A stretch of 64,000 nucleotides of DNA, from contig NZ_CP053344.1 in assembly GCF_013113715.1 (NCBI RefSeq), forward strand, positions 2,108,001-2,172,000, given 5' to 3'. The notes below the pieces were generated by a model. It was given only the letters and a program-made list of their open reading frames with translations, did no database searches and was not told the origin of the DNA. The first letter of the stretch is position 1; each line of letters opens with the position of its first letter. Made by a program: the position numbers and the translations under genes. Positions 1-64,000 of this stretch are shown here, piece after piece. Source of the stretch: Herbiconiux sp. SALV-R1 (lineage in GTDB: Bacteria; Actinomycetota; Actinomycetes; Actinomycetales; Microbacteriaceae).

Positions 1-225
1 CCGGAAGATGCCGCCGAGGTACAGGAAGTACTGCACGATGAACGGCTGGTCGAGGTGGTACTGCTCACGCAGCTTCTCGAGCAGCGCGGGGTTCGGCGTC
101 TTGTCGCCGAACAGGGCCAGCAGCGGGTCGCCGGGCATGGCGAAGACCATGAAGTAGATGAGGAACGTCGTTCCCAACAGGACGGGAATCGCCTGGAGAA
201 GACGCCTGAGGATGTAACCGGCCAC
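1..225 (-). CDS. Oligopeptide/dipeptide ABC transporter permease, 5' part only (OppB/DppB family)
   Basis: The first 75 codons of an inner-membrane permease; the gene runs off the left edge of the window. Translation begins VAGYILRRLLQAIPVLLG, the usual N-terminus of the first permease of peptide importers, with one membrane helix around residues 8-28 followed by a periplasmic stretch with the typical MPGDP turn. The GTG start at 225 is chosen because a TGA stop lies two codons upstream in the same frame. It follows the peptide-binding lipoprotein gene on the same strand, with a strong hairpin between them. Role is inferred from family and context: uptake of peptides with a second permease and ATPases expected to the left. 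OppB and DppB cannot be told apart from this part. Confidence 0.85.
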   Translation of the reverse strand, partial: MAGYILRRLLQAIPVLLGTTFLIYFMVFAMPGDPLLALFGDKTPNPALLEKLREQYHLDQPFIVQYFLYLGGIFR

Positions 226-285
226 GAATCAGACCGTACCAATCAAGCTCGGGGGCGGGAAGCCACGGGATCAGGAACATGAAGC

Positions 286-314
286 GGGGGCGGCGGCACA
301 TGGCCGCCGCCCCC
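286..314 (-). terminator. Hairpin between binding-protein and permease genes (attenuator)
   Basis: Perfect 12-bp G+C-only stem (286-297 with 303-314) and a 5-base loop, 13 bases after the stop of the binding-protein gene and about 60 bases before the permease start. No T-run follows, so partial termination or 3'-end protection of the lipoprotein message is more likely than a full stop. Such an arrangement gives more binding protein than membrane components. Confidence 0.7.
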
Positions 315-327
315 ACAGGAGCGGGAA

Positions 328-1929
328 TTATCCCTTGGTGATCTCGTAGTAGAGCGGCACCGAGTTCCAGCCGAACACGACGTTGTCGACGTTCTCGCCG
401 TAACCGCCGGTGACGTTGGAGTACCACAGCGGCGTGGCCGGGAGGTCCTTGAGGAGGATCTCCTGAGCCTCCTGGAACTTCTCGTTCGCCGCGGCGGTGT
501 CGGTGTCTTCAGCACCCTCGTTGATCAGCGCGTCGAACTCGGGGTTCGAGTAGTCGCCGTCGTTCGAGCCCGCGTTGGTCGCGTAGAGCGGGCCGAGGAA
601 GTTGAACAGACCCGGGTAGTCGGCCTGCCATCCGGTGCGGAACGCGGTCTGGATGGTGCGGTCGGTGATCGCGGTACGAGCCTCCTGGAAGGTCGGGTAC
701 GGAGCACCCGAGGCGTCGATGCCGAGAACGTTCTTCACGCTGTTGGTCACGGCGTCGACCCAGGCCTGGTGGCCACCGTCGGCGTTGTACGCGATCTGGA
801 ACGAGCCCGACCACGGGGAGATGGCGTCGGCCTCGGCCCACAGCTTCTTCGCCTCGTCGGGGTTGTACTTCAGCACGTCGGCGCCCTCGAGCGAGTCGCT
901 CCAGCCGTCGATCACCGGGGAGGTGAAGTCGCTGGCCGGCGTGCGCGAGCCCTCGAAGATGACGTCGGTGATCTCTTCGCGGTTGATGGCCATCGAGATG
1001 GCGGCACGACGGAGCTTGCCCTCGTCGCCCGAGAAGTGCGCGAGGCGCTCGGGGATGGTGAAGGACTGGAACACCGCGGCCGGCTGGTTGACCGCACGGT
1101 CGCCGAGCTCGGACTCGAAGGTGGCCAGTGCCGAGTCGGGCACGGCGTCGAGAACGTCGAGGTTGCCGCCCTGGAGGTCGGCGTACGCGGCGTCCTGCGT
1201 GGCGTAGAAGATGATGCTGAGTCCACCGTTGGCGGGCTTGCGCTCACCCTGGTAGTCCTCGTTCACGACGAGGTCGATCTTCTCGTTGTGCTGCCACGCC
1301 GAGTCGGAGGCCAGCTTGTACGGGCCGTTGCCGACGGGGTTCTGGCCGAAGGCCTCCATGTCGTCGAAGGCCGACGCGGGAAGCGGGTAGAACGCCGAGT
1401 AGCCGAGGCGCAGCGGGAAGTCGGACTTCGGTGCGTTCAGCGTGACGGTGAAGGTGAGGTCGTCGACCTTCTTGAGGCCCGAGAGCTCGGAGTCCTCGTC
1501 GTAGCTGAAGCCCTCGATGTCCTCGAAGAAGTAGCTCGAGAGCTGCTCGTTCGACAGGAGCGCGCCGTAGTTCCAGGCGTCGATGAAGGAGTCTGCGTTG
1601 ACCGGCTCACCGTTGGTGAACTTCAGGTCGGGCTTGATCGTGATGGTGTAGGTCGTGGCGTCGTCGCTCTCGATCGACTCCGCGACGGCGTTGTGGGGGG
1701 CGCCCTCGCCGTCGTAGTAGACCAGGCCCTCGAAGATCGCGTCGAGGATCTTGCCGCCGCCGACCTCGTTGGTGTTCGTGGGGATCAGCGGGTTCTGGGG
1801 CTCGGAGCCGTTCGTCGTCACGATCGATGCGGAGTCGCCCGAGGTGTCGGAACCGCCGCTGGCGCAACCGGACAGGGCGAGCGCGCTCGCGGCGATCAGC
1901 GCGATCGCGCCGATGCCATACCGTCTCAT
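328..1929 (-). CDS. Peptide ABC transporter substrate-binding lipoprotein (SBP_bac_5 / OppA-DppA family)
   Basis: Extracellular solute-binding lipoprotein of 533 residues that captures oligopeptides or dipeptides and hands them to the permease encoded just downstream. It has a basic N-terminus, a hydrophobic segment and a lipobox LSGC with the lipidated Cys at residue 22, then the family pattern (SEPQNPLIPTNTNEVGG, KPDLKFTNGEPVNADSF) over a normal full length. I start at ATG 1929: AGGAGG lies 10 bases upstream. A TTG at 1935 also lies in frame 4 bases after the same AGGAGG and would add two residues without changing the signal peptide. A promoter-like pair is visible at 1999-2028. Ligand class (di- or oligopeptide, or another SBP_bac_5 ligand) cannot be read from sequence. 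Confidence 0.93.
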   Translation of the reverse strand: MRRYGIGAIALIAASALALSGCASGGSDTSGDSASIVTTNGSEPQNPLIPTNTNEVGGGKILDAIFEGLVYYDGEGAPHNAVAESIESDDATTYTITIKPDLKFTNGEPVNADSFIDAWNYGALLSNEQLSSYFFEDIEGFSYDEDSELSGLKKVDDLTFTVTLNAPKSDFPLRLGYSAFYPLPASAFDDMEAFGQNPVGNGPYKLASDSAWQHNEKIDLVVNEDYQGERKPANGGLSIIFYATQDAAYADLQGGNLDVLDAVPDSALATFESELGDRAVNQPAAVFQSFTIPERLAHFSGDEGKLRRAAISMAINREEITDVIFEGSRTPASDFTSPVIDGWSDSLEGADVLKYNPDEAKKLWAEADAISPWSGSFQIAYNADGGHQAWVDAVTNSVKNVLGIDASGAPYPTFQEARTAITDRTIQTAFRTGWQADYPGLFNFLGPLYATNAGSNDGDYSNPEFDALINEGAEDTDTAAANEKFQEAQEILLKDLPATPLWYSNVTGGYGENVDNVVFGWNSVPLYYEITKG

Positions 1930-1998
1930 TTTCAATTTTCCTCCTGTGCAGAATGGGTTGGCCGCTGACCCTTCGTGAGGGGCGAGACCTAAGGAAGT

Positions 1999-2028
1999 AC
2001 CCTAAGTGGGGGGCACCCCCGCTGCAAA
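1999..2028 (-). promoter_or_regulatory. Candidate promoter of the peptide transporter operon
   Basis: TTTGCA (2023-2028) and TAGGGT (1999-2004) are 18 bases apart and point toward the lipoprotein start, giving a leader of about 65 bases. The spacer is a G-run/C-run palindrome (about 2008-2020), which may be an operator. A second -10-like TTAGGT lies at 1987-1992. Prediction only. Confidence 0.4.
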
Positions 2029-2132
2029 CCACGGGGAAAAAAGTTACAGACTAGAAACTAATTCTTGGGATTCTTTGTGCCGATCCCACAGATTCCGTGA
2101 AAATCTGGCGTCTTACGCAAGAAAGTGGAGCG

Positions 2133-2909
2133 ATGACCCGAGCCCTCGACTGGACCCTCCTGCGGCGTCGCCGGCTGGGCACGGAGATCGCCATCGTGCT
2201 CGCGGTCTCGCTCGGCGCATCCGCCGTGTACTCGGTGGTCAGTCTGGTCGCGAAACTCACCAAGGGCACGGCTCTCGCCGACCAGTCGACCACCCTGAAC
2301 GGCGCGCTGAGCGACAGGGAGTGGCTCGACGTCACCTACCAGCTGCTGGCCATCGCGTTCGATCTCGCGCCGGTCGCCCTCGCGCTCTACCTGCTCGCCA
2401 TCTCAGGGGCGAACCCGTTCCGCCGCGTGGGCCTCGACTTCAGGCAGCCGCTGCGCGACCTCGGGCGCGGATGGCTGCTGGTGCTCGTCGTCGGGGTGCC
2501 CGGCATCGCCCTCTACGCCGTGTGGCGCCTGCTCGGCCAGAGCGCCGCGGTGATCGCCTCGCCGCTCGACCCCCACTGGTACACCATCCCCATCCTCGTC
2601 CTCTCGGCCCTCCGTGCCGCCCTGCAGGAGGAGGTGATCGTGGTCGGATACCTGTTCACGCGGCTCAGGCAGCTCGGGTGGCGGAAGTGGCCGATCATCC
2701 TCGCCGCCGCCGCCCTGCGCGGCAGCTACCATCTCTACCAGGGCCCGGGGCCGTTTGTCGGCAACTTCCTCATGGGCGTGATCTTCGGCTGGTGCTACTG
2801 GCGCTGGGGTCGGGTGATGCCGCTCGTGGTCGCCCACTGGATCATGGACATCGTCTCGTTCGTCGGCTTCCCGGTGGCGGTCGCCTGGTTCCCCGAGCTG
2901 TTCGGCTGA
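2133..2909 (+). CDS. CPBP family intramembrane metalloprotease (CAAX/Abi type)
   Basis: Polytopic membrane protein of 258 residues with about six helices. It carries the CPBP motifs: Glu-Glu at residues 166-167 (ALQEEVIVVGY), an Arg-x-x-x-His pair ending at His 200, and a third His at 235 (VVAHWIMD). Family members are membrane-embedded metalloproteases, or bacteriocin-immunity and Abi proteins of unknown substrate. I prefer ATG 2133 because the conserved part starts there and a GGAG lies just before it, though the spacing is short. GTG 2097 would add 12 residues without a ribosome site. It is transcribed divergently from the peptide transporter. No substrate gene is adjacent. Confidence 0.85.
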   Translation: MTRALDWTLLRRRRLGTEIAIVLAVSLGASAVYSVVSLVAKLTKGTALADQSTTLNGALSDREWLDVTYQLLAIAFDLAPVALALYLLAISGANPFRRVGLDFRQPLRDLGRGWLLVLVVGVPGIALYAVWRLLGQSAAVIASPLDPHWYTIPILVLSALRAALQEEVIVVGYLFTRLRQLGWRKWPIILAAAALRGSYHLYQGPGPFVGNFLMGVIFGWCYWRWGRVMPLVVAHWIMDIVSFVGFPVAVAWFPELFG

Positions 2910-2939
2910 CGTCGCTGTGCGGCTGAGGCTGCTGCGGTG

Positions 2940-3007
2940 CTGACGCTGCAGCCCGGCTGGCGCTCCAGCTCGGCTGACGATGCAGTTCGGCTGACGCTGC
3001 AGCTCAG
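2940..3007. repeat. Four tandem copies of a 17-base repeat
   Basis: Units 2940-2956, 2957-2973, 2974-2990 and 2991-3007 follow CTGACGCTGCAGCTCGG with one to three changes each; weaker copies continue leftward to about 2900. The last unit runs into the stop codon of the pentapeptide-repeat gene. The repeat fills the convergent gap between two genes. Confidence 0.75.
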
Positions 3008-3807
3008 GCAGCGCGGCGGCCCTTCGGCTTCCCGCCCCCGCCCGAGCTGCGGTTGGCGAACACGAACGCGGCGACGCCGAGCGCCAGCAGCAGGCCGCCG
3101 CCGATGAAGCCGACGACCATGGCGACGTTCAGTTCGCCGTCGTCGCTCGCGGTCGGTGTGCTCGGCGGGTCGGTGAAAAGGGGCTCGCTCGTGACGGGAG
3201 TGGCCGGCGGCGCCACCTCGATGGCGACCAGGGCCGTCGCGGTGCCGGCGAACGACGACGAGATGGTGCAGACCATGTTCGAGGTGCCGACGGGGAAGGC
3301 CTGACCCGACTCGACGGGCGTGCCCACGATCGTGCAGCCGTCGAGGGTGAGACCGGTCGGCGTGACCGGCTCGATGGCGACCGTGGCGGTGCCCGACGCA
3401 TCCGCCTCGGCCTGCAGGGTGGCGGGGAGGATGCTCGATCCGGTGAAGTCGGCGCCGACGATGCGGGCACCGGTGAAGTCGGCCCCGGAGAGGTCGGCGC
3501 CGGTGAACACCGCACCCTGCACGTCTCCGTCGACGAAGGAGGCGCCGGCGAGGTTCGCTCCGCGGAAGTCGGCCTCGCCGAACCGCGTGCCGCTGAGGTC
3601 GAGGCCCGCGCACTGCGCCCCACCCGCGCCCCCGTCGGTGGTCGGCAGCACGACGCAGGCGCCGTCGTCGAACAGCGGGTCGGCGACGACCGCCGCGCGA
3701 GCCGGCGACGCAGCCCACGCACCCGTGGCGGCCGCCGCCACCGCGAAGGCCGCCACCAGACCCGTCAGGAGCAGGGAACGGATGCGGGCGACCGGCTCGA
3801 CAGGCAT
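3004..3807 (-). CDS. Secreted, membrane-anchored pentapeptide-repeat protein
   Basis: Protein of 267 residues with a Sec signal peptide (hydrophobic core about residues 12-35, Ala-rich cleavage site). Residues about 68-120 hold roughly ten pentapeptide repeats of the A(D/N)LxG/ADFxG type (LDLSGTRFGEADFRGANLAG and on), which fold as a right-handed quadrilateral beta-helix. A middle domain with two Cys follows, then a Pro/Thr linker, a transmembrane helix (about 228-250) and a short basic tail ending in KPKGRRAA. The layout is that of a cell-surface protein anchored by its C-terminus; there is no LPXTG motif. Function unknown: pentapeptide proteins are structural or DNA-mimic proteins, the latter unlikely outside the cell. 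Confidence 0.82.
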   Translation of the reverse strand: MPVEPVARIRSLLLTGLVAAFAVAAAATGAWAASPARAAVVADPLFDDGACVVLPTTDGGAGGAQCAGLDLSGTRFGEADFRGANLAGASFVDGDVQGAVFTGADLSGADFTGARIVGADFTGSSILPATLQAEADASGTATVAIEPVTPTGLTLDGCTIVGTPVESGQAFPVGTSNMVCTISSSFAGTATALVAIEVAPPATPVTSEPLFTDPPSTPTASDDGELNVAMVVGFIGGGLLLALGVAAFVFANRSSGGGGKPKGRRAA

Positions 3808-3838
3808 GGTGCGACCCTATCAGCGGGCCCGGCGCGCC

Positions 3839-6718
<2,880 letters not shown>

Positions 6719-6725
6719 CGGTGGG

Positions 6726-7097
6726 TCACTCCCCCGTCAGCGCGGCGTACTCGGCGGCCGAGAGCAGCGCCGGGAGCTCGGTGAACTCCACCTTGAGCAG
6801 CCAGCCGGCGCCGAACGGGTCGTCGTTCACGAGCTCGGGGCTGTCTTCGACCGCGGAGTTCTTCTCCACGACGGTGCCGTCGACAGGTGCGAAGAGTTCG
6901 CCGACCGACTTGGTCGACTCGATCTCGCCCACCACCGAGCCGCCCGCCACCTCCGTACCCGCGTCGGGCAGGTCGAGGTAGACGATGTCGCCCAGCTGGG
7001 CGGCGGCATACGCGGTGATGCCGATGGTCGCGACGGAGCCGTCGACCTTCACCCACTCGTGCTCGGCGGTGTAGCGCAGTTCTTCGTGGTCGGCCAT
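6726..7097 (-). CDS. gcvH: Glycine cleavage system H protein
   Basis: Small lipoyl carrier of 123 residues that shuttles the aminomethyl and dihydrolipoyl intermediates between GcvP, GcvT and the L-protein. The lipoylated lysine is Lys 63 in [12 protein letters not shown], within the usual beta-barrel sequence ([35 protein letters not shown]). Start ATG 7097 lies one base after the gcvT stop, so translation is likely coupled. Length and motifs are complete. Confidence 0.98.
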
Positions 7098-7098
7098 G

Positions 7099-8271
7099 TC
7101 AGTCCTTCTTCCGGCGGTAGAACGGGTGGGGTGCGGTGCGGTAGGCGAGGCGCTTGCCCCGGATGTCGACGCTCAGCTCCGTGCCCGGCGCGGCGAACTC
7201 GGGCGAGACGTAGGCGAGGGCGATCGGATGCCCGAGGGTCGGCGAGAGGGCACCGCTCGTCACGACACCCACCGCTTCGGCGGAGTCGTCGGAGGCGAAG
7301 ACCTCGTACCCGGCGCGGGCCGCCCGCTTGCCCTCGGCCACGAGGCCGACGAGCACGGGAGCACCACCGGGAGCGTCGAGCGCATCAGGCGCATCGGGCG
7401 CATCGGCGAGCAGTGCCTCGCGACCCACGAACTCGCTCTTGCCGAGGTCGACCACCCGGCCGAGACCGGCCTGCCCGGGCCGGGTGTCGAGCGAGAGCTC
7501 GTGGCCATAGAGCGGCATGCCCGCCTCGAGCCGCAGGGTGTCGCGGCTGGCGAGCCCCGCCGGCACCAGCCCGAGCGGCTCGCCCGCGGCGAGCAGCGCG
7601 GTCCAGAGCGCGGGGGCCGCTGCACGCTCGAGGTAGAGCTCGAAGCCGTCCTCCCCCGTGTACCCGGTGCGGGCGACGAGAACGTCGACACCGTCGAACG
7701 AGCCGGGGGCGCTGCGGTAGTACCGAAGGGTGTCGAGACCCTCGACACGGAGGCCGGCGGTCTGCTCGAGCACCTGGCGCGACACCGGGCCCTGCACCGC
7801 GATCAGCGCGGTCGCCGCGCTTTCGTCGGCGACGCGGGCGTCGAAGCCGGCCGCGCGCTCGTCGAGCGTCTCCGCCACGGGGTCGTGGTTCGAGGCGTTG
7901 GCGACGACGAGGAACTCTGTCGCACCGAGACGGTAGACCACCACGTCGTCGACGATGCCGCCCGACTCCGCGAGCAGCAGCGAGTACTTGGCCTGGCCCT
8001 CCGCGATCGCCGAGAGCCTTCCCGCCAGGGCGTGGTCGAGCAGGGCGGCGGCGTCGGGGCCGCTCACCCGGAACTCCGCCATGTGCGAGAGGTCGAAGAG
8101 GCCGGCGGCGCTGCGCACCGCGTGGTGCTCGGCGAGATCGCTCGAGTAGCGCACCGGCATTTGCCAGCCGGCGAAGTCGGTGAAGGAGGCGCCGGCGGCG
8201 CGGTGCGTGTCGAGCAGCGGTGACTCGAGGGCGGATGCCTCGGGTGCCGCGGGGTCGGTGGAGCCGGTCAC
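7099..8271 (-). CDS. gcvT: Aminomethyltransferase, T-protein of the glycine cleavage system
   Basis: Tetrahydrofolate-dependent enzyme of 390 residues that takes the aminomethyl group from GcvH, making methylene-THF and ammonia. Characteristic stretches are [30 protein letters not shown] and [14 protein letters not shown]; the C-terminal GcvT beta-barrel domain ([13 protein letters not shown]) is present. First gene of the operon, 62 bases downstream of the riboswitch end. The N-terminus has about 15 extra residues compared with many homologues. A run of [12 protein letters not shown] (about residue 295) is coded by a short tandem repeat. Confidence 0.97.
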
Positions 8272-8333
8272 GAGTTCTCCGTTCCCGCCGGCGGAGCCGG
8301 CGATACGTGGGAGCGTGGATGCGCTTCGAGAAC

Positions 8334-8519
8334 TCCCCCTCTGTCATCGGGCCTGAGAGTTTCACCCTCCCGGGTCAGCGGGGCGGGTTTTCACCGTGGG
8401 CGAGCCGCCGTCGATGCCGCGGACTGCTTTCCAGAGTGGCCAACCGAGGCGGTACGAGGACCTGAGAGATTATCGGGGAGGATTGCTCCTTCGGTGTCGC
8501 CTGAGCGACTCTCCCGCGT
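8334..8519 (-). promoter_or_regulatory. Tandem glycine riboswitch (two aptamers) upstream of gcvTHP
   Basis: Two glycine aptamers lie in the 5' leader. The first (about 8455-8519) has the core GGGAGAG, CCGAAGGAGCAA and AATCTCTCAGG; the second (about 8334-8450) has ACTCTGGAAAGC, GGTGAAACTCTCAGG and ends in ATGACAGAGGGG. The order, the short linker and the position before gcvT match the cooperative glycine-ON switch that activates the glycine cleavage operon. The expression platform must lie in the 62 bases before gcvT; I see no obvious terminator with a T-run there, so control of translation is possible. Confidence 0.93.
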
Positions 8520-8625
8520 CGGGTTGATGGCCGGTCGATGTTCTGTTGTGGGCGGATGCGGTGCACCCGGTGGTGCGCGGATGCGAGAATCCGCAGACGA
8601 CCGGATGCGAGCATCCGATGCGCCG

Positions 8626-8631
8626 AGTGTA
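8626..8631 (-). promoter_or_regulatory. Candidate -10 box for the gcv riboswitch transcript
   Basis: TACACT fits the TANNNT -10 pattern and would start RNA about 100 bases before the first aptamer. The -35 region is weak and overlaps the end of the upstream gene. The leader between here and the aptamers holds three CGGATGCG motifs, one as an inverted pair. Confidence 0.3.
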
Positions 8632-8639
8632 GCGCGAAG

Positions 8640-9371
8640 TCACTGCCCGCCGAAGCCGCCGCCCCGACTGCGCCGCACCACGATGACGATGAGGACCGCC
8701 GCGGCGCCCGCTGCCGCCACCACGATCAGCACGATCGCGTACCAGGGAAGGGTCGCGGATGCTGCGGCCGGGTCGCCGGGGTCGACACCCGCATCGGTGG
8801 CCGCGTCGGTGCTGGGAACCGTCGTCGCCACGGAAGAGTCGTCGGTGGCCGTCGGGGTGGGCTCCGCCGCGGTCGGCGTGGGGGTCGGGGAGCCGTCGGG
8901 CGCGCCGGCCCACGGCTCGCCGCAGACGGGCGCCTGGGTGAGGCCGTCGGCGGCGTTCGCCAGCGACTGCGGCTCGTAGTCGAACTCGAACTGCCCCGAG
9001 GTGGGGTGCCCGTCGGAGGAGACGACCTGCCACAGCACCACGTAGCCGCCGGCGTCGCCGAGCGCCACCGGGCTGGTCACCTGCGCGCCGTCGAGCGCGA
9101 GGCATCCGGATTCGTAGTGCAGGCCTTCGGGGTCGACCACCTGCACCGCGAAGCCGTCGGTCGACTCGCCGAGGGCGAGGAGCGTCTCGGAGAACGCGAG
9201 GGTCACCACGCCCGGGTCGTCGACGATCGACGAGTCGGCTGCGGGGTTCGACGACACGAGGTCGTCGTGCGCCGAGGCGGAGACGGCCGGCAGCACGGCG
9301 AGCCCGACGGCCGCGACGGCCGTCACGGAGAGGAGGAGGGCACGGCGGGCGGCGGCGATCGGTGAGCTCAC
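8640..9371 (-). CDS. CopC-domain copper-binding membrane protein
   Basis: Exported protein of 243 residues. A signal peptide ends in SASA, so the mature chain begins with His 35 (HDDLVSSNPAADS), the N-terminal copper ligand of CopC proteins; a second ligand set is in WQVVSSDGHPTSGQFEF. After the CopC beta-sandwich comes a Pro/Thr-rich linker, one helix (about 212-234) and a basic tail. This is the CopC/YobA layout of actinobacteria. No CopD gene is next to it, so it may only buffer copper at the surface. GTG 9371 is chosen because GGAGG precedes it and the signal peptide fits; an upstream GTG at 9404 would overlap the desaturase stop by 4 bases. Confidence 0.85.
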   Translation of the reverse strand: MSSPIAAARRALLLSVTAVAAVGLAVLPAVSASAHDDLVSSNPAADSSIVDDPGVVTLAFSETLLALGESTDGFAVQVVDPEGLHYESGCLALDGAQVTSPVALGDAGGYVVLWQVVSSDGHPTSGQFEFDYEPQSLANAADGLTQAPVCGEPWAGAPDGSPTPTPTAAEPTPTATDDSSVATTVPSTDAATDAGVDPGDPAAASATLPWYAIVLIVVAAAGAAAVLIVIVVRRSRGGGFGGQ

Positions 9372-9400
9372 GCCTCCACGATACCCAGCGCCGACGCGGC

Positions 9401-10405
9401 TCACGCCCGCTTGACGCGGTACTGGTTCACCAGGGGGCAGTCGAAGGGGTCGGGTGCCGAGAGCCCCACGCGGCTCATGTAGGCGATCACCTGGCGGTGC
9501 GCCTCGAGCAGCGAGGTCTGGGTGTAGGGGATGTTGTGGCGGGCGCAGTACTCCTGCACGATCGGGCGCACCCGGGCCAGACTCGGGCGGGGCATGCTCG
9601 GGAAGAGGTGGTGCTCGACCTGCAGGTCGAGGCCGCCCATGAAGGCGGTCATGCCCCAGCCGCCGCGGATGCTGCGCGAGGACAGCACCTGCTTCGACAG
9701 GAAGTCGACGCGCGAACCCGCGGGGAACACCTTCATGCCGATGTGGTTGGGGGCGAAGGAGGCGCCCATGTAGAGCCCGAACACCGCGAGCTGCACGCCG
9801 ATGAAGGCGAAGGCCATGCCGAGCGGGAGGAACCAGAACACCACGGTGAGGTAGGCCACCAGTCGCAGGCCGATCGACCAGAGCTCGATCTGCCGGCCCT
9901 CCACCTTGCCGCGGCCGAGCAGCGTCTTGAACGAGAGGTAGTGCAGGTTGATGCCCTCGAGCAGCATCAGCGGGTACAGCAGCCAGCCCTGGTGGCGGGT
10001 GAGGAGCTTCAGCGGGCCCTTCGCCCGCGCGGCGTCCTGCTCGAGGAACGAGACGGTGTCGCGCTCGAGGTCGGGGTCTTTGCCGACGGTGTTCGGATTG
10101 CCGTGGTGGCGGGTGTGCTTCGACATCCACCACGAGTAGCTCATGCCCACGAAAGCGGTGGCGAGCGTGCGGCCGGCGCGGTCGTTCGCGCGGTTCGACT
10201 CGAACACCTGGCGGTGCGAGGCCTCGTGGGCGAGGAAGGCGAACTGGGTGAGGATGACGCCGAGAGCGGCGGCGATGAGCAGCTGGTACCAGGTGTCACC
10301 GAGCAGGATGAAGCCGGTCACCGCCCCGCCGAGCGCCGCCACCAGCACGCTGAAGACGGTGATGTAGAAACCTCGGCGCTTGCGCAGCAGACCGAGGTCT
10401 TTCAC
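9401..10405 (-). CDS. Membrane fatty acid desaturase (acyl-CoA/acyl-lipid type)
   Basis: Di-iron desaturase introducing a double bond into acyl chains at the membrane. The three histidine boxes are all present: HEASH, HTRHH and QVEHH, with paired membrane helices between boxes 2 and 3. From the canonical GTG at 10405 the product has 334 residues. In frame upstream, 32 further codons look coding (LSITSSSVPRATVPRTT, then HPTAAYAELLSTVKDLGLL), with no ATG/GTG/TTG before them; a CTG at 10501 has a GAGG 5 bases upstream. The true start may therefore be CTG 10501 (366 residues). The gene precedes copC on the same strand, their ends nearly touching. Confidence 0.93.
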   Translation of the reverse strand: MKDLGLLRKRRGFYITVFSVLVAALGGAVTGFILLGDTWYQLLIAAALGVILTQFAFLAHEASHRQVFESNRANDRAGRTLATAFVGMSYSWWMSKHTRHHGNPNTVGKDPDLERDTVSFLEQDAARAKGPLKLLTRHQGWLLYPLMLLEGINLHYLSFKTLLGRGKVEGRQIELWSIGLRLVAYLTVVFWFLPLGMAFAFIGVQLAVFGLYMGASFAPNHIGMKVFPAGSRVDFLSKQVLSSRSIRGGWGMTAFMGGLDLQVEHHLFPSMPRPSLARVRPIVQEYCARHNIPYTQTSLLEAHRQVIAYMSRVGLSAPDPFDCPLVNQYRVKRA

Positions 10406-10640
10406 GGTGGAGAGCAGTTCCGCGTAGGCGGCGGTGGGATGCGCCCGGCCTGTTGTGCGCGGAACCGTGGCACGGGGAACGGACGAAGAGGTGATGCTCA
10501 GGGGGGCCTCGCAGAGTCGGGATCGACTTCTCAGCCGCGGTGTGAGCAGGAGCGCTCGTCAGATGCTCCGACGGTACGTGCCGAACCTGCGTGTTGACCC
10601 GGTTGCCTTCCCGGGCGCCGTGTGCGGTGCCCCGGAACGG

Positions 10641-10678
10641 CGACGAGCCCGCACCCTGGTGGGGGTGCGGGCTCGTCG
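10641..10678 (-). terminator. Strong hairpin terminator of cspA
   Basis: Perfect 16-bp stem (10641-10656 with 10663-10678) and a 6-base loop, 14 bases after the cspA stop. There is no T-run, as is usual in G+C-rich actinobacteria. It separates cspA from the desaturase gene on the same strand. Confidence 0.8.
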
Positions 10679-10692
10679 GGAAGAGCGCGAGA

Positions 10693-10899
10693 TCAGCCGA
10701 GGGGCGTGATGTTCTCGGCCTGGAGGCCCTTGCGGCCCTGGGTCACGTCGAACTCGACGCGCTGGTTCTCTTCGAGGTTCTTGTAACCGGATCCGTTGAT
10801 TCCGGAGTGGTGGGCGAACACGTCTTCGCCGCCGTCGTCGGGGGAGATGAAGCCGAAGCCCTTTTCGGAGTTGAACCACTTCACGGTGCCAGTAGGCAT
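10693..10899 (-). CDS. cspA: Cold-shock protein, CspA family
   Basis: Single cold-shock domain of 68 residues, an OB-fold RNA and ssDNA chaperone. RNP1 (KGFGFI) and RNP2 (DVFAHH) are intact after the standard start [14 protein letters not shown]. Start ATG 10899 follows AGAGAAGATCA. The gene has its own leader and a strong terminator, so it is monocistronic. Which of several paralogues it is cannot be told here. Confidence 0.97.
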
Positions 10900-10974
10900 T
10901 GATCTTCTCTTTTCGAAATCAGCGGCCCCGCCTGCCGGGACCTACTGTCGCGGTGTACTTTCTTCCGCATTCGA

Positions 10975-11003
10975 AAAACAAGCCAACACAACAACTGTGT
11001 CAA
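10975..11003 (-). promoter_or_regulatory. Candidate cspA promoter with long leader
   Basis: A perfect TTGACA (10998-11003) is followed after 17 bases by TGTTTT (10975-10980), a poor -10. RNA from here would carry a leader of about 70 bases, as cold-shock genes often do. It is divergent from the lgt promoter. Confidence 0.4.
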
Positions 11004-11060
11004 GCATAGCGGCGCACCCTTTCGGAGGCTACTGGTTCGTCGCGGAGAGCCTCCACGCTT

Positions 11061-11066
11061 TACAAT
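11061..11066 (+). promoter_or_regulatory. -10 box giving a leaderless lgt transcript
   Basis: TACAAT ends 5 bases before the GTG start of lgt, so RNA would begin at or beside the start codon. No Shine-Dalgarno sequence precedes that GTG, which agrees with leaderless translation. Confidence 0.55.
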
Positions 11067-11071
11067 TCAGC

Positions 11072-12064
11072 GTGCCCTCCTTCTCGCCGCTCAGCATCCC
11101 GAGCCCGGATCCGGTGTTCCAGCAGTTCAACATCGGGCCGCTCACCATCCACACCTACGCTCTGTGCATCCTCGCCGGCATCATCGTCGCGATGTTCTGG
11201 GTGAACGCCCGGCTCACCAAGCGCGGCGGCGAACCCGGGGTGGTCGTCGACATCGTGCTGTGGGCCGTGCCGCTCGGCATCGTCGGGGCGCGGTTCTACC
11301 ACGTCTTCACGCACCTCGGCGACTACTTCTACGACGGCGCGAACCTCCTCAACGTCTTCGCCATCTGGGACGGCGGCAACGCCCTCTACGGCTCGCTCAT
11401 CGGCGGGGCCATCGGCGCCTACATCGGCTGCCGCTTCTCGGGCATCAGGCTCTGGTCGTTCGCCGACGCGCTCGCCCCGGCGATGCTCGCGGCGCAGGCC
11501 ATCGGGCGCCTCGGCAACTACATCAACCACGAGCTGTTCGGTCTGCCGACCACGCTCCCCTGGGGCCTCGAGATCGAGTCGACGAACAGCAAGTTCCCGG
11601 CGGGGCTCGCCGACGGCACCCTGTTCCACCCGCTGTTCCTCTACGAGATCATCTGGAACGTCGTGGGCATCGCGCTGCTGCTGCTCATCGAGCGTCGCTT
11701 CCAGCTGCGCTGGGGCAAGCTGTTCGCGCTCTACCTGGTCTGGTACGGGCTCGGTCGTTCGTGGCTCGAGGCCATCCGCATCGACCCCACGAGCGACGGT
11801 TTCCTCGGCATCCCGGCCAACGTGTGGGCCTCCTTCCTCGCCATCGCGCTCGGCATCGTGCTGTTCGTGGTGCAGTCCCGCCGTCACCCCGGCGTCGAGA
11901 ACTCGGTCTACCGTCCGGGCCGTGGGCCCCGCGTGGTGGAGCCGCGCAAGAAGAAAGGCGCGGCGGCCGGTGCGGTCGAAGGCTCCGACGCCGATGGCGC
12001 TGACAGCTCATCGGAGGAGTCGGGCGTGTGGACGGATGAGGAGCTCTCCCGCCCCTCGAAGTGA
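11072..12064 (+). CDS. lgt: Prolipoprotein diacylglyceryl transferase
   Basis: Polytopic membrane enzyme of 330 residues that moves diacylglycerol from phosphatidylglycerol to the lipobox Cys of prolipoproteins, such as those at 328-1929 and 46387-47526. The Lgt signature GRLGNYINHELFGLPT is intact, as are the N-terminal IGPLTIHTYAL and the YGLGRSWLEAIR helix. A charged 50-residue C-terminal tail rich in Lys, Ala, Ser and Glu follows the last helix. GTG 11072 is chosen from the family N-terminus and the -10 box 5 bases upstream; an in-frame extension further left would run antisense over cspA. Confidence 0.96.
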   Translation: MPSFSPLSIPSPDPVFQQFNIGPLTIHTYALCILAGIIVAMFWVNARLTKRGGEPGVVVDIVLWAVPLGIVGARFYHVFTHLGDYFYDGANLLNVFAIWDGGNALYGSLIGGAIGAYIGCRFSGIRLWSFADALAPAMLAAQAIGRLGNYINHELFGLPTTLPWGLEIESTNSKFPAGLADGTLFHPLFLYEIIWNVVGIALLLLIERRFQLRWGKLFALYLVWYGLGRSWLEAIRIDPTSDGFLGIPANVWASFLAIALGIVLFVVQSRRHPGVENSVYRPGRGPRVVEPRKKKGAAAGAVEGSDADGADSSSEESGVWTDEELSRPSK

Positions 12065-12068
12065 CCTG

Positions 12069-12911
12069 TCAGCGGGCGCCGGCGCCCGCATCCGCTTCCT
12101 CCTCGGCCCCGACCTGCTCGCGCAGCTCGGGGCTGAGGTGTTCCAGGCGACGGCGGTCGCGGATGGCGACGAAGCCGACGCACACCACCCACACCAGCCA
12201 CGGGAAGGTCGCGAGCATCGCGGTGGCGGCGCCTCCCGCCGCGAAGAACGAGTCGGGGGCCGTGCCGCCGAACATCGTCGGCACCGAGAGCAGGTTGAGG
12301 CCCGCCACGGCGTAGGCGATGTAGCCCGTCCACTTCGGCAGCGCCTCGGAGGCGATGGTGAGGTAGGCGGCGGAGGCGGCGACGAGGGCGTTCAGCGTGC
12401 ATCCGATCGAACCGAACATGAGGGTGTGACCCACCGTGAGTGCTCGGAGCGACGAGGCATCCGGGTCGAGTCCCATGGTGTCGAGGGCGGTGCCGCCCTC
12501 CATGGCGTCGCCGACCAGGGTCACGGCGATGAACAGCAGGCCCGCGCCGTACATGATGTTCGCCACCCACTGCAGATCGGGCCTCGTGTGCGTGATGAGC
12601 TGGCGGAAACCCGAGATGAAGACGATCAGCGCCGCCATGAGGAAGGTGTCGATGAGGATGGTGAACAGCGTCTGGTTGGCCGTGCGGGTCATGAACTCGG
12701 TGAGCGCGCGGTCGTCGTCGAGCGCCGGGCGGGCGCCCACCAATAGGGCCTGCACCAGGAACTCGGCGAAGGTGAGCAGGCCCACCGAGATGGCGGCGAT
12801 GCCCGTCCAGAGCCGCACGTCGGGGTTGAGCCTGCCGTTCTTCACGACGGTGATCATGTGTGCGTGGGTGTGCGAGTGCGTGTGCCCCGTGTGCGTGTGC
12901 CCCGTGTGCAT
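12069..12911 (-). CDS. Polytopic membrane protein with His-rich N-terminus, unknown function
   Basis: Protein of 280 residues with about seven predicted helices. The first 18 residues read MHTGHTHTGHTHSHTHAH, with eight His, then MITVVKNGRLNPDVRLW. The His stretch suggests binding of a divalent metal (Ni, Zn, Co or Cu), but nothing else identifies a transporter. AGGGG 8 bases before ATG 12911 supports the His-rich start over the inner ATG at 12857. The C-terminal tail is acidic. It is convergent with lgt, with 4 bases between the stops. I do not recognise a named family with confidence. Confidence 0.75.
   Translation of the reverse strand: MHTGHTHTGHTHSHTHAHMITVVKNGRLNPDVRLWTGIAAISVGLLTFAEFLVQALLVGARPALDDDRALTEFMTRTANQTLFTILIDTFLMAALIVFISGFRQLITHTRPDLQWVANIMYGAGLLFIAVTLVGDAMEGGTALDTMGLDPDASSLRALTVGHTLMFGSIGCTLNALVAASAAYLTIASEALPKWTGYIAYAVAGLNLLSVPTMFGGTAPDSFFAAGGAATAMLATFPWLVWVVCVGFVAIRDRRRLEHLSPELREQVGAEEEADAGAGAR
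12880..12909. repeat. 15-base tandem duplication coding HTGHT twice
   Basis: GTGTGCCCCGTGTGC occurs twice head to tail (12880-12894 and 12895-12909) at the very start of the His-rich protein gene; degenerate GTGTGC/GTGCG repeats continue to about 12857. It could change copy number by slippage while keeping frame. Confidence 0.8.
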
Positions 12912-12985
12912 TGTCGTGTCCCCTCATCGCCCGGCGGCCCGTCGGGCCGTGCGTCACGCTCCGACAGTAGCAATGAGCGGGCGGG

Positions 12986-14545
12986 TCACTCCCCCGGATA
13001 CCCGTGGAACACGCCGTCGGGGTCGAACCGTCGCCGCAGCTCCTGGATGCGGGGCCAGTCCTCCTCGCGGAACGAACCGGCGACGCGCTCGGGTCGGTGA
13101 CCGATGTCGGCCTCGCTGAGGAAGTGGCCGGTAGCCGTCGGCAGCAGCGCCGCCGCCACCTCGTCGAGCCAGGCGCGGTTGGCAGCGTCGTCGGCAGGGT
13201 CGTCCCAGACGGTGTAGACGATGATGCTCGTGGTGTCGTGCATGCCGTAGGCGGCCTCGCCGGGGGTGACGAGCTCGGCGCCGCGGCCGTTGGCAGGCAT
13301 GCCGGCGAGCACGTAGCTCTTGCCGGAGGGAGCCTTGGCCATGAGCTCAGGGAGGAGCGCCGTGGCGGCCGTCAGGTCGCCGGAGAACCAGAAGGTGTCG
13401 GCGAGGTAGCGCGCGCCCTCGGGGTAGGTGGCGTCGACGGGCACGTGCAGCTGGTCGAGGGGCACGTCGAGGAAGGCGGCGTGGTCGAGCACCTCGACGC
13501 CGGCGGCGGGTCCGTCGCCCAGAGGCGCGAGCGCCCTTTTCGCCTCGCCGTCGTCAGCGGCGAAGACGGTGGCCGCGACGCCCACGACGAGCGGATGCGG
13601 GTCGTCGGCACCGAGACCACCCGGCCGTTCGGCGCCTGCCGTGACCAGGGAGACTTCGACGTTCGTCGGGAGGGCGGGTGACGCATCCGTGATCCAGGCG
13701 GTGACGGCTTCGAGGTCGGAAAGGGGGAATGACCAGGTCGAGACGCGGATGGCGCCCGGCAGCGGCTGCAGCTCGAGTTCGAACGCGGTGACGACGCCGG
13801 GGAAGCCCGGGCCGCTGCCCCGGGCCAGCCAGAACAGCTCCTCGTTCTCGGTGGCCGACGCGGTCACGGCCTCGCCGTCGGCGGTGACGACGCGGAGGCT
13901 GCGGATGGAGAAGCAGGCGGGCTTCCAGTGCCCCCAGTTCACGCCGAGGCCGCCGCCGAGCAGGAATCCGCCGACCGCGGGCCGGCCGCAGTGCCCGACG
14001 GGGAACGCGACGCCGGCCTGCACCAGCCGGGGCGACAGGTCGCCGCCGCGCACCCCTGCACCGACCGTCGCCCTCCGGGCTGGTGCGTCGAGCTCGACGC
14101 CGTCGAAGGCCTCGAGGTCGACGAGCACGCCGTCACCCCGCACTGTGGATGCCACCCAACTGTGGCCGCCCGAGCGCACCGCGATGCGCTGCCCGGTCTC
14201 CCGCGCCGCCCGCACGATCTCGACCACGTCGGCCTCCGTCTGCGGAAACACGATTGCCTCCGGCAGTCGCAACGGCTCCCCCGTCGCGGCGGCAACGACG
14301 TTGAACACCCCCTCGACGACCGCCGCCTCAAACCCCTCGTCGCCCCTGAGCAGCCCTGCGGGGCGGGTCACCCTCTGCCGCTGGCGGGGTCGCGGCGCAC
14401 TCGTCGTCGTGGCTGTGACCGCGCCCGAGGCCACGCTCGTGTTCGTGGCCGCGCCGTGCTCGCGCGCTGGCGGCGGCGCCTCCTGGCCTTGATGCTCACC
14501 GCTTCGCGCGTCATCGGCGCCCTGCTCGCCACCGTGCTGCCCCAT
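12986..14545 (-). CDS. FAD-linked oxidoreductase (PCMH-type, berberine-bridge-like)
   Basis: Flavoprotein of 519 residues. The FAD-binding half holds AVRSGGHSW, whose His is the usual site of covalent flavin attachment, and GHCGRPAVGGFLLGGGLGVN; the end of the chain (RRFDPDGVFHGYPGE) is like a BBE domain. Such enzymes oxidise sugars, alcohols or alkaloid-like compounds with oxygen. The start ATG 14545 has AGGAGG 6 bases upstream, yet the first 57 residues are low-complexity and not part of the family, so a later start in use is possible. It has no partner gene; substrate unknown. Confidence 0.83.
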   Translation of the reverse strand: MGQHGGEQGADDARSGEHQGQEAPPPAREHGAATNTSVASGAVTATTTSAPRPRQRQRVTRPAGLLRGDEGFEAAVVEGVFNVVAAATGEPLRLPEAIVFPQTEADVVEIVRAARETGQRIAVRSGGHSWVASTVRGDGVLVDLEAFDGVELDAPARRATVGAGVRGGDLSPRLVQAGVAFPVGHCGRPAVGGFLLGGGLGVNWGHWKPACFSIRSLRVVTADGEAVTASATENEELFWLARGSGPGFPGVVTAFELELQPLPGAIRVSTWSFPLSDLEAVTAWITDASPALPTNVEVSLVTAGAERPGGLGADDPHPLVVGVAATVFAADDGEAKRALAPLGDGPAAGVEVLDHAAFLDVPLDQLHVPVDATYPEGARYLADTFWFSGDLTAATALLPELMAKAPSGKSYVLAGMPANGRGAELVTPGEAAYGMHDTTSIIVYTVWDDPADDAANRAWLDEVAAALLPTATGHFLSEADIGHRPERVAGSFREEDWPRIQELRRRFDPDGVFHGYPGE

Positions 14546-14639
14546 GCCGCGCCTCCTCCACCGGCCGGCTCACGCGCCCGCCGCCCCGAGCGTATGCCGT
14601 CGCGCGCCACCCGCGCCTCCCCCAGAACGGGCACGGCAC

Positions 14640-14659
14640 GGCACGTGCGGCCACGTGCC
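14640..14659 (-). terminator. Hairpin after the HigBA operon
   Basis: GGCACGTG (14640-14647) pairs with CACGTGCC (14652-14659) across a 4-base loop, 27 bases downstream of the higA stop. Short but perfect. Confidence 0.45.
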
Positions 14660-14686
14660 CGATCGGGGCCGGAGTGCCGAGCAGTG

Positions 14687-14971
14687 TCAGGCTACCTTGA
14701 GCGGCGTGATGGCGGCGATCTGCTCCGAGACGCGGTCTTCGGCCAGGTCGAGGTCGTACTTCGTCTGCAGGTTCAGCCAGAACTGCGCCGACGTGCCGAA
14801 GTACCTGCCGAGCCGCAGAGCGGTGTCGGCGGTGACGGCGCGCTTGCCGTGAACAATCTCATTGATCCGCCTCGGCGGCACTCCGATCGACACGGCAAGC
14901 TTGTTCTGAGTGATGCCGAACCCCTCGATGAAGTCCTCCCTGAGCACCTCGCCCGGATGAATCGGCGCCAT
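14687..14971 (-). CDS. higA: HigA-type antitoxin (XRE-family HTH)
   Basis: Antitoxin of 94 residues that binds HigB and represses the operon. The HigA hallmark HPGEVLREDFIEGFGITQNKLA opens an HTH (ITQNKLAVSIGVPPRRINEIVHGKR), followed by TADTALRLGRYFGTSAQFWLNLQ. It follows higB by 4 bases, the usual toxin-first order of HigBA. ATG 14971 is the family start. Confidence 0.94.
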   Translation of the reverse strand: MAPIHPGEVLREDFIEGFGITQNKLAVSIGVPPRRINEIVHGKRAVTADTALRLGRYFGTSAQFWLNLQTKYDLDLAEDRVSEQIAAITPLKVA

Positions 14972-14975
14972 CTTC

Positions 14976-15257
14976 TCAGTGATAGTCAACGATCTCCACC
15001 TCCTCCGCTCCTGCGTCGGTCCACACGAAGCAGATCCGCCACTGGTCGTTGATTCTGATGCTGTACTGACCGGCACGATCGCCTCGCAGCGCCTCGAGCC
15101 TGTTTCCTGGGGGGGCGCGGAGATCGTCGAGCACGACGGCCGACCCCAGCTGGCGCAGTTTGCGCAGTGCCACGCGATGGATCCGAGGATCGATCGAGCG
15201 CACGCGTTCACGGCGCCACAGACGTTCGGTGTTCTTGTCGCCGAACGATCTGATCAT
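14976..15257 (-). CDS. higB: HigB-type toxin (RelE/ParE superfamily, plasmid maintenance killer)
   Basis: Toxin of 93 residues, in this family a ribosome-dependent mRNA endonuclease. It begins MIRSFGDKNTERLW and continues with RSIDPRIHRVALRKLRQLGSA, LRAPPGNRLEALRGDRAGQYSIRINDQWRICFVW and the C-terminal EVEIVDYH, the classical HigB pattern. ATG 15257 is chosen by this alignment. An upstream GTG at 15287 lacks a ribosome site. A likely operator lies 4 bases before the start. Confidence 0.94.
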   Translation of the reverse strand: MIRSFGDKNTERLWRRERVRSIDPRIHRVALRKLRQLGSAVVLDDLRAPPGNRLEALRGDRAGQYSIRINDQWRICFVWTDAGAEEVEIVDYH

Positions 15258-15260
15258 CAG

Positions 15261-15295
15261 TATAACGATACGCGTCAATAACGCCACGCGTTATA
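15261..15295 (-). promoter_or_regulatory. Candidate HigA operator / higBA promoter
   Basis: TATAACG (15261-15267) and CGTTATA (15289-15295) form a 7-bp inverted pair 21 bases apart, with a further ATAACG half-site at 15278-15283. On the minus strand TATAAC at 15290-15295 can serve as -10, so bound HigA would block RNA polymerase. This AT-rich patch stands out from its surroundings. Confidence 0.5.
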
Positions 15296-15320
15296 TGGAG
15301 GCCTTGGAGCGCATCGGTGG

Positions 15321-15962
15321 TCAGGCCTTTGAGGAGGTGAAGGCGAGGGCGCCGCCGAGGCCGATCATCATGGCGCCGCCGGCGGCGCTGAGGCGTGGGA
15401 GGCTGCGGGGGTGGCGGGAGAGCCAGGTGCGGGCGGAGCCCGCGGCCAGGGCCCAGACGCTGTCGCAGACGAGCGAGATGACGAAGAAGATGAGGCCGAG
15501 CTCGGTCAGCTGGAGCGGGATGCTCCCCGCCGCGTAGTCGACGAACTGCGGCAGCACCGCCACAAAGAACACGATCGTCTTGGGGTTCGTCGCCCCGACG
15601 ACGAAGCCCTCGCCCACGAGGCGCAACGGTGACGGGCGGCGGCGCGGAGCATCCGTCTCGCTCGCCGTATGGTCGTTGCGGTGACGGATGGCCTGCACCC
15701 CGAGGTAGACGAGATACGCGGCTCCCGCGATCTTCATGATCGTGAAGACGACCACCGACTGGGCGACGAGTGTTCCCACGCCGAGGGCGACGAGGGTGAT
15801 GGCAGGGAGCATGCCGAGGGCGTTGCCCAGCACGCTCAGCAGGCCGCCGAGGCGGCCCAGGGCGAGCGAGCGGCCGACGACGAACAAGACGCTCGGGCCG
15901 GGGAGCAGGATGAGGGCGAGGGCCGCCAGTGCGAAGGCTCCGGCGAGGCCTGCGGGCACCAT
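15321..15962 (-). CDS. LysE/RhtB family exporter
   Basis: Membrane exporter of 213 residues with six helices. The family motif LLPGPSVLFVVGRSLALGRLGGLLSVLGNALG lies in helix 1 and the following loop, and GATNPKTIVFFVAVLPQFVD marks the second half. Members export amino acids such as lysine, homoserine, threonine or leucine; the substrate here is unknown. It lies 17 bases downstream of the next gene on the same strand and may be cotranscribed with it. Confidence 0.92.
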   Translation of the reverse strand: MVPAGLAGAFALAALALILLPGPSVLFVVGRSLALGRLGGLLSVLGNALGMLPAITLVALGVGTLVAQSVVVFTIMKIAGAAYLVYLGVQAIRHRNDHTASETDAPRRRPSPLRLVGEGFVVGATNPKTIVFFVAVLPQFVDYAAGSIPLQLTELGLIFFVISLVCDSVWALAAGSARTWLSRHPRSLPRLSAAGGAMMIGLGGALAFTSSKA

Positions 15963-15979
15963 GAGGGTGACCCGGGTCG

Positions 15980-16441
15980 TCAGCGACCGGCTCGGCGCAG
16001 CACCGAGCCCGTCACCACGAAGAAGGCGCCGAGGCCCGCAACGAGCGCGCTCACGCCGTAGGCGAGCACGGAGGTCATGAGGGCGGTGCGCAACGATGCC
16101 GCGGTCGAGAGCGACATGCTCTGCTTGCGCAGCTCGGCCGCCTCGTCGCTGCCCGGATCGACTTCACGCAGCGCAGCGCTGATGTCGGCGAAGGTGCGGC
16201 CGCCGGCCCCGCGCTCGGCGTTGCCCTTGATGACGAGAGCTTCGACGTAGGCCGTGGCCGGCCCCTGCACGGGCTTGCCGGCGAAGGCGGGGGCGTTGCC
16301 CGGAACCTCGATGTTCTCGTCGCGCAGTTGCTTCGAGACGGTCGTCCAGGCGGCGGCCCCGGCGGCGAGGAACAGGGCGCCGGCGGCGACGGTGAGTGAA
16401 CCCACCCGTGCGAGGGCGTGGGCGGGCTTCGATGACGACAT
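15980..16441 (-). CDS. Two-helix membrane protein of actinobacteria, unknown function
   Basis: Protein of 153 residues with one helix at 14-32, an extracellular segment of about 75 residues (TTVSKQLRDENIEVPGNAPAFAGKPVQGPATAYVEA) and a second helix at about 122-145. Related actinobacterial proteins are often labelled 'aromatic ring-opening dioxygenase LigA', which this is not: no metal ligands of LigAB are present and the protein is a membrane protein. GAGAGG 7 bases before ATG 16441 fixes the start. Probably in one unit with the LysE-type exporter. Confidence 0.75.
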   Translation of the reverse strand: MSSSKPAHALARVGSLTVAAGALFLAAGAAAWTTVSKQLRDENIEVPGNAPAFAGKPVQGPATAYVEALVIKGNAERGAGGRTFADISAALREVDPGSDEAAELRKQSMSLSTAASLRTALMTSVLAYGVSALVAGLGAFFVVTGSVLRRAGR

Positions 16442-16543
16442 GGCGCATCCTCTCGTGACTGCGTGGCAGAGCGTGCTTGCGTCTCGGATGCTACCCGACG
16501 ACACCGACCCAGGGCGGCCCGGAGTCCAGACCTGTGGACGAAA

Positions 16544-16951
16544 TCAGTTCTCCACACCTCGGAGCGGCACCAGGCCACGATTGCGGCGGATGTCGCGGTA
16601 GTTCCACTGCAGCTCCTGCGCCTTGCCCAGCCACCGCCTCAGCGCCTCGACGTCGATCTGGTCGGGGTGGGTGTAGCGCGCCTCCGCGGCCTTGAAGCTG
16701 CCCTCCGGGGTGAGCGCGGGCTCGTCGAACGCCTGCCCGCTCCAGAACAGCAGCCGCACCGACGCCTTCAACCGGTCGTACCCCACCACCGGGTTGCCGT
16801 CGAAGAACCACACCGGATGCGCGTGCCACACCTTGCGCTCGGCGTCGGGCAATTCGGCCTCGATCACCCCGAGCAGCACGTCGCACACCGCGCGCGACTC
16901 GTCATCGAGCCGTGCCTGGTACGCGACGATGTCGACGGGGATCTCGCGCAC
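16544..16951 (-). CDS. DUF1801 domain-containing protein
   Basis: Soluble protein of 135 residues matching the DUF1801 pattern: an N-terminal helix pair, then ERKVWHAHPVWFFDGNPVVGYDRLKASVRLLFWSGQ, with Gly-Tyr and Trp-Phe positions of the YdhG-like fold. No enzymatic function is established for the family. It starts 3 bases after the stop of the Tat-exported protein gene, so the two are likely cotranscribed. Confidence 0.85.
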   Translation of the reverse strand: MREIPVDIVAYQARLDDESRAVCDVLLGVIEAELPDAERKVWHAHPVWFFDGNPVVGYDRLKASVRLLFWSGQAFDEPALTPEGSFKAAEARYTHPDQIDVEALRRWLGKAQELQWNYRDIRRNRGLVPLRGVEN

Positions 16952-16954
16952 GGG

Positions 16955-17374
16955 TCAGGCCCAGATGGAGGAGAGGGGAACGGCGTTGCTCACCGTCCAC
17001 CCGTAGCCCTCCACGAATGCGGCAGCACGGATCTCGTCGTAGTTGCCGATGACTACTCGGGGCAAGGTGCTCGCGTAGTAGCCCGAGGAGTTCGTCGACT
17101 GCCCCGTGTAGATGTTCTCCCACGACACCGGCGGCGACCCCTGGAAGTCGAAGGTCTGGCTGAGACCGGTGACCCCGCTCCGCTCGAACGTCACCGTGCC
17201 CCAGGCATAGTCATCGTCGAGCGCGAACGCGCTAAACGTCAGCTCCGGGGTCCCGACCGATGCAGCCGCCCCCGGTGCCGCGACCGCGACGGCGACGACC
17301 GGCGCCGCCCACGCCGCCTGCACGAGAGTCCGACGCGACACACCACGGCGCTCCCGCGCCCCCTCATCAACCAT
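16955..17374 (-). CDS. Tat-exported small protein, unknown function
   Basis: Protein of 139 residues with a twin-arginine signal: RERRGVSRRTLVQAAWAAPVV, a hydrophobic stretch and an Ala-rich cleavage site near residue 36. The mature part (about 100 residues) is rich in aromatic residues and Thr/Ser, without Cys, and looks like a beta-sandwich. Tat export of so small a protein suggests folding or cofactor binding before export. Start ATG 17374 is the last one before the signal; a GTG three codons upstream is possible. No family recognised. Confidence 0.72.
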   Translation of the reverse strand: MVDEGARERRGVSRRTLVQAAWAAPVVAVAVAAPGAAASVGTPELTFSAFALDDDYAWGTVTFERSGVTGLSQTFDFQGSPPVSWENIYTGQSTNSSGYYASTLPRVVIGNYDEIRAAAFVEGYGWTVSNAVPLSSIWA

Positions 17375-17426
17375 GCCCCACACTCTAGGGCCCACACTGC
17401 CCCGCGCGAAAGGCGGCGCCGCGCTG

Positions 17427-17663
17427 TCACGAGGTTGGCACCACCCGAGCGCCGAAACCGTCGTAGTCGCCACGACACCTCTGCGCGATGATCAGCATGT
17501 AGGTGAGCGAGTGTCGCACCGATTCGTCGAGAGAGTCGAACCGCACGGGTTCGTCGATGGTGATTCTCGCCCGACTCGGCGCGGGCCTCGACGTCGGCTG
17601 GACCATCCATGCGTGGAACGCTAGCGGACCTGTCGACTCCGGCGCACCACATTCCCGTGACAC
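17427..17663 (-). CDS. Small hypothetical protein, possibly a truncated RraB-like domain
   Basis: Open frame of 78 codons from GTG 17663, 7 bases after the neighbouring gene. The last 45 residues look like a real protein (RITIDEPVRFDSLDESVRHSLTYM, then GDYDGFGARVV); the GDYDG(W/F)G ending resembles the C-terminus of RraB/DUF695 proteins. The first 30 residues are unconvincing. It may be a shortened relic of a longer gene, or a small real protein starting at an inner ATG. Weak call. Confidence 0.4.
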   Translation of the reverse strand: MSRECGAPESTGPLAFHAWMVQPTSRPAPSRARITIDEPVRFDSLDESVRHSLTYMLIIAQRCRGDYDGFGARVVPTS

Positions 17664-17670
17664 TTGGTCG

Positions 17671-18024
17671 TCATGGGAACTTGTCGACCTCTTCGATGAG
17701 TCCGACGATGTTGTCGTTCAGACGCTCGAGGTCTTCCGCGGGAATCCAGTACTCGAGAATCGTCTGGCCGCCGACCTGGTGCACGTCGTAGTCGTCGAGA
17801 AACGCCCTGCGGACCGCGAATCGAGTCACGTATCCGACGCCGGAGGCAGGCACGTTCCATTCCCGCGCGATCCGTTCCGCATAGTCCTGATTGAGCACCG
17901 GATAGAAGATCGGCTGATCGGGGAGCCTAGGCGGCCACCGCTTCCATCCCGTCGCCCGGACGAGCTCGAGTTCTTCTGGGCCGGTCGGACGCCAGAGCCA
18001 GACCACGTCCACTTCCTCTGACAT
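17671..18024 (-). CDS. ADP-ribosylation/crystallin J1 family protein (small actinobacterial type)
   Basis: Protein of 117 residues, complete. It has LWRPTGPEELELVRATGWKRWPPRLPDQPIFYPVLN, then YAERIAREWNVPASGVGYVTRFAVR and EYWIPAEDLERLNDNIVG, the pattern of a family commonly named ADP-ribosylation/crystallin J1. The name is inherited; no ADP-ribosylhydrolase metal site is visible and the biochemical role is unknown. Start ATG 18022-18024 has AAGGA 9 bases upstream. Confidence 0.85.
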   Translation of the reverse strand: MSEEVDVVWLWRPTGPEELELVRATGWKRWPPRLPDQPIFYPVLNQDYAERIAREWNVPASGVGYVTRFAVRRAFLDDYDVHQVGGQTILEYWIPAEDLERLNDNIVGLIEEVDKFP

Positions 18025-18088
18025 CGCCGCTGTCCTTTCGATGGTCCATTTCCGAGACCTCCGCGCGCATCCGGACTCGCCGTAGAAC

Positions 18089-19162
18089 TCAGTTGTTGAA
18101 GCGGAACTCGACGACGTCGCCGTCGTGCATGACGTAGTCCTTGCCCTCGATGCGGGCCTTGCCCTTGGCGCGGGCCTCGGCGACGGAGCCGGTCTCGACG
18201 AGGTCGTCGAAGGAGATGATCTCGGCCTTGATGAAGCCCTTCTGGAAGTCGGTGTGAATGACACCGGCCGCCTGCGGAGCCGTCCAGCCCTTGCCGATCG
18301 TCCAGGCACGCGACTCCTTCGGCCCGGCCGTGAGGTACGTCTGGAGGCCGAGCGTGTCGAAGCCGATGCGGGCGAGCTGGTCGAGCCCGCTCTCCTCCTG
18401 CCCGGTGGAGGCGAGGAGTTCGGCGGCGTCTTCGGGGTCGAGGTCGATGAGCTCCGACTCGAGTTTCGCGTCGAGGAAGATCGCCTTCGCGGGGGCGACG
18501 AGGGCCGCCAGCGCATCTTTGCGCGCCTGATCGGTGAGGATCTCCTCGTCGACGTTGAACACGTAGATGAAGGGCTTCGCGGTGAGCAGCCCGAGCTCTT
18601 TGATGGGCTCGAGGTCGATCGACGACGTCGACAGCGGCTTGCCGGTGTCGAGGTACGCGCGCGCCTCCTGCGCGGCGGCGAGCACGGCCGGCTCGAGCTT
18701 CTTGCCCCGCACCTCCTTCTCGTAGCGCGCCTCGGCCCTCTCGAGCGTCTGCAGATCGGCGAGGATGAGCTCGGTGTTGATCGTCTCCATGTCACTCGCC
18801 GCATCGACCTTGCCGTCGACGTGCACGACATCCGAGTCGGTGAAGCCGCGGATGACCTGCGCGATCGCATCCGCCTCACGGATGTTCGCGAGGAACTTGT
18901 TGCCGAGCCCCTCCCCCTCGCTCGCACCCTTCACGATGCCCGCGATGTCGACGAACGACACCGGCGCCGGCAGGATGCGCTCACTGCCGAAGATCTCGGC
19001 GAGCTTGTCGAGACGCGGGTCGGGCAGGTTCACCACGCCGACGTTCGGCTCGATGGTCGCGAACGGGTAGTTCGCCGCCAGAACCTGGTTCTTGGTGAGG
19101 GCGTTGAACAGGGTCGACTTGCCCACGTTGGGGAGTCCGACGATCGCGATAGTAAGAGCCAC
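18089..19162 (-). CDS. ychF: Redox-regulated ATPase YchF (Obg family)
   Basis: P-loop protein of 357 residues that prefers ATP over GTP and binds ribosomes. It holds the Walker A GLPNVGKST, switch motif DIAGIVKGASEGEGLGNKF, the NVDEE box in place of the GTP-type NKxD, a coiled-coil insert and the C-terminal TGS-like part (GVIHTDFQKGFIKAEIISFDDL). GTG 19162 gives the family start VALTIAIVGLPNVG; TTG 19171 would add three residues. A TAGGAT 8 bases upstream may serve a nearly leaderless transcript. Confidence 0.97.
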   Translation of the reverse strand: MALTIAIVGLPNVGKSTLFNALTKNQVLAANYPFATIEPNVGVVNLPDPRLDKLAEIFGSERILPAPVSFVDIAGIVKGASEGEGLGNKFLANIREADAIAQVIRGFTDSDVVHVDGKVDAASDMETINTELILADLQTLERAEARYEKEVRGKKLEPAVLAAAQEARAYLDTGKPLSTSSIDLEPIKELGLLTAKPFIYVFNVDEEILTDQARKDALAALVAPAKAIFLDAKLESELIDLDPEDAAELLASTGQEESGLDQLARIGFDTLGLQTYLTAGPKESRAWTIGKGWTAPQAAGVIHTDFQKGFIKAEIISFDDLVETGSVAEARAKGKARIEGKDYVMHDGDVVEFRFNN

Positions 19163-19215
19163 GAGGGTCAATCCTAGCTTCCGGATGCGCGCCCACCGGT
19201 TCGACGGTGCGCCAC

Positions 19216-19257
19216 CGGATGCGCGGGCCGGTCTGAGTGGGCCGGCCCGCGCATCCG
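19216..19257 (-). terminator. Strong hairpin terminator of the mmsA-like gene
   Basis: Perfect 16-bp stem (19216-19231 with 19242-19257), 10-base loop, 4 bases after the stop. The outer stem is the CGGATGCG/CGCATCCG motif that recurs through the window. Confidence 0.82.
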
Positions 19258-19261
19258 CCGG

Positions 19262-20761
19262 TCAGTTCTGCGGGAAGCCGAGGTTGATGCCGCCGTGCGA
19301 GGGGTCGAGCCAGCGCGAGGTGACCGCCTTCTCCTGCGTGAAGAAGCGGAAGCCTGCCAGACCGTAGGCCTTCGAGTCGCCAAAGATGGAGTCTTTGACG
19401 CCGCCGAAGGAGTGATAGGCGACCGGCACCGGGATCGGCACGTTGATGCCGATCATGCCCACCTCCACCTCGTTCTGGAAGCGGCGGGCCGCTCCCCCAT
19501 CGTTGGTGAAGATGGCGGTGCCGTTGCCGTAGGCACCGTTGTTGATGAGGTCGACGCCCTCCTCATAGGAGTGCACGCGCACGACCGACAGCACCGGGCC
19601 GAAGATCTCATCGAGGTACACCGCGGAGCTCGTGGGCACGTTGTCGATGAGGGTGGGGCCGAGCCAGAAGCCGTCGGCCTCGCCGTCGACCTCGACCCCG
19701 CGACCGTCGACCACGACGGTGGCGCCGTCGGCGTTCGCGACGTCGATGTAGCCGGCCACCTTGTCGCGGTGCACCTTCGTGATGAGCGGGCCCATGTCAC
19801 AGGAGCGGCGGCCGTCACCGGTCTTCAGTCCCGCCATGCGCTGCTGGATCTTCGCGACCAGCTCGTCGGCGATGGTGTCGACGGCGACCAGCACGCTGAT
19901 GGCCATGCAGCGCTCACCCGCCGAGCCGAAACCCGCGTTGATGGCGGCGTCGGCGGCGAGGTCGAGGTCGGCGTCGGGCAGCACCAGCATGTGGTTCTTC
20001 GCGCCGCCGAGCGCCTGCACCCGCTTGCCGTTGCGGGCAGCGGTCTCGTAGATGTAGTGGGCGATGGGGGTGGAACCGACGAACGAGATGCTCTTGACGT
20101 CGCGGTGCTCGAGCAGCCCGTCGACCGCCTCCTTGTCGCCGTGGAGCACGTTGAAGACGCCGTCGGGGAGGCCGGCCTCCTTGAACAGGGCGGCGAGCCA
20201 ATTGGCGGCGCTCGGGTCTTTCTCGCTCGGCTTCAGCACGACCGTGTTGCCCGCGGCGATGGCGATCGGGAAGAACCACATCGGCACCATCGCCGGGAAG
20301 TTGAACGGGCTGATGATGCCGACGACGCCGAGAGGCTGCTTCAGCGAGTAGACATCGACCCCGGTCGACACGTTCTCGGAGTATTCGCCCTTCAGCAGGT
20401 GCGGGAACCCGGTGGCGAGCTCGACGACCTCGAGGCCGCGTGCGATCTCGCCCGCCGCGTCGGAGAGCACTTTGCCGTGCTCGCTCGTGAGGATCTCGGC
20501 GAGCTCTCCTCGGCGGCTGTTGAGCAGCTCACGGAAGGCGAACAGCACCTGCTGCCGCTTCGCGATGCTGGTGTCGCGCCAGCCAGGGAAGGCTGCTTTC
20601 GCCGCTGCCACGGCCGCGTCGATCTCGGGGCCGTTCGCGAGGGCGACCTCTTTGGTCTGCACACCAAGGGCGGGGTCGTAGACCGGGGCGGTGCGGCCGC
20701 TCGTGCTCACGAGTTCGGCGCCGGAGACCCAGTGGTTGACCACGGGGAGCGTGTCTGGCAT
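19262..20761 (-). CDS. mmsA: CoA-acylating methylmalonate-semialdehyde dehydrogenase
   Basis: NAD-dependent aldehyde dehydrogenase of 499 residues that converts (methyl)malonate semialdehyde to propionyl- or acetyl-CoA in valine and myo-inositol breakdown. The catalytic Cys is in GSAGERCMAI, a stretch typical of MmsA/IolA, and QPLGVVGIISPFNFPAMVPMWFFPIAIAAGN is the family NAD-binding region. ATG 20761 gives a full-length protein. It stands alone: no iol or valine genes are nearby, so which pathway it serves is open. Confidence 0.93.
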   Translation of the reverse strand: MPDTLPVVNHWVSGAELVSTSGRTAPVYDPALGVQTKEVALANGPEIDAAVAAAKAAFPGWRDTSIAKRQQVLFAFRELLNSRRGELAEILTSEHGKVLSDAAGEIARGLEVVELATGFPHLLKGEYSENVSTGVDVYSLKQPLGVVGIISPFNFPAMVPMWFFPIAIAAGNTVVLKPSEKDPSAANWLAALFKEAGLPDGVFNVLHGDKEAVDGLLEHRDVKSISFVGSTPIAHYIYETAARNGKRVQALGGAKNHMLVLPDADLDLAADAAINAGFGSAGERCMAISVLVAVDTIADELVAKIQQRMAGLKTGDGRRSCDMGPLITKVHRDKVAGYIDVANADGATVVVDGRGVEVDGEADGFWLGPTLIDNVPTSSAVYLDEIFGPVLSVVRVHSYEEGVDLINNGAYGNGTAIFTNDGGAARRFQNEVEVGMIGINVPIPVPVAYHSFGGVKDSIFGDSKAYGLAGFRFFTQEKAVTSRWLDPSHGGINLGFPQN

Positions 20762-20915
20762 GGTTCCTGCTTCCGTAACAAGGCGTGGCCGGCACTCGAC
20801 GGCCCGTTCATTGGAGGCAAGCCTAGGTGCTGCCACCGACATCGGACAGGGCGTTTTCGACGGCCCCGCGACGAGCCGCCGACCCGATGTCGGTGGCTGC
20901 TGCCACACTTGCTGC

Positions 20916-22802
20916 ATGGAAGCCCTCCTCCCCCTCCTCCTCGGTCTGGTCATCGGCCTCGCGCTCGGCGTGGTCGGCGGCGTTCTGGTCGCTCGTACTC
21001 GCCGAACGGATGCGCGGGGCGGGTCAGACCCCGCTCTCGAGAGCGCCCTCGCCGAGCGAACGGCCGACCTCGCGGGGGTCCGCGCCAAGGTCGAGCAGCT
21101 GGTCGAGGAGCGCTCCACGCTGCAGGCGCGTCTCGCCGCGGTCGACGCGACGGCCCTCGCCCTGCGCGAGCAGGCCGAGTCGACGGCGCTCGCGCACCGC
21201 GAGCAGCTCGCGCAGAGCCGTGAGCAGGCCGAGGCCGTCTCCGCGGCCCATCGCGAGCAGACCGCCGCCGCGCGGCAGCAGTTCGAGCAGCAGCTCGCCT
21301 TCGCGCAGGAGCAGGCGCGGCAGCGTCTCGCCCAGCAAGACGAGCAGTACCGCGCGCAGATCGCGGCGCAGGAGGAGCGGCTCACCGACTTCCAGGAGCG
21401 CTTGCGCGCCCTGAAGGAGGCCGAGGCGGCCCGCATCGAAGAAGACGGCAAAGTGCTCGTCGCGCTGAGCCCCGTGCAGGAGAGTCTCAAGGCCGTGCAG
21501 GCGAAGGTCGTCGAGCTCGAGGCCCAGCGCCAGCAGCAGTACGGCGAGCTGTCGCAGCAGCTGAAGTCGGCGACGGAGTCGGAGGAGCGCCTGCGTTCGA
21601 CCGCCGAGTCGCTCGCCTCCGCGTTGCGCTCGAACAGCACCCGCGGGGTGTGGGGAGAGACGCAGCTGCGGAGCGTGGTGGAGGCCGCCGGTCTCATCGA
21701 GCGGGTCGACTTCGACGTGCAGACGTCGATCGTGAGCGACGCCGGGGCGGGGCGGCCCGACATGGTGGTGCACCTGCCGGGCGGCAAGAACATCGCCGTC
21801 GACGCCAAGGTGCCGTTCGACGCCTACCTTGAAGCCTCGGCCATCCCCGCTTCGGCCACCGGAGCCGAGGGCGATCGGCGCGCCCAGCTCATGAAGAAAC
21901 ACGTGAAGGCCCTGCGCGACCACATCACGGCCCTCGGCAGCAAGGGCTACTGGAACGGCCTGGAGGCCTCGCCCGAACTCGTCATCGCCTTCATCCCCAG
22001 CGAGTCGTTGGTGTCGAGCGCCCTCGAGGCCGACCCCGGCATCATGGAGTTCGCCTTCGGCAAGCGCGTCGCGCTCGCCTCACCCGTCACCCTCTGGTCG
22101 GTGCTCAAGACCGTCGCGTTCTCGTGGCAGCAAGACGTGCTCACGCAGGAGGCGCGTCAGCTGTTCGACCTCAGCCAGCAGCTCTACACGCGCCTCGGCA
22201 AGACGGCCACGCACATCGACAAGCTGGGCCGCACCATCGACCGCACCGTGAAGGACTACAACGCCTTCATCGGCTCCTTCGAGCGCCAGGTGTTCCCCAC
22301 CGCCCGCAAGCTCGGGGCACTCTCGAGCGAGAGCCTGTTCCCCGAGCTCACCACCCTCGAGGAGTCGCCGCGCGAGATCGCGGGTCACGAGCTCCTCGCC
22401 GAGCTCGAGGCCGCCACCCCCGCAGCCCTCGACGCTGTCGCCCACGCCCACGACGCCGCTGGCGACGAGAGCACTCCTAAGCGCTCGCGCAGCTCCTACC
22501 GCACCCCGCGCGCAGGCGCGAAGCAGCCCGCCGGTGATGCTGCCGGTGAGGATGCTGACGTCGAGGCGAGCACCAGCGCTTCAGCCTCCGACTCCGACAC
22601 GGCCGGGCCGCTCGAGCAGAGCGACGACGAGCGCACGGCCGAGGTCGAGCGCACGGTCGCCGAACTCGACGCCCTCGGGGGTGGTGCTCCGCGGCGCGAC
22701 GCCGACTACCTCGCCCACGAACACGACGCCCTCGTCGTCGAACTCGAGATCAACCTCGACGACGACCGCCCCACCGGCACCACCGGCCCCCGCCTCATCT
22801 AA
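20916..22802 (+). CDS. rmuC: RmuC-family DNA recombination protein
   Basis: Membrane-tethered protein of 628 residues. An N-terminal helix (residues 4-26) is followed by a long coiled coil rich in Glu, Gln and Ala (about 45-235), then the RmuC nuclease-like domain (STRGVWGETQLRSVVEAAGL, GGKNIAVDAKVPFDAYLEA, WQQDVLTQEARQLFDLSQQLYTRL). RmuC limits inversion at short inverted repeats. Odd: about 120 extra residues at the C-terminus, acidic and low in complexity (rich in Ala, Asp, Glu, Ser), not part of the family. No clear ribosome site precedes ATG 20916. Confidence 0.93.
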   Translation: MEALLPLLLGLVIGLALGVVGGVLVARTRRTDARGGSDPALESALAERTADLAGVRAKVEQLVEERSTLQARLAAVDATALALREQAESTALAHREQLAQSREQAEAVSAAHREQTAAARQQFEQQLAFAQEQARQRLAQQDEQYRAQIAAQEERLTDFQERLRALKEAEAARIEEDGKVLVALSPVQESLKAVQAKVVELEAQRQQQYGELSQQLKSATESEERLRSTAESLASALRSNSTRGVWGETQLRSVVEAAGLIERVDFDVQTSIVSDAGAGRPDMVVHLPGGKNIAVDAKVPFDAYLEASAIPASATGAEGDRRAQLMKKHVKALRDHITALGSKGYWNGLEASPELVIAFIPSESLVSSALEADPGIMEFAFGKRVALASPVTLWSVLKTVAFSWQQDVLTQEARQLFDLSQQLYTRLGKTATHIDKLGRTIDRTVKDYNAFIGSFERQVFPTARKLGALSSESLFPELTTLEESPREIAGHELLAELEAATPAALDAVAHAHDAAGDESTPKRSRSSYRTPRAGAKQPAGDAAGEDADVEASTSASASDSDTAGPLEQSDDERTAEVERTVAELDALGGGAPRRDADYLAHEHDALVVELEINLDDDRPTGTTGPRLI

Positions 22803-22853
22803 CCCCGGCCCGACCCGACCGCCGGCCGCGTCACCAGACCGCCGCACCGACCA

Positions 22854-22889
22854 AGCCGCCCAGGTTCGCAAGGTAAACGGGCGGCTTTG
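22854..22889 (+). terminator. Intrinsic terminator of rmuC
   Basis: AAGCCGCCC (22854-22862) pairs with GGGCGGCTT (22880-22888) across a 17-base loop and is followed by TTGTCGT, 52 bases after the rmuC stop. The A/T end of the stem also lets it act on the other strand. Confidence 0.65.
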
Positions 22890-22983
22890 TCGTGTCGGCA
22901 CTTGTCGGGCCCGGCCCCAGCACCCATGGCCACGTGCGCAGGCACAAGCCACCGCCGGCGGGCGCGCTACTTCAGCCGCGCTC

Positions 22984-23092
22984 AGTGGTCGGCAGCCGGC
23001 GGTCGGTAGTCGGCAGCCGGCGGTAGTCGGCAGCCGACGGTCGGTAGTCGGCAGCCGGCGGTAGTCGGCAGCCGGCGATCGGCGGTCGGCTG
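22984..23092. repeat. GGTAGTCGGCAGCCGGC tandem repeats
   Basis: The unit occurs five times with alternating lengths of 17 and 21 bases; two nearly perfect 38-base copies are 23001-23038 and 23039-23076. The repeats fill the 336-base convergent gap between rmuC and glpX. Besides the rmuC terminator I see nothing else in this gap. The unit is not a CRISPR: there are no unique spacers. Confidence 0.85.
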
Positions 23093-23138
23093 CGAGGTTT
23101 TCGGCGGTGCGGCCGGTGTTATGGGGCCGGGGCGGGGG

Positions 23139-24122
23139 CTAGAGCCACTTCTCCAAAAGGTGGTCGGCCTCGATGCGGCGGATGGTGCCGGAGTGGGAGC
23201 GGAGCACGATCGACTCGGTGCGGATGATGGGGCCGAGGCGCTTGACGCCGGCGACGAGTCCGCCGTCGGTGACGCCGGTGGCGACGAAGAAGGTGTTGTC
23301 GCCCTTCACGAGGTCGTCGGCGGTGTAGAGCTTGTCGACGTCGAGGCCGGCGTCGATGCCCTTCTGGCGCTCCTCGTCGTTTTTGGGCGCGAGCCGCGTC
23401 TGGATGAACCCGCCGAGCGCCTTGATGGCGCACGCCGTGGCGACACCCTCGGGGCTGCCGCCGATGCCCACGCACATGTCGATGCGCGTGCCGTACCGCG
23501 CGGCGTTGATGCCGCCCGCGACGTCGCCGTCGAGCATGAGCCGCGTGCCGGCGCCGGCGGCGCGGATCTCGTCGATGAGCGGCGCGTGTCGCGGCCGGTC
23601 GAGCACGGCGACGCGGATGTCGCCGACGTCTTTGCCCTTCGCCTTCGCCAGCGCCCTGATGTTGTCGCCGATCGGGCGGTCGATGTCGATCACGCCGATG
23701 CCGTCGGCGTCGGTGACGATCTTGTTCATGTAGAACACCGACGACGCGTCGAGCATGGTGCCGCGGTCGGAGACCGCGAGCATCGAGATCGCGTTCTGGC
23801 GCCCGGCGGCGGTGAGCGAGGTGCCGTCGATCGGGTCGACGGCGATGTCGCACGATGGGCCGCGGCCCGTGCCGACGTGCTCGCCGTTGAAGAGCATCGG
23901 CGCCTCGTCTTTCTCCCCCTCGCCGATGACGATCACGCCGTCGAAGTCGACCGTGCCGAGGAACGCGCGCATCGCGTCGACGGCAGCCCCATCGGCGGCG
24001 TTCTTGTCGCCCTTGCCGATGAACGGCTGCGCCCGGATGGCGGCGGCTTCGGTCGCGCGCACCAGCTCCATCGCCAGGTTGCGGTCGGGGTGGGCGTAGA
24101 GGGGTGCGGAGTCCGCGGTCAT
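23139..24122 (-). CDS. glpX: Class II fructose-1,6-bisphosphatase
   Basis: Metal-dependent phosphatase of 327 residues for gluconeogenesis, the usual FBPase of actinobacteria. Family motifs are all present: GKGDKNAADGAAVDAMR, GVIVIGEGEKDEAPMLF, CDIAVDPIDGTSLTAAGRQNA and GIGGSPEGVATACAIKALGG. The start is ATG 24122. Aldolase, the preceding step of gluconeogenesis, is coded at 25694-26719, separated by a sugar-acid kinase. Confidence 0.97.
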   Translation of the reverse strand: MTADSAPLYAHPDRNLAMELVRATEAAAIRAQPFIGKGDKNAADGAAVDAMRAFLGTVDFDGVIVIGEGEKDEAPMLFNGEHVGTGRGPSCDIAVDPIDGTSLTAAGRQNAISMLAVSDRGTMLDASSVFYMNKIVTDADGIGVIDIDRPIGDNIRALAKAKGKDVGDIRVAVLDRPRHAPLIDEIRAAGAGTRLMLDGDVAGGINAARYGTRIDMCVGIGGSPEGVATACAIKALGGFIQTRLAPKNDEERQKGIDAGLDVDKLYTADDLVKGDNTFFVATGVTDGGLVAGVKRLGPIIRTESIVLRSHSGTIRRIEADHLLEKWL

Positions 24123-24215
24123 CGTGGTCCTTCCAGAACAAGATCAGATCAGCGCGTGATCACGCCATGACGCACGTGGAAAGGCGGCAAGCCGCCGTGC
24201 CGTGCCGATTCCACA

Positions 24216-25553
24216 CTACCGGGAAGGCTTCACCCCGACCGCGTCGAGCACCCGCACGAGGGTGAGCTCGTCGCCCACGTTCCCCGGCACCACCACGTAC
24301 AGCAGCGACCGCCCGTCGACCGCGGTGAGCCGCCACACCGACACCCCGGGCAGCACCTGCCCGAGCACCGTCGCCGACCGCGCCCCCAGCCCCACGCGCG
24401 CCACCTCGGCCGAGGTGATGCCCCCCTTCGACACCACGACACCCACGTCGGGCAGCAGCGACCTCACCGCCGCGGTGAGCGCCTCCATCACCCGTTCCCC
24501 GTGATCGAGCGTGTTGTGCTGCGCCGACCTCACGCGCTCGGTCGTCACCACGGCCAAACTCCAACTGGCGAGCTGTGAGCGAGCAGCGCCCGCGGCGCGC
24601 AGCCCCTCCTCAGCGGGAGCCGCGAGTGCCCTGTCGGTGTCGATCACCGCGAACGAGCCCCACGACCGCTCCACCTCGGCGAGCTGCGCCGTCGCCCCCG
24701 CCGTGTGCGACCCGCACACGAGCAGCGCGGCGAGCGGCTGCGCACCGGCGCCCAGCCCCGAACCGGCGACCGGAAGGGCACCGGCGCCCGGCACCAACGG
24801 CTCCAAGGGCACCGACAGCAACCCCGTGCTCTCCACCCCCGCCAGCACCGCCGCGAGCGGCGACGCGCTCCGCACCACCACCGCACGCCCGCCCTCACGG
24901 GCCTCGCGGATGGCCCGGGCGATCAGCCGGATGTCATCGTTCGTCTCCGCATCCGGAACCACCACCGACCCCGCGGCGACCGACAGCAGAAGGGACGCGA
25001 GCGCCCCCGGCTCCGTCCGCAAACGCCCGAGGGGGAACGGCACCCCGACCCGCGACGACTTCGACGCCACGTAATCGACCAGTCGCGCCGTCGCGAACGG
25101 GAACACCGGGTCGGCGGCGAACTCCGTCTCGTGCGCCGGCAGCGTCTCCCCGTTCACCGTGACATAGTGCACCCCGTCGACCGTGGTGCGCCCACCATCG
25201 GGAAAGGCGGGAACGAAGACGAGCACCGCATCCGCATCCGTTCGCAGGAAGACCTCGCACTCGGCGAAGACGTGCCCCCGCAGCGTCGAGTCGCCCCGCA
25301 GCACGAACTGCATCTCCTCGCCGAGGGCCTCCCCCGCGCGAAGACTCAGATCCCGGATGCGCGTCACCAGCTCGACCGCAGCATCCTCGTCGATCGCCCG
25401 CGAGTTGGTGAGCAGGTAGACGCTGTCGTGCTGCGAGAGCGTCTCGGCGAGGAGCGCTGCGTCGAGCGGGTCTGCGGAGGTCGCGAACAGCACGGGCACG
25501 TTCGTCGCCGACTGCGTTCCGGTGGGGTCGTCGTCGAGGATGACGGTCTTCAT
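24216..25553 (-). CDS. Four-carbon acid sugar kinase family protein (DUF1537)
   Basis: Kinase of 445 residues. The N-terminal domain starts MKTVILDDDPTGTQSATNVPVL and has FVLRGDSTLRGH (the sugar-acid site); the C-terminal nucleotide-binding domain holds VVSKGGITSAEVARVGLG and VVPGNVGDELTLVRVLDAVG. Known members phosphorylate D-erythronate, D-threonate or related acids, usually beside a dehydrogenase and an aldolase or PdxA2-like enzyme. Here those partners are missing and glpX and fbaA flank it instead. AGGAGG 7 bases before ATG 25553 fixes the start. Substrate unknown. Confidence 0.9.
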   Translation of the reverse strand: MKTVILDDDPTGTQSATNVPVLFATSADPLDAALLAETLSQHDSVYLLTNSRAIDEDAAVELVTRIRDLSLRAGEALGEEMQFVLRGDSTLRGHVFAECEVFLRTDADAVLVFVPAFPDGGRTTVDGVHYVTVNGETLPAHETEFAADPVFPFATARLVDYVASKSSRVGVPFPLGRLRTEPGALASLLLSVAAGSVVVPDAETNDDIRLIARAIREAREGGRAVVVRSASPLAAVLAGVESTGLLSVPLEPLVPGAGALPVAGSGLGAGAQPLAALLVCGSHTAGATAQLAEVERSWGSFAVIDTDRALAAPAEEGLRAAGAARSQLASWSLAVVTTERVRSAQHNTLDHGERVMEALTAAVRSLLPDVGVVVSKGGITSAEVARVGLGARSATVLGQVLPGVSVWRLTAVDGRSLLYVVVPGNVGDELTLVRVLDAVGVKPSR

Positions 25554-25693
25554 GGCGCGGCCTCCTGGCAGAAGGGTCGGAGCTTCCAGGCTAGAGCCCT
25601 GGCGGCGCCTCGGCGGCCTGGCGCGCATCGCTAGACTCGGAACCGAACGGCACCGGCCGGCGCGACGCTTCCGCGCCCACCAAAGGAGATGAC

Positions 25694-26719
<1,026 letters not shown>

Positions 26720-26724
26720 CCGAG

Positions 26725-26760
26725 CGGATGCTGCGCCTGGTCTCGCCGGCGCAGCATCCG
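26725..26760 (+). terminator. Hairpin terminator of fbaA
   Basis: Perfect 12-bp stem CGGATGCTGCGC (26725-26736) with its complement (26749-26760), 12-base loop, 5 bases after the stop. Again built on the CGGATGC/GCATCCG motif. Confidence 0.8.
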
Positions 26761-26807
26761 TCTCCCCGGTCAGAACAGCGATCGATCAGAAGGATGCGAC
26801 ACCCCGC

Positions 26808-27416
26808 GTGAGCGACGAACGACCGAAGCCGAAGTACGGAGAGCTCGCCCCCGAAGGCTGGGTGTGGCAGCCGCCCCAGGAGCGGCAGCCCGAGAGCGCT
26901 CCGACGGCTCCCCCGGCCCCCTCACCCACGGGCCCGGCTTCCGCGGGGCCGACGTCGCTCGCGCAGCAGCCCTCCCGGCAGCCCGCGTCGCAGCACTGGG
27001 CGGCGCCCACTCCCGGAACCGAGGTGCCCGGTGCAGCCCCCGCACCCCGCCGCGGCGACCGCATCGCGACGATGGTGCTGCTCGTCATCGGCGCCTTCTG
27101 GAGCGTCAACACAGCGTTCGGCATGTTCAGCCTGCCCGCCGCGCTGCAGCAGGCCATGGACATCCTCGGCATCAGCGGCACCTACACGGCCTACGACACC
27201 GCCAACTCGGCGGGAGTCACCGGCGGGGTGCTCACGCTGCTCACCTTCGCTCTCACCGTGCTCTACTCACTGCGGCGGTTGCGCGCGAACAAGCTCGCGT
27301 TCTTCATCCCGATCATCGGGGCCGTCGTGGCGTTCGTCATCAGCATCGTCGTCTACACGATCGCGATGACCGCCGACCCGGCGCTCATGGACGGGTTGCT
27401 GCGCACGGCGCCCTAG
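26808..27416 (+). CDS. Actinobacterial membrane protein, DUF6264-like
   Basis: Protein of 202 residues: a charged start with KYGELAPEGWVWQPP, a Pro/Ala/Gln-rich cytoplasmic segment to about residue 80, then three hydrophobic helices (about 87-105, 140-160, 168-190). The GELAPEGW motif and layout match a family confined to Microbacteriaceae and relatives and lacking a known role. GTG 26808 is the chosen start. Its stop faces that of ispH with 7 bases between, so the two genes converge. Confidence 0.75.
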   Translation: MSDERPKPKYGELAPEGWVWQPPQERQPESAPTAPPAPSPTGPASAGPTSLAQQPSRQPASQHWAAPTPGTEVPGAAPAPRRGDRIATMVLLVIGAFWSVNTAFGMFSLPAALQQAMDILGISGTYTAYDTANSAGVTGGVLTLLTFALTVLYSLRRLRANKLAFFIPIIGAVVAFVISIVVYTIAMTADPALMDGLLRTAP

Positions 27417-27423
27417 CGGCGGC

Positions 27424-28488
27424 TCAGGCGCGGTGGCGCCCGCCGAGGGCGCGCGAGTCGCGCTTGCCCGAGGTGTCGCGGCGCAGCTCCTTGGGGAGCG
27501 AGAACACGAGGTCTTCCTCAGCCGTCTGCACGGTCTCGATCTCGCCGTAGCCCGCGCCGGCGAGGTCGTCGAGCAGCTCCTGCACGAGCACCTCGGGAAC
27601 CGATGCGCCCGAGGTGACGCCGACGGTCTCGACGCCGTCGAGCCACTCCTGCTTGACCTCGTGGGCGTAGTCGACGCGGTAGGCGGCCTTCGCACCGTAC
27701 TCGAGGGCGACCTCGACGAGCCGCACCGAGTTCGACGAGTTCGCCGACCCCACCACGATGACGAGGTCGGCGCCCTGCGCCACCTTCTTGATCGCGACCT
27801 GTCGGTTCTGCGTGGCGTAGCAGATGTCGTCGGAGGGCGGGTCTTGCAGGTTGGGGAACTTCTCGCGCAGGCGCCGCACCGTCTCCATGGTCTCGTCGAC
27901 CGAGAGCGTGGTCTGCGACAGCCACACCACCTTGTCGGGGTCTTTCACCTCGATGTCGTCCACAGCATCCGGACTGTTGACCAGCGTGATGTGCTCGGGC
28001 GCCTCACCTGCGGTGCCCTCGACCTCTTCGTGGCCCTCGTGGCCGATGAGCAGGATCTCGAAGTCGTCGCGGGCGAAGCGCACGGCCTCGCGGTGCACCT
28101 TGGTGACGAGCGGGCAGGTCGCGTCGATGGCCTGGAGGCCGCGGTCGGCGGCGCCCTGCACCACCGCCGGCGAGACGCCGTGGGCCGAGAAGACGACATG
28201 GGCGCCCTCGGGCACCTCGTCGACCTCGTCGACGAAGACGGCCCCGCGCTTCTCGAGCGTGGAGACGACGTGCACGTTGTGAACGATCTGCTTGCGCACG
28301 TAGACCGGAGCGCCGTAGTTCTCGAGTGCCTTCTCCACAGCCACCACTGCGCGGTCGACTCCTGCACAGTACCCCCGAGGGGCCGCCAGGAGCACACGCT
28401 TCTGACCGGCCACAGGGTTATCCTTGAGCCGGTTGCGCGCGCCGGGGATTCTCGGCATGGGCAGGCTGATGGTCGTCGCAGTGCTCAC
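27424..28488 (-). CDS. ispH: 4-hydroxy-3-methylbut-2-enyl diphosphate reductase
   Basis: Last enzyme of the MEP isoprenoid pathway, with a [4Fe-4S] cluster, 354 residues. The three cluster Cys are in [22 protein letters not shown] and [11 protein letters not shown]; the Glu-Thr-x-Ser region and [11 protein letters not shown] are present. GTG 28488 gives the longest form; ATG 28458 is also possible and both lack a clear ribosome site. A C-terminal basic tail extends beyond the domain. Supplies isoprenoids used by UppS at 36217-37005. Confidence 0.96.
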
Positions 28489-28579
28489 CCTAGAAGTCTA
28501 CGTCGGCCTGACTGTGCGCCGGCCGATCATGCCGCGCCGGTTCCGGCGCCGCCGACCATCCCTCTGAAGGAGATCCATC

Positions 28580-29818
28580 GTGAGCGAGACGCCCGCCTTC
28601 GTCTCGGGCCCGCCCACGCTCGAGAACCCATGGCCCGTGGGCGAGCTCGCGCAGAAGGTGCGCGCCTACATCGACCGGCTCGGCACCGCGTGGGTGGAGG
28701 GCGAGATCACCCAGTGGGGAGTGTCGGGCGGCAACGTCTACGGCAAGCTCAAAGACCTCACGGGTGACGCCACCATCGGGTTCACCGTGTGGTCGTCGGT
28801 GCGGGCGAAGATCCCGGCCGACCTCAAGCAGGGCGACCACGTCATCGCCCTCATCAAGCCGAACTACTGGGTGCGCGGCGGCACGCTCACCATGCAGGTC
28901 TTCGACATGCGCCACGTGGGCCTCGGCGACCTGCTCGAGAAGCTCGAAAGACTGAAGGCGCAGCTCGCCGCCGAGGGCTTGTTCTCGCCCGAGCGCAAGC
29001 GCCCCCTTCCGTTTCTCCCGAGCGGTGTGGGCCTCATCACCGGCAAAGACAGCGACGCCGAGAAAGACGTGCTGCGCAACGCCCAGCTGCGCTGGCCCTC
29101 GGTGCGGTTCGAGGTGGTGCACGCCGCGGTGCAGGGCGACCGCACGGCCCGCGAGGTGGCGCGGGCGATCGCCCGGCTCGACGCCGACCCCGCCGTCGAC
29201 GTCATCATCGTCGCCCGGGGCGGCGGCGACTTCCAGAACCTGCTCGGCTTCAGCGACGAAGCGGTGGTGCGCGCCGCGGCGGCGGCCACCACGCCCATCG
29301 TCAGCGCCATCGGCCACGAGGCCGACACCCCGCTGCTCGACCTCGTCGCCGATCTGCGCGCGTCGACCCCCACCGATGCCGCCAAACGGGTAGTCCCCGA
29401 CGTCGGCGAGGAGCTGAGCCGGGTGGACCAGGCCAGGTCGCGCATCCGGAGCCGCATCTCCCACCTGGTGTCGGTGCAGGTCGACCGGGTGGAGCAGATC
29501 CGCTCGCGGCCGGTGCTCGCGAACCCGCGGTGGATCGTCGACTTCCGCTCCGAAGACCTCACGCGCTTCGTCGCCCGCGGCGACGAACTCGTCACGCGCG
29601 CCATCGAGCGGGAGGGCGACCGCGTGCGCGAGCTCGCCGGGCACCTGCGGGCCCTCTCGCCCCAGCGCACGCTCGACCGCGGGTACGCCATCGTGCAAGA
29701 CCGCGGCGGCCACATCGTCAGAACAGCGGATGCGGCGCCCGAGGGCGCCTCGCTCACCGTCACCGTCGCCGAGGGAGCCTTCGACGCCGTGTCGTCGGGC
29801 GCTCGCAGCGACCGGTGA
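28580..29818 (+). CDS. xseA: Exodeoxyribonuclease VII large subunit
   Basis: Large subunit of the processive single-strand nuclease, 412 residues. The N-terminal OB fold (VWVEGEITQWGVSGGNVYGKLKD) is followed by the catalytic domain with GVGLITGKDSDAEKDVL, VDVIIVARGGGDFQNLLGFSDE and SAIGHEADTPLLDLVADLRASTPT. The C-terminal coiled coil is shorter than in E. coli. GTG 28580 has AAGGAG 7 bases upstream. It is divergent from ispH and followed by xseB. Confidence 0.96.
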   Translation: MSETPAFVSGPPTLENPWPVGELAQKVRAYIDRLGTAWVEGEITQWGVSGGNVYGKLKDLTGDATIGFTVWSSVRAKIPADLKQGDHVIALIKPNYWVRGGTLTMQVFDMRHVGLGDLLEKLERLKAQLAAEGLFSPERKRPLPFLPSGVGLITGKDSDAEKDVLRNAQLRWPSVRFEVVHAAVQGDRTAREVARAIARLDADPAVDVIIVARGGGDFQNLLGFSDEAVVRAAAAATTPIVSAIGHEADTPLLDLVADLRASTPTDAAKRVVPDVGEELSRVDQARSRIRSRISHLVSVQVDRVEQIRSRPVLANPRWIVDFRSEDLTRFVARGDELVTRAIEREGDRVRELAGHLRALSPQRTLDRGYAIVQDRGGHIVRTADAAPEGASLTVTVAEGAFDAVSSGARSDR

Positions 29819-29829
29819 CCTCGAAACGT

Positions 29830-29835
29830 TAGGAT
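29830..29835 (+). promoter_or_regulatory. -10-like TAGGAT before xseB
   Basis: TAGGAT ends 7 bases before ATG 29843 and fits a leaderless start for xseB, which would uncouple it from xseA. The AGGA inside could instead be a weak ribosome site. Confidence 0.35.
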
Positions 29836-29842
29836 TGTATAC

Positions 29843-30061
29843 ATGCCCACCACGCCCGCGTCCGACGTGCAGACGCTGAGCTATGAAGAGGCTCGCGACG
29901 AGCTCATCCGGGTGGTCGGAGAGCTCGAGCAGGGCTCCTCCACCCTCGAGCAGTCGCTCGCGCTCTGGGAGCGCGGCGAGGCGCTCGCCTCCCGCTGCGA
30001 GGAGTGGTTGCTCGGCGCCCGGGAGCGGCTCGACGCCGCCCGCAAGTCGGCCGGCGAGTAG
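29843..30061 (+). CDS. xseB: Exodeoxyribonuclease VII small subunit
   Basis: Small helical subunit of 72 residues that wraps the XseA coiled coil. The family pattern is SYEEARDELIRVVGELEQGSSTLEQSLALWERGEALASRCEEWL. It starts 24 bases after xseA and ends 8 bases before the next start. Confidence 0.96.
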   Translation: MPTTPASDVQTLSYEEARDELIRVVGELEQGSSTLEQSLALWERGEALASRCEEWLLGARERLDAARKSAGE

Positions 30062-30069
30062 GAGGCGAG

Positions 30070-30762
30070 ATGGCGAAGAACACCGAGCGACGCGTCGTCG
30101 CCGAACTGGGCCGGCCGGAGACTCCCGAGGAGGAGGCGGCCCGCAAGGCCGAGCAGTCGCGGCTGTACCGCGACCGCAAGACGCTGCGCAACCTCCTCTA
30201 CGCCCTCCTGGTCTCGGTGGGGCTCGTGGCGGCCATCGTCATCCTGGTGCCGCGCTCCGAGGAGTCGCTGCTGCAGCCCGTCGACTACGCCCAGGTCGCC
30301 GCCAGCGCCCAGAACGCGGTGCCGGTCCCCCTCGCCGTGCCCGAGCTGCCCGAGGGCTGGTCGGCGAACGCCGCCGAACTGCGCACCGCCACCGCCGACC
30401 AGGTGGTGTCGTGGTACATCGGTCTCATCTCCCCCGACAACCAGTACGTCGGGCTCACCCAGGCGCTGAACGCCAACCCGAGCTGGGTGTCGGAGCAGGT
30501 GAACCGGGGAATCCCGTCGGGCACCGTCGACATCGACGGCGTCAGCTGGACGGTGTACGACAACCGCGCCACGGCCGCCGGCGGCACCGACCTCGGCAAC
30601 GTCGAGTACGCGCTCACCGCCGAGGCGGGCCCCACCACCTACATCGTCTTCGGCACCGCCTCTGACTCCGAGATCGCCGAGGTCGCGGCGTCGATCACCG
30701 GCAACCTTCGCGACCAGCCCGCCACGGCACCCGCCGAAGACACCACGGAGGACAACGGATGA
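30070..30762 (+). CDS. DUF4245 domain-containing membrane-anchored protein
   Basis: Protein of 230 residues: a charged cytoplasmic start, one helix (about 43-60), then an extracellular domain of about 160 residues (VDYAQVAASAQNAVPVPLAVPELPEGWSAN, SWYIGLISPDNQYVGLTQA). This is the actinobacterial DUF4245 family, which sits next to xseAB and fumC or glpX in many genomes. Role unknown. GGAGG 4 bases before ATG 30070. Overlaps the carbonic anhydrase start by 4 bases (ATGA). Confidence 0.88.
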   Translation: MAKNTERRVVAELGRPETPEEEAARKAEQSRLYRDRKTLRNLLYALLVSVGLVAAIVILVPRSEESLLQPVDYAQVAASAQNAVPVPLAVPELPEGWSANAAELRTATADQVVSWYIGLISPDNQYVGLTQALNANPSWVSEQVNRGIPSGTVDIDGVSWTVYDNRATAAGGTDLGNVEYALTAEAGPTTYIVFGTASDSEIAEVAASITGNLRDQPATAPAEDTTEDNG

Positions 30763-31430
30763 CCCCGCCCGACAGCGACTTCGCGACCGACCCGCAGCCC
30801 ACCACCCCGGCGCGCGTCTGGGCGACGATGCAGCGCGGCAACGCCCGTTTCGTCGGGGGCACGCCGAAGCATCCGCGGCAAGACGTCGAGACGCGTGCGA
30901 CGCTCGCGAACCTGCAGACGCCGCGCGCCGCCCTGTTCGGCTGCAGCGACTCCCGTCTCGCCGCCGAGATCATCTTCGACCTCGGCCTCGGCGACCTGTT
31001 CGTGGTGCGGAACGCCGGTCAGGTCGTCTCCGACTCGGCGCTCGGCAGCCTCGAGTACGCCGTCGAGGTGCTCGGCGTCTCGCTCATCGTCGTGCTCGGC
31101 CACGACTCCTGCGGCGCCGTGCGCGCTGCCATCGACTCCCAGCTGCCCGGCGCCGCTCCCCTGCCGGGGCACATCCGCGGGCTGGTCGACCAGATCGTGC
31201 CCGCCATCTCGCAGCTCTCGCCCGAGCGCGACGCCGAGGGTGCCCTCGTCGCCGAACCGGATGCGGGGGCCGTCGGCAAGGCCCACCTGCGGGCGACCGT
31301 GGGCAAGCTGCTCGAATCGTCGGAGATCATCAGCGCCGCCGTCGCCGACGGCCGCTTGGGCATCGTCGGCGCCAACTACCGCCTGGCGGAGGGGCGCGCC
31401 GTCGCGCACGTCTCCATCGGCGACCTCTGA
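30759..31430 (+). CDS. Beta-class carbonic anhydrase
   Basis: Zinc enzyme of 223 residues interconverting CO2 and bicarbonate. Zinc ligands are visible in FGCSDSRLAAE (Cys, with the Asp-Arg dyad) and LGHDSCGAV (His and Cys), plus FVVRNAGQVV. Start ATG overlaps the DUF4245 stop by 4 bases, so translation is coupled. Bicarbonate for anaplerotic carboxylation fits the neighbouring fumC only loosely. Confidence 0.94.
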   Translation: MTPPDSDFATDPQPTTPARVWATMQRGNARFVGGTPKHPRQDVETRATLANLQTPRAALFGCSDSRLAAEIIFDLGLGDLFVVRNAGQVVSDSALGSLEYAVEVLGVSLIVVLGHDSCGAVRAAIDSQLPGAAPLPGHIRGLVDQIVPAISQLSPERDAEGALVAEPDAGAVGKAHLRATVGKLLESSEIISAAVADGRLGIVGANYRLAEGRAVAHVSIGDL

Positions 31431-31520
31431 GCCCGCCTGCCCCCACCGACCGAAGACTTCGACAAGCCACAACACCAGAGCTGCCGCGCGCGACAGCCAC
31501 GAGGAAAGGACGACCACACA

Positions 31521-32939
31521 GTGGTGGACAACGCTCCCAGCACCGAATTCCGCATCGAGCACGACACGATGGGCGAGGTGAGGGTTCCGGCCTCGGCGCT
31601 CTACGGTGCGCAGACGCAGCGGGCCGTCGAGAACTTCCCGGTCTCGGGTGACGGGCTCGAGCCCGCGCAGATCGCGGCTCTCGCTCGCATCAAGAAGGCC
31701 GCGGCGATCGCCAACGCCCGCCTCGGCGTGCTCGACCAGGCCATCGCCGACGCCATCGCGGCCGCCGCCGACCGCGTGGTCACCGGTGAGTTCGACGACA
31801 CCGACTTCCCGATCGACGTGTACCAGACCGGGTCGGGCACCTCGTCGAACATGAACATGAACGAGGTGCTGTCCTCCCTCGCCTCGGCGTCGCTGGGCTC
31901 GAAGGTGCACCCGAACGACCACGTGAACGCGTCGCAGTCGTCGAACGACGTCTTCCCCACCTCGGTGCACGTCGCCGTGACGGGTGCGCTCATCCACGAC
32001 CTCATCCCGTCGCTCGAGCACCTCGCCGAGGCGCTCGAGGCCAAGTCGACGCTCTGGGCCACCGTCGTGAAGTCGGGCCGCACCCACCTCATGGACGCCA
32101 CACCTGTCACCCTGGGCCAGGAGTTCGGCGGCTACGCCGCGCAGATCCGTCTCGGCATCGAGCGCGTGAAGTCGGCGCTCCCCCGCGTCGCCGAGGTGCC
32201 GCTCGGCGGCACTGCTGTCGGCACGGGTATCAACACGCCCGCCGGCTTCCCGCAGCTGGTCATCTCGCTGCTCGCCGAGGAGACGGGCCTGCCCATCACG
32301 GAGGCCCGCGACCACTTCGAGGCGCAGGGCGCGCGCGACTCGCTGGTCGAGGCATCCGGTGCCCTGCGGGTGCTCGCGGTGTCGCTCACCAAGATCTGCA
32401 ACGACCTGCGCTGGATGGGCTCGGGGCCGAACACGGGCATCGGTGAGCTGCACATCCCCGACCTCCAGCCCGGCTCGTCGATCATGCCCGGCAAGGTCAA
32501 CCCGGTCATTCCCGAGGCGGTGCTCATGGTCGCGTCGCGGGTGATCGGCAACGACGCGTCGATCGCGTGGTCGGGTGCCTCGGGCGCGTTCGAGCTGAAC
32601 GTCGCGATACCCGTGATGGGCACGGCGCTGCTGGAGTCGATCCGCCTGCTGGCGAACTCGGCGGTGCTGCTCGCCGACAAGACCGTCGAGGGGCTCGAGG
32701 TGAACGTGGAGCGCGCTCGCGCCCTCGCGGAGTCGTCGCCGTCGATCGTCACGCCGCTCAACCGCATCATCGGCTACGAGGCGGCGGCGAAGATCGCCAA
32801 GCACTCCGTGGCTCGCGGCATCACCGTGCGCGAGGCGGTCATCGACCTCGGCTTCGTCGAGCGCGGCGAGGTCACCCTCGAGCAGCTCGACACCGCCCTC
32901 GACGTGCTCTCCATGACCCGCCCGCCGGTCGCGAAGTAG
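31521..32939 (+). CDS. fumC: Class II fumarate hydratase
   Basis: Iron-independent fumarase of the TCA cycle, 472 residues. Signature [11 protein letters not shown] is intact, as are [35 protein letters not shown] and [13 protein letters not shown]. Two adjacent GTG codons (31521 and 31524) can start it; GAAAGGA lies about 10 bases upstream. A long hairpin with a T-run follows. Confidence 0.97.
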
Positions 32940-32980
32940 CCGCGCGCCTGGCGCGCGAGCGCCGCACCCGCACCTCCTTT

Positions 32981-33034
32981 CCGAACGACGGAGTCTCGGC
33001 CCCCCACCGGGTCGAGACTCCGTCGTTCGGTGTT
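32981..33034 (+). terminator. Terminator of fumC made from an 18-bp palindrome
   Basis: Perfect 18-bp stem (32981-32998 with 33013-33030), 14-base loop, then TGTTTT. It begins 41 bases after the fumC stop. The arms share the GACGGAGT/ACTCCGTC core with the palindromes that follow. Confidence 0.82.
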
Positions 33035-33038
33035 TTCG

Positions 33039-33164
33039 GCCCGAAACTCCGTCGTTTCGGGGGCCGCCGGCGGCCCCGCCCCCGAACTCGATGGAGCCCG
33101 CGGCCGACACGCCGCCCGAACTCCATCCGGTTCCGGATGCGCGGCACAACTCCATCGAGTTCGG
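33039..33164. repeat. Cluster of related palindromes in the fumC/prepilin-peptidase gap
   Basis: A short palindrome with CCGAAAC/GTTTCGG arms around TCCGTC (33040-33059), and a 15-bp inverted pair CCGAACTCGATGGAG (33082-33096) with its complement (33150-33164), enclosing another CCGAACTCCAT. All share a CCGAA...GGAGT theme with the fumC terminator. They look like copies of one extragenic palindromic element. No gene seen in 32940-33201. Confidence 0.7.
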
Positions 33165-33201
33165 CAGTGACATCGGGCACCCGGGGGCGGCGGATGCGGC
33201 G

Positions 33202-33678
33202 TCACGCGGCAGGCGGGAGGAGGACTCCGAACCAGAACCCGATGAGGAGCGCGGGCCCGAGCGGCACGCGGACGCGGGACCACCCGCCGACGCCGACGCG
33301 GGCGCCGGAGGCGGCACCCAGGAGGGCGGCAGCGACCACGGCGGAGGCCGCCCCCGCCGCCGCGAGCACGCGCAACGGCCCCAAGGCGTCGGTGAGGGCT
33401 GACGCGCCGGCGAGCCAGGCGAGCAGCTTCACGTCGCCGAGTCCCAGGCAGCCCGCCTGCCAGACCACCGCGCCGACGAGTGACGCGGCCACGAGCATCC
33501 CCACCGCCGCGGCGTCGCCCGTCGCGAACGCCACGGCCGCCGTGACCGCCAGCCCCGGAACGGTCAGCGCGTTCGGCAGCCGCAGTGTTCGCGCGTCGGC
33601 TCGAACGAGGGGGATGGTGGCCGCGGCGAGGTGGAGCAGCGGGAGCCAGTCGAGGGTGGGCGAGGAGAGGTCGAGCAT
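33202..33678 (-). CDS. Type IV prepilin peptidase-like protein (A24 family), peptidase domain only
   Basis: Membrane aspartyl protease of 158 residues with about five helices. The two catalytic Asp are in VRADARTLRLPN and LGLGDVKLLAWLAG. It lacks the N-terminal methylation domain of PilD, as do CpaA/TadV-type enzymes. No pilin, Tad or type II secretion genes are nearby, so its substrate is elsewhere in the genome. The start is ATG 33678. Ala/Val content is high throughout. Confidence 0.86.
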   Translation of the reverse strand: MLDLSSPTLDWLPLLHLAAATIPLVRADARTLRLPNALTVPGLAVTAAVAFATGDAAAVGMLVAASLVGAVVWQAGCLGLGDVKLLAWLAGASALTDALGPLRVLAAAGAASAVVAAALLGAASGARVGVGGWSRVRVPLGPALLIGFWFGVLLPPAA

Positions 33679-33768
33679 CCGGGAACGGTAGGCCGCGCCC
33701 CGCGCGAGCGGGCATCCGTCGGCGAACCTGTGCAGAAAGGCGCCGCGACACGGGGCTGTGCAGGAGGC

Positions 33769-34386
33769 TCAGCCCATGTCGCCCGTCGTCACCGCAGGCC
33801 CGGGCCCGTACCGGAGCAGCAGCGCGCCGCTCTCCCCCGCGACGGGCGGTTCGAGCAGCGTCAGCCCGAGCGCGGGCCCGTCATCAGGGAACAGCCGCTT
33901 GCCGCTGCCCAGCACGATCGGGTAGACCCACAGGTTGAGCACGTCGAATAGCCCTGAAGCCACCAGCGAGCGGGAGAAGTCAACGCTGCCGATGACGTGC
34001 ACCTCCTGGTGCCGCTCCCGCAGCGCGGCGATCTCGTCGCTCAGCGACGGCCCGAGCAGGTGCGAGTCGCGCCACGGCAGCACGGGTGCGCCGCGCGACG
34101 CGACGTACTTCGGAATCGAGTCGAACCGGCGCCCGATCTCCCCGTCGGGCCCGTCGACGTGCTGCGGCCAGTACGCCGCGAAGATGTCGTAGGTCGTGCC
34201 CCCGAGCAGCAGCGCATCCATCGAGCGGATGCCCTCCATCACCTGCTCGCCCATGCTCTCGTCGACCAGCGGCGCCTGCCACCCGCCGTACTCGAACCCG
34301 CCGCTCGGGTCTTCGTCGGGGCTCCCCGGCGCCTGCGCCACCCCGTCGAGCGTCGTGAACAGGTCGATCACGATCCTGCCCGCCAT
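33769..34386 (-). CDS. Dihydrofolate reductase family protein (RibD C-terminal-like)
   Basis: Protein of 205 residues with the DHFR/RibD fold: IVIDLFTTLDGVAQAPG start, ALLLGGTTYDIFAAYWPQ, HVIGSVDFSRSLVASGLFD and WVYPIVLGSGKRLFPD. Such proteins bind NADPH and reduce unknown substrates; it is not the folate enzyme FolA. GGAGGA 8 bases before ATG 34386 favours this start over one 10 codons upstream. Stands alone between a prepilin peptidase and phoH2. Confidence 0.9.
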   Translation of the reverse strand: MAGRIVIDLFTTLDGVAQAPGSPDEDPSGGFEYGGWQAPLVDESMGEQVMEGIRSMDALLLGGTTYDIFAAYWPQHVDGPDGEIGRRFDSIPKYVASRGAPVLPWRDSHLLGPSLSDEIAALRERHQEVHVIGSVDFSRSLVASGLFDVLNLWVYPIVLGSGKRLFPDDGPALGLTLLEPPVAGESGALLLRYGPGPAVTTGDMG

Positions 34387-34470
34387 CTGCGCTCTCCTCC
34401 CCTTCGAGGCCACCAACGAACGGATGCGGCGCCGCCTCCCGCAGACACGGCAGGCAGCGCCGCACCAGGG

Positions 34471-35859
34471 TCACGCCAGCTCGTTCGACTCCAGCATCTC
34501 GGTGACGAGCGCGGCGATCGCCGAGCGCTCCGAGCGCGTCAGCGTGATGTGACCGAACAGCGAGTGGCCCTTCAGCGTCTCGATCACCGACGCGACACCG
34601 TCGTGCCGGCCCACCCGCAGGTTGTCGCGCTGCGCCACGTCGTGCGTCAGCACCACCCGCGAGTTCTGGCCGATGCGCGAGAGCACCGTGAGCAGCACGT
34701 TGCGCTCGAGCGACTGCGCCTCGTCGACGATCACGAACGCGTCGTGAAGCGACCGGCCACGGATGTGCGTGAGCGGCAGCACCTCGAGCATCCCGCGGTC
34801 GATCACCTCGTCGAGCACGTTCTGCGACACCAGCGAGCCGAGCGTGTCGAACACGGCCTGCGCCCACGGGTTCATCTTCTCGGCGGCGTCGCCCGGCAGG
34901 AAACCGAGCTCCTGCCCGCCCACCGCGTACAGGGGGCGGAACACCATGATCTTCTTGTGCTGCTGCTTCTCGAGCACCGCTTCGAGGCCCGCGCAGAGGG
35001 CGAGCGCCGACTTCCCCGTCCCGGCTCGACCTCCCAGCGAGACGATGCCGACCTCGGGGTCGAGCAGCATGTCGATCGCCACGCGCTGTTCGGCCGACCG
35101 GCCGTGCAGTCCGAACACGTCGCGGTCTCCGCGCACCAACTGGAACGAGCCGCGCCCGGTGACCCGCCCGAGCGCCGAACCGCGGTCGGAATGGATGACG
35201 AGCCCCGTGTTGATGGGCAGCTCGGCCACGACGGGCGACTCGAGCGACTCGTCTTCCCACAGCTTCGCCATCTGGTCGGCGCCGAGCGTGATGTCGGCCA
35301 GCCCCGTCCATCCGGAGTCGGGGGCGAGCTCGGCGCGGTACTCCTCGGCGGCCAGGCCGATCGAGGCCGCCTTCACGCGTAGCGGCAGGTCTTTCGACAC
35401 GACGGTGACGTTGAGACCGTCGTTCGAGAGGTTCTGCGCCACGGCGAGGATGCGCGTGTCGTTGTCGTTCAACTGGAGCCCTGACGGCAGCACCGACATG
35501 TTCGAGTGGTTCAGCTCGACGCGGAGGCTTCCCCCCTCCGTGCCCACCGAGATCGGGAAGTCGAGACGCTCGTGCTGGATGCGCAGCTCGTCGAGGTTGC
35601 GCAGCGCCTGGCGGGCGAAGTACCCGATCTCCGGGTCGTTGCGCTTGGACTCGAGCTCGCTGATGACGACGACCGGGAGCACGACCGCGTGCTCGGCGAA
35701 GCGGAAGATCGCTTTCGGGTCAGACAGAAGAACCGAGGTGTCCAGTACGTAGGTCACCTCGGTCGTGTGCGTCGTGCTCGTCGTGCGGGTGGTGGGTGTC
35801 GCATCCTTTCCGGTGTTCGTCCTGCTGGGCTTCTGAGTCATGGGCTCGGCCACATCCAC
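34471..35859 (-). CDS. phoH2: PhoH2-type PIN-PhoH fusion: RNA helicase/ribonuclease
   Basis: Protein of 462 residues. An N-terminal PIN domain ([21 protein letters not shown], acidic residues at about 40 and 70) joins a C-terminal PhoH ATPase (Walker [14 protein letters not shown], Walker [12 protein letters not shown]). Mycobacterial PhoH2 is an ATP-dependent RNA helicase and sequence-specific RNase. The PIN module without a paired antitoxin gene is usual, though in some species a small gene precedes it; I see none here. Start GTG 35859 or ATG 35841; neither has a strong ribosome site. Confidence 0.94.
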
Positions 35860-36030
35860 TCCAACCCCGGGCGCCAGGCGCTCGGTTCAGTAGGCGAGAG
35901 GGCCACGATCAGGTCGGTCGAAACGTACTTATGTGGCCGTCTCGATCAGGCGCCATGCCTGATGAGACGACGCTACGCCCGATCCCGGATGCGCGGGTTA
36001 CGACACGCATCACAGTTGATTAACGCTGTG

Positions 36031-36044
36031 TTACACGGGTGTAA
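36031..36044. promoter_or_regulatory. Palindrome TTACACGGGTGTAA upstream of phoH2
   Basis: Perfect 6-bp arms around GG, in an AT-richer patch (36000-36050) of the 357-base gap between phoH2 and uppS. It looks like an operator, about 170 bases upstream of phoH2. The regulator cannot be named. The rest of this gap holds the dispersed repeat at 36092-36191; no gene seen. Confidence 0.4.
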
Positions 36045-36091
36045 TTCCGCCAGAACCGCACCACGAGATCGAAACGCAACAGGCCCTTCTC

Positions 36092-36191
36092 GACGACCCA
36101 GGGTGAGCGCGTCGCCGCGGAGTCCGACCGCAGGCCGGGCTCCGCGACGACACGCGAACATGTCGCCCGCGCCGCAGTAGCGGCGGCGCGG
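36092..36191 (+). repeat. Copy 1 of a two-stem-loop dispersed repeat
   Basis: Begins GACGACCCAGGGTGAG, then a stem with GTCGCCGCGGAG near 36111-36122 and its near complement 36141-36152, then ACATGTCGC and a second hairpin CCGCGCCGC (36167-36175) with GCGGCGCGG (36183-36191). Same architecture and tags as the copies at 49.0 and 49.3 kb. An A-run follows on this strand. Confidence 0.7.
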
Positions 36192-36216
36192 AAAAAAATA
36201 CAGTCGCGCTGGAAGG

Positions 36217-37005
36217 TCAGCTACCGAACCTGCGCTGCCGCCGCGAGTAGTCGCGCAACGCACGGAGGAAGTCGACCTCGCGGATGTCGGGGCCGAGGGC
36301 CTCCATGAAGTAGAACTCGCTGTGGGCGCTCTGCCAGAGCATGAAGTCGCTGAGGCGCTGCTCCCCCGAGGTGCGGATGACCAGGTCGGGGTCGGGCTGA
36401 CCGCCCGTGTAGAGGTGCTCGGCGATGAGCTCCTGGTCGATCGCCGCCTCCAGCTCGTCGAAGCCGTGGCCGAGTTCGCGGTGCTTCTGGATGATGCTGC
36501 GCACCGCATCAGCGATCTCCGAGCGCCCGCCGTAGCCGACGGCGAGATTGACGTGCAGGCCCGTGCGCCCCGCCGTGCGCGCCTCCGCACCGTCGAGCGC
36601 GGCGATGAGGGGCTCGGGCAGCCCGGCGTTCGAACCGACGTGCTTCACCCGCCAGTCGCGGTAGCGCGAGATGTCGTCGGCGAGGTCGGCGATGATCTCG
36701 ATGAGCTCGGTGAGCTCCTCGCCGTCGCGGTTGGAGAGGTTGTCGGTGGAGAGCAGGTAGAGCGTCACGACGTCGATGCCGAGGTCGTCGCACCACACCA
36801 GGAACTCGCGGATCTTCGCCGCCCCCGCCCGGTGCCCGTGCGCCGCGGTGCCGAGGAGGCGCTGCTTCGCCCAGCGCCGGTTGCCGTCGAGGATCATGGC
36901 CACGTGCTTCGGCAGCACCTGTGCGTCGAGGTGCTGACGGATGCGCCTCTGGTAGAGACGGTAGAGGAGGCCTTTCCCGGCAGGCTGGCGTTTCGGCACA
37001 CGCAT
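36217..37005 (-). CDS. uppS: Isoprenyl (undecaprenyl/decaprenyl) diphosphate synthase
   Basis: Cis-prenyltransferase of 262 residues that builds the polyprenyl carrier for wall synthesis. Motifs: HVAMILDGNRRWAK with the catalytic Asp, HGHRAGAAKIREFLVWC, TLYLLSTDNLSNR and DLVIRTSGEQRLSDFMLWQSAHSEFYF. Chain length of the product is not certain: mycobacteria have two paralogues with different products. The ATG at 37005 abuts a -10 box; GTG 36999 is 6 bases from it and may be the leaderless start. Confidence 0.95.
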   Translation of the reverse strand: MRVPKRQPAGKGLLYRLYQRRIRQHLDAQVLPKHVAMILDGNRRWAKQRLLGTAAHGHRAGAAKIREFLVWCDDLGIDVVTLYLLSTDNLSNRDGEELTELIEIIADLADDISRYRDWRVKHVGSNAGLPEPLIAALDGAEARTAGRTGLHVNLAVGYGGRSEIADAVRSIIQKHRELGHGFDELEAAIDQELIAEHLYTGGQPDPDLVIRTSGEQRLSDFMLWQSAHSEFYFMEALGPDIREVDFLRALRDYSRRQRRFGS

Positions 37006-37011
37006 ACGTTA
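37006..37011 (-). promoter_or_regulatory. -10 box TAACGT before uppS
   Basis: TAACGT ends directly at ATG 37005 and 6 bases before GTG 36999. By the spacing of the other leaderless genes here, RNA would start at the GTG. Confidence 0.45.
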
Positions 37012-37044
37012 CCCGCTTTCAGCGGGCGTGCATGGGAGCGGGGT

Positions 37045-37050
37045 TAGTGT
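37045..37050 (+). promoter_or_regulatory. -10 box for a leaderless hemolysin III gene
   Basis: TAGTGT, 6 bases before ATG 37057, no Shine-Dalgarno sequence between. Together with the uppS box it makes a compact divergent promoter pair. Confidence 0.5.
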
Positions 37051-37056
37051 GGGCAC

Positions 37057-37839
37057 ATGGCAGCACCCCACCGCCCCGACACCCACGAGAGCGCACTCGC
37101 GCCCTCGTCCGGCGCGACCGACCGCACGGCGCGCGACGGAGGGCCCGAGCTGCCGAAGATCCCGTTGCTGGAGGATGCGCTCGACCACCCTCCGGTCGAG
37201 ACGAAGCCCACCTGGCGCGGCTGGATCCACGCCGGCATGTTCCCCTTCACCATCGCCGCGGGCATCGTGCTCATCTGCCTCGCCGACGGAGCGACGGCGA
37301 AATGGGCGAGTGCCGTGTTCATGCTCACCTCGATGATGCTGTTCGGCAACTCGGCGCTCTACCACCGCTTCGACTGGAAGCCGAAGACGAAGCTGCTGCT
37401 GAAGCGCATCGACCACTCGAACATTTTCCTGCTCATCGCGGGCACCTACACGCCGATCGCCCTCCTCGCTCTGCCGCCCGAGAAGGGCATCCTGTTGCTC
37501 AGCATCGTCTGGGCGGGGGCCCTGCTCGGCATCGGCTTCCGGGTGTTCTGGATCGGCGCGCCGCGCTGGCTGTACGTTATCCTCTATCTCGCGCTCGGCT
37601 GGGCGGCGGTGATGTACATCGTCGACATCCTGAACGCCAACGCGGCGTCGATGATCCTCGTCGTCACGGGCGGTGTCGCCTACACGATCGGCGCGCTCGC
37701 CTACGCGCTGAAGAAGCCGAACTTCTTCCCGGGGCGCTTTGGGTTCCACGAGGTGTTCCACACCTTCACGGTGATCGCTTTCCTCTGCCACTGGACGGCG
37801 ATCCTGCTGCTGGCGATCAACCCGCCGTTCAACGGCTGA
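37057..37839 (+). CDS. Hemolysin III family membrane protein (PAQR-like)
   Basis: Protein of 260 residues with seven helices after a hydrophilic 60-residue start. Family motifs: FGNSALYHRFDWKPK, RIDHSNIFLLIAGTYTPI and GFHEVFHTFTVIAFLCHW, carrying the conserved Ser, Asp and His of the CREST-type metal site. Probably a membrane hydrolase or sensor; hemolysis is shown only for some members. Divergent from uppS, as in many actinobacteria. Confidence 0.92.
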   Translation: MAAPHRPDTHESALAPSSGATDRTARDGGPELPKIPLLEDALDHPPVETKPTWRGWIHAGMFPFTIAAGIVLICLADGATAKWASAVFMLTSMMLFGNSALYHRFDWKPKTKLLLKRIDHSNIFLLIAGTYTPIALLALPPEKGILLLSIVWAGALLGIGFRVFWIGAPRWLYVILYLALGWAAVMYIVDILNANAASMILVVTGGVAYTIGALAYALKKPNFFPGRFGFHEVFHTFTVIAFLCHWTAILLLAINPPFNG

Positions 37840-37863
37840 GGGTCACCGGCTGACGGCTGAGGG

Positions 37864-38205
37864 TCACCGGCTGACGCCCGGGGTGTCTCCTTCGGCGGCA
37901 CCTGAACCGGGCCCCGCATCCGGCGTGCTCGGCGCGTTCTCCGCATCCGCCGCACTCTTCGCGGCAAGCTCCGCCTCGAGCTCCTCGCGCACCTGGGCCC
38001 GGTAGTTCACGCGGCGCACCCGGCGCACCATGTCGACGACGAGCAGGAGGGTCACCACCGCGACGCCGAAGGTGGCGATGAAGCCGATGACGCCGGGCGT
38101 GACCGAGTCGGGGTCGGGCGTCTCCGTGTCGGCGACGAAGGCAGCGACCGCCTGGAAGCCCGAGGTGAGCGTGGCAGCAACCGCGGTGAGAGCGATCGTG
38201 CTCAT
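37864..38205 (-). CDS. Small two-helix membrane protein cotranscribed with mca
   Basis: Protein of 113 residues: a hydrophobic N-terminal segment (5-25), a short loop, a helix at 40-60, then VRRVRRVNYRAQVREELEAELAAK and a disordered tail. Overlaps the mca stop by 4 bases (ATGA), so its translation is coupled. Similar small proteins follow mca in other actinobacteria, but the role is unknown. Confidence 0.78.
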   Translation of the reverse strand: MSTIALTAVAATLTSGFQAVAAFVADTETPDPDSVTPGVIGFIATFGVAVVTLLLVVDMVRRVRRVNYRAQVREELEAELAAKSAADAENAPSTPDAGPGSGAAEGDTPGVSR

Positions 38206-39137
38206 GCGCGCACCTCCTCGCTGCCGGGCTGTTCGTCGATGGGGGTGCCCACCGCATCCGTGTCGACGACGCCGTCGAACAGGTCGTTCTCGTCGTCGGT
38301 GGCGGGGATGCGCGACTTGGCGAGCTGGAAGTCCTCGAACGGCCAGGCACGCTTCTGCAGGTCGTCGGGCCAGAAGAAGAAGGGGTGGTCGGGCGCCACC
38401 TGGCTGGCGTGGGCGCGCAGGGCGGCGTCGCGGGTCTCGAAGAACTCGCCCGAGGGGATGCGCACGGTCGCCACGTACGGCCACTCCTCGGTGCGCCGCT
38501 CCCGCATCTCGGTGAGCTGCGCGAGGAACGGATGCTCGGGCGCCTCGACGCTCAACAGCTCGAACACGGCCTGGAAGCGCTTGGGGTTCATGATCTGGTC
38601 GTAGTAGAGCTTCGACACCGCCCACGGCTCGCCCAGCTCGGGGTAGGCGTCGGGGTCGGCGGCGGCCTCGTAGGCGCGGGCGGAGACCTCGTGGCAGCGG
38701 ATGTGGTCGGCGTGCGGGTAACCGCCGTTCTCGTCGTAGGTCACGAGCACCTGCGGCTTGAACTCGCGGATGAGCTTCACCAGCGGCCCCGCCGAGATCT
38801 CGACCGGGATGACGCCGAACGCGTTCGTGGGGATGACGTCGTCGGAACCGGGCTCCTGGTAGCCCGAGTCGGCGTAGCCGAGCCAGCGGTGCTGGAACCC
38901 GACCACGGCCTGCGCGGCGGCCATCTCGACCCGTCGCAGGCCCGCCATGTCGCGCTCGGCCCAGGCCCGCGGCTCGAGCTTCTCGTTGAGCACGGAGCCG
39001 CGTTCGCCCCCGGTGCAGCTCACGACCATCACCTCGACGCCGCGGTCGAGATAGTAGGCATAGGTGGCCGCGCCCTTCGACGACTCGTCGTCGGGGTGGG
39101 CGTGAACGGCCATGAGGCGCAGCGTCAGCGGTCTCAA
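38202..39137 (-). CDS. mca: Mycothiol S-conjugate amidase
   Basis: Zinc amidase of 311 residues that cleaves mycothiol conjugates of electrophiles, releasing mercapturic acids for export. Zinc and catalytic motifs are AVHAHPDDESSKGAAT and GGYPHADHIRCHEV; the LmbE/PIG-L fold is complete. Its presence marks the host as mycothiol-making. TTG 39137 is used as start: it lies next to GAGGAG, closer than normal, so the exact start is uncertain by a few residues. Confidence 0.94.
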   Translation of the reverse strand: MRPLTLRLMAVHAHPDDESSKGAATYAYYLDRGVEVMVVSCTGGERGSVLNEKLEPRAWAERDMAGLRRVEMAAAQAVVGFQHRWLGYADSGYQEPGSDDVIPTNAFGVIPVEISAGPLVKLIREFKPQVLVTYDENGGYPHADHIRCHEVSARAYEAAADPDAYPELGEPWAVSKLYYDQIMNPKRFQAVFELLSVEAPEHPFLAQLTEMRERRTEEWPYVATVRIPSGEFFETRDAALRAHASQVAPDHPFFFWPDDLQKRAWPFEDFQLAKSRIPATDDENDLFDGVVDTDAVGTPIDEQPGSEEVRA

Positions 39138-39268
39138 CTCCTCGTTGTTGCGATTAGCCTTGATGTAGGCGCCTCCAGCTTAATCGCCCGCGCCTGACGT
39201 TCCGCCCCATCCGACCGTGCATCCCGACAGAGCATCCGACCGGGCGACCGACCACGAGAGGGTTCCGA

Positions 39269-39673
39269 GTGAGCACAGACCACGATCTGCTCGCCTCCCG
39301 CTACGGCCGCACCCCCGGTCGACGGATGCGCGGCCGCCTCATCGCCGGCATCGCCGGAGCGGGGGTGGCCGTGGTCATCGCGGCCTGGGTGGTGTGGGCG
39401 GGGCTCGACGGCACCAACGCCACGGTGGCGACGCAGGACACCGCGCACCGGGTGATCGACGACCGCAGCGTCGAGGTGTCGTTCGACGTCACCATCCCGG
39501 TCGGCGACACGGCGAGCTGCGTGGTGCAGGCACTCAGCGAGAAGTTCGCGGTGGTGGGCTGGAAGGTCATCGACGTTCCCGCCTCCGAGCGGGCGACGCA
39601 GTCGTTCAGCGAGCTGGTGCGCACCAGCGAACTGGCCACGACGGGTTTGATTTACGACTGCTGGCTCACATAG
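39269..39673 (+). CDS. DUF4307 domain-containing membrane-anchored protein
   Basis: Protein of 134 residues: LASRYGRTPGRRMRGR at the start, one helix (about 24-44), then an extracellular domain with SVEVSFDVTIPVGDTASCVVQALSEKFAVVGWKVIDVP and two Cys. The family sits next to mca and greA across actinobacteria; function unknown. GTG 39269 has GAGAGGG 6 bases upstream. Divergent from mca. Confidence 0.88.
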   Translation: MSTDHDLLASRYGRTPGRRMRGRLIAGIAGAGVAVVIAAWVVWAGLDGTNATVATQDTAHRVIDDRSVEVSFDVTIPVGDTASCVVQALSEKFAVVGWKVIDVPASERATQSFSELVRTSELATTGLIYDCWLT

Positions 39674-39734
39674 GCTTTCCTGATCGTCCGGGCCGGTTCG
39701 GCCTGGGCGCACGTGTGTTCGAGGGAGAAGTCCG

Positions 39735-40220
39735 ATGTCCGATGGCACCGTCACCTGGCTCACCCAGGAGGCCTACGACCGCCTCGCGAACGAGCTCGAA
39801 GAGCTGAGCGGCCCGGCCCGCATCGAGATCGCCAAGCGCATCGAGCAGGCGCGCGAAGAAGGCGACCTCAAGGAGAACGGCGGCTACCACGCCGCGAAGG
39901 ACGAGCAGGGCAAGATCGAGGCGCGCATCCGTCAGCTCACGCAGCTGCTGCGCACCGCCGAGGTGGGCGAGACTCCTGAGAGCCACGGCGTGGTCGAGCC
40001 CGGAGTCGTCGTGACCGCGCTGGTGGCGGGCGGCGAGGAGAAGTTCCTCCTCGGCAGCCGCGAGATCGCCGGCAACACCGACCTCGATGTCTACAGCGAG
40101 CAGAGCCCGCTCGGCGCCGCCATCCTCGGCCTCAAGATCGGCGAGAAGACCACCTACCAGGCCCCCAACGGCCGCGACATCACCGTCGAGATCACCGACG
40201 TCGCCACCTTCACCGGCTGA
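39735..40220 (+). CDS. greA: Transcription elongation factor GreA
   Basis: Rescue factor of 161 residues for backtracked RNA polymerase. The N-terminal coiled coil carries the acidic tip in EQAREEGDLKENGGYHAAKDEQG; the C-terminal FKBP-like domain ends GLKIGEKTTYQAPNGRDITVEI. The N-terminal WLTQEAYDRLANELEEL is standard. Start ATG 39735. Followed by a hairpin terminator. Confidence 0.97.
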   Translation: MSDGTVTWLTQEAYDRLANELEELSGPARIEIAKRIEQAREEGDLKENGGYHAAKDEQGKIEARIRQLTQLLRTAEVGETPESHGVVEPGVVVTALVAGGEEKFLLGSREIAGNTDLDVYSEQSPLGAAILGLKIGEKTTYQAPNGRDITVEITDVATFTG

Positions 40221-40245
40221 CCCGCCGGCCCGCCGGGCGGGTCAA
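40219..40245 (+). terminator. Hairpin terminator of greA
   Basis: GACCCGCC (40219-40226) pairs with GGCGGGTC (40236-40243), 9-base loop, starting inside the stop codon and followed by AATT. Confidence 0.65.
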
Positions 40246-40268
40246 TTGGCGCATCCACAGCCTCTCAC

Positions 40269-40634
40269 TCAGCGGCAGAGGATCTCCCCGTCCGGCCCTG
40301 GCCAAGCCGAGCACCAGTCGAAGTTGTAGTAGTACTTCAAGAAGAACGCGTCTGAATCCGTCACTTGAGATCCGTCGCGCTTGGAGAACGCCCAGTATTC
40401 GGAACCCGTAACTTGGTAACCCGCGTAATAGTCCAATGGTCCGCCCGGGCCCCACGGGCCCCAACCACCTCCGCCGGTTCCGTTGCCCAAGGGACCCGTC
40501 TGGCACCCCCCGTAGGGCGACTCGACGCAGGCAGGAGGGTCGGTCGTCTCGGCGTGGGCGGCTGCGGGCGCCAGGACGAGGGCGAAGGCGGATAGGGCGG
40601 CCGCGGTCACAGCGGCCATTCTGATTCGGATCAT
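40269..40634 (-). CDS. Small secreted protein, Gly/Trp-rich, unknown function
   Basis: Protein of 121 residues with a Sec signal peptide (MIRIRMAAVTAAALSAFALV, cleavage after AHA). The mature part of about 93 residues begins ETTDPP, has four Cys (CVESPYGGC near its start, then two near its end), a GGGGWGPWGPGG stretch and many aromatic residues (LKYYYNFDWCSAW). Two disulfides are likely. ATG 40634 is chosen from the signal peptide and a -10 box 6 bases before it. G+C is lower here than in neighbours (for example CTGATTCGGATC), which hints at recent acquisition. No family recognised. Confidence 0.7.
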   Translation of the reverse strand: MIRIRMAAVTAAALSAFALVLAPAAAHAETTDPPACVESPYGGCQTGPLGNGTGGGGWGPWGPGGPLDYYAGYQVTGSEYWAFSKRDGSQVTDSDAFFLKYYYNFDWCSAWPGPDGEILCR

Positions 40635-40640
40635 GCAGTG

Positions 40641-40646
40641 ACGATA
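40641..40646 (-). promoter_or_regulatory. -10 box for a leaderless secreted-protein gene
   Basis: TATCGT, 6 bases before ATG 40634, with no ribosome-binding sequence in between. Confidence 0.4.
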
Positions 40647-40730
40647 AGAACGTCGAGAGCGGGTATGACCCGAGTATTTTCTGCTCACGCGGAGAGGCAC
40701 GGTGCGCGGGCACCGGCTGACCCGCCGGGG

Positions 40731-40804
40731 CCCCGCGCGCTAGGTGCGGGGCGACGCAACGGGGCGCGCGGCCCGGCTGCGACCCTCGCGCGCTAGGCGC
40801 GAGG
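40731..40804 (-). terminator. Twin hairpins with identical GCTAG loop after ilvA
   Basis: Hairpin A: CCTCGCGC (40784-40791) with GCGCGAGG (40797-40804). Hairpin B: CCCCGCGC (40731-40738) with GTGCGGGG (40744-40751). Both have the loop GCTAG on the plus strand and lie 14 and 67 bases after the ilvA stop. Probably a double terminator. Confidence 0.6.
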
Positions 40805-40818
40805 CGCGGGCACCGCCG

Positions 40819-42084
40819 CTACTGCTCGATGCGGAGTTCGAAGCCGGCGTCGCGGAGTTTGGCGATGACCTGGTCGCGGTGTTCGGGGCCGCGGGTCTCG
40901 ATGTGCAGCTCGAGCTCGACCTGGCTGATCTGCAGGCCCTTGCCGTGGCGGGTGTGCAGCACCTCCACGACGTTGGCGTTCGCCTCGGCGACGAGCTCGG
41001 CCGTGCGCGCCAGCTGGCCGGGGCGGTCGGGCAGCATGATGCGCAGCTTCAGGTAGCGGTCTGACGCCGCGAGGCCGTGGCTGATGACGCGCTGCATGAG
41101 CAGCGGATCGATGTTGCCGCCCGAGAGCACCACGACAGCGGTGCCGGCGTCGACGATCTTGCCCGAGAGCATCGCCGCGACGCCCACCGCACCGGCGGGC
41201 TCGACGACCTGTTTGGCGCGCTCGAGCAGCAGCAGCAGCGCCCGGGCGGTGTCGGCCTCCGACACCGTGACGACCTCGTCGACGAGCTCGGTGATGATGT
41301 CGAAGTTGAGCAGGCCCGGCTTCGACACGTGGATGCCGTCGGCGATGGTGGGGCTCGTCGTGATCTCGACAGGCTCCCCCGCCGCGAGCGAGGGCGGGTA
41401 GGCGGCGGCGTTCGCCGCCTGCACCCCGATGACCCGCACGGTGCGCCCGGTCTGCGCCGCGCGCTGCTTCACCGCACTCGCGATACCGGAGATGAGACCG
41501 CCGCCTCCGATGGGGACCACGATGGTGTCGGCATCCGGAACCTGGTCGAGGATCTCGAGCCCGAGCGTCGCCTGCCCCGTCACGACGTCGATGTGGTCGA
41601 ACGGAGGGATGACCACGGCGCCGGTCGCCGCGGCGAACTCCGCTGCCGCCCGCAGCGCCTCCTCGACCGAGTGGCCGCGCAGGATGACGTCGGCGCCGTA
41701 GTTGCGCGTCGCCTGCAGCTTCGGCAGCGGTACGCCGATGGGCATGAAGATGGTCGCCTTGATGCCGAGCTCGCGCGCCGCGAACGCCACACCCTGCGCG
41801 TGGTTGCCCGCCGACGCGGCCACGACTCCGCGCGCCTTCTCGTCGTCGCTGAGGCTCGAGATGCGGTTGTAGGCGCCGCGGATCTTGTACGACCCCGTGC
41901 GCTGCAGGTTCTCGCACTTCATGTACACCGGCGAGCCGATGATCTCGGCGAGAAAACGCGAGCTCTCCATGGGCGTGACCTGCGCCACGCGCCCCACGCG
42001 CTCGCGCGCCGACTCGATGTCGGCGAGCAGCGGAGCCGCGGAGACGGCGGTGGTGACGCGGCGCGAGAAGTCGGTGTCAGTCAT
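40819..42084 (-). CDS. ilvA: Threonine ammonia-lyase (threonine dehydratase) with ACT domain
   Basis: PLP enzyme of 421 residues making 2-oxobutyrate for isoleucine. The PLP lysine is in RTGSYKIRGAYNR; the glycine loop is VVPIGGGGLISG. A single C-terminal ACT domain (LKLRIMLPDRPGQLARTAELVAEANANVVEVLH) suggests allosteric control by isoleucine or valine. Its start overlaps the end of the AI-2E-type permease gene by 8 bases, so the two are read together. Confidence 0.95.
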   Translation of the reverse strand: MTDTDFSRRVTTAVSAAPLLADIESARERVGRVAQVTPMESSRFLAEIIGSPVYMKCENLQRTGSYKIRGAYNRISSLSDDEKARGVVAASAGNHAQGVAFAARELGIKATIFMPIGVPLPKLQATRNYGADVILRGHSVEEALRAAAEFAAATGAVVIPPFDHIDVVTGQATLGLEILDQVPDADTIVVPIGGGGLISGIASAVKQRAAQTGRTVRVIGVQAANAAAYPPSLAAGEPVEITTSPTIADGIHVSKPGLLNFDIITELVDEVVTVSEADTARALLLLLERAKQVVEPAGAVGVAAMLSGKIVDAGTAVVVLSGGNIDPLLMQRVISHGLAASDRYLKLRIMLPDRPGQLARTAELVAEANANVVEVLHTRHGKGLQISQVELELHIETRGPEHRDQVIAKLRDAGFELRIEQ

Positions 42085-43369
42085 GCGGGGAGGGTTCTTT
42101 CTGCGGGGGTGTCGACAGAGCGGGACGATCGGATGCGCGCCACGCTCCCCCGGCGACGTAGGCGATCATGACGTTGAGGGTGGCGACCAGCGGCACCGCG
42201 AAGAAGGCCCCGGCGATGCCGGCCACCATCGAGCCGCCGGCGACGGCGAGCACGACGGCGAGAGGGTGCACCTTCACGGCCGTGCCCATGACGAAGGGCT
42301 GCAGCACGTGGCCCTCGAGCTGCTGCACGAGCAGCACGACGCCGAGCATGATGAGCGCGATGACCCAGCCGTTGTAGACCAGCGCGATGAACACCGCGAC
42401 GGCACCGGTGACCACGGCTCCGATGATGGGGATGAACGAGCCGAGGAACACGAGCACGCCGATGGGGATCGCGAGCGGCACACCCAGGATGGCGGCGCCC
42501 ACGGCGATGCCCACCGCGTCGACCGACGCGACGAGGATCTGCACCTTCACGAAGTTCTGCAGCGTGCGCCAGCCGGCCCGGCCCGCCCCGTCGGTGGCCG
42601 CGCGGGCCTTGCGCGGGAAGAGCTTGACGAGCCACGACCAGATGCGCTCACCGTCGATGAGGATGAAGAGGGTCGAGAACAGCACCAGCAGCACGCCGGC
42701 CAGCACGTGGCCGATGCTCGAGCCGACCGCTGCGGCGCCGGAGAGGAGGCTTTGGCTGTCTTGCTGGATGGTCTGCCAGATCTGCGCCACGTAGGAGTTG
42801 AAGTCGTCTTCGGAGACCTGCAGCGGCGACTGGGCCAGGAAGGCCTTGAGGTCGTTGTAGGAGGCGACCGTCTGGTTCTTCAGGTCGTCGAAGCCCGACG
42901 ACACCTGGGTGGCGACGAGGAAGACTAGACCGGCGACCACCACGAGCGTGCTCAGCTCGGCCACCGTGACCGCGAGCCACTTCGGCCAGTGGTGCCGCAC
43001 CAGGAAGTTCTTGAACGGCACCAGGAGCGCCGAGAGCACCACGGCCAGCATGAGCGGGATGACCAGGAACCGCAGTTGCACGATGAGGAAGCCGAACACC
43101 GCGAGGGCTCCGACGAGCACCAGGATGCGCCACGACCAGGCCCCGGCGATCTGCATGCCCATCGGCACCGAGTCGAGCGCCGTGCGCGAGGCGAGCTCGA
43201 CGGGCGGCGCGGGCCGCGCGACGCGCGGGGCGGGCTCGGCACGCGGGGCCGATGCGGGGCGCGGAGACGTCGGCGGCGGGGTGGGAGCGCCCTGCTCGGC
43301 GGCGCTCTCGGCGCGCGCCGAGAACAGGCGCTTCAGCAGGCCACGGCGCGGTCGACCGGTCTCGGACAT
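42077..43369 (-). CDS. AI-2E family transporter (PerM/YdiK type)
   Basis: Membrane protein of 430 residues. About 65 hydrophilic Pro/Ala-rich residues precede eight helices in the AI-2E pattern: paired helices at about 78-118, a soluble stretch (SSGFDDLKNQTVASYNDLKAFLAQ), then LLVLFSTLFILIDGERIWSWLVKLFP, GVLVFLGSFIPIIGAVVTGAVAVFIALVYNGW and the C-terminal PLAVVLAVAGGSMVAGIAGAFFAVP. Family members are proposed exporters; the substrate here is unknown. ATG 43369 is 6 bases after a TACAAT box (leaderless). Confidence 0.92.
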   Translation of the reverse strand: MSETGRPRRGLLKRLFSARAESAAEQGAPTPPPTSPRPASAPRAEPAPRVARPAPPVELASRTALDSVPMGMQIAGAWSWRILVLVGALAVFGFLIVQLRFLVIPLMLAVVLSALLVPFKNFLVRHHWPKWLAVTVAELSTLVVVAGLVFLVATQVSSGFDDLKNQTVASYNDLKAFLAQSPLQVSEDDFNSYVAQIWQTIQQDSQSLLSGAAAVGSSIGHVLAGVLLVLFSTLFILIDGERIWSWLVKLFPRKARAATDGAGRAGWRTLQNFVKVQILVASVDAVGIAVGAAILGVPLAIPIGVLVFLGSFIPIIGAVVTGAVAVFIALVYNGWVIALIMLGVVLLVQQLEGHVLQPFVMGTAVKVHPLAVVLAVAGGSMVAGIAGAFFAVPLVATLNVMIAYVAGGAWRASDRPALSTPPQKEPSPHD

Positions 43370-43375
43370 GAGCCA

Positions 43376-43381
43376 ATTGTA
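43376..43381 (-). promoter_or_regulatory. -10 box for a leaderless AI-2E-family gene
   Basis: TACAAT, 6 bases before ATG 43369; the same hexamer and nearly the same spacing as lgt. It lies in the 53-base gap after the ABC operon. Confidence 0.55.
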
Positions 43382-43422
43382 AGAGCGTGCGTATGCGCCC
43401 GCCCGCATGTGCGCCGAGAACG

Positions 43423-44583
43423 TCAGCCGGCGCGACGTTCGACGGCGACCGGCGCTCCCGCGAAGGTGAGCACGAGCCGGTCGTCGACCGCCGGGGCGAA
43501 GCCGGCGGCGTGCTGCACTGAGACCACCGTCCCGTCTTCCAGCGCCACGGAGGTGCGGCGGTAAGAGCCGAGGAAGCTCGTCGCCACGACCTCCACCGGC
43601 AGCCCGTCGCCCGAGTGCGAGCCCGCCCCGGAGGCCGCGACCGCCCCGTCCCCCGCGACCGCCCCGGCCTCCGCGACCGCCAGCCCAAGGTCTTCGGGCC
43701 GCACGAACGCGACGACCTCGCCGTCGGGCGTCGACGCGTCGATGAGCGGCAGCCGCACGCCGTCGAGCTCGACCGCACCGCCCGAGACGACACCGGGGAG
43801 CCGGTTGGTCTGCCCCACGAACTCGGCGACGAACGGCGTGGCCGCCCGCCCGTACAGCACCTCGGGAGCCCCGATCTGCTCGATGCGCCCGGCCCGCATC
43901 ACGGCGACCCGGTCGGCGACCGCGAGGGCCTCTTCCTGGTCGTGCGTGACGAACACCGTCGTGATGCCGAACTCGCGCTGGATGCGCCGGATCTCGTCGC
44001 GCAACTGCACCCGCACCCGCGCGTCGAGCGCCGAGAGCGGCTCGTCGAGCAGCAGCACCCGGGGCTCGGTGACGAGCGCGCGGGCGAGCGCGACGCGCTG
44101 CTGCTGCCCGCCGGAGAGCTCGTGGGCGTAGCGGGTGCCCATGCCGCCGAGGCCCACCATCTCCAACGCGGCAGCCGCGCGGTCGCGACGTTCCTTCGGG
44201 GCGACCTTGCGCATCCGGAGCCCGAACTCCACGTTCGACTGCGCCGTCATGTGAGGGAACAGCGAGTACGACTGGAACACCATGCCGATGTCGCGGCGCC
44301 GAGCGGGCACGCCCGAGACATCGCGCCCGTCGACGAGCACCTCGCCCGCCGTCGCCGTCTCCAGGCCCGCGAGCACACGGAGCGCGGTGGTCTTGCCGCA
44401 GCCGCTCGGGCCGAGCAGGGCCACGAACTCGCCGGGTTCGATGACGAGGTCGATGCCGTCGAGGCCGCGGTGTCCGCCCGGGAACTCCTTCTCGATGCCG
44501 CGCAGCTCTACCCGCGAGCCGGTGGCGGCGGGGGTGGTGGAGGCGGGGGCCGAGGTGTCGGGGCGGTCGATCGAGATCGTCAT
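43423..44583 (-). CDS. ABC transporter ATP-binding protein (PotA/FbpC type)
   Basis: ATPase of 386 residues powering the importer coded upstream. Walker A GPSGCGKTT, Q-loop VFQSYSLFPHM, signature ELSGGQQQRVALARAL, Walker B VLLLDEPLSALDAR and H-loop THDQEEAL are complete; a TOBE domain follows from about residue 265. The ATPase matches the group shared by iron(III), spermidine/putrescine and 2-aminoethylphosphonate importers. Start ATG 44583 overlaps the permease stop by 4 bases. Confidence 0.95.
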   Translation of the reverse strand: MTISIDRPDTSAPASTTPAATGSRVELRGIEKEFPGGHRGLDGIDLVIEPGEFVALLGPSGCGKTTALRVLAGLETATAGEVLVDGRDVSGVPARRRDIGMVFQSYSLFPHMTAQSNVEFGLRMRKVAPKERRDRAAAALEMVGLGGMGTRYAHELSGGQQQRVALARALVTEPRVLLLDEPLSALDARVRVQLRDEIRRIQREFGITTVFVTHDQEEALAVADRVAVMRAGRIEQIGAPEVLYGRAATPFVAEFVGQTNRLPGVVSGGAVELDGVRLPLIDASTPDGEVVAFVRPEDLGLAVAEAGAVAGDGAVAASGAGSHSGDGLPVEVVATSFLGSYRRTSVALEDGTVVSVQHAAGFAPAVDDRLVLTFAGAPVAVERRAG

Positions 44584-45482
44584 GCTCTCGCTTTCTGTGA
44601 GGAGGTGGGGATGCGGCCGCGGCGACTCGCCGACGCGTCACGGCGCCTGGCCGACGGGCCACGCCTCGATGAGGGGCCGGGACCGCGGGCACCGATGAAG
44701 CCGATGGCGAGCAGCAGCACGAACGCGAACACGAGCGCCAGCACCGCGAAGATGATCGACACGAACGGATCGGCCTTGCTCACGATGACGAGCGCCGTCT
44801 GCAGGTTCACCCGGTTGAGCAGCGCGGCGATGGTGTACTCGCCGAGCACCACGGCCACCGAGATGAACGACGCGGCGAGAAGTCCGCGCCGGATGTTGGG
44901 CACCACGACCCGCAGCAGGATGGTGGGCCAGCCCGCACCGAGCGTGCGCGCCGCCTCGCTGAGCGTGACCACGTCGACGGCCTGCAGGTTGGTCTGGATG
45001 GCGCGGTAGGCGTAGGGCAGCACGATGACGCCGTAGGCGAAGGCGAGCGGCCACACCCCCGAGCCGAACAGGCGCGCCACCACCGAGTAGACCGGCGCGA
45101 GCCCCACCACGAGCACGATGGCCGGGATCGTGATGGGCAGCAGGCAGACGAACTCGAGCATGCGCTGCAGCTGGGGGAAACGGATGCGCACCAGCACCAT
45201 CGTGGGCACCAGCAGCACCAGCATGATCGCCACCGTGACCACGGCGAGCAGCAGCGAGTTGGTGAGCCCGGTGAGGATCGGCTTGTACTCCCCCGTCAGC
45301 CCCGTGCTGAACACCGCGGCCCATCGGCTGAGGTCGTAACCGCCCTCGAGGCCCCGCCGCATGGTGAACTCGAGCATCGCGACGATCGGCACCAGGAAGA
45401 GCCCGCCGATGACGGCGACGATCAGCCAGCGGGTGACGCGGCTCGGCCCCGGGTGCACCGACCCGGCGCTCACCGCTGCCAC
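44580..45482 (-). CDS. ABC transporter permease (second of two)
   Basis: Permease of 300 residues with six helices and the EAA loop (TLSEAARTLGAGWPTILLRVVVPNI). Odd: a tail of about 35 residues after the last helix (GPSSRRGPSARRRDASASRRGRIP), strongly basic and absent from most homologues. GTG 45482 overlaps the end of the first permease gene by 13 bases. Confidence 0.93.
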   Translation of the reverse strand: MAAVSAGSVHPGPSRVTRWLIVAVIGGLFLVPIVAMLEFTMRRGLEGGYDLSRWAAVFSTGLTGEYKPILTGLTNSLLLAVVTVAIMLVLLVPTMVLVRIRFPQLQRMLEFVCLLPITIPAIVLVVGLAPVYSVVARLFGSGVWPLAFAYGVIVLPYAYRAIQTNLQAVDVVTLSEAARTLGAGWPTILLRVVVPNIRRGLLAASFISVAVVLGEYTIAALLNRVNLQTALVIVSKADPFVSIIFAVLALVFAFVLLLAIGFIGARGPGPSSRRGPSARRRDASASRRGRIPTSSQKARA

Positions 45483-46390
45483 CTCGCGGCACGTCGCATG
45501 AGCAGGGAGTAGAGGGCCATCACGACCACCATCACGACGATCATGCCGAGGGCGAGCGCCCCGGCGAGGTTCTCGCGCCCGAGCACGGTCTCACTGGTGA
45601 GCGCGCCGCGGATCTGCAGCGGCACGATCTGCGATCCCTGGCTGGTGAGCGCCGCCGCCGTCGCGAACGACGAGAACGCGTTGGCGAACAGCAGCAGCAG
45701 GCAGCCCACGAAGGAGGGCAGCAGCACCGGGGCGCCGATGTAGCGCCAGTAGCCCGCGCCGCTGCCGCCGAGCATCGCGTTGGCCTCGGCCCACTGCGGT
45801 TTCAGCCCCTCGAGGGCGGGCAGGAAGGTGATGATCATGAGCGGAACCTGGAAGTAGATGTAGGGCAGGATGAGCCCGGGCGCCTCGTAGAGCCAGACGC
45901 CATTCGCGAAGATGTCGATGCCCACCGTGTCGCGCAGGAAGATCGTGATCATGCCCTGGATGCCGATGGTCGCCACGAAGGCGAAGGCGAGCATCACGCC
46001 GCCGAACTGGGCGAGCACGCCGCTCGCCGCATCCACCACCGAGCGCAGGATGCCGGTGGGCTTGGCGCCGATGAGCGCGTAGCAGAATAGGGCGCCCAGC
46101 ACGGCACCGACCGCCGCGGTGAGGGCGGAGAGCCAGAGCGAGTTGCCGAAGGTGCTGAGGATGACCGGGTCGCCGAGGGCGGCGATGTTGTCGAGGGTGA
46201 ACGCGCCGTCTCCGTCGACGAACCCGGTGACCAGGGCGATCACCGTGGGCAGCGCGAGGAACAGCACGATGTAGGCGGTGAAGGGCACGAGCCCCAGCAT
46301 GCTGCCGTTCAGGAGCGTGCGGGCCCGCGCCCGGGAGCCCCGGGCAGGCGCGGTGGCCTGCCCGGGGCTCAGGGCGACGGTGTCGGTCAC
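45470..46390 (-). CDS. ABC transporter permease (first of two)
   Basis: Permease of 306 residues, six helices, EAA loop around ALEGLKPQWAEANAMLGGSGAGYWRYIGAPVLLP. GTG 46390 overlaps the stop of the binding-protein gene by 4 bases (GTGA), which decides the start over GTG or ATG codons further up. Works with the neighbouring permease as heterodimer. Confidence 0.93.
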   Translation of the reverse strand: MTDTVALSPGQATAPARGSRARARTLLNGSMLGLVPFTAYIVLFLALPTVIALVTGFVDGDGAFTLDNIAALGDPVILSTFGNSLWLSALTAAVGAVLGALFCYALIGAKPTGILRSVVDAASGVLAQFGGVMLAFAFVATIGIQGMITIFLRDTVGIDIFANGVWLYEAPGLILPYIYFQVPLMIITFLPALEGLKPQWAEANAMLGGSGAGYWRYIGAPVLLPSFVGCLLLLFANAFSSFATAAALTSQGSQIVPLQIRGALTSETVLGRENLAGALALGMIVVMVVVMALYSLLMRRAARWQR

Positions 46391-47526
46391 TGGACGGCGG
46401 CCGCCCACGTCGTGCCGAGCAGCTCGGCCGCGGCGGCGGCCTGGTCGGCGTCGGGCACGACGGTCTCGCCGTCGATCACGGGAAGCGCGTTGTAGAGCTC
46501 CTCGTCAATGGTGCCGGCCTCGGCCATGGCCTCGGCGCGCACCGGGCGGGCGCCGCCCGCGAGCCAGAGGTTCTGCGCCTCGTCGCTGTAGAGGAACTCC
46601 TGCCAGAGGCGCGCGGCGGCGGGGTGCGGCGCGTCGACGTTCACGGCCTGGTTGTAGTAGCCGGCGTAGCCGGTGCCGGGGAGCACCGTCACCTCCCAGT
46701 TGCGCTGACCCTCGAGGTCGGTGCCGTAGCCCACGTTGAGGTAGTCCCAGTCGAGCACGACGGGGGTCTCGCCCGAGGCGATGGTGGCGGGGGTCGGGTC
46801 GATCTTCAGGAAGTTGCCCGCCTTGTTGAGCTCGGAGAAGAAGTCGATGCCGGGCTGGAAGTCGTCGACCGACCCGCCGTTCTGCACGGCCGCCATGCCG
46901 ACCGCGGCGAACGCGGCGCCGGCCTGGGTCGGGTCGCCGTTGATGGCGACCTTGCCCTTGTAGGCGTCGCCCAGCAGGTCTTTCAGGCTCGTGGGCTCGG
47001 GAACGGCGTCGGGGTCGTAGCCGATGGCCATGTAGCCGCCGTAGTCGCCCACCCAGAGGCCCGACTGCTCCTTGAGCGCATCCGGGATGTCGTCCCAGGT
47101 CGCCACCTGGTAGGGCGCGAACTGGTCGGTGTTGGCGAGCGCCACGGCGGCGCCCACGTCGAAGACGTCGGGGGCGGTGTCCTGGCCGGCGAGGCTCTGC
47201 GCGGCCTGGATCTCCTCGGCGCTCGACGCGTCGGGGGTGGCCTCGTTGATGGTGATCTCGGGGTACTTCTCGGCGAAGGCGTCGAGCACGGCGCCGTAGT
47301 TCGCCCAGTCGCGCGGCAGCGCGATGACGTTGAGGGCGCCCTCGGCCTTGGCGGCCTCCTCGAGCCCGGCGAGGCCGCCGAAGGCCTCGAGGTTCGTGGC
47401 GGTGGCGGCGTCGACGCCGGAGGCGCCGGTCGAGGATGCGGTGGCGTCTGACGAGCATCCGCCGAGTGCGAGGGCAAGGGCTGCGGCGACGGCGGTACCG
47501 GCGATCGCGAGGCGCTTGGTGTGCAA
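46387..47526 (-). CDS. ABC transporter substrate-binding lipoprotein (iron/polyamine/phosphonate-like)
   Basis: Lipoprotein of 379 residues. Signal KRLAIAGTAVAAALALALGGCSS has the lipobox Cys at about residue 23; the mature part follows the type-2 periplasmic fold (GALNVIALPRDWANYGAVLDAFAEKYPEITINEATP, DVFDVGAAVALA, LDWDYLNVGYG). The start is TTG 47526 with GGAGGA 8 bases upstream; no ATG fits. It leads a four-gene operon with end overlaps. Which of iron, polyamine, phosphonate or another ligand is bound cannot be decided. Confidence 0.92.
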   Translation of the reverse strand: MHTKRLAIAGTAVAAALALALGGCSSDATASSTGASGVDAATATNLEAFGGLAGLEEAAKAEGALNVIALPRDWANYGAVLDAFAEKYPEITINEATPDASSAEEIQAAQSLAGQDTAPDVFDVGAAVALANTDQFAPYQVATWDDIPDALKEQSGLWVGDYGGYMAIGYDPDAVPEPTSLKDLLGDAYKGKVAINGDPTQAGAAFAAVGMAAVQNGGSVDDFQPGIDFFSELNKAGNFLKIDPTPATIASGETPVVLDWDYLNVGYGTDLEGQRNWEVTVLPGTGYAGYYNQAVNVDAPHPAAARLWQEFLYSDEAQNLWLAGGARPVRAEAMAEAGTIDEELYNALPVIDGETVVPDADQAAAAAELLGTTWAAAVQ

Positions 47527-47737
47527 GGGAGTTCCTCCATCGTGCGGCCCGTGGCCGCCCGCGCTGTGTGCGGGCTGTTCTGTGCCGTCGGGCCGACTCC
47601 TGCACGGTAGGGGCGGCGGGAGACGCGTCGCCGACGGGGCTGTGAACCGCGGATGAACGACCGGTGTCTGCGGTGGCCGGCCCGCGCATCCGTTCGCTGC
47701 CGGTGCCGATGTCGCTGCCGGTGTCGGTGGCGCTCGG

Positions 47738-47743
47738 TAGGCT
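47738..47743 (+). promoter_or_regulatory. -10 box for a leaderless ycaQ-like gene
   Basis: TAGGCT, 7 bases before ATG 47751. No Shine-Dalgarno sequence. Confidence 0.5.
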
Positions 47744-47750
47744 CGCCTCG

Positions 47751-48938
47751 ATGGTCGAGACGATTTCTCCCGCGCTGGCGCGGCGTGTGGCACTGGCGGC
47801 GCAGGGCTTCGGCAGGGTTCCGGATGCACGGCCCGGCACCCGGCAGTTCAACCTGCTGTTGAGGCGGCTGGGGTTGCTGCAGATCGACTCGGTGAACGTG
47901 TACGAACGCAGCCACTACCAGCCGGTGTTCGCCCGGCTAGGCGGGTACGACAAGGCGCTGCTCGATCGGCTCACCTACGGCAAGGGTGTGACGGAGTACT
48001 GGGCGCACGAAGCATCCTTCCTCCCCGTCGAGACGCTTCCGCTGATGGACTGGCGGAAGGCCCACTACCGGGAGTGGTACCGCACGCATCCGGAGTCGTG
48101 GGGCGCCTCGAACGAGAAGACGATCGAGTGGCTGCGGGCCGAGCTCGCCGAGAAGGGCCCGCTGCGGGCGAGCGAGATCGAGCACGAGTCGAACGTGCGG
48201 CAGGGCCCGTGGTGGGGCTGGTCAGACGTGAAGCGCGGGCTCGAGACGATGTTCCGGCAGGGTGACGTGGTGTCGGCGGGGCGCACGCGCTTCGAACGCG
48301 TCTACGCGCTGCCCGAGCAGGTGCTGCCGGCCGAGGTGCTGAACGCCTCGGTGTCGCGCGACGACGCGATCGCCGAGCTGATGTCGATCTCGGCCCGGGC
48401 GCACGGCATCGGCACGCTCACCGACCTCGCCGACTACTTCCGGCTGAAGCGGGTCGACGCGCAGCCCGCCATCGACCGGCTCGTCGAGTCGGGTGAGCTG
48501 CTGCCCGTCACGGTGCCGGGCTGGGGGAAGCCCGCCTGGCTGCACCGCGACGCCCGCCTCCCCCGGCGGCTGGAGGCGGCGGCGCTGCTGTCGCCGTTCG
48601 ACCCCGTCGTGTGGGAGCGGGCGCGAGCCCTCCGACTGTTCGACTTCCACTACCGCATCGAGATCTACACGCCCGCGCCCAAGCGCGTCTTCGGCTACTA
48701 CGTGCTGCCCGTGCTGATCGACGACCGCATCCCCGCCCGCCTCGACCTCAAGAGCGACCGCCAGGCCGGCGTGCTCCGCGTGCAGTCCGCCTGGGCCGAA
48801 CCGGGCCTCGTGCCCGACGACATCCCCCGCATCGCCGACCTCCTCCGCTCCGCCGCCGCGTGGCAGGGCCTTCCCGGCGACATCCTCGTCGCCGACCGCG
48901 GCACCCTCGCCCCGGCGCTCCGCGCCGAGCTGAGCTGA
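47751..48938 (+). CDS. YcaQ/AlkX-type winged-helix DNA glycosylase family protein
   Basis: Protein of 395 residues of the HTH_42 family, whose E. coli member YcaQ unhooks interstrand DNA cross-links. Recognisable parts: ARRVALAAQGFGRVPD, RRLGLLQIDSVNVYERSHYQPVFARLGGYD with the catalytic Q-x-D type motif, EYWAHEASFLPVETLPLMDWRKAH, and LLSPFDPVVWERARALRLFDFHYRIEIYTPAPKRVFGYYVLPVL. Activity is inferred from the family. ATG 47751 agrees with the family start; upstream in-frame codons are low-complexity. Confidence 0.9.
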   Translation: MVETISPALARRVALAAQGFGRVPDARPGTRQFNLLLRRLGLLQIDSVNVYERSHYQPVFARLGGYDKALLDRLTYGKGVTEYWAHEASFLPVETLPLMDWRKAHYREWYRTHPESWGASNEKTIEWLRAELAEKGPLRASEIEHESNVRQGPWWGWSDVKRGLETMFRQGDVVSAGRTRFERVYALPEQVLPAEVLNASVSRDDAIAELMSISARAHGIGTLTDLADYFRLKRVDAQPAIDRLVESGELLPVTVPGWGKPAWLHRDARLPRRLEAAALLSPFDPVVWERARALRLFDFHYRIEIYTPAPKRVFGYYVLPVLIDDRIPARLDLKSDRQAGVLRVQSAWAEPGLVPDDIPRIADLLRSAAAWQGLPGDILVADRGTLAPALRAELS

Positions 48939-48993
48939 GCTGGCTGCGAGGCGCTGGCTGCGGCCGGGGCCGTGCTGCGCGCGGCTCCGGCCG

Positions 48994-49073
48994 GTCGCGC
49001 CGGTCCTCGCCCGGCGCGACGCGACATGTGAGTGCGCGGTCGCTGACGCGGCCACGCACTCACCTTGGGTCGT
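48994..49073 (-). repeat. Copy 2 of the two-stem-loop dispersed repeat, inverted
   Basis: Hairpin GTCGCGCCGG (48994-49003) with CCGGCGCGAC (49011-49020) and a stem GTGAGTGCG (49028-49036) with CGCACTCAC (49055-49063), ending in a CTTGGGTCGTC tag. It is the reverse complement of the element at 49258-49338. It opens a gene-free stretch of 436 bases (48939-49374). Confidence 0.75.
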
Positions 49074-49131
49074 CGACAAGGGCCTGTTGCGTTGAACCCC
49101 GTCCCTCGCGCTCGCTCCCGAGCGCCGGGGA

Positions 49132-49187
49132 GTTAGTCGCGCAAATGGTCGCCATTCCTCGATCTGGGAGCACTTTCTGCGACTAAC
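49132..49187. repeat. Inverted repeat GTTAGTCGC / GCGACTAAC between the two element copies
   Basis: 9-bp arms at 49132-49140 and 49179-49187, 38 bases apart, in the centre of the inverted pair of dispersed repeats. It may be the core of one larger composite element. No open frame with coding character here. Confidence 0.6.
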
Positions 49188-49257
49188 GTGCGCTGTGGCC
49201 CACCCGAGATGGCCGCGCGGGGGCCGGAACGGGGATGAAGGCTGCGGGCCGCTCCCA

Positions 49258-49338
49258 GACGACCCAGGGTGAGTGCGTGGCCGCGTCAGCGACCGCGTGC
49301 TCACATGCCGCGGCGCGCCGCAGAAGCGGCGGCGCGCC
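49258..49338 (+). repeat. Copy 3 of the two-stem-loop dispersed repeat
   Basis: Starts GACGACCCAGGGTGAG, then GTGAGTGCG...CGCGTGCTCAC, ACATGCCGC, and the hairpin GGCGCGCCGC (49312-49321) with GCGGCGCGCC (49329-49338). Lies 37 bases downstream of the htpX stop on the other strand and may also end htpX transcription. Confidence 0.75.
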
Positions 49339-49374
49339 CCGGCGGAGCCGCGCACAGCACGGCCCCGCCGGCAG

Positions 49375-50247
49375 CTAGAACGAGCCGCCCATTTTGTGGA
49401 GGCGTTCTACGCGGTCGGGGATGGGTGGGTGGGTGCTGAAGAGGCGGTCGATGATGCCGGGCTTGTTGGGGTCGGCGATCCACATGTGCGACATGGAGGT
49501 CGACTGGCGCTGCATGGGGCGGCCGTACGCGGCGAGCTTCTCGAGGGCGCTGGCGAGGGCTTCGGGGTGGCGGGTGGTGAGGGCGCCGGTGGCGTCGGCG
49601 AGGTACTCGCGCTGGCGGGAGACGGCGAGCTGCACGACGGTGGCGACGAGCGGCGCCACCAGGATGGCGACGAGTCCGAAGACCATGACGATCGGGTTGG
49701 AGTTGTTGTTGTTGCGGCCGAAGAACGCCATGCGCAGGAACATGTCGGCGATGAAGCCGACGGCGACGACGAGCCCGAACACGATCATCGACACCCGGAT
49801 GTCGTAGTTGCGCACGTGCCCGATCTCGTGGGCCATGACGCCCTCGAGCTCCGCGTCGTCCATGATGGCGAGCAGTCCCGTCGTGGCGGCGACCACAGCG
49901 TGCTCGGGGTCGCGCCCCGTGGCGAAGGCGTTCGGCGCGGGGTCGTCGATGATGTAGACCTTCGGCATCGGCGTGCCGGTGGTGATGGAGAGGTTCTCGA
50001 CCACCCGGTACAGCCTCGGGTTGTCGCGCTTCTCGATCTGCCGGGCGCCGCTCATCGCGAGCGCCTGACCTGAGGCCGCGAAGTACTGGATGAGCGCGTA
50101 GCCGATCGACACCACGACCGTGATGATGACGATCGACAGGTTGCCGTAGATGTAGCTGGCCAGGTACCCGAGCCCGCCGATGATGACGAGGAACAGGATG
50201 ATGATGAAGACCGTGTTGCGCTTGTTCTTCGCTATAGCGGAATACAT
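49375..50247 (-). CDS. htpX: M48 family metalloprotease HtpX
   Basis: Membrane zinc protease of 290 residues for quality control of membrane proteins. Two N-terminal helices (12-30, 34-56), then PAPNAFATGRDPEHAVVAATTGLL, the active site AHEIGHVRNYD (HExxH), two more helices, and the third ligand in SRQREYLADATGAL. Starts 26 bases after lemA on the same strand; the lemA-htpX pair is common in bacteria. Confidence 0.96.
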   Translation of the reverse strand: MYSAIAKNKRNTVFIIILFLVIIGGLGYLASYIYGNLSIVIITVVVSIGYALIQYFAASGQALAMSGARQIEKRDNPRLYRVVENLSITTGTPMPKVYIIDDPAPNAFATGRDPEHAVVAATTGLLAIMDDAELEGVMAHEIGHVRNYDIRVSMIVFGLVVAVGFIADMFLRMAFFGRNNNNSNPIVMVFGLVAILVAPLVATVVQLAVSRQREYLADATGALTTRHPEALASALEKLAAYGRPMQRQSTSMSHMWIADPNKPGIIDRLFSTHPPIPDRVERLHKMGGSF

Positions 50248-50273
50248 GGAACCCTAGTCAGGCGGGCGACGCG

Positions 50274-50840
50274 TCAGAACTGCACGCGCGGCGGCTCGGC
50301 GATGGCCGCGACGTCGGACACCTCGAAGAACTCGCGCTCGGAGAAGCCGAGCTGGCGCGCGAAGACGTTGTTCGGGAAGACCTTGATCTTGGTGTTGAGC
50401 TCGCGCACACCGCCGTTGTAGAACCGGCGTGACGCCTGCACCTTGTCTTCGGTGTCGACGATCTCGGCCTGCAGCTGCAGGAAGTTCTGGCTGGCCTGGA
50501 GCTGCGGGTAGGCTTCGGCGACCGCGAAGATCGACTTCAGCGCGTTCTGCATGTGGTTCTCGGCGACGGATGCTTCGGCCGGCCCCTGCGCGGAGAGCGT
50601 CTCGGCACGCGCCTTGGTGACGTTCTCGAACACGGCCTTCTCGTGCGCCGCGTAGCCCTTCACCGATTCGATGAGGTTGGGCAGCAGGTCGGCACGACGC
50701 TTCAGCTGAACGGTGATGTCGCTCCAGGCCTCGTCGACACGCACGTTCAGCGTGACCAGCGAGTTGTAGGTCGCCCAGAGGTAGATGCCGATGATCGCAA
50801 CGATCACGACGACGATGATTACCGGGATCAGCCATTCCAT
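50274..50840 (-). CDS. lemA: LemA family protein
   Basis: Membrane-anchored helical protein of 188 residues: one helix at 4-23, then YNSLVTLNVRVDEAWSDITVQLKRRADLLPNLIESVKGYAAHEKAVFE and LNTKIKVFPNNVFARQLGF, the LemA hallmarks. The soluble four-helix part faces outward. Function unclear; pairing with htpX suggests envelope stress. ATG 50840 follows a complete promoter by 6 bases, so the message is leaderless. Confidence 0.95.
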   Translation of the reverse strand: MEWLIPVIIVVVIVAIIGIYLWATYNSLVTLNVRVDEAWSDITVQLKRRADLLPNLIESVKGYAAHEKAVFENVTKARAETLSAQGPAEASVAENHMQNALKSIFAVAEAYPQLQASQNFLQLQAEIVDTEDKVQASRRFYNGGVRELNTKIKVFPNNVFARQLGFSEREFFEVSDVAAIAEPPRVQF

Positions 50841-50846
50841 GGCTCA

Positions 50847-50875
50847 ACTATATCGAGTGACGCTCACGCGGTCAC
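50847..50875 (-). promoter_or_regulatory. Promoter of the leaderless lemA-htpX transcript
   Basis: GTGACC (50870-50875), 17-base spacer, TATAGT (50847-50852), 6 bases, ATG. The best complete promoter among the leaderless genes of this window. Confidence 0.6.
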
Positions 50876-50916
50876 GAGCCGCGGGCAGCCTCACAGCAAG
50901 CGGCTCTCGACACCTG

Positions 50917-52392
50917 TCAGCGCGACTCGGCGAGCAGCCGCACCCAGCGGTAGGAGTCTTTCGGGGTGCGGGTGAAGTCGCCGAAGTCGACGTGCACGAG
51001 ACCGAACCGCTGGCTGTATCCGGCCGCCCACTCGAAGTTGTCGAGCAGCGACCACACGTAGTAGCCGACGACCTCGAGCGAGGAGGCCGAGGAGCCCGAA
51101 CCCGCCGCCCCCACGAGCGCCTCGAGGTGCCGCGCCAGGTAGTCGATGCGCGACCCGTCGTGCACCTGCGCCTCACCGGTCTCCGGATGCAGTTCCACCG
51201 CATCCGGAAAGCTCGCCCCGTTCTCGGTGACGATCACGGGCGGCAGCAGCGAGCCGTAGCGCTCCCCCAGCTCCGCGAGCGCCGTGGCGAAGAACTCGGG
51301 CGCGATCGGCCAGCCGAAGCCGGTCCGCGGGTACTCGGGCCAGTCGGCGAGGTGGAACGGCAGCGACGCCATGGCCGACGAGGCACCGTCGGGGGTCGCC
51401 GCCGAGCCTGACCCGGCGGCGATTCGCGTCGGCATGTAGTAGTTGAGGCCGTAGAAGTCGAGCGGCTGGGCGATGAGCGCGAGGTCGGCCGGGTCGACCT
51501 CGGCGAGCGCCGTGAACAGCGCCTCGAAGCCCTCGGGCGGCTGCGGGTAGTGCCCGAGCAGCACCGGGTCGGCGAAGACCCGGTTGTGCAGCACGTCGAA
51601 GAGCGCCGCGAAGACCCCGTCGGCCTCGGCCGAGGGTCCGGAGTCGGTGGCGGGCACGACGGGCGAGTGCACGTTCACGATGCCGACCCCGCCGCGCACC
51701 CCCGCGGCCCGGAGCGCCTGCACCCCGAGGCCGTGGGCGAGGAGCTGGTGGTGCGCCGCCGGCAGCGCGTTGAACAGCCGCGCGGCTCCCGGGGCGTGCA
51801 ATCCCAGCGCGTAGCCCTCGAGAGTGACCGTCGCCGGCTCGTTGATCGTCGCCCACTGGGTCACCCGGTCGCCGAAGCGCTCCCCCATCGCGTGCGCGAA
51901 GTCGCCGAAGCGCAGCGCGGTGTCGCGCGCGAACCAGCCGCCGGCGAGCGCCGCGGGCGTGTCCCAGTGGTAGAGGGTGGCGAGCGAGCGGATGCCCGCG
52001 GTCTCGAGCTCGTCGAGCAGCCGCTCGTAGAAGTCGACGCCCTCCCGGCGCAGCGCGCCCTTGCCCTCGGGCTGCAGCCGCGGCCAGGCAAAGGAGAAGC
52101 GGTAGGAGTCGACGCCGAGGTCGCGCATGAGCGCGACGTCTTCGGGCACCCGATGGTAGTGGTCGGTGGCCCGATCGGCCGTGGCACCGCCCAGGATCCG
52201 GCCGGGCTGGGCGGTGAAGGCGTCCCACGCCGACTCGCCGCGCCCGCCCTCGCGGGTGGCCCCCTCGATCTGGAACGCGCTGGTGGCGACACCCAGGGTG
52301 AACCCCTCGGGCAGCCTCGCCCCGAGGTCGCGAGCCCGTTCGCGCCGTTCTTCGGGGCTCATCGCGCCGGGGCGCGCATCCGTGCCCGCCAT
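50917..52392 (-). CDS. Family 1 glycoside hydrolase (beta-glucosidase type)
   Basis: Retaining GH1 enzyme of 491 residues. Catalytic acid/base in WATINEPATVTLEGY and nucleophile in PVIVTENGASFPD; the opening LPEGFTLGVATSAFQIEGATREGGRGESAWDAF and YYVWSLLDNFEWAAGYSQRFGLVHVD are classic. No signal peptide, so it acts on an imported beta-glycoside. Last gene of the five-gene operon; its ATG shares one base with the stop of the oxidase gene. The sugar specificity is not readable. Confidence 0.95.
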   Translation of the reverse strand: MAGTDARPGAMSPEERRERARDLGARLPEGFTLGVATSAFQIEGATREGGRGESAWDAFTAQPGRILGGATADRATDHYHRVPEDVALMRDLGVDSYRFSFAWPRLQPEGKGALRREGVDFYERLLDELETAGIRSLATLYHWDTPAALAGGWFARDTALRFGDFAHAMGERFGDRVTQWATINEPATVTLEGYALGLHAPGAARLFNALPAAHHQLLAHGLGVQALRAAGVRGGVGIVNVHSPVVPATDSGPSAEADGVFAALFDVLHNRVFADPVLLGHYPQPPEGFEALFTALAEVDPADLALIAQPLDFYGLNYYMPTRIAAGSGSAATPDGASSAMASLPFHLADWPEYPRTGFGWPIAPEFFATALAELGERYGSLLPPVIVTENGASFPDAVELHPETGEAQVHDGSRIDYLARHLEALVGAAGSGSSASSLEVVGYYVWSLLDNFEWAAGYSQRFGLVHVDFGDFTRTPKDSYRWVRLLAESR

Positions 52393-53705
52393 CAGGCGCC
52401 CAGCACGCGGTCGAGGTAGTCGTTGGCGAACAGCCGTTCGGGGTCGAGCCTGTCGCGCAGCGCGACGAAGTCGCCGTGGCGCGGGTAGAGGGCGGCGAGC
52501 GCCGCCGCGTCTCGGGTGTGGAGCTTGCCCCAGTGCGGCCGGCCTGCGTGCGTCGTCATGATCTCCTCGACTGCTTCGAAGTACTCCTCGTGATTCTCCC
52601 TGAAGTAGCGGTGCACCGCGATGTAGCCGCTGGGTCTGCCCGAGGCGGTGGAGAGCCAGAGGTCGTCGGCGGCGGCGAAGCGCACCTCGACGGGGAACGA
52701 GATGCGCCAGCCGCGCGACTCGATGAGCCGGTCGACCTCGGCGAGCGCCTGCGGCACCCGGGCGGCCGGCAGCGCGTACTCCATCTCGCGGAACCGCACG
52801 GTGCGCTTGGTGGCGAACACCCGGTGCGACGCGTCGGAGAAGGCGCGGTCGCCCCACAGCCGCTCGGCGAGCGCGTTCACGGCGGGCACGATGGCGGGCG
52901 CCACCGAACCCGCGGCACAGGTCACCCGGTACACCCCGTTGGCCATGAAGGTGTCGTCGACGAAGCTGCGCAGCGGATGCAGCGGCCGGGTGGGCGAGGC
53001 GGAGTCGCGCCGGGTGTTGGTCTTGGTGACCGCGGTGCGCGTGCCCGGGAACCAGTAGAACTCGAAGTGGTCGCAGCCGTCGACGTGGGTGTCGAGCTCG
53101 GCCAGCACACCGTCGAGCGGCAGCGGCTTCTCCACCGCCTCGAGCACGAACGCGGGAACGCACTGCAGGGTGACCTCGACCAGGATTCCGAGCGCACCGA
53201 GCCCGAGCGCCACGGCGGGCAGCAGTTCGGGTTCGTGCTCCTCGTCGACCGTGAGCAGCTCGCCGTCGGCGGTGACCAGGGTGGCCCCCACGACCTGCGT
53301 GGAGATGCCGCCGAACCGCGCGCCGGTGCCGTGGGTTCCGGTCGAGATGGCTCCGGCGATCGACTGCCGGTCGATGTCGCCCATGTTGGTGAGCGCGAGG
53401 CCGTGGGGCTTCAGCAGCGCGGGCAGCTGGAACAGGCGGGTGCCGGCGAGCAGCGTCACCCGCGCCCGCTCGCGGTCGACGGTCACGATGCCGCTCAGTT
53501 CGTCGAGGTCGAGCAGCACGCCGGTGGCGACGGCGATCCCGGTGAAGCTGTGGCCCGCGCCCACCGCCTTGATGCGAGTGCCGGAGCGAGCCGCCCCCTT
53601 CACCGCGCGCTGCACGGCGCCGATCGTGGCGGGCCGTTCGACGCGCTCGGGCTTCACCCGCTGGGTGCGCGCCCAGTTGCGCCAGGTTCCGTTGAGGGCG
53701 GTCAC
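52392..53705 (-). CDS. D-arabinono-1,4-lactone oxidase family FAD-linked oxidase
   Basis: Flavoprotein of 437 residues of the VAO/ALO group. The PCMH-type FAD domain holds KAVGAGHSFTGIAVATG, whose His is the covalent flavin site, and IAGAISTGTHGTGARFGGIST; the C-terminal ALO domain has HFEFYWFPGT, EVRFAAADDLWLS and HAGRPHWGKLH. Related enzymes oxidise aldonolactones, alditols or sugars with oxygen or another acceptor. GTG 53705 overlaps the upstream stop by 4 bases. Confidence 0.92.
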   Translation of the reverse strand: MTALNGTWRNWARTQRVKPERVERPATIGAVQRAVKGAARSGTRIKAVGAGHSFTGIAVATGVLLDLDELSGIVTVDRERARVTLLAGTRLFQLPALLKPHGLALTNMGDIDRQSIAGAISTGTHGTGARFGGISTQVVGATLVTADGELLTVDEEHEPELLPAVALGLGALGILVEVTLQCVPAFVLEAVEKPLPLDGVLAELDTHVDGCDHFEFYWFPGTRTAVTKTNTRRDSASPTRPLHPLRSFVDDTFMANGVYRVTCAAGSVAPAIVPAVNALAERLWGDRAFSDASHRVFATKRTVRFREMEYALPAARVPQALAEVDRLIESRGWRISFPVEVRFAAADDLWLSTASGRPSGYIAVHRYFRENHEEYFEAVEEIMTTHAGRPHWGKLHTRDAAALAALYPRHGDFVALRDRLDPERLFANDYLDRVLGA

Positions 53706-54961
53706 AGGAACGCCTTCCCTTCTCCTCGGTAGGTGGGCACCACGTCGACGACCTCGCCGCCGCGCACCACGTGGAACCCGTTCACGTGCTCGGAGAGCTC
53801 GCCCGACTTGGTGTGCCGCAGCCACACCCGATCGCCGACGGCGAGGGCTGCCGCGCCCCGCCCCGACAGCGGGGTCTGCACCTCCCCCGCCATCTCGCGC
53901 GCCTGCATGCGGGTGTGCCGCGGCCAGACCACCTCGGGCAGCCGGTCGGGGCCGGGTGGGCCGGATGCGATCCACCCGCCCCCGAGGAGCGTCGCCATCT
54001 GAGGGGTGGGCTTGCGCACCACCGGCAGAGCGAAGGCCGCCGCCGGCGCGGGCCGGAAGCGCGAGTAGGTGTCGAAGAGGTGGCCGCCGAAGAGGCCGCT
54101 TCCGGCCGCGATCTCGGTGACGGAGGGGTCGCGCGAGGTCGACTCGAGCGACCCCGTGCCGCCGCCGTTGACGAACTCGAGCGGCGCGATGCGGCGCACG
54201 GCCGCGACCGCGGCCCCGCGCCGCTCGGCGAGTTCAGCGGCGGAAGCGCGCTGCATCCGCTCGATGACGCGCCCCATCACGGCGCCCTTGAGCGTGCCGC
54301 GGCCCGGGCGGTCGCCCACGCCGGCGATCTGCGACTCGTACGCCATCATGCCCACCAGCGCGTAGCCCGGGCGGGCGACCACGGCGCGCGCGAGCGCCTC
54401 GGCCTGCTCGGCGGTCGAGACGGGCGACCGCCACACACCCAGCCGGCCGAGTGCGGGCGCCGTGAACGCGGCGTCGAGCTCGAGGGCGACCCGGACGGGC
54501 GCAGCGCGGTGTGACGCCGGGGCGGCGAGGTCGATCAGATCGAGCTGCTCGACAGAGTCGATCATGAGCGTCACCCGCGCGAGCAGCCGGTCGTCGGCGG
54601 CGAGGCGGGCGATCGCGTCACGGTCGACGCTCGGGTAGCCGACCACCACGTCGTCGACGGTCTCGGCGAGCCAGAGCGCTTCGGGGAGGGTGTAGGCGAG
54701 AACCCCCGCGTACCCCGGGAGCGCGAGCAGAGCATCCTGCACCGCCCGCACCCTGATCGACTTGCTGGCCACCCGGATTGGGCGCCCGCCCGCCCGCCGC
54801 AGCATTGAGAGCGCGTTGTGCGCCATGGCCTCAGCACCGATGACGGCGAGCGGCGGGTCGAGTCGCGCCGTCGCCTCGGTGAGCGCGCGCCAGTAGCGCT
54901 GCTCGTCGCGCCAGAGCTCGGGCGCCGCCTCCGCCGCCTCGAGGTCGATCGTGATGGTCAC
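53702..54961 (-). CDS. Alanine racemase-like PLP protein ('amino acid deaminase/aldolase' family)
   Basis: Fold-type III PLP enzyme of 419 residues related to D-threonine aldolase and alanine racemase. The PLP lysine is expected in IRVASKSIRVRAVQ; VALELDAAFTAPALGRLGVWRSPV and EFVNGGGTGSLESTSRDPSVTEIAAGSGLFG are barrel positions binding the cofactor phosphate; the C-terminal domain has WPRHTRMQAREMAGEVQTPL and KSGELSEHVNGFHVV. The reaction is unknown. GTG 54961 overlaps the MFS stop by 4 bases. Confidence 0.88.
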   Translation of the reverse strand: MTITIDLEAAEAAPELWRDEQRYWRALTEATARLDPPLAVIGAEAMAHNALSMLRRAGGRPIRVASKSIRVRAVQDALLALPGYAGVLAYTLPEALWLAETVDDVVVGYPSVDRDAIARLAADDRLLARVTLMIDSVEQLDLIDLAAPASHRAAPVRVALELDAAFTAPALGRLGVWRSPVSTAEQAEALARAVVARPGYALVGMMAYESQIAGVGDRPGRGTLKGAVMGRVIERMQRASAAELAERRGAAVAAVRRIAPLEFVNGGGTGSLESTSRDPSVTEIAAGSGLFGGHLFDTYSRFRPAPAAAFALPVVRKPTPQMATLLGGGWIASGPPGPDRLPEVVWPRHTRMQAREMAGEVQTPLSGRGAAALAVGDRVWLRHTKSGELSEHVNGFHVVRGGEVVDVVPTYRGEGKAFL

Positions 54962-56310
54962 CGCACACTCCTCACCCGTGACACCGCGACGGCGCCCGCG
55001 AAACCGAACAGCGCCGACACCAGGAACAGCGCCGGGAACCCGCCCAGCCAGCTCACGACGGCCGCCCCGAGCAGCGGAGCGACGGCCTGCGGCACGGCGG
55101 TGGCGATGTTCATGATGCCGAGATCTTTGCCACGCGACGCCGGGTCGGGCAGCACCTGCGTGGCGAGCGCCTGGTCGACCGAGAGGAAGCAGCCGTAGCC
55201 GAGGCCGAGCAGCGCGGCCGCCACCATGGTGACGGTGAGCTCGGGCACGAACGCGAGCAGCAGCGCGGCGAGCGCCTGCAGCACCGCGGCCACGAGCACG
55301 AAGGCGCGGCGCCGGGCGAGCCGGTCGGAGAGGGCGCCGGCGCCGATCGAGGCGACGACGACGAACACCGTGTAGATGACGATCAGCAGCAGCAGGTCGT
55401 CTTCGGCGTTCGGGTCGTTCAGGCCGAACATGAGGAAGTAGAGCAGCAGGGTCGTGCCGAGCGCGTTGCCGATGTTCACCAGGATGCGGCTGAGCAGGGT
55501 GAAGCCGAAATCCGGATGCGCGCGCGGGCTCACCCACATGCCCTCGACGAGCGCGCGAAGGGTGAACGGCGGCCGGTCGGCGGGGTCGAGCCGGGCGTCG
55601 GGCATGGTGAGGCAGAAGGGTGCGACGAGCACGACGAGCAGCACGGCCATCGCGGTGTAGCCGAAGAACTGTCCGGTGAACAGGGTGGTGGCCAGGAGCA
55701 CGCCGAGGATGAGACCGACGGCCTGCGGCGCCGAGATGAAGCTCGACACGAAGCCGCGCTGGTTCACCGGCACCTGATCGGAGATGGCGGCGGTGAGGGC
55801 CGAGGAGAGCACGCAGAAACCAATGATGGCGAGGGTCCACCACAGGCCCACCCCGACGAGGTCGTGCTGGAGACCCAGTACGAACAGGGCGACGGCGAAG
55901 AGGGCGGCTCCCCCGGTGATCCACGGGCGGCGGCGGCCGAAGCGCGAGGTGGTGCGGTCGGAGAGAGCGCCGGTGAGCGGGAAGGCCAGGAGAGCGAAGA
56001 CGCCGGCGATGGCGGAGATGACGCCGAAGGCGATGACCGAGTCGGTCCAGTGGCCGTTCGCCGTGGAGAGGCTGAGGCGCTCTTCGATCTGCACCGGGAG
56101 GAGAAGCTGCACCGGGGTGAGCTGGGCCATCCAGATGCCGAGCCAGGCGGTGCCGAACAGCGCGATCCAGGCGCCGCCGACGCGGCGCACTGGCTCGGCG
56201 AGGGCGGGCGGGGCTGCTGCCGGGGCCGCGGCAGCTTCGGCAGCCGCTGCAGCGGGAGACCCCTGCGCGGGCTTCCGCGCTCCGGACCCGGTCGGCTCCG
56301 TGGCGCTCAT
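54958..56310 (-). CDS. MFS transporter (sugar/GPH-like)
   Basis: Twelve-helix permease of 450 residues after an Ala/Pro-rich 45-residue start. MFS motif A appears as GALSDRTTSRFGRRRPWI between helices 2 and 3 and again as GALSDRLARRRAFV between 8 and 9. The RFGRRRPW pattern is common in sugar and sucrose-type carriers. It probably imports the glycoside hydrolysed by the GH1 enzyme. ATG 56310 overlaps the tetR stop by 4 bases. Confidence 0.92.
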   Translation of the reverse strand: MSATEPTGSGARKPAQGSPAAAAAEAAAAPAAAPPALAEPVRRVGGAWIALFGTAWLGIWMAQLTPVQLLLPVQIEERLSLSTANGHWTDSVIAFGVISAIAGVFALLAFPLTGALSDRTTSRFGRRRPWITGGAALFAVALFVLGLQHDLVGVGLWWTLAIIGFCVLSSALTAAISDQVPVNQRGFVSSFISAPQAVGLILGVLLATTLFTGQFFGYTAMAVLLVVLVAPFCLTMPDARLDPADRPPFTLRALVEGMWVSPRAHPDFGFTLLSRILVNIGNALGTTLLLYFLMFGLNDPNAEDDLLLLIVIYTVFVVVASIGAGALSDRLARRRAFVLVAAVLQALAALLLAFVPELTVTMVAAALLGLGYGCFLSVDQALATQVLPDPASRGKDLGIMNIATAVPQAVAPLLGAAVVSWLGGFPALFLVSALFGFAGAVAVSRVRSVR

Positions 56311-56951
56311 CGGGCCACTCCGATCGCGGGAGCGGCGGCCGCGCTGTCCCGCACGGGCGCGGGTGCCGCCTCGGCGGCGAGGGCGCGGGCGGCGAAGGAG
56401 AGGGTGGTGAGGGCGCGGGTGTCGTCACCGTCGGCGAGCCAGGCGAGGGTGACGCCGTCGGTGAGGGCGACGAGCCACCCGGCCACGTCGTCGAGGGGTG
56501 CCCTCCAGCGTGCTCCGGAGCGGGTGGCCGCCTCCTCGAGCGAGCGGCGGGCGAGCTCGCGGTAGCGCTCATACTGCCGCTCGGCCACGGGGGCGAGGCC
56601 CGGGGTGCGCAGCGCATACTGGGTGAGCTCGAACATGGCGCGTTCTCGGGCCGGATCGCGGCGCACCCCGTCGAAGTAGCGGATGAGGCCGTCGTGCAGC
56701 ACCGTGCCGAGCGGGCTGCCCGGCGCGGCGTCGACGTCGAGCACCTCCTGCTGGGTGTCGAGCACGGCGTCGACGAGCTCGGCGAGCAGCTCCTCCCGCG
56801 AGGTGAAGGCGTAGTGGAAGCTGGCGAGCTTCATGCCCGCCTCCTCCACCACCGCCCGCGTGGTCGCCCCCGAGACGCCCGAGCGGGCGATCACGGTGAA
56901 CGCGGCCTCGAGCAGTCGCGCTCGACGTTCGGCGACGGGGAGTCGTGCCAT
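56307..56951 (-). CDS. TetR family transcriptional regulator
   Basis: Regulator of 214 residues: N-terminal HTH (ERRARLLEAAFTVIARSGVSGATTRAVVEEAGMKLASFHYAFTSREELL), then an all-helical ligand domain and a low-complexity Ala-rich tail. First gene of the five-gene operon, with AGGAGG before ATG 56951. Likely represses its own operon from sites in the gap to 57130. Confidence 0.95.
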   Translation of the reverse strand: MARLPVAERRARLLEAAFTVIARSGVSGATTRAVVEEAGMKLASFHYAFTSREELLAELVDAVLDTQQEVLDVDAAPGSPLGTVLHDGLIRYFDGVRRDPARERAMFELTQYALRTPGLAPVAERQYERYRELARRSLEEAATRSGARWRAPLDDVAGWLVALTDGVTLAWLADGDDTRALTTLSFAARALAAEAAPAPVRDSAAAAPAIGVAR

Positions 56952-57006
56952 GCTGCCTCCTCGGTCTCGGTGAGGTGGTGCGGGTGTCGAACGAAAAGTG
57001 GGACGT

Positions 57007-57056
57007 CTGACCCAGTTGCGTCAGTATGGCGCATTGGTGCCCGTCTTGTACACGGG
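57007..57056. promoter_or_regulatory. Candidate TetR-type operators in the divergent gap
   Basis: Two inverted pairs: CTGAC (57007-57011) with GTCAG (57020-57024), and CCCGT (57040-57044) with ACGGG (57052-57056). They lie between tetR and the divergent large gene, and could serve both. Confidence 0.35.
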
Positions 57057-57129
57057 TTCTGCGAGAAACGTGCGAGGTCGGGGCAGGACGCTTGGATTCC
57101 GGGGCGGTTTCGTGTTGGGGTAGGGGGAG

Positions 57130-59628
57130 GTGTCTGAGTCGCGGAACGAGTGGGGTCGAACGCCGTCGCTGCCGAGCGACGGTGCGACGGGTCGTTCCCG
57201 GGGCCGGGCGGGAGCCCGCACCCGCACGCTCGCGGCGACCGCCACGGGCATCGCGCTGGGCGCGCTGCTGCTCGTCGGAGGGGGGCTCGGCGCCACCTCC
57301 GCCGCGGCGACCGTTGCACCCGCCGCCTCCGTCGAGCCCACGACCACGCCCGCCCCCGCCGCAGCAACGGAGTCGCCGGCACCGACCGAGTCGCCGACAC
57401 CCGCACCCGCGCCCACCGAAGCACCGCGGCCCGTCGAGTCGCCCCCGCCCAGCACGCCGCCCACCGATCCGGGCACCCCCACCCCGCCGCCGGCCGACGC
57501 CGTTCCTCCCGTCATCGACTCGCCCGCCGCCGGCGAGCTGCTCGACGGATCGGTGCGGGCCTCGGGCGAGGCGACTCCGGGCGCGACCGTGCAGGTGGTC
57601 CTCGCCGGAGCATCCGAACCGTTCTGCATCGTCGACGTTCCCGCCTCGGGCTCCTGGTCGTGCGACATCGACGGGCTCGAGAGCAGCAGCTCGACGACGC
57701 TGCGGGCCGTCGAGCTCGCCGGCACGTCGACCGCCGAGTCGCGCGTGCAGGTGCGCGTGCTCACGGCACCCGTGGTCGCCGGCGGTCCGCGCGGGCCGCT
57801 CACCAACGCGGTGGTGCTCGGCACCGCGCATCCGGGAGCGCTCGTCACCGCCACCACGGGAGAGTTCGCCTGCGACGCCACCGCCGATGCCTCCGGTGCC
57901 TGGAGCTGCCCGCTCGACCCGGCCATCACCGACGGCCCCTACTCGGTGACCGCCACCCAGAGCACCTCGTGGAGCGACGGCGCCTCCTCGCCCCGCAGTT
58001 CCGCCGTCGACATCGAGGTCGACGTCACCGTGCCCGCCGCTCCGGTGGTGCTCGCGCCTGTCGCCGACGATCGTCTCCCGGTCACCGGCGGCGTGTTCTC
58101 GGGAACGGGCGAGACCGGCGCCACCGTGTCGGTGTTCGCCGGGGCCGGGGTGCTCTGCGAGTCAGCCGTAGTCGACTCCCGCTGGTCGTGCACCGGAGCG
58201 CCCGCCGCGCCCGGGCGCTACCCCGTTGCGGTGCTGCAGCAGGATGCGGCGGGCAACGTGAGCGTGCAGTCACGCGTCCTCGCCGTGGTCTTCGGCGACC
58301 GGGCCGCGACGTCGACCCCGCGGCCCACGCCGGGGGCGACCGCGTCGCCACGCCCGACCAAGGGCGCCTCCCCTGCCGCCCCCGCGCCGTCCTCCGGCGA
58401 CGACGGCGCGGCGCAGAGCCCGCCCGACGGCTCGTCGCCCGGCACGCCCGGGAGCGGAGACGACGGCGGGGGCGCGGGCGGTGACGACGGCGGTCCCGGC
58501 GGTCAGGCTCCGAGCGGCGCCTCCCCGAACGGGTCGACGAGCTGGGCCGACGGCACCCGGTTCACCACCGCCCTCCAGCCCGTGCTCGCCTCCGGCGCGT
58601 GGTGGGTGGCGCTCGTCGTGGCGGCCCTCGTGCTGCTGCTCGTAGCGCTCCCCACGCGCCTGCTGGCCGGCACCGTCGGCGCCCTCACCGCGCCGGGCAT
58701 CGCGCCCGGCACCGACGGCCTCCCCCGACGACGGATGCTCGCCCGGCTCACCGGCCGCAACCGCACGCGCCTGCAGGAGTACGAGCGCGGGCCCCAACTC
58801 GCGCTCGGCCGGCCGGCACGCGCCGCCCTCGCCTTCGCCGCCTCGGCCGCTCTGATCACCCTCTCGGCACCCGTCTTCGGCGAACCCGCCTATCTCCGTC
58901 TGCTCCTCGCGGCCATCGCGGCCGTGGCCCTGCTCAACGCGGCCGCGACGATCCTCCCCGCCGTCGCGGCACGGCGCTTCCTCGGTATCGAGTCACGAGC
59001 GCGCCTCGAGCCGAGGTTGCTCCTCGTCACCGCGGGGTTCGCCCTGGTCTCCCGGCTCGCCGACCTCGAACCCGCCCTCGTGTTCGGTCTCGTCGCCGCA
59101 CTCGTCGTCGCAGCGCCGGCAGGTCGCGCGGTGAAGGGGAAGCTCGCGGCGCTCCAGGTGGGCACGTTGCTGGTCGTGGGGGCGGTGGCGTGGGTGCTGA
59201 GCTCCGCCCTGGGCGGAGCTGGCGGCGACGCCGCGGCGGGCGACCCTGCAGCCGGCGCGCTCGGTGTCGCCGCCGCCGCGGCGTCGGAGTTCGCGACCAT
59301 CGTGGTGCTCGGAGCCTTCGGTGCAGCATCCGTCTCACTGCTCCCCTTCGGCGGTTCGGCCGGGCGGCGCATCCTCGACTGGTCGCCGCTCGTCTGGGTC
59401 GCGCTCACCCTGGCCGCCTTCGGCGGGTTGGCCCTCGCCTTCGCACCCGCGCTCGTGGCGAGCGCGCAGGCGGGCGGCCTGGCCGGGCCCGTCGCGGCGG
59501 TGGTCGGCTTCGCTGTGGTGAGCGTCTCGGCCTGGGCGTGGGCGCGCTTCGTCGCGCCCGAGGCGGAGACCGAAACGGAGCCCGAGCCCGGGGCGGGCGT
59601 GCACACGCACGACGGGAACGGGCGATGA
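57130..59628 (+). CDS. Large surface protein: Ig-like repeats fused to a polytopic membrane domain
   Basis: Protein of 832 residues. A hydrophobic segment (about 34-62) is followed by a Pro/Thr/Ala-rich stalk, three bacterial Ig-like repeats of about 90 residues starting near 128, 218 and 300 (PVIDSPAAGELLDGSVRASG, APVVAGGPRGPLTNAVVLG, APVVLAPVADDRLPVTGG), each with a Cys pair, then a Gly/Asp/Pro-rich linker and about eight helices (from about 490). The membrane part resembles the actinobacterial FGLLP-motif family (SRLADLEPALVFGLVAAL). Role unknown; adhesion or surface sensing are options. The GTG start overlaps its GGGGGAG. Confidence 0.8.
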   Translation: MSESRNEWGRTPSLPSDGATGRSRGRAGARTRTLAATATGIALGALLLVGGGLGATSAAATVAPAASVEPTTTPAPAAATESPAPTESPTPAPAPTEAPRPVESPPPSTPPTDPGTPTPPPADAVPPVIDSPAAGELLDGSVRASGEATPGATVQVVLAGASEPFCIVDVPASGSWSCDIDGLESSSSTTLRAVELAGTSTAESRVQVRVLTAPVVAGGPRGPLTNAVVLGTAHPGALVTATTGEFACDATADASGAWSCPLDPAITDGPYSVTATQSTSWSDGASSPRSSAVDIEVDVTVPAAPVVLAPVADDRLPVTGGVFSGTGETGATVSVFAGAGVLCESAVVDSRWSCTGAPAAPGRYPVAVLQQDAAGNVSVQSRVLAVVFGDRAATSTPRPTPGATASPRPTKGASPAAPAPSSGDDGAAQSPPDGSSPGTPGSGDDGGGAGGDDGGPGGQAPSGASPNGSTSWADGTRFTTALQPVLASGAWWVALVVAALVLLLVALPTRLLAGTVGALTAPGIAPGTDGLPRRRMLARLTGRNRTRLQEYERGPQLALGRPARAALAFAASAALITLSAPVFGEPAYLRLLLAAIAAVALLNAAATILPAVAARRFLGIESRARLEPRLLLVTAGFALVSRLADLEPALVFGLVAALVVAAPAGRAVKGKLAALQVGTLLVVGAVAWVLSSALGGAGGDAAAGDPAAGALGVAAAAASEFATIVVLGAFGAASVSLLPFGGSAGRRILDWSPLVWVALTLAAFGGLALAFAPALVASAQAGGLAGPVAAVVGFAVVSVSAWAWARFVAPEAETETEPEPGAGVHTHDGNGR

Positions 59629-59671
59629 CGCCCCGTTACGTCTGACCGACAGACCGTCGGAGACCACGACC

Positions 59672-59677
59672 TACACT
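59672..59677 (+). promoter_or_regulatory. -10 box close to the flavin reductase start
   Basis: TACACT, 6 bases before ATG 59684; the intervening CGGAGT could also serve as a short ribosome site. Confidence 0.45.
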
Positions 59678-59683
59678 CGGAGT

Positions 59684-60289
59684 ATGAGCGCGAATTCCGA
59701 GTCAGACCGACGGTTCGAGGCCGAGTCGGCACCTATCGGCGAGGTGCTCCCGCACACCGCGGGGGCGCCGACGGTCACGCCCGACCAGTTCAAGGCGGCG
59801 TTCCGCAACCACCCCGCCGGTGTCGCGGTCATCACCGCCGACGCGGGCGACGGGCCCGTCGCGCTCACGGCCACCTCGGTGTTCTCGGTGAGCGCCGAGC
59901 CGCCGCTGCTCGTGTTCTCCGTGTCGGAGCTGTCGTCGAGCACCCCCACCATCAAGCGCGCCGACACCGTCGTGGTGCACCTGCTCGGGGCCGGCCAGCT
60001 CGACATCGCGAAGCTCGGCGCGACGAGCGGCATCGACCGCTTCGCCGACACGTCGATCTGGAAGCGGCTGCCCACCGGTGAGGCGTACTTCCCCGCCGCG
60101 CACGCCTGGATCCGCGGGCGCGTCGTCAACAAGATGGAGGCCGGCGGCTCGACGGTCGTCGCCGTGCAGGCGCTCGAGATCCACGCACCGCCCGCGGGAG
60201 ACCCGTCGGCCGACGCCTCCACGGCCGAGCCGCTGGTGTACCACAACCGCACCTGGCACCGCCTCGGCGAGCACTCGAAGATCGACTGA
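59684..60289 (+). CDS. Flavin reductase family protein
   Basis: FMN-binding split-barrel protein of 201 residues: FKAAFRNHPAGVAVITADAGDGPVALTATSVFSVSAEPPLLVFSVSELSSS, then AAHAWIRGRVVNKMEAGGSTVVAVQALEI and the C-terminal PLVYHNRTWHRLG. Such proteins supply reduced flavin to a monooxygenase or are reductases alone; no oxygenase is adjacent. Start ATG 59684. Confidence 0.93.
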   Translation: MSANSESDRRFEAESAPIGEVLPHTAGAPTVTPDQFKAAFRNHPAGVAVITADAGDGPVALTATSVFSVSAEPPLLVFSVSELSSSTPTIKRADTVVVHLLGAGQLDIAKLGATSGIDRFADTSIWKRLPTGEAYFPAAHAWIRGRVVNKMEAGGSTVVAVQALEIHAPPAGDPSADASTAEPLVYHNRTWHRLGEHSKID

Positions 60290-60350
60290 CCGGAGATCGA
60301 CCGAGCGACCCGAGGGCGACCGACCCGAGATCGACCGAGCCGCGGCGGGC

Positions 60351-60701
60351 TCAGCCCGCGATGAGCTCGATCGCCTCCTCGAAGCTCGCCACGGGGGTCA
60401 TGAGCGAGGTGACGTCGCGGGCGAGCTCGGACGGGTCGCCCGCGCTGTGCACCACGATCACGCGCGCGTCGGCGAGGCGGCACACCCTGATCTTGTAGTT
60501 GATCGAGACCCGCTCCCCCGGTCGCTGCTCCACGATCATCACGTCGGTGGGGAACGCGGGGCTGGTGAGCATCTGGCCGAGCGACTCGGCGGCGAGCCGC
60601 AGCTCGAGCCCGGGCACCGCCTCGAGCGCCGCGCGCTTGACCGCGAGCGAGTGCGGGTCGGCGTCGAACACGCCGACCGTCGTGTGCTTCGCACCGCTCA
60701 T
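60351..60701 (-). CDS. Stand-alone receiver-like protein with Glu at the phospho-acceptor position
   Basis: Protein of 116 residues that follows the CheY receiver order: an acidic loop after strand 1 (VGVFDADPHS, Asp 13 and Asp 15), strand 3 DVMIVEQRP where Glu 58 replaces the usual Asp, strand 4 ARVIVVHSAG with Ser 86 at the switch position, and MTPVASFEE where Lys-Pro is expected but Lys is absent. No output domain. GGGGAG 8 bases before ATG 60701. It is either a phosphorylation-independent pseudo-receiver or a distant relative. No kinase nearby. Confidence 0.6.
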   Translation of the reverse strand: MSGAKHTTVGVFDADPHSLAVKRAALEAVPGLELRLAAESLGQMLTSPAFPTDVMIVEQRPGERVSINYKIRVCRLADARVIVVHSAGDPSELARDVTSLMTPVASFEEAIELIAG

Positions 60702-60938
60702 CTGGAATCTCCCCACCACAGCGCACCGTCGCGCGCGGCTGTCCTCCGACCCTACTCACTTCGGCGGGATCCGCCCACGGTCGGATGCGACCGAGTCGGG
60801 AACCGGACGGCACGCGACGCAGAACGGTCGCCCTCCACCAGCACGAGGTTCGGGGAGCTGTCAATCCCCGCGCTCGCCCACCGGGCCACTCCGTAGGGTC
60901 CGGAGCACACCGCACGCTTCCGTCCTGAGGAGGACACC

Positions 60939-61361
60939 ATGTTCGCACGCTGGACCGCCCGCATCCTGGGCATCGTCGTCGCCGTCCTGGCGATCGCCGG
61001 ACTCTTCGTCGAGGGTGAGCACCTCGGCGGTATCGCCGACGTCGACCTGGCGCTCGACCTCTCCCGCGTCGTCATCGCCGTCGCGCTGCTCTGGGTGGGC
61101 TTCGCGCGGGTGCGGCGTGCCGCGCTGTCGACGGTGCTCGGCCTCGTGGGCGTCGTCTACCTGCTCATGGCGATCATCGCCATGGTCGACGCCGAGCTCT
61201 TCGGCGTGCTGCCCACCGGGTTCACCGGGTTCGACATCGGCTTCCACCTGGTGGCGGGGGCTCTCGCCCTGGTCGCGGCCCTCGTGCCGTCACGGTCGTC
61301 GGCGCCGGACACTCGCGACGACCGTCGCGCGCCGAGCGGCCTACCCGAGTCCCGTCGATGA
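60939..61361 (+). CDS. DUF4383-like small membrane protein
   Basis: Protein of 140 residues with four helices (about 8-26, 38-56, 62-84, 100-118) and a charged tail. The layout and the FDIGFHLVAGALALVAALV ending resemble DUF4383 proteins of actinobacteria. GAGGAGG 5 bases before ATG 60939. The 237 bases upstream hold only a -10-like TAGGGT at 60894-60899. Overlaps the next gene by 4 bases. Confidence 0.72.
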   Translation: MFARWTARILGIVVAVLAIAGLFVEGEHLGGIADVDLALDLSRVVIAVALLWVGFARVRRAALSTVLGLVGVVYLLMAIIAMVDAELFGVLPTGFTGFDIGFHLVAGALALVAALVPSRSSAPDTRDDRRAPSGLPESRR

Positions 61362-61786
61362 CCGGGTCGCGGCCGTCAGGCGTGGCCGAGGGCGACGCCT
61401 GGCCCATCCTGGCGGCCGTGATGGAGCACGACGAGGGCGGCGACCACATCACCTTCGCCGTCTCCGACATCGCTCCCGAGGAGTACCTCGGCCCGGTCGT
61501 GCTCGGGGTCGACAACCTGACCGCGAGCACCGGCGAGGTGGTGGCCGTCGTGGCACGCTTCGACCTCGGCGGATGCACGGTCTGCTCCACGACGGGCGGA
61601 ACCAGCACCGAGCATCCGGATGCCCGGGTCGACTTCAGCGACGGAGCCGTCACCATCACGGCGAACACCGGGGTGCGCATGCCCGGGCCGGGCGACCACC
61701 CCGTCGCCTTCTGCCTCGTCGACGGGGTGCCGTTCCAGCTCGACGTGCCGGTGGTGATGATGCCGGCGAGGCCGCCCGCCGGCTGA
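61358..61786 (+). CDS. Hypothetical protein coupled to the DUF4383-like gene
   Basis: Soluble acidic protein of 142 residues, beta-rich (EEYLGPVVLGVDNLTASTGEVVAVVARFDLGGCTVCSTTGG) with a CTVC pair and a third Cys near the end. The CxxC may bind metal or be redox-active. ATGA overlap with the preceding gene implies coupling. No family recognised. Confidence 0.65.
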   Translation: MTGSRPSGVAEGDAWPILAAVMEHDEGGDHITFAVSDIAPEEYLGPVVLGVDNLTASTGEVVAVVARFDLGGCTVCSTTGGTSTEHPDARVDFSDGAVTITANTGVRMPGPGDHPVAFCLVDGVPFQLDVPVVMMPARPPAG

Positions 61787-61789
61787 GCA

Positions 61790-62236
61790 CTACTCGATGC
61801 AGGCCAGGGCGTTCTCGACGCCGGGCGAGTCGGTGTCGACCGTGCTCGCGGTGAAGACCGAGTACTCGCCGGCCGTCTCCCCGACGGAGGTGAGGGTGAC
61901 GGGCTGCTCGACCGTGGGGTCTTCGGCCGTCCACCACACGGCTTCCAGCGGGCCGTCGACCCCGGTCGCGGTGAAGGTCGCGGTGACGAACCAGCCGCCC
62001 TCGCCGTCGGACATGGCGGCGATGGCGTTCATCGACGCATCAGGCCGGGCGTCGGAGAGGCCCTGCTGCACGAGATCCATCGCGGCGCGGCTCACGCTCG
62101 TGCACGGCTGAGGGGGCGGGGGCGCCGCGGTCGCCGCGGTCTGCACCGACGACACCCCCACGGGCGCACAGCCCGCCAAGAGCACGACCAGGAGAGCCGT
62201 GGCCACCCCCACCGGCACCGAAGAATGTCTCGCCAT
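61790..62236 (-). CDS. Small putative lipoprotein
   Basis: Protein of 148 residues with a lipobox (ALLVVLLAGC, Cys 23), a short Pro-rich linker and a domain of about 110 residues (RAAMDLVQQGLSDARPDASMNAIAAMSDGEGGWFVTATFTATG) with two Cys. Convergent with the preceding gene, 3 bases between stops. Family not recognised. The ATG has a weak ribosome site. Confidence 0.75.
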   Translation of the reverse strand: MARHSSVPVGVATALLVVLLAGCAPVGVSSVQTAATAAPPPPQPCTSVSRAAMDLVQQGLSDARPDASMNAIAAMSDGEGGWFVTATFTATGVDGPLEAVWWTAEDPTVEQPVTLTSVGETAGEYSVFTASTVDTDSPGVENALACIE

Positions 62237-62438
62237 ACGCCCACCGTGCACCCGCGGAGAGGAGTTGACAAGCCCCTCCCCCTGCCCCGATTCCGGCGGT
62301 GACACGATCGTTATCGAACCGTCTCCCAGGCGCTCGGCGGGCTGGGAGAATCGCACCGATCGCGAGCGGTCACCGGGCCGGCCGGGTAGGTTCGCCGGCA
62401 CGGGGGGCGATCCCGTCCCCGACCCGAAGGAGCGACCC

Positions 62439-62585
62439 ATGAGCGACGAGAAGCAGCCCGGCACCGACGACGCCCCCCTCGGCAAGGACGGCACCATCCC
62501 GAACTCCGACGACGGCATCGCGGTGGGCCACGACCCCGACGGCTCGCACTTCAACCAGGAGGAAGAGGCCGGCGACGAGGAGTAG
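62439..62585 (+). CDS. Small acidic hydrophilic protein (48 residues)
   Basis: Starts MSDEKQPGTDDAPLGKDGTIPNSDDGIAVGHDPDGSHFNQEEE in parts: a chain without hydrophobic core, pI very low, probably disordered. GAAGGAG 6 bases before ATG 62439 is a strong ribosome site and argues for a real gene. A -10-like TAGGTT lies at 62387-62392. Function unknown. Confidence 0.7.
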   Translation: MSDEKQPGTDDAPLGKDGTIPNSDDGIAVGHDPDGSHFNQEEEAGDEE

Positions 62586-62645
62586 CCGCCCAGGCTCTTC
62601 TCGCCCGGCGATCGGCTCTCGACGAAGCACCACGAAGGGGTTTTC

Positions 62646-62864
62646 ATGGACACCACCGCAGCAGTCATCATCGCGATCGTCGTGTACGGGTTGGGGCTCG
62701 TGTTCGGCCTCCTCGTGCTGGCGGCCGTGATCAGGTACGCCGTGCGCAAGGGCATCGAAGACGTGCTCTACAAGAAGGGCAAAGACGGCCTCTGGTCGGC
62801 CGAGCCCGGCGTCGTCGCCGTCGCCAAGGAGATCGCCGCCGCCTCCCGCGACCCCCGCCCCTGA
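62646..62864 (+). CDS. Single-helix small membrane protein
   Basis: 72 residues: a helix at 6-30, then RYAVRKGIEDVLYKKGKDGLWSAEPGVVAVAKEIAAASRD. GAAGGGG 7 bases before ATG 62646. Lies 60 bases after the small acidic protein gene and may be read with it. No family recognised. Confidence 0.7.
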   Translation: MDTTAAVIIAIVVYGLGLVFGLLVLAAVIRYAVRKGIEDVLYKKGKDGLWSAEPGVVAVAKEIAAASRDPRP

Positions 62865-62916
62865 CCGGGAGCGCCCGCCGCAGCGGGCGGAGCGGCCGCG
62901 CGCCGCACGCAACGCG

Positions 62917-62990
62917 TACCCCCACTGGGACTCGAACCCAGACTGAAACGATTTTAAGTCGTCTGCCTCTGCCGATTGGGCTATGGGGGC
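62917..62990 (-). tRNA. tRNA with UAA anticodon (Leu by anticodon) and short variable loop
   Basis: 74-base cloverleaf. Acceptor GCCCCCA pairs with TGGGGGT (G1:U72 wobble), discriminator A; D arm GCCCAATCGGCAGAGGC; anticodon loop CTTAAAA with UAA; T arm CTGGGTTCGAGTCCCAG. The variable loop has only 5 bases, so it is a class I tRNA, while tRNA-Leu is normally class II with a long arm. CCA is not encoded. UUA is a very rare codon here. Structure is certain; amino acid identity is not. Confidence 0.88.
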
Positions 62991-63097
62991 GGGGTGTTCA
63001 TCGTAGCGGGAGGGGCTGAGACCGCGGCGGAGACGACGACGCGCGCCGTGCATCCGTCGGCCTGGGCCGGGATGCGCGGCGCGCGTCGAGAGGTCGG

Positions 63098-64000
63098 CTA
63101 CTCGCCGGCGGTCGCTGCCGCCTTGGTGCGCGGCTTGGCGGTCTTCTTGGCCGGCGCCGGGGCGTCGCCCTTCGGGGCCTCGGGCGCGGTGTCGGTGGCG
63201 GCCACACCGTTGACCTCGGCGGTGGCCGACGGGGTCGAGCTGTGCGAGCCGGGCAGCTGAGCGTTCGGCTGGGCCGACGCGGCGGGAGCCGCAGCCGCAG
63301 GGGCCGACGAAGCCGGGGCCGCACCAGCGGGAGCGGCGACCCGCGGGCGCGCCGCGAACTCCTCGAAGGCACGGCGCGGGTGCTCGCGCGCCTGGAGCGA
63401 GACGTTGTCTCGGCCGAGGAAGAAGTTGTTCACCCAGCCCCAGATGACGCGCAGCTTGCGCTCCCACGACGGCATCGCGAGACCGTGGTAGCCGCGGTGC
63501 GCGAACCAGGCCGGGAGGCCCTTGATGGCGAGCTTGCCCGACTGGAACACACCGATGCCGATGCCGAGACCGGCGACCGCGCCCATGTTCTTGTGGTAGT
63601 AGTCCTTGACGCCCTCGCCGCGCAGCTCGGCGACGATGTTCTTCGCGAGCAGCTTGCCCTGGCGCACGGCGTGCTGGGCGTTGGGCACGCAGTAGCCGCC
63701 CACGCCGCCGCCGGTGAGGTCGGGCACGGCCGACACGTCGCCGGCACCCCAGGCGCCCTCGACGATGCCGTCGTCGCCCTCGACCCGCAAGTCGGCGCGC
63801 ACACGCAGGCGCCCGCGCTCCTCGATGGGGAGGTCGGAGTTCTTGATGTCGGGCGTGGCCATGACGCCCGCCGTCCAGATGATGAGGTCGCTCTCGAAGC
63901 TCTCGCCGGTCGACAGCTCGACGACGCCGCCGACCGCCGACTTCAGCTGGGTGTCGAGATGCACGGTGGCGCCCCGCTTGGCGAGGTTGTCGATGACCCA
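63098..64000 (-). CDS. ndh: Type II NADH dehydrogenase / FAD-dependent oxidoreductase, 3' part
   Basis: The last 300 codons of a non-proton-pumping NADH:quinone oxidoreductase; the 5' part lies beyond the right edge. The NADH-domain end (WVIDNLAKRGATVHLDTQLK), IIWTAGVMATPDI, the FAD-binding GAWGAGDVSAVPDL and the C-terminal membrane-binding region (GYHGLAMPSWERKLRVIWGWVNNFFLGRDNVSL) are present. Odd: about 90 extra residues follow, rich in Ala, Pro and Ser and ending in a Lys-rich KKTAKPRTKAA stretch like histone H1 tails. Confidence 0.92.
   Translation of the reverse strand, partial: WVIDNLAKRGATVHLDTQLKSAVGGVVELSTGESFESDLIIWTAGVMATPDIKNSDLPIEERGRLRVRADLRVEGDDGIVEGAWGAGDVSAVPDLTGGGVGGYCVPNAQHAVRQGKLLAKNIVAELRGEGVKDYYHKNMGAVAGLGIGIGVFQSGKLAIKGLPAWFAHRGYHGLAMPSWERKLRVIWGWVNNFFLGRDNVSLQAREHPRRAFEEFAARPRVAAPAGAAPASSAPAAAAPAASAQPNAQLPGSHSSTPSATAEVNGVAATDTAPEAPKGDAPAPAKKTAKPRTKAAATAGE

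What the first reader, a model, noticed from the sequence alone, without database searches (positions are those of the whole stretch)
50917..56951. Five-gene overlapping operon: TetR, MFS, PLP aldolase/racemase-like, lactone oxidase, GH1
Every junction overlaps (56307-56310, 54958-54961, 53702-53705 by 4 bases; 52392 by 1), so the five proteins are made as one coupled set. The combination fits no standard pathway I know: a GH1 enzyme frees a sugar from an imported glycoside, an ALO-type flavoenzyme oxidises a sugar or lactone, and a fold-type III PLP enzyme acts on an amino acid. One reading is breakdown of an amino-sugar or amino-acid glycoside, with ALO making a ketone or lactone; another is detoxification of a plant glucoside.
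Basis: partly seen in the sequence, partly recalled or inferred. Interest (0 to 1): 0.72.

Follow-up and report, generated by a model that had tools for sequence, protein, structure and literature searches.

The report
Linked oxidase and PLP enzyme pair
A soil bacterium's sugar-type operon carries two uncharacterised enzymes, a sugar-oxidase-like flavoprotein and a vitamin-B6 enzyme, that occur together in most sampled actinobacteria that have either one, which points to an unrecognised shared pathway that probably also exists in mycobacteria.

Summary
The five overlapping genes are real, in a Herbiconiux-like genome. In 43 related loci the PLP gene is followed by ALO in 42 (the other contig ends), but MFS is present in 32, TetR in 31, GH1 in 26, all five in 19. 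The core is the PLP-ALO pair. Across 246 actinomycete genomes both occur in 130, neither in 104, PLP alone in 5, ALO alone in 7 (phi 0.90; two yardstick families 0.42 and 0.27). They lie within 5 kb in 51 of 130, in 15 of 19 families, in three arrangements. In 5 of 5 PLP-only genomes the PLP-binding lysine is alanine; in 3 of 7 ALO-only genomes the HWxK lysine is lost. The PLP protein has the D-threonine-aldolase fold without the HxC metal motif; ALO is not the AldO orthologue. A palindrome precedes TetR in 28 of 31 loci. Best reading: two steps on one polyhydroxylated amino compound, TetR-switched here with a transporter and sometimes a beta-glucosidase. Substrate and step order are unproven. 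Mycobacteria carry PLP-M28-ALO, apparently Rv1769-Rv1771.

The parts
56307..56951 (-). TetR-family regulator (214 aa), first gene of the operon
   Evidence: TetR_N, TetR_C_6; GGAGG before ATG; relative upstream of PLP in 31 of 43 loci
54958..56310 (-). MFS transporter (450 aa as listed; start uncertain), MFS_1/MFS_2
   Evidence: 32 of 43 loci; relative (44-45% identity) directly beside a second PLP copy in a genome of family f22
53702..54961 (-). Fold-type III PLP enzyme (419 aa), D-threonine-aldolase-like, without the HxC metal motif
52392..53705 (-). ALO-type flavoenzyme (437 aa, TIGR01679 type); His52 at the covalent-FAD position, Gly109 at the gatekeeper position, E340/R342, HWGK
50917..52392 (-). 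GH1 beta-glucosidase-like enzyme (491 aa), accessory
   Evidence: motifs FQIEGA, YHWD, TINEP, VTENGA, SLLDNFEW; 26 of 43 loci
56999..57014 (-). Predicted TetR operator TGGGTCAGACGTCCCA (2 mismatches to TGGGTCANNTGACCCA)
   Evidence: a site within 120 bp upstream of TetR in 28 of 31 loci with a called TetR
57023..57028 (-). Possible -10 element CATACT just upstream of the operator (weak, read by eye)
   Evidence: sequence; the consensus scan did not list it

Best explanation
The operon is a TetR-switched version of an old actinomycete two-enzyme module. An ALO-type flavoenzyme (predicted covalent FAD) and a fold-type III PLP lyase or aldolase act one after the other on the same polyhydroxylated amino compound, such as an amino sugar acid or a beta-hydroxy amino acid. 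The likeliest chemistry is oxidation of a CH-OH (or aldehyde hydrate) by ALO with transfer to O2 or another acceptor, and PLP-dependent carbon-carbon cleavage or deamination at C2. In Microbacteriaceae the pair is often joined by an MFS carrier and, in some genera, by a GH1 beta-glucosidase that would free the compound from a glycoside; TetR represses the operon from a palindrome near the promoter until a ligand is present. Shown by computation: the pairing, the co-absence and active-site decay, and the conserved palindrome. Inferred: the shared substrate, its class, the order of the two steps, import rather than export, and TetR repression.
For: Co-occurrence 130 both / 5 / 7 / 104 neither of 246 genomes, phi 0.90, against 0.42 for the AldO paralogue and 0.27 for the MFS. 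Families f1, f10, f21, f22 and f32 each hold genomes with both and genomes with neither. Proximity under 5 kb in 51 of 130, in 15 of 19 families: 33 PLP then ALO, 2 ALO then PLP, 16 divergent. In 5 of 5 PLP-only genomes Lys67 is Ala, while the 130 other PLP proteins aligned keep Lys; these 5 genomes hold no full ALO match, only partial ones or none at E<=1e-20. In 3 of 7 ALO-only genomes HWGK is HWGS/HWGT. ALO His52, Gly109, E340 and R342 in 89 of 89. Palindrome in 28 of 31. Sugar-type neighbours: aldose 1-epimerase downstream of PLP in f27 loci; SMP-30 lactonase, SDR and MFS around a second PLP copy in f22. Amino-acid-type neighbours: gcvT; gcvT-gcvH-sdaA, PurU-like and SerB-like genes.
Against: No substrate is known and the neighbours do not agree on one: also M28 peptidase, adenosine deaminase family, xanthine/uracil permease, P450, polyprenyl synthetase. 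Many neighbours are lineage synteny, so each is one event. The active-site losses lie in one family (f23) and one genus (g41), so they may be as few as two evolutionary events; four of seven ALO-only genomes keep all residues checked. Lys67 was not read in about a third of the 135 PLP genomes. Fisher's p value ignores phylogeny and the yardstick families are only two. 79 of 130 genomes keep the genes apart or on different contigs. Absence of the metal motif makes D-threonine-aldolase chemistry uncertain.
Confidence: 0.6

Rival explanations
1. One reading: a dedicated five-gene pathway that imports and breaks down a (plant) amino-sugar or amino-acid beta-glycoside, with GH1, ALO and PLP as successive steps.
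For: All five genes overlap and share an upstream palindrome; 19 of 43 loci keep all five; GH1 catalytic motifs are intact.
Against: GH1 is missing in 16 of 42 loci that continue past PLP while PLP-ALO stays; PLP and ALO are widespread in the class, where the window's MFS family is in 49 of 246 genomes. The GH1 is of ordinary beta-glucosidase type.
Confidence: 0.17
2. Metabolite repair or detoxification: the pair disposes of a toxic by-product such as a reactive hydroxy-aldehyde or a non-canonical D-amino acid, which would explain conservation in many lifestyles; the MFS would be an exporter.
For: One full copy in most genomes that have it; TetR plus MFS is a common efflux arrangement (general knowledge); serine, glycine and one-carbon genes near PLP in several lineages.
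Against: GH1, aldose-epimerase and lactonase neighbours suggest sugar use.
Confidence: 0.17
3. Ascorbate-like lactone metabolism: ALO is an L-gulonolactone dehydrogenase as reported for M. tuberculosis Rv1771, and the PLP enzyme has an unrelated job.
For: Gene order PE-PLP-M28-ALO in a Mycobacterium; the review PMC11505616 reports activity of the M. tuberculosis enzyme on gulonolactone (passages and its Table 1).
Against: Tight co-occurrence with PLP and decay when the partner is absent; the activity listed there is poor (Km 5.5 mM, Vmax 0.041 umol/min/mg) and the recombinant protein lacked flavin.
Confidence: 0.04
4. No functional link: the genes stay together only because Microbacteriaceae gene order is conserved (LemA and M48 genes downstream are conserved too).
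For: LemA and M48 neighbours are found in 41 of 44 loci including the window.
Against: The association recurs in other families in other contexts and orientations, as co-occurrence without linkage, and with active-site decay when the partner is absent.
Confidence: 0.02

Closest known systems
Mycobacterium Rv1769-Rv1770-Rv1771 block (inside RD14), with Rv1771 = L-gulono-1,4-lactone dehydrogenase
   Same: The M. riyadhense plasmid has PE gene, PLP, M28, ALO, which fits the order PE_PGRS31 (Rv1768), Rv1769, Rv1770, Rv1771 listed in PMC6497762 (passage); Rv1769 was inferred to be a putative aldehyde-lyase from 4v15 in PMC8562490 (passage); 4v15 is a D-threonine aldolase.
   Different: An M28 peptidase lies between PLP and ALO; no TetR, MFS or GH1 next to them. 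M. tuberculosis sequences themselves were not compared here.
D-threonine aldolase / D-3-hydroxyaspartate aldolase (BhcC) / D-serine dehydratase, fold-type III
   Same: Fold (6qkb TM-score 0.75/0.81), Lys67 at the PLP-lysine position, GGGTGS loop.
   Different: About 20% identity; HxC metal motif replaced by near-invariant RHxKxGE; no PF14031 match.
Alditol (xylitol) oxidase AldO, 2vfr
   Same: GHSF histidine, E-x-R and HWGK motifs.
   Different: Not the orthologue: L051 in the same genome scores 375.9 bits to 2vfr against 134.1 for this ALO; this clade scores at least as high to galactonolactone dehydrogenase.
GH1 beta-glucosidase (TIGR03356)
   Same: Near full-length match, 478.4 bits, and intact acid/base, nucleophile and glucose-site motifs.
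   Different: 0.1 bit under the curated cutoff; substrate untested.

Membership tests
Metal-dependent D-threonine aldolase / D-serine dehydratase family | Fold-type III barrel with PLP lysine | tested here: met
   AlphaFold model pLDDT 90.8, TM-score 0.75/0.81 to 6qkb; Lys67 aligned to the family lysine
Metal-dependent D-threonine aldolase / D-serine dehydratase family | C-terminal HxC (or HxD) metal-ligand motif, PF14031 domain | tested here: not met
   No PF14031 match; hhalign puts RHTKSGE against the PNHxC region of 7 DTA-like proteins, with a two-residue ambiguity; R382, K385, G387 and E388 in 133 of 134, H383 in 131 of 134. Ligand roles recalled
TIGR01679 bacterial FAD-linked oxidoreductase (GulDH-type) | Score above curated cutoff | tested here: met
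   423.8 against 292.25 bits
TIGR01679 bacterial FAD-linked oxidoreductase (GulDH-type) | Covalent-FAD histidine and HWxK motif | tested here: met
   H52, H391 and W392 in 89 of 89, K394 in 88 of 89; actual covalent binding not tested
L-gulonolactone dehydrogenase/oxidase | Activity on gulonolactone | not testable with these tools
   needs enzyme assay
Alditol oxidase AldO | Orthology to 2vfr | tested here: not met
   The genome's closest relative of AldO is L051 (375.9 bits) against 134.1 bits for this protein
GH1 beta-glucosidase | Catalytic Glu pair and -1 site motifs | tested here: met
   TINEP at 182, VTENGA at 388, SLLDNFEW at 448
TetR autoregulator | Palindromic operator in its own promoter region | tested here: inconclusive
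   Conserved palindrome in 28 of 31 loci; binding not tested

The most novel reading that the evidence does not exclude
PLP and ALO are the two obligatory enzymes of an undescribed pathway present in about half of actinomycete species, including mycobacteria. The enzyme filed there as a vitamin C dehydrogenase would then be one half of this pathway rather than an ascorbate enzyme, and the PLP partner a subclass of the D-threonine-aldolase fold that works without the usual metal site.
Probability: 0.45. Interest if true: 0.75.

Novelty: new variant of a known kind. Interest (0 to 1): 0.58.

Why it matters
Two widely annotated but unassigned actinomycete genes ('amino acid deaminase/aldolase' or 'alanine racemase', and 'D-arabinono-1,4-lactone oxidase', as named) appear to depend on each other. 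That turns two orphan enzymes into one testable pathway, questions the ascorbate label given to the mycobacterial homologue, and gives a compact operon with a predicted operator in a plant- and soil-associated genus in which to find the substrate.

Tried and rejected
Five-gene obligatory pathway: set aside because GH1, MFS and TetR come and go. Alditol-oxidase identity for ALO: rejected. Use of neighbouring genes to name the substrate: neighbours fall into sugar, nucleoside and serine/glycine/one-carbon themes that differ by lineage; no single answer. MFS as an obligatory third partner: rejected for the window's MFS (phi 0.27); the MFS beside ALO in other genomes shows no meaningful similarity to it. 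Simple inverted-repeat search upstream of TetR found nothing; the palindrome appeared only from comparing relatives, and a whole-genome pattern count is near its control (9 against 7 sites per strand), so the pattern alone is not specific. D-glucosaminate dehydratase as a model was recalled; the paper search found none. Literature on a PLP-ALO pair: none found (open-access full text only; one search returned one unrelated listing). Superposition of the metal site on solved structures was not possible with these tools.
Full report
Observation. The five minus-strand ORFs and their overlaps are as described. The MFS start is uncertain: the codon model preferred 56190. Pfam and NCBIfam give TetR, MFS_1, Ala_racemase_N, FAD_binding_4+ALO (TIGR01679 above its cutoff) and GH1. 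The window lies in a 4.52 Mb genome; the closest named PLP matches are Herbiconiux. PLP has one copy in the genome. ALO has two full-length relatives there at 34-35% identity, and GH1 has two higher-scoring paralogues.

Local conservation. One genome-contig scan with exact peptide patterns, hence biased to close relatives, gave 43 loci, by their titles nearly all from genera that I know as Microbacteriaceae. By tblastn with the window proteins: ALO directly downstream of PLP in 42 of 43 (L018 ends there), MFS upstream in 32, TetR upstream in 31, GH1 downstream in 26, all five in 19 (recounted). L015 is cut before TetR. The PLP/ALO 4-base overlap is seen in 23 of the 42. LemA and M48 genes downstream are also conserved (41 of 44 including the window), so local order alone could be inherited synteny.

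Class-wide test. The same 246 genomes were searched with PLP (A1, E<=1e-30) and ALO (A2, E<=1e-80): 130 both, 5 PLP only, 7 ALO only, 104 neither; phi 0.90. In these searches the tool scored at most 7 first-look candidates per genome; the 12 discordant genomes were searched again with all candidates scored and kept their status, apart from a C-terminal PLP fragment in G129. Two further families give a yardstick: the AldO paralogue L051 (107 genomes, phi 0.42 with PLP, 0.34 with ALO) and the window's MFS (49 genomes, phi 0.27 with PLP). Thresholds were chosen by hand, the yardsticks are only two, and Fisher's p (1e-53) ignores phylogeny. Families f1, f10, f21, f22 and f32 each contain genomes with both genes and genomes with neither. 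In 51 of 130 genomes the genes lie within 5 kb, in 15 of 19 families: 33 PLP then ALO, 2 ALO then PLP, 16 divergent. In the rest they are further apart or on other contigs; f20, f22, f23 and f31 have none close.

Partner absence and decay. The PLP-binding lysine (Lys67) is kept in 130 of 134 aligned proteins (85 of the 90 class loci fetched, 41 of the 43 named loci, 7 plasmid records and the window; rows shorter than about 360 aa or not called were left out). The four exceptions (Ala) are G016, G077, G166 and G184, all PLP-only genomes. The fifth PLP-only genome, G149, fetched afterwards, also has Ala, so 5 of 5. About a third of the 135 PLP genomes were not read at this position. At E<=1e-20 these five genomes show only partial ALO matches, in four of them at the place of the AldO paralogue (two also have a second weak one), and none in G149. 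Among ALO-only genomes, G031, G120 and G129 have lost the HWGK lysine; G012, G053, G064 and G066 keep it. All five PLP cases are in family f23 and the three ALO cases in genus g41, so this may be as few as two events.

The enzymes. PLP: closest solved relatives are D-3-hydroxyaspartate aldolase 6qkb, D-threonine aldolases, D-threo-3-hydroxyaspartate dehydratase and D-serine dehydratase; the AlphaFold model (pLDDT 90.8) matches 6qkb best. The C-terminal metal motif HxC is absent: profile alignment with seven DTA-like proteins from relatives places RHTKSGE there, with a two-residue ambiguity, and R-H-x-K-x-G-E is nearly invariant. So fold membership is met and the metal-dependent family is not. 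ALO: His52 (the covalent-FAD position in AldO; recalled), Gly109 (gatekeeper position; 8qnc A113G has Gly and 8qnr Ala at the aligned place), E340 and R342 in 89 of 89 (the rows are ALO proteins called in fetched loci, not all 137 genomes). The review PMC11505616 (passages) says glycine or proline mark oxidases, with exceptions, and that M. tuberculosis GLDH has glycine without oxidase activity, its recombinant form lacking flavin; so oxygen use is a prediction only. The AldO paralogue L051 also has Gly there and L052 Ala. GH1 has intact motifs.

Regulation. A palindrome TGGGTCANNTGACCCA, with at most 3 mismatches, lies within 120 bp upstream of TetR in 28 of 31 loci with a called TetR (30 relatives and the window; misses L025, L028, L046; in 8 of the 28 the best site has 3 mismatches). 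Elsewhere in the same loci there are 22 such sites in 884,982 bases, about 0.003 per 120 bp; one mononucleotide shuffle gave 34 in 888,702. The consensus was read from some of these loci, so the test is partly circular.

Neighbours. Mycobacterium riyadhense: PE gene, PLP, M28, ALO; G063 also PLP-M28-ALO. Tsukamurella: AraC, PLP, ALO, xanthine/uracil-type permease, gcvT. Two Burkholderia records: PLP, ALO, then an MFS-like gene (MFS scanned in one, 32.2 bits against a 33.4 cutoff). Nonomuraea and Nocardia plasmid records have PLP without ALO nearby. L166: adenosine-deaminase family, ALO, PLP. Family f22 (G174, second copy): SMP-30 lactonase, SDR, PLP, MFS. f27: PLP, weakly kinase-like gene, aldose 1-epimerase. 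f20: PurU-like gene divergent, or gcvT-gcvH-sdaA a few genes away; f23: SerB-like gene nearby. An MFS of another family sits directly upstream of ALO in 16 of 38 loci with a called ALO, of 40 fetched mostly where ALO is away from PLP.

Literature. Passages read: PMC8562490, PMC11505616, PMC6497762, PMC3987877, PMC2877710. They list Rv1769-Rv1771 inside RD14, a region absent from BCG Pasteur, Rv1769 as putative aldehyde-lyase by literature and structural inference, and Rv1771 as gulonolactone dehydrogenase. No paper describing a PLP-ALO pair was found (open-access full text only).

Verdict. The overlap observation is ordinary; the PLP-ALO pairing behind it is not. Functional dependence of the two enzymes is well supported; the substrate, the order of steps and the role of GH1 are not.

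Noticed in passing
G000:C1:3505141-3506415 and 3738357-3739586 (L051, L052): Two further ALO-type flavoenzymes in the same genome; L051 is the closest relative of AldO (xylitol oxidase). An operator-like site with 2 mismatches (G000:C1:3738045-3738060) lies about 300 bp upstream of L052, possibly by chance.
   Followed up: partly
L177 (G174, family f22), 4972-12520: A second PLP copy lies in a cluster with SMP-30 lactonase, SDR, MFS, P450, ferredoxin-reductase-like and 2Fe-2S ferredoxin genes.
   Followed up: partly
L101 (G157), around 7247-8254: A similar SDR-PLP-MFS cluster looks degraded: the PLP copy has one in-frame TGA and the MFS match is short.
   Followed up: no
f23 and f27 loci, gene cluster c12 downstream of PLP (e.g. 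L121:8165-8746, L096:3825-4409): A weakly P-loop-kinase-like gene directly follows PLP in loci of two families.
   Followed up: no
window 57130-59628 (+): Divergent gene encodes an 832-aa protein with bacterial Ig-like domains; a relative (cluster 9) is found in 22 of 44 loci.
   Followed up: no
G084:C1:982460-983749 (L149): PLP gene matched in two pieces, possibly a broken or frameshifted copy although a full-length ALO lies nearby.
   Followed up: no
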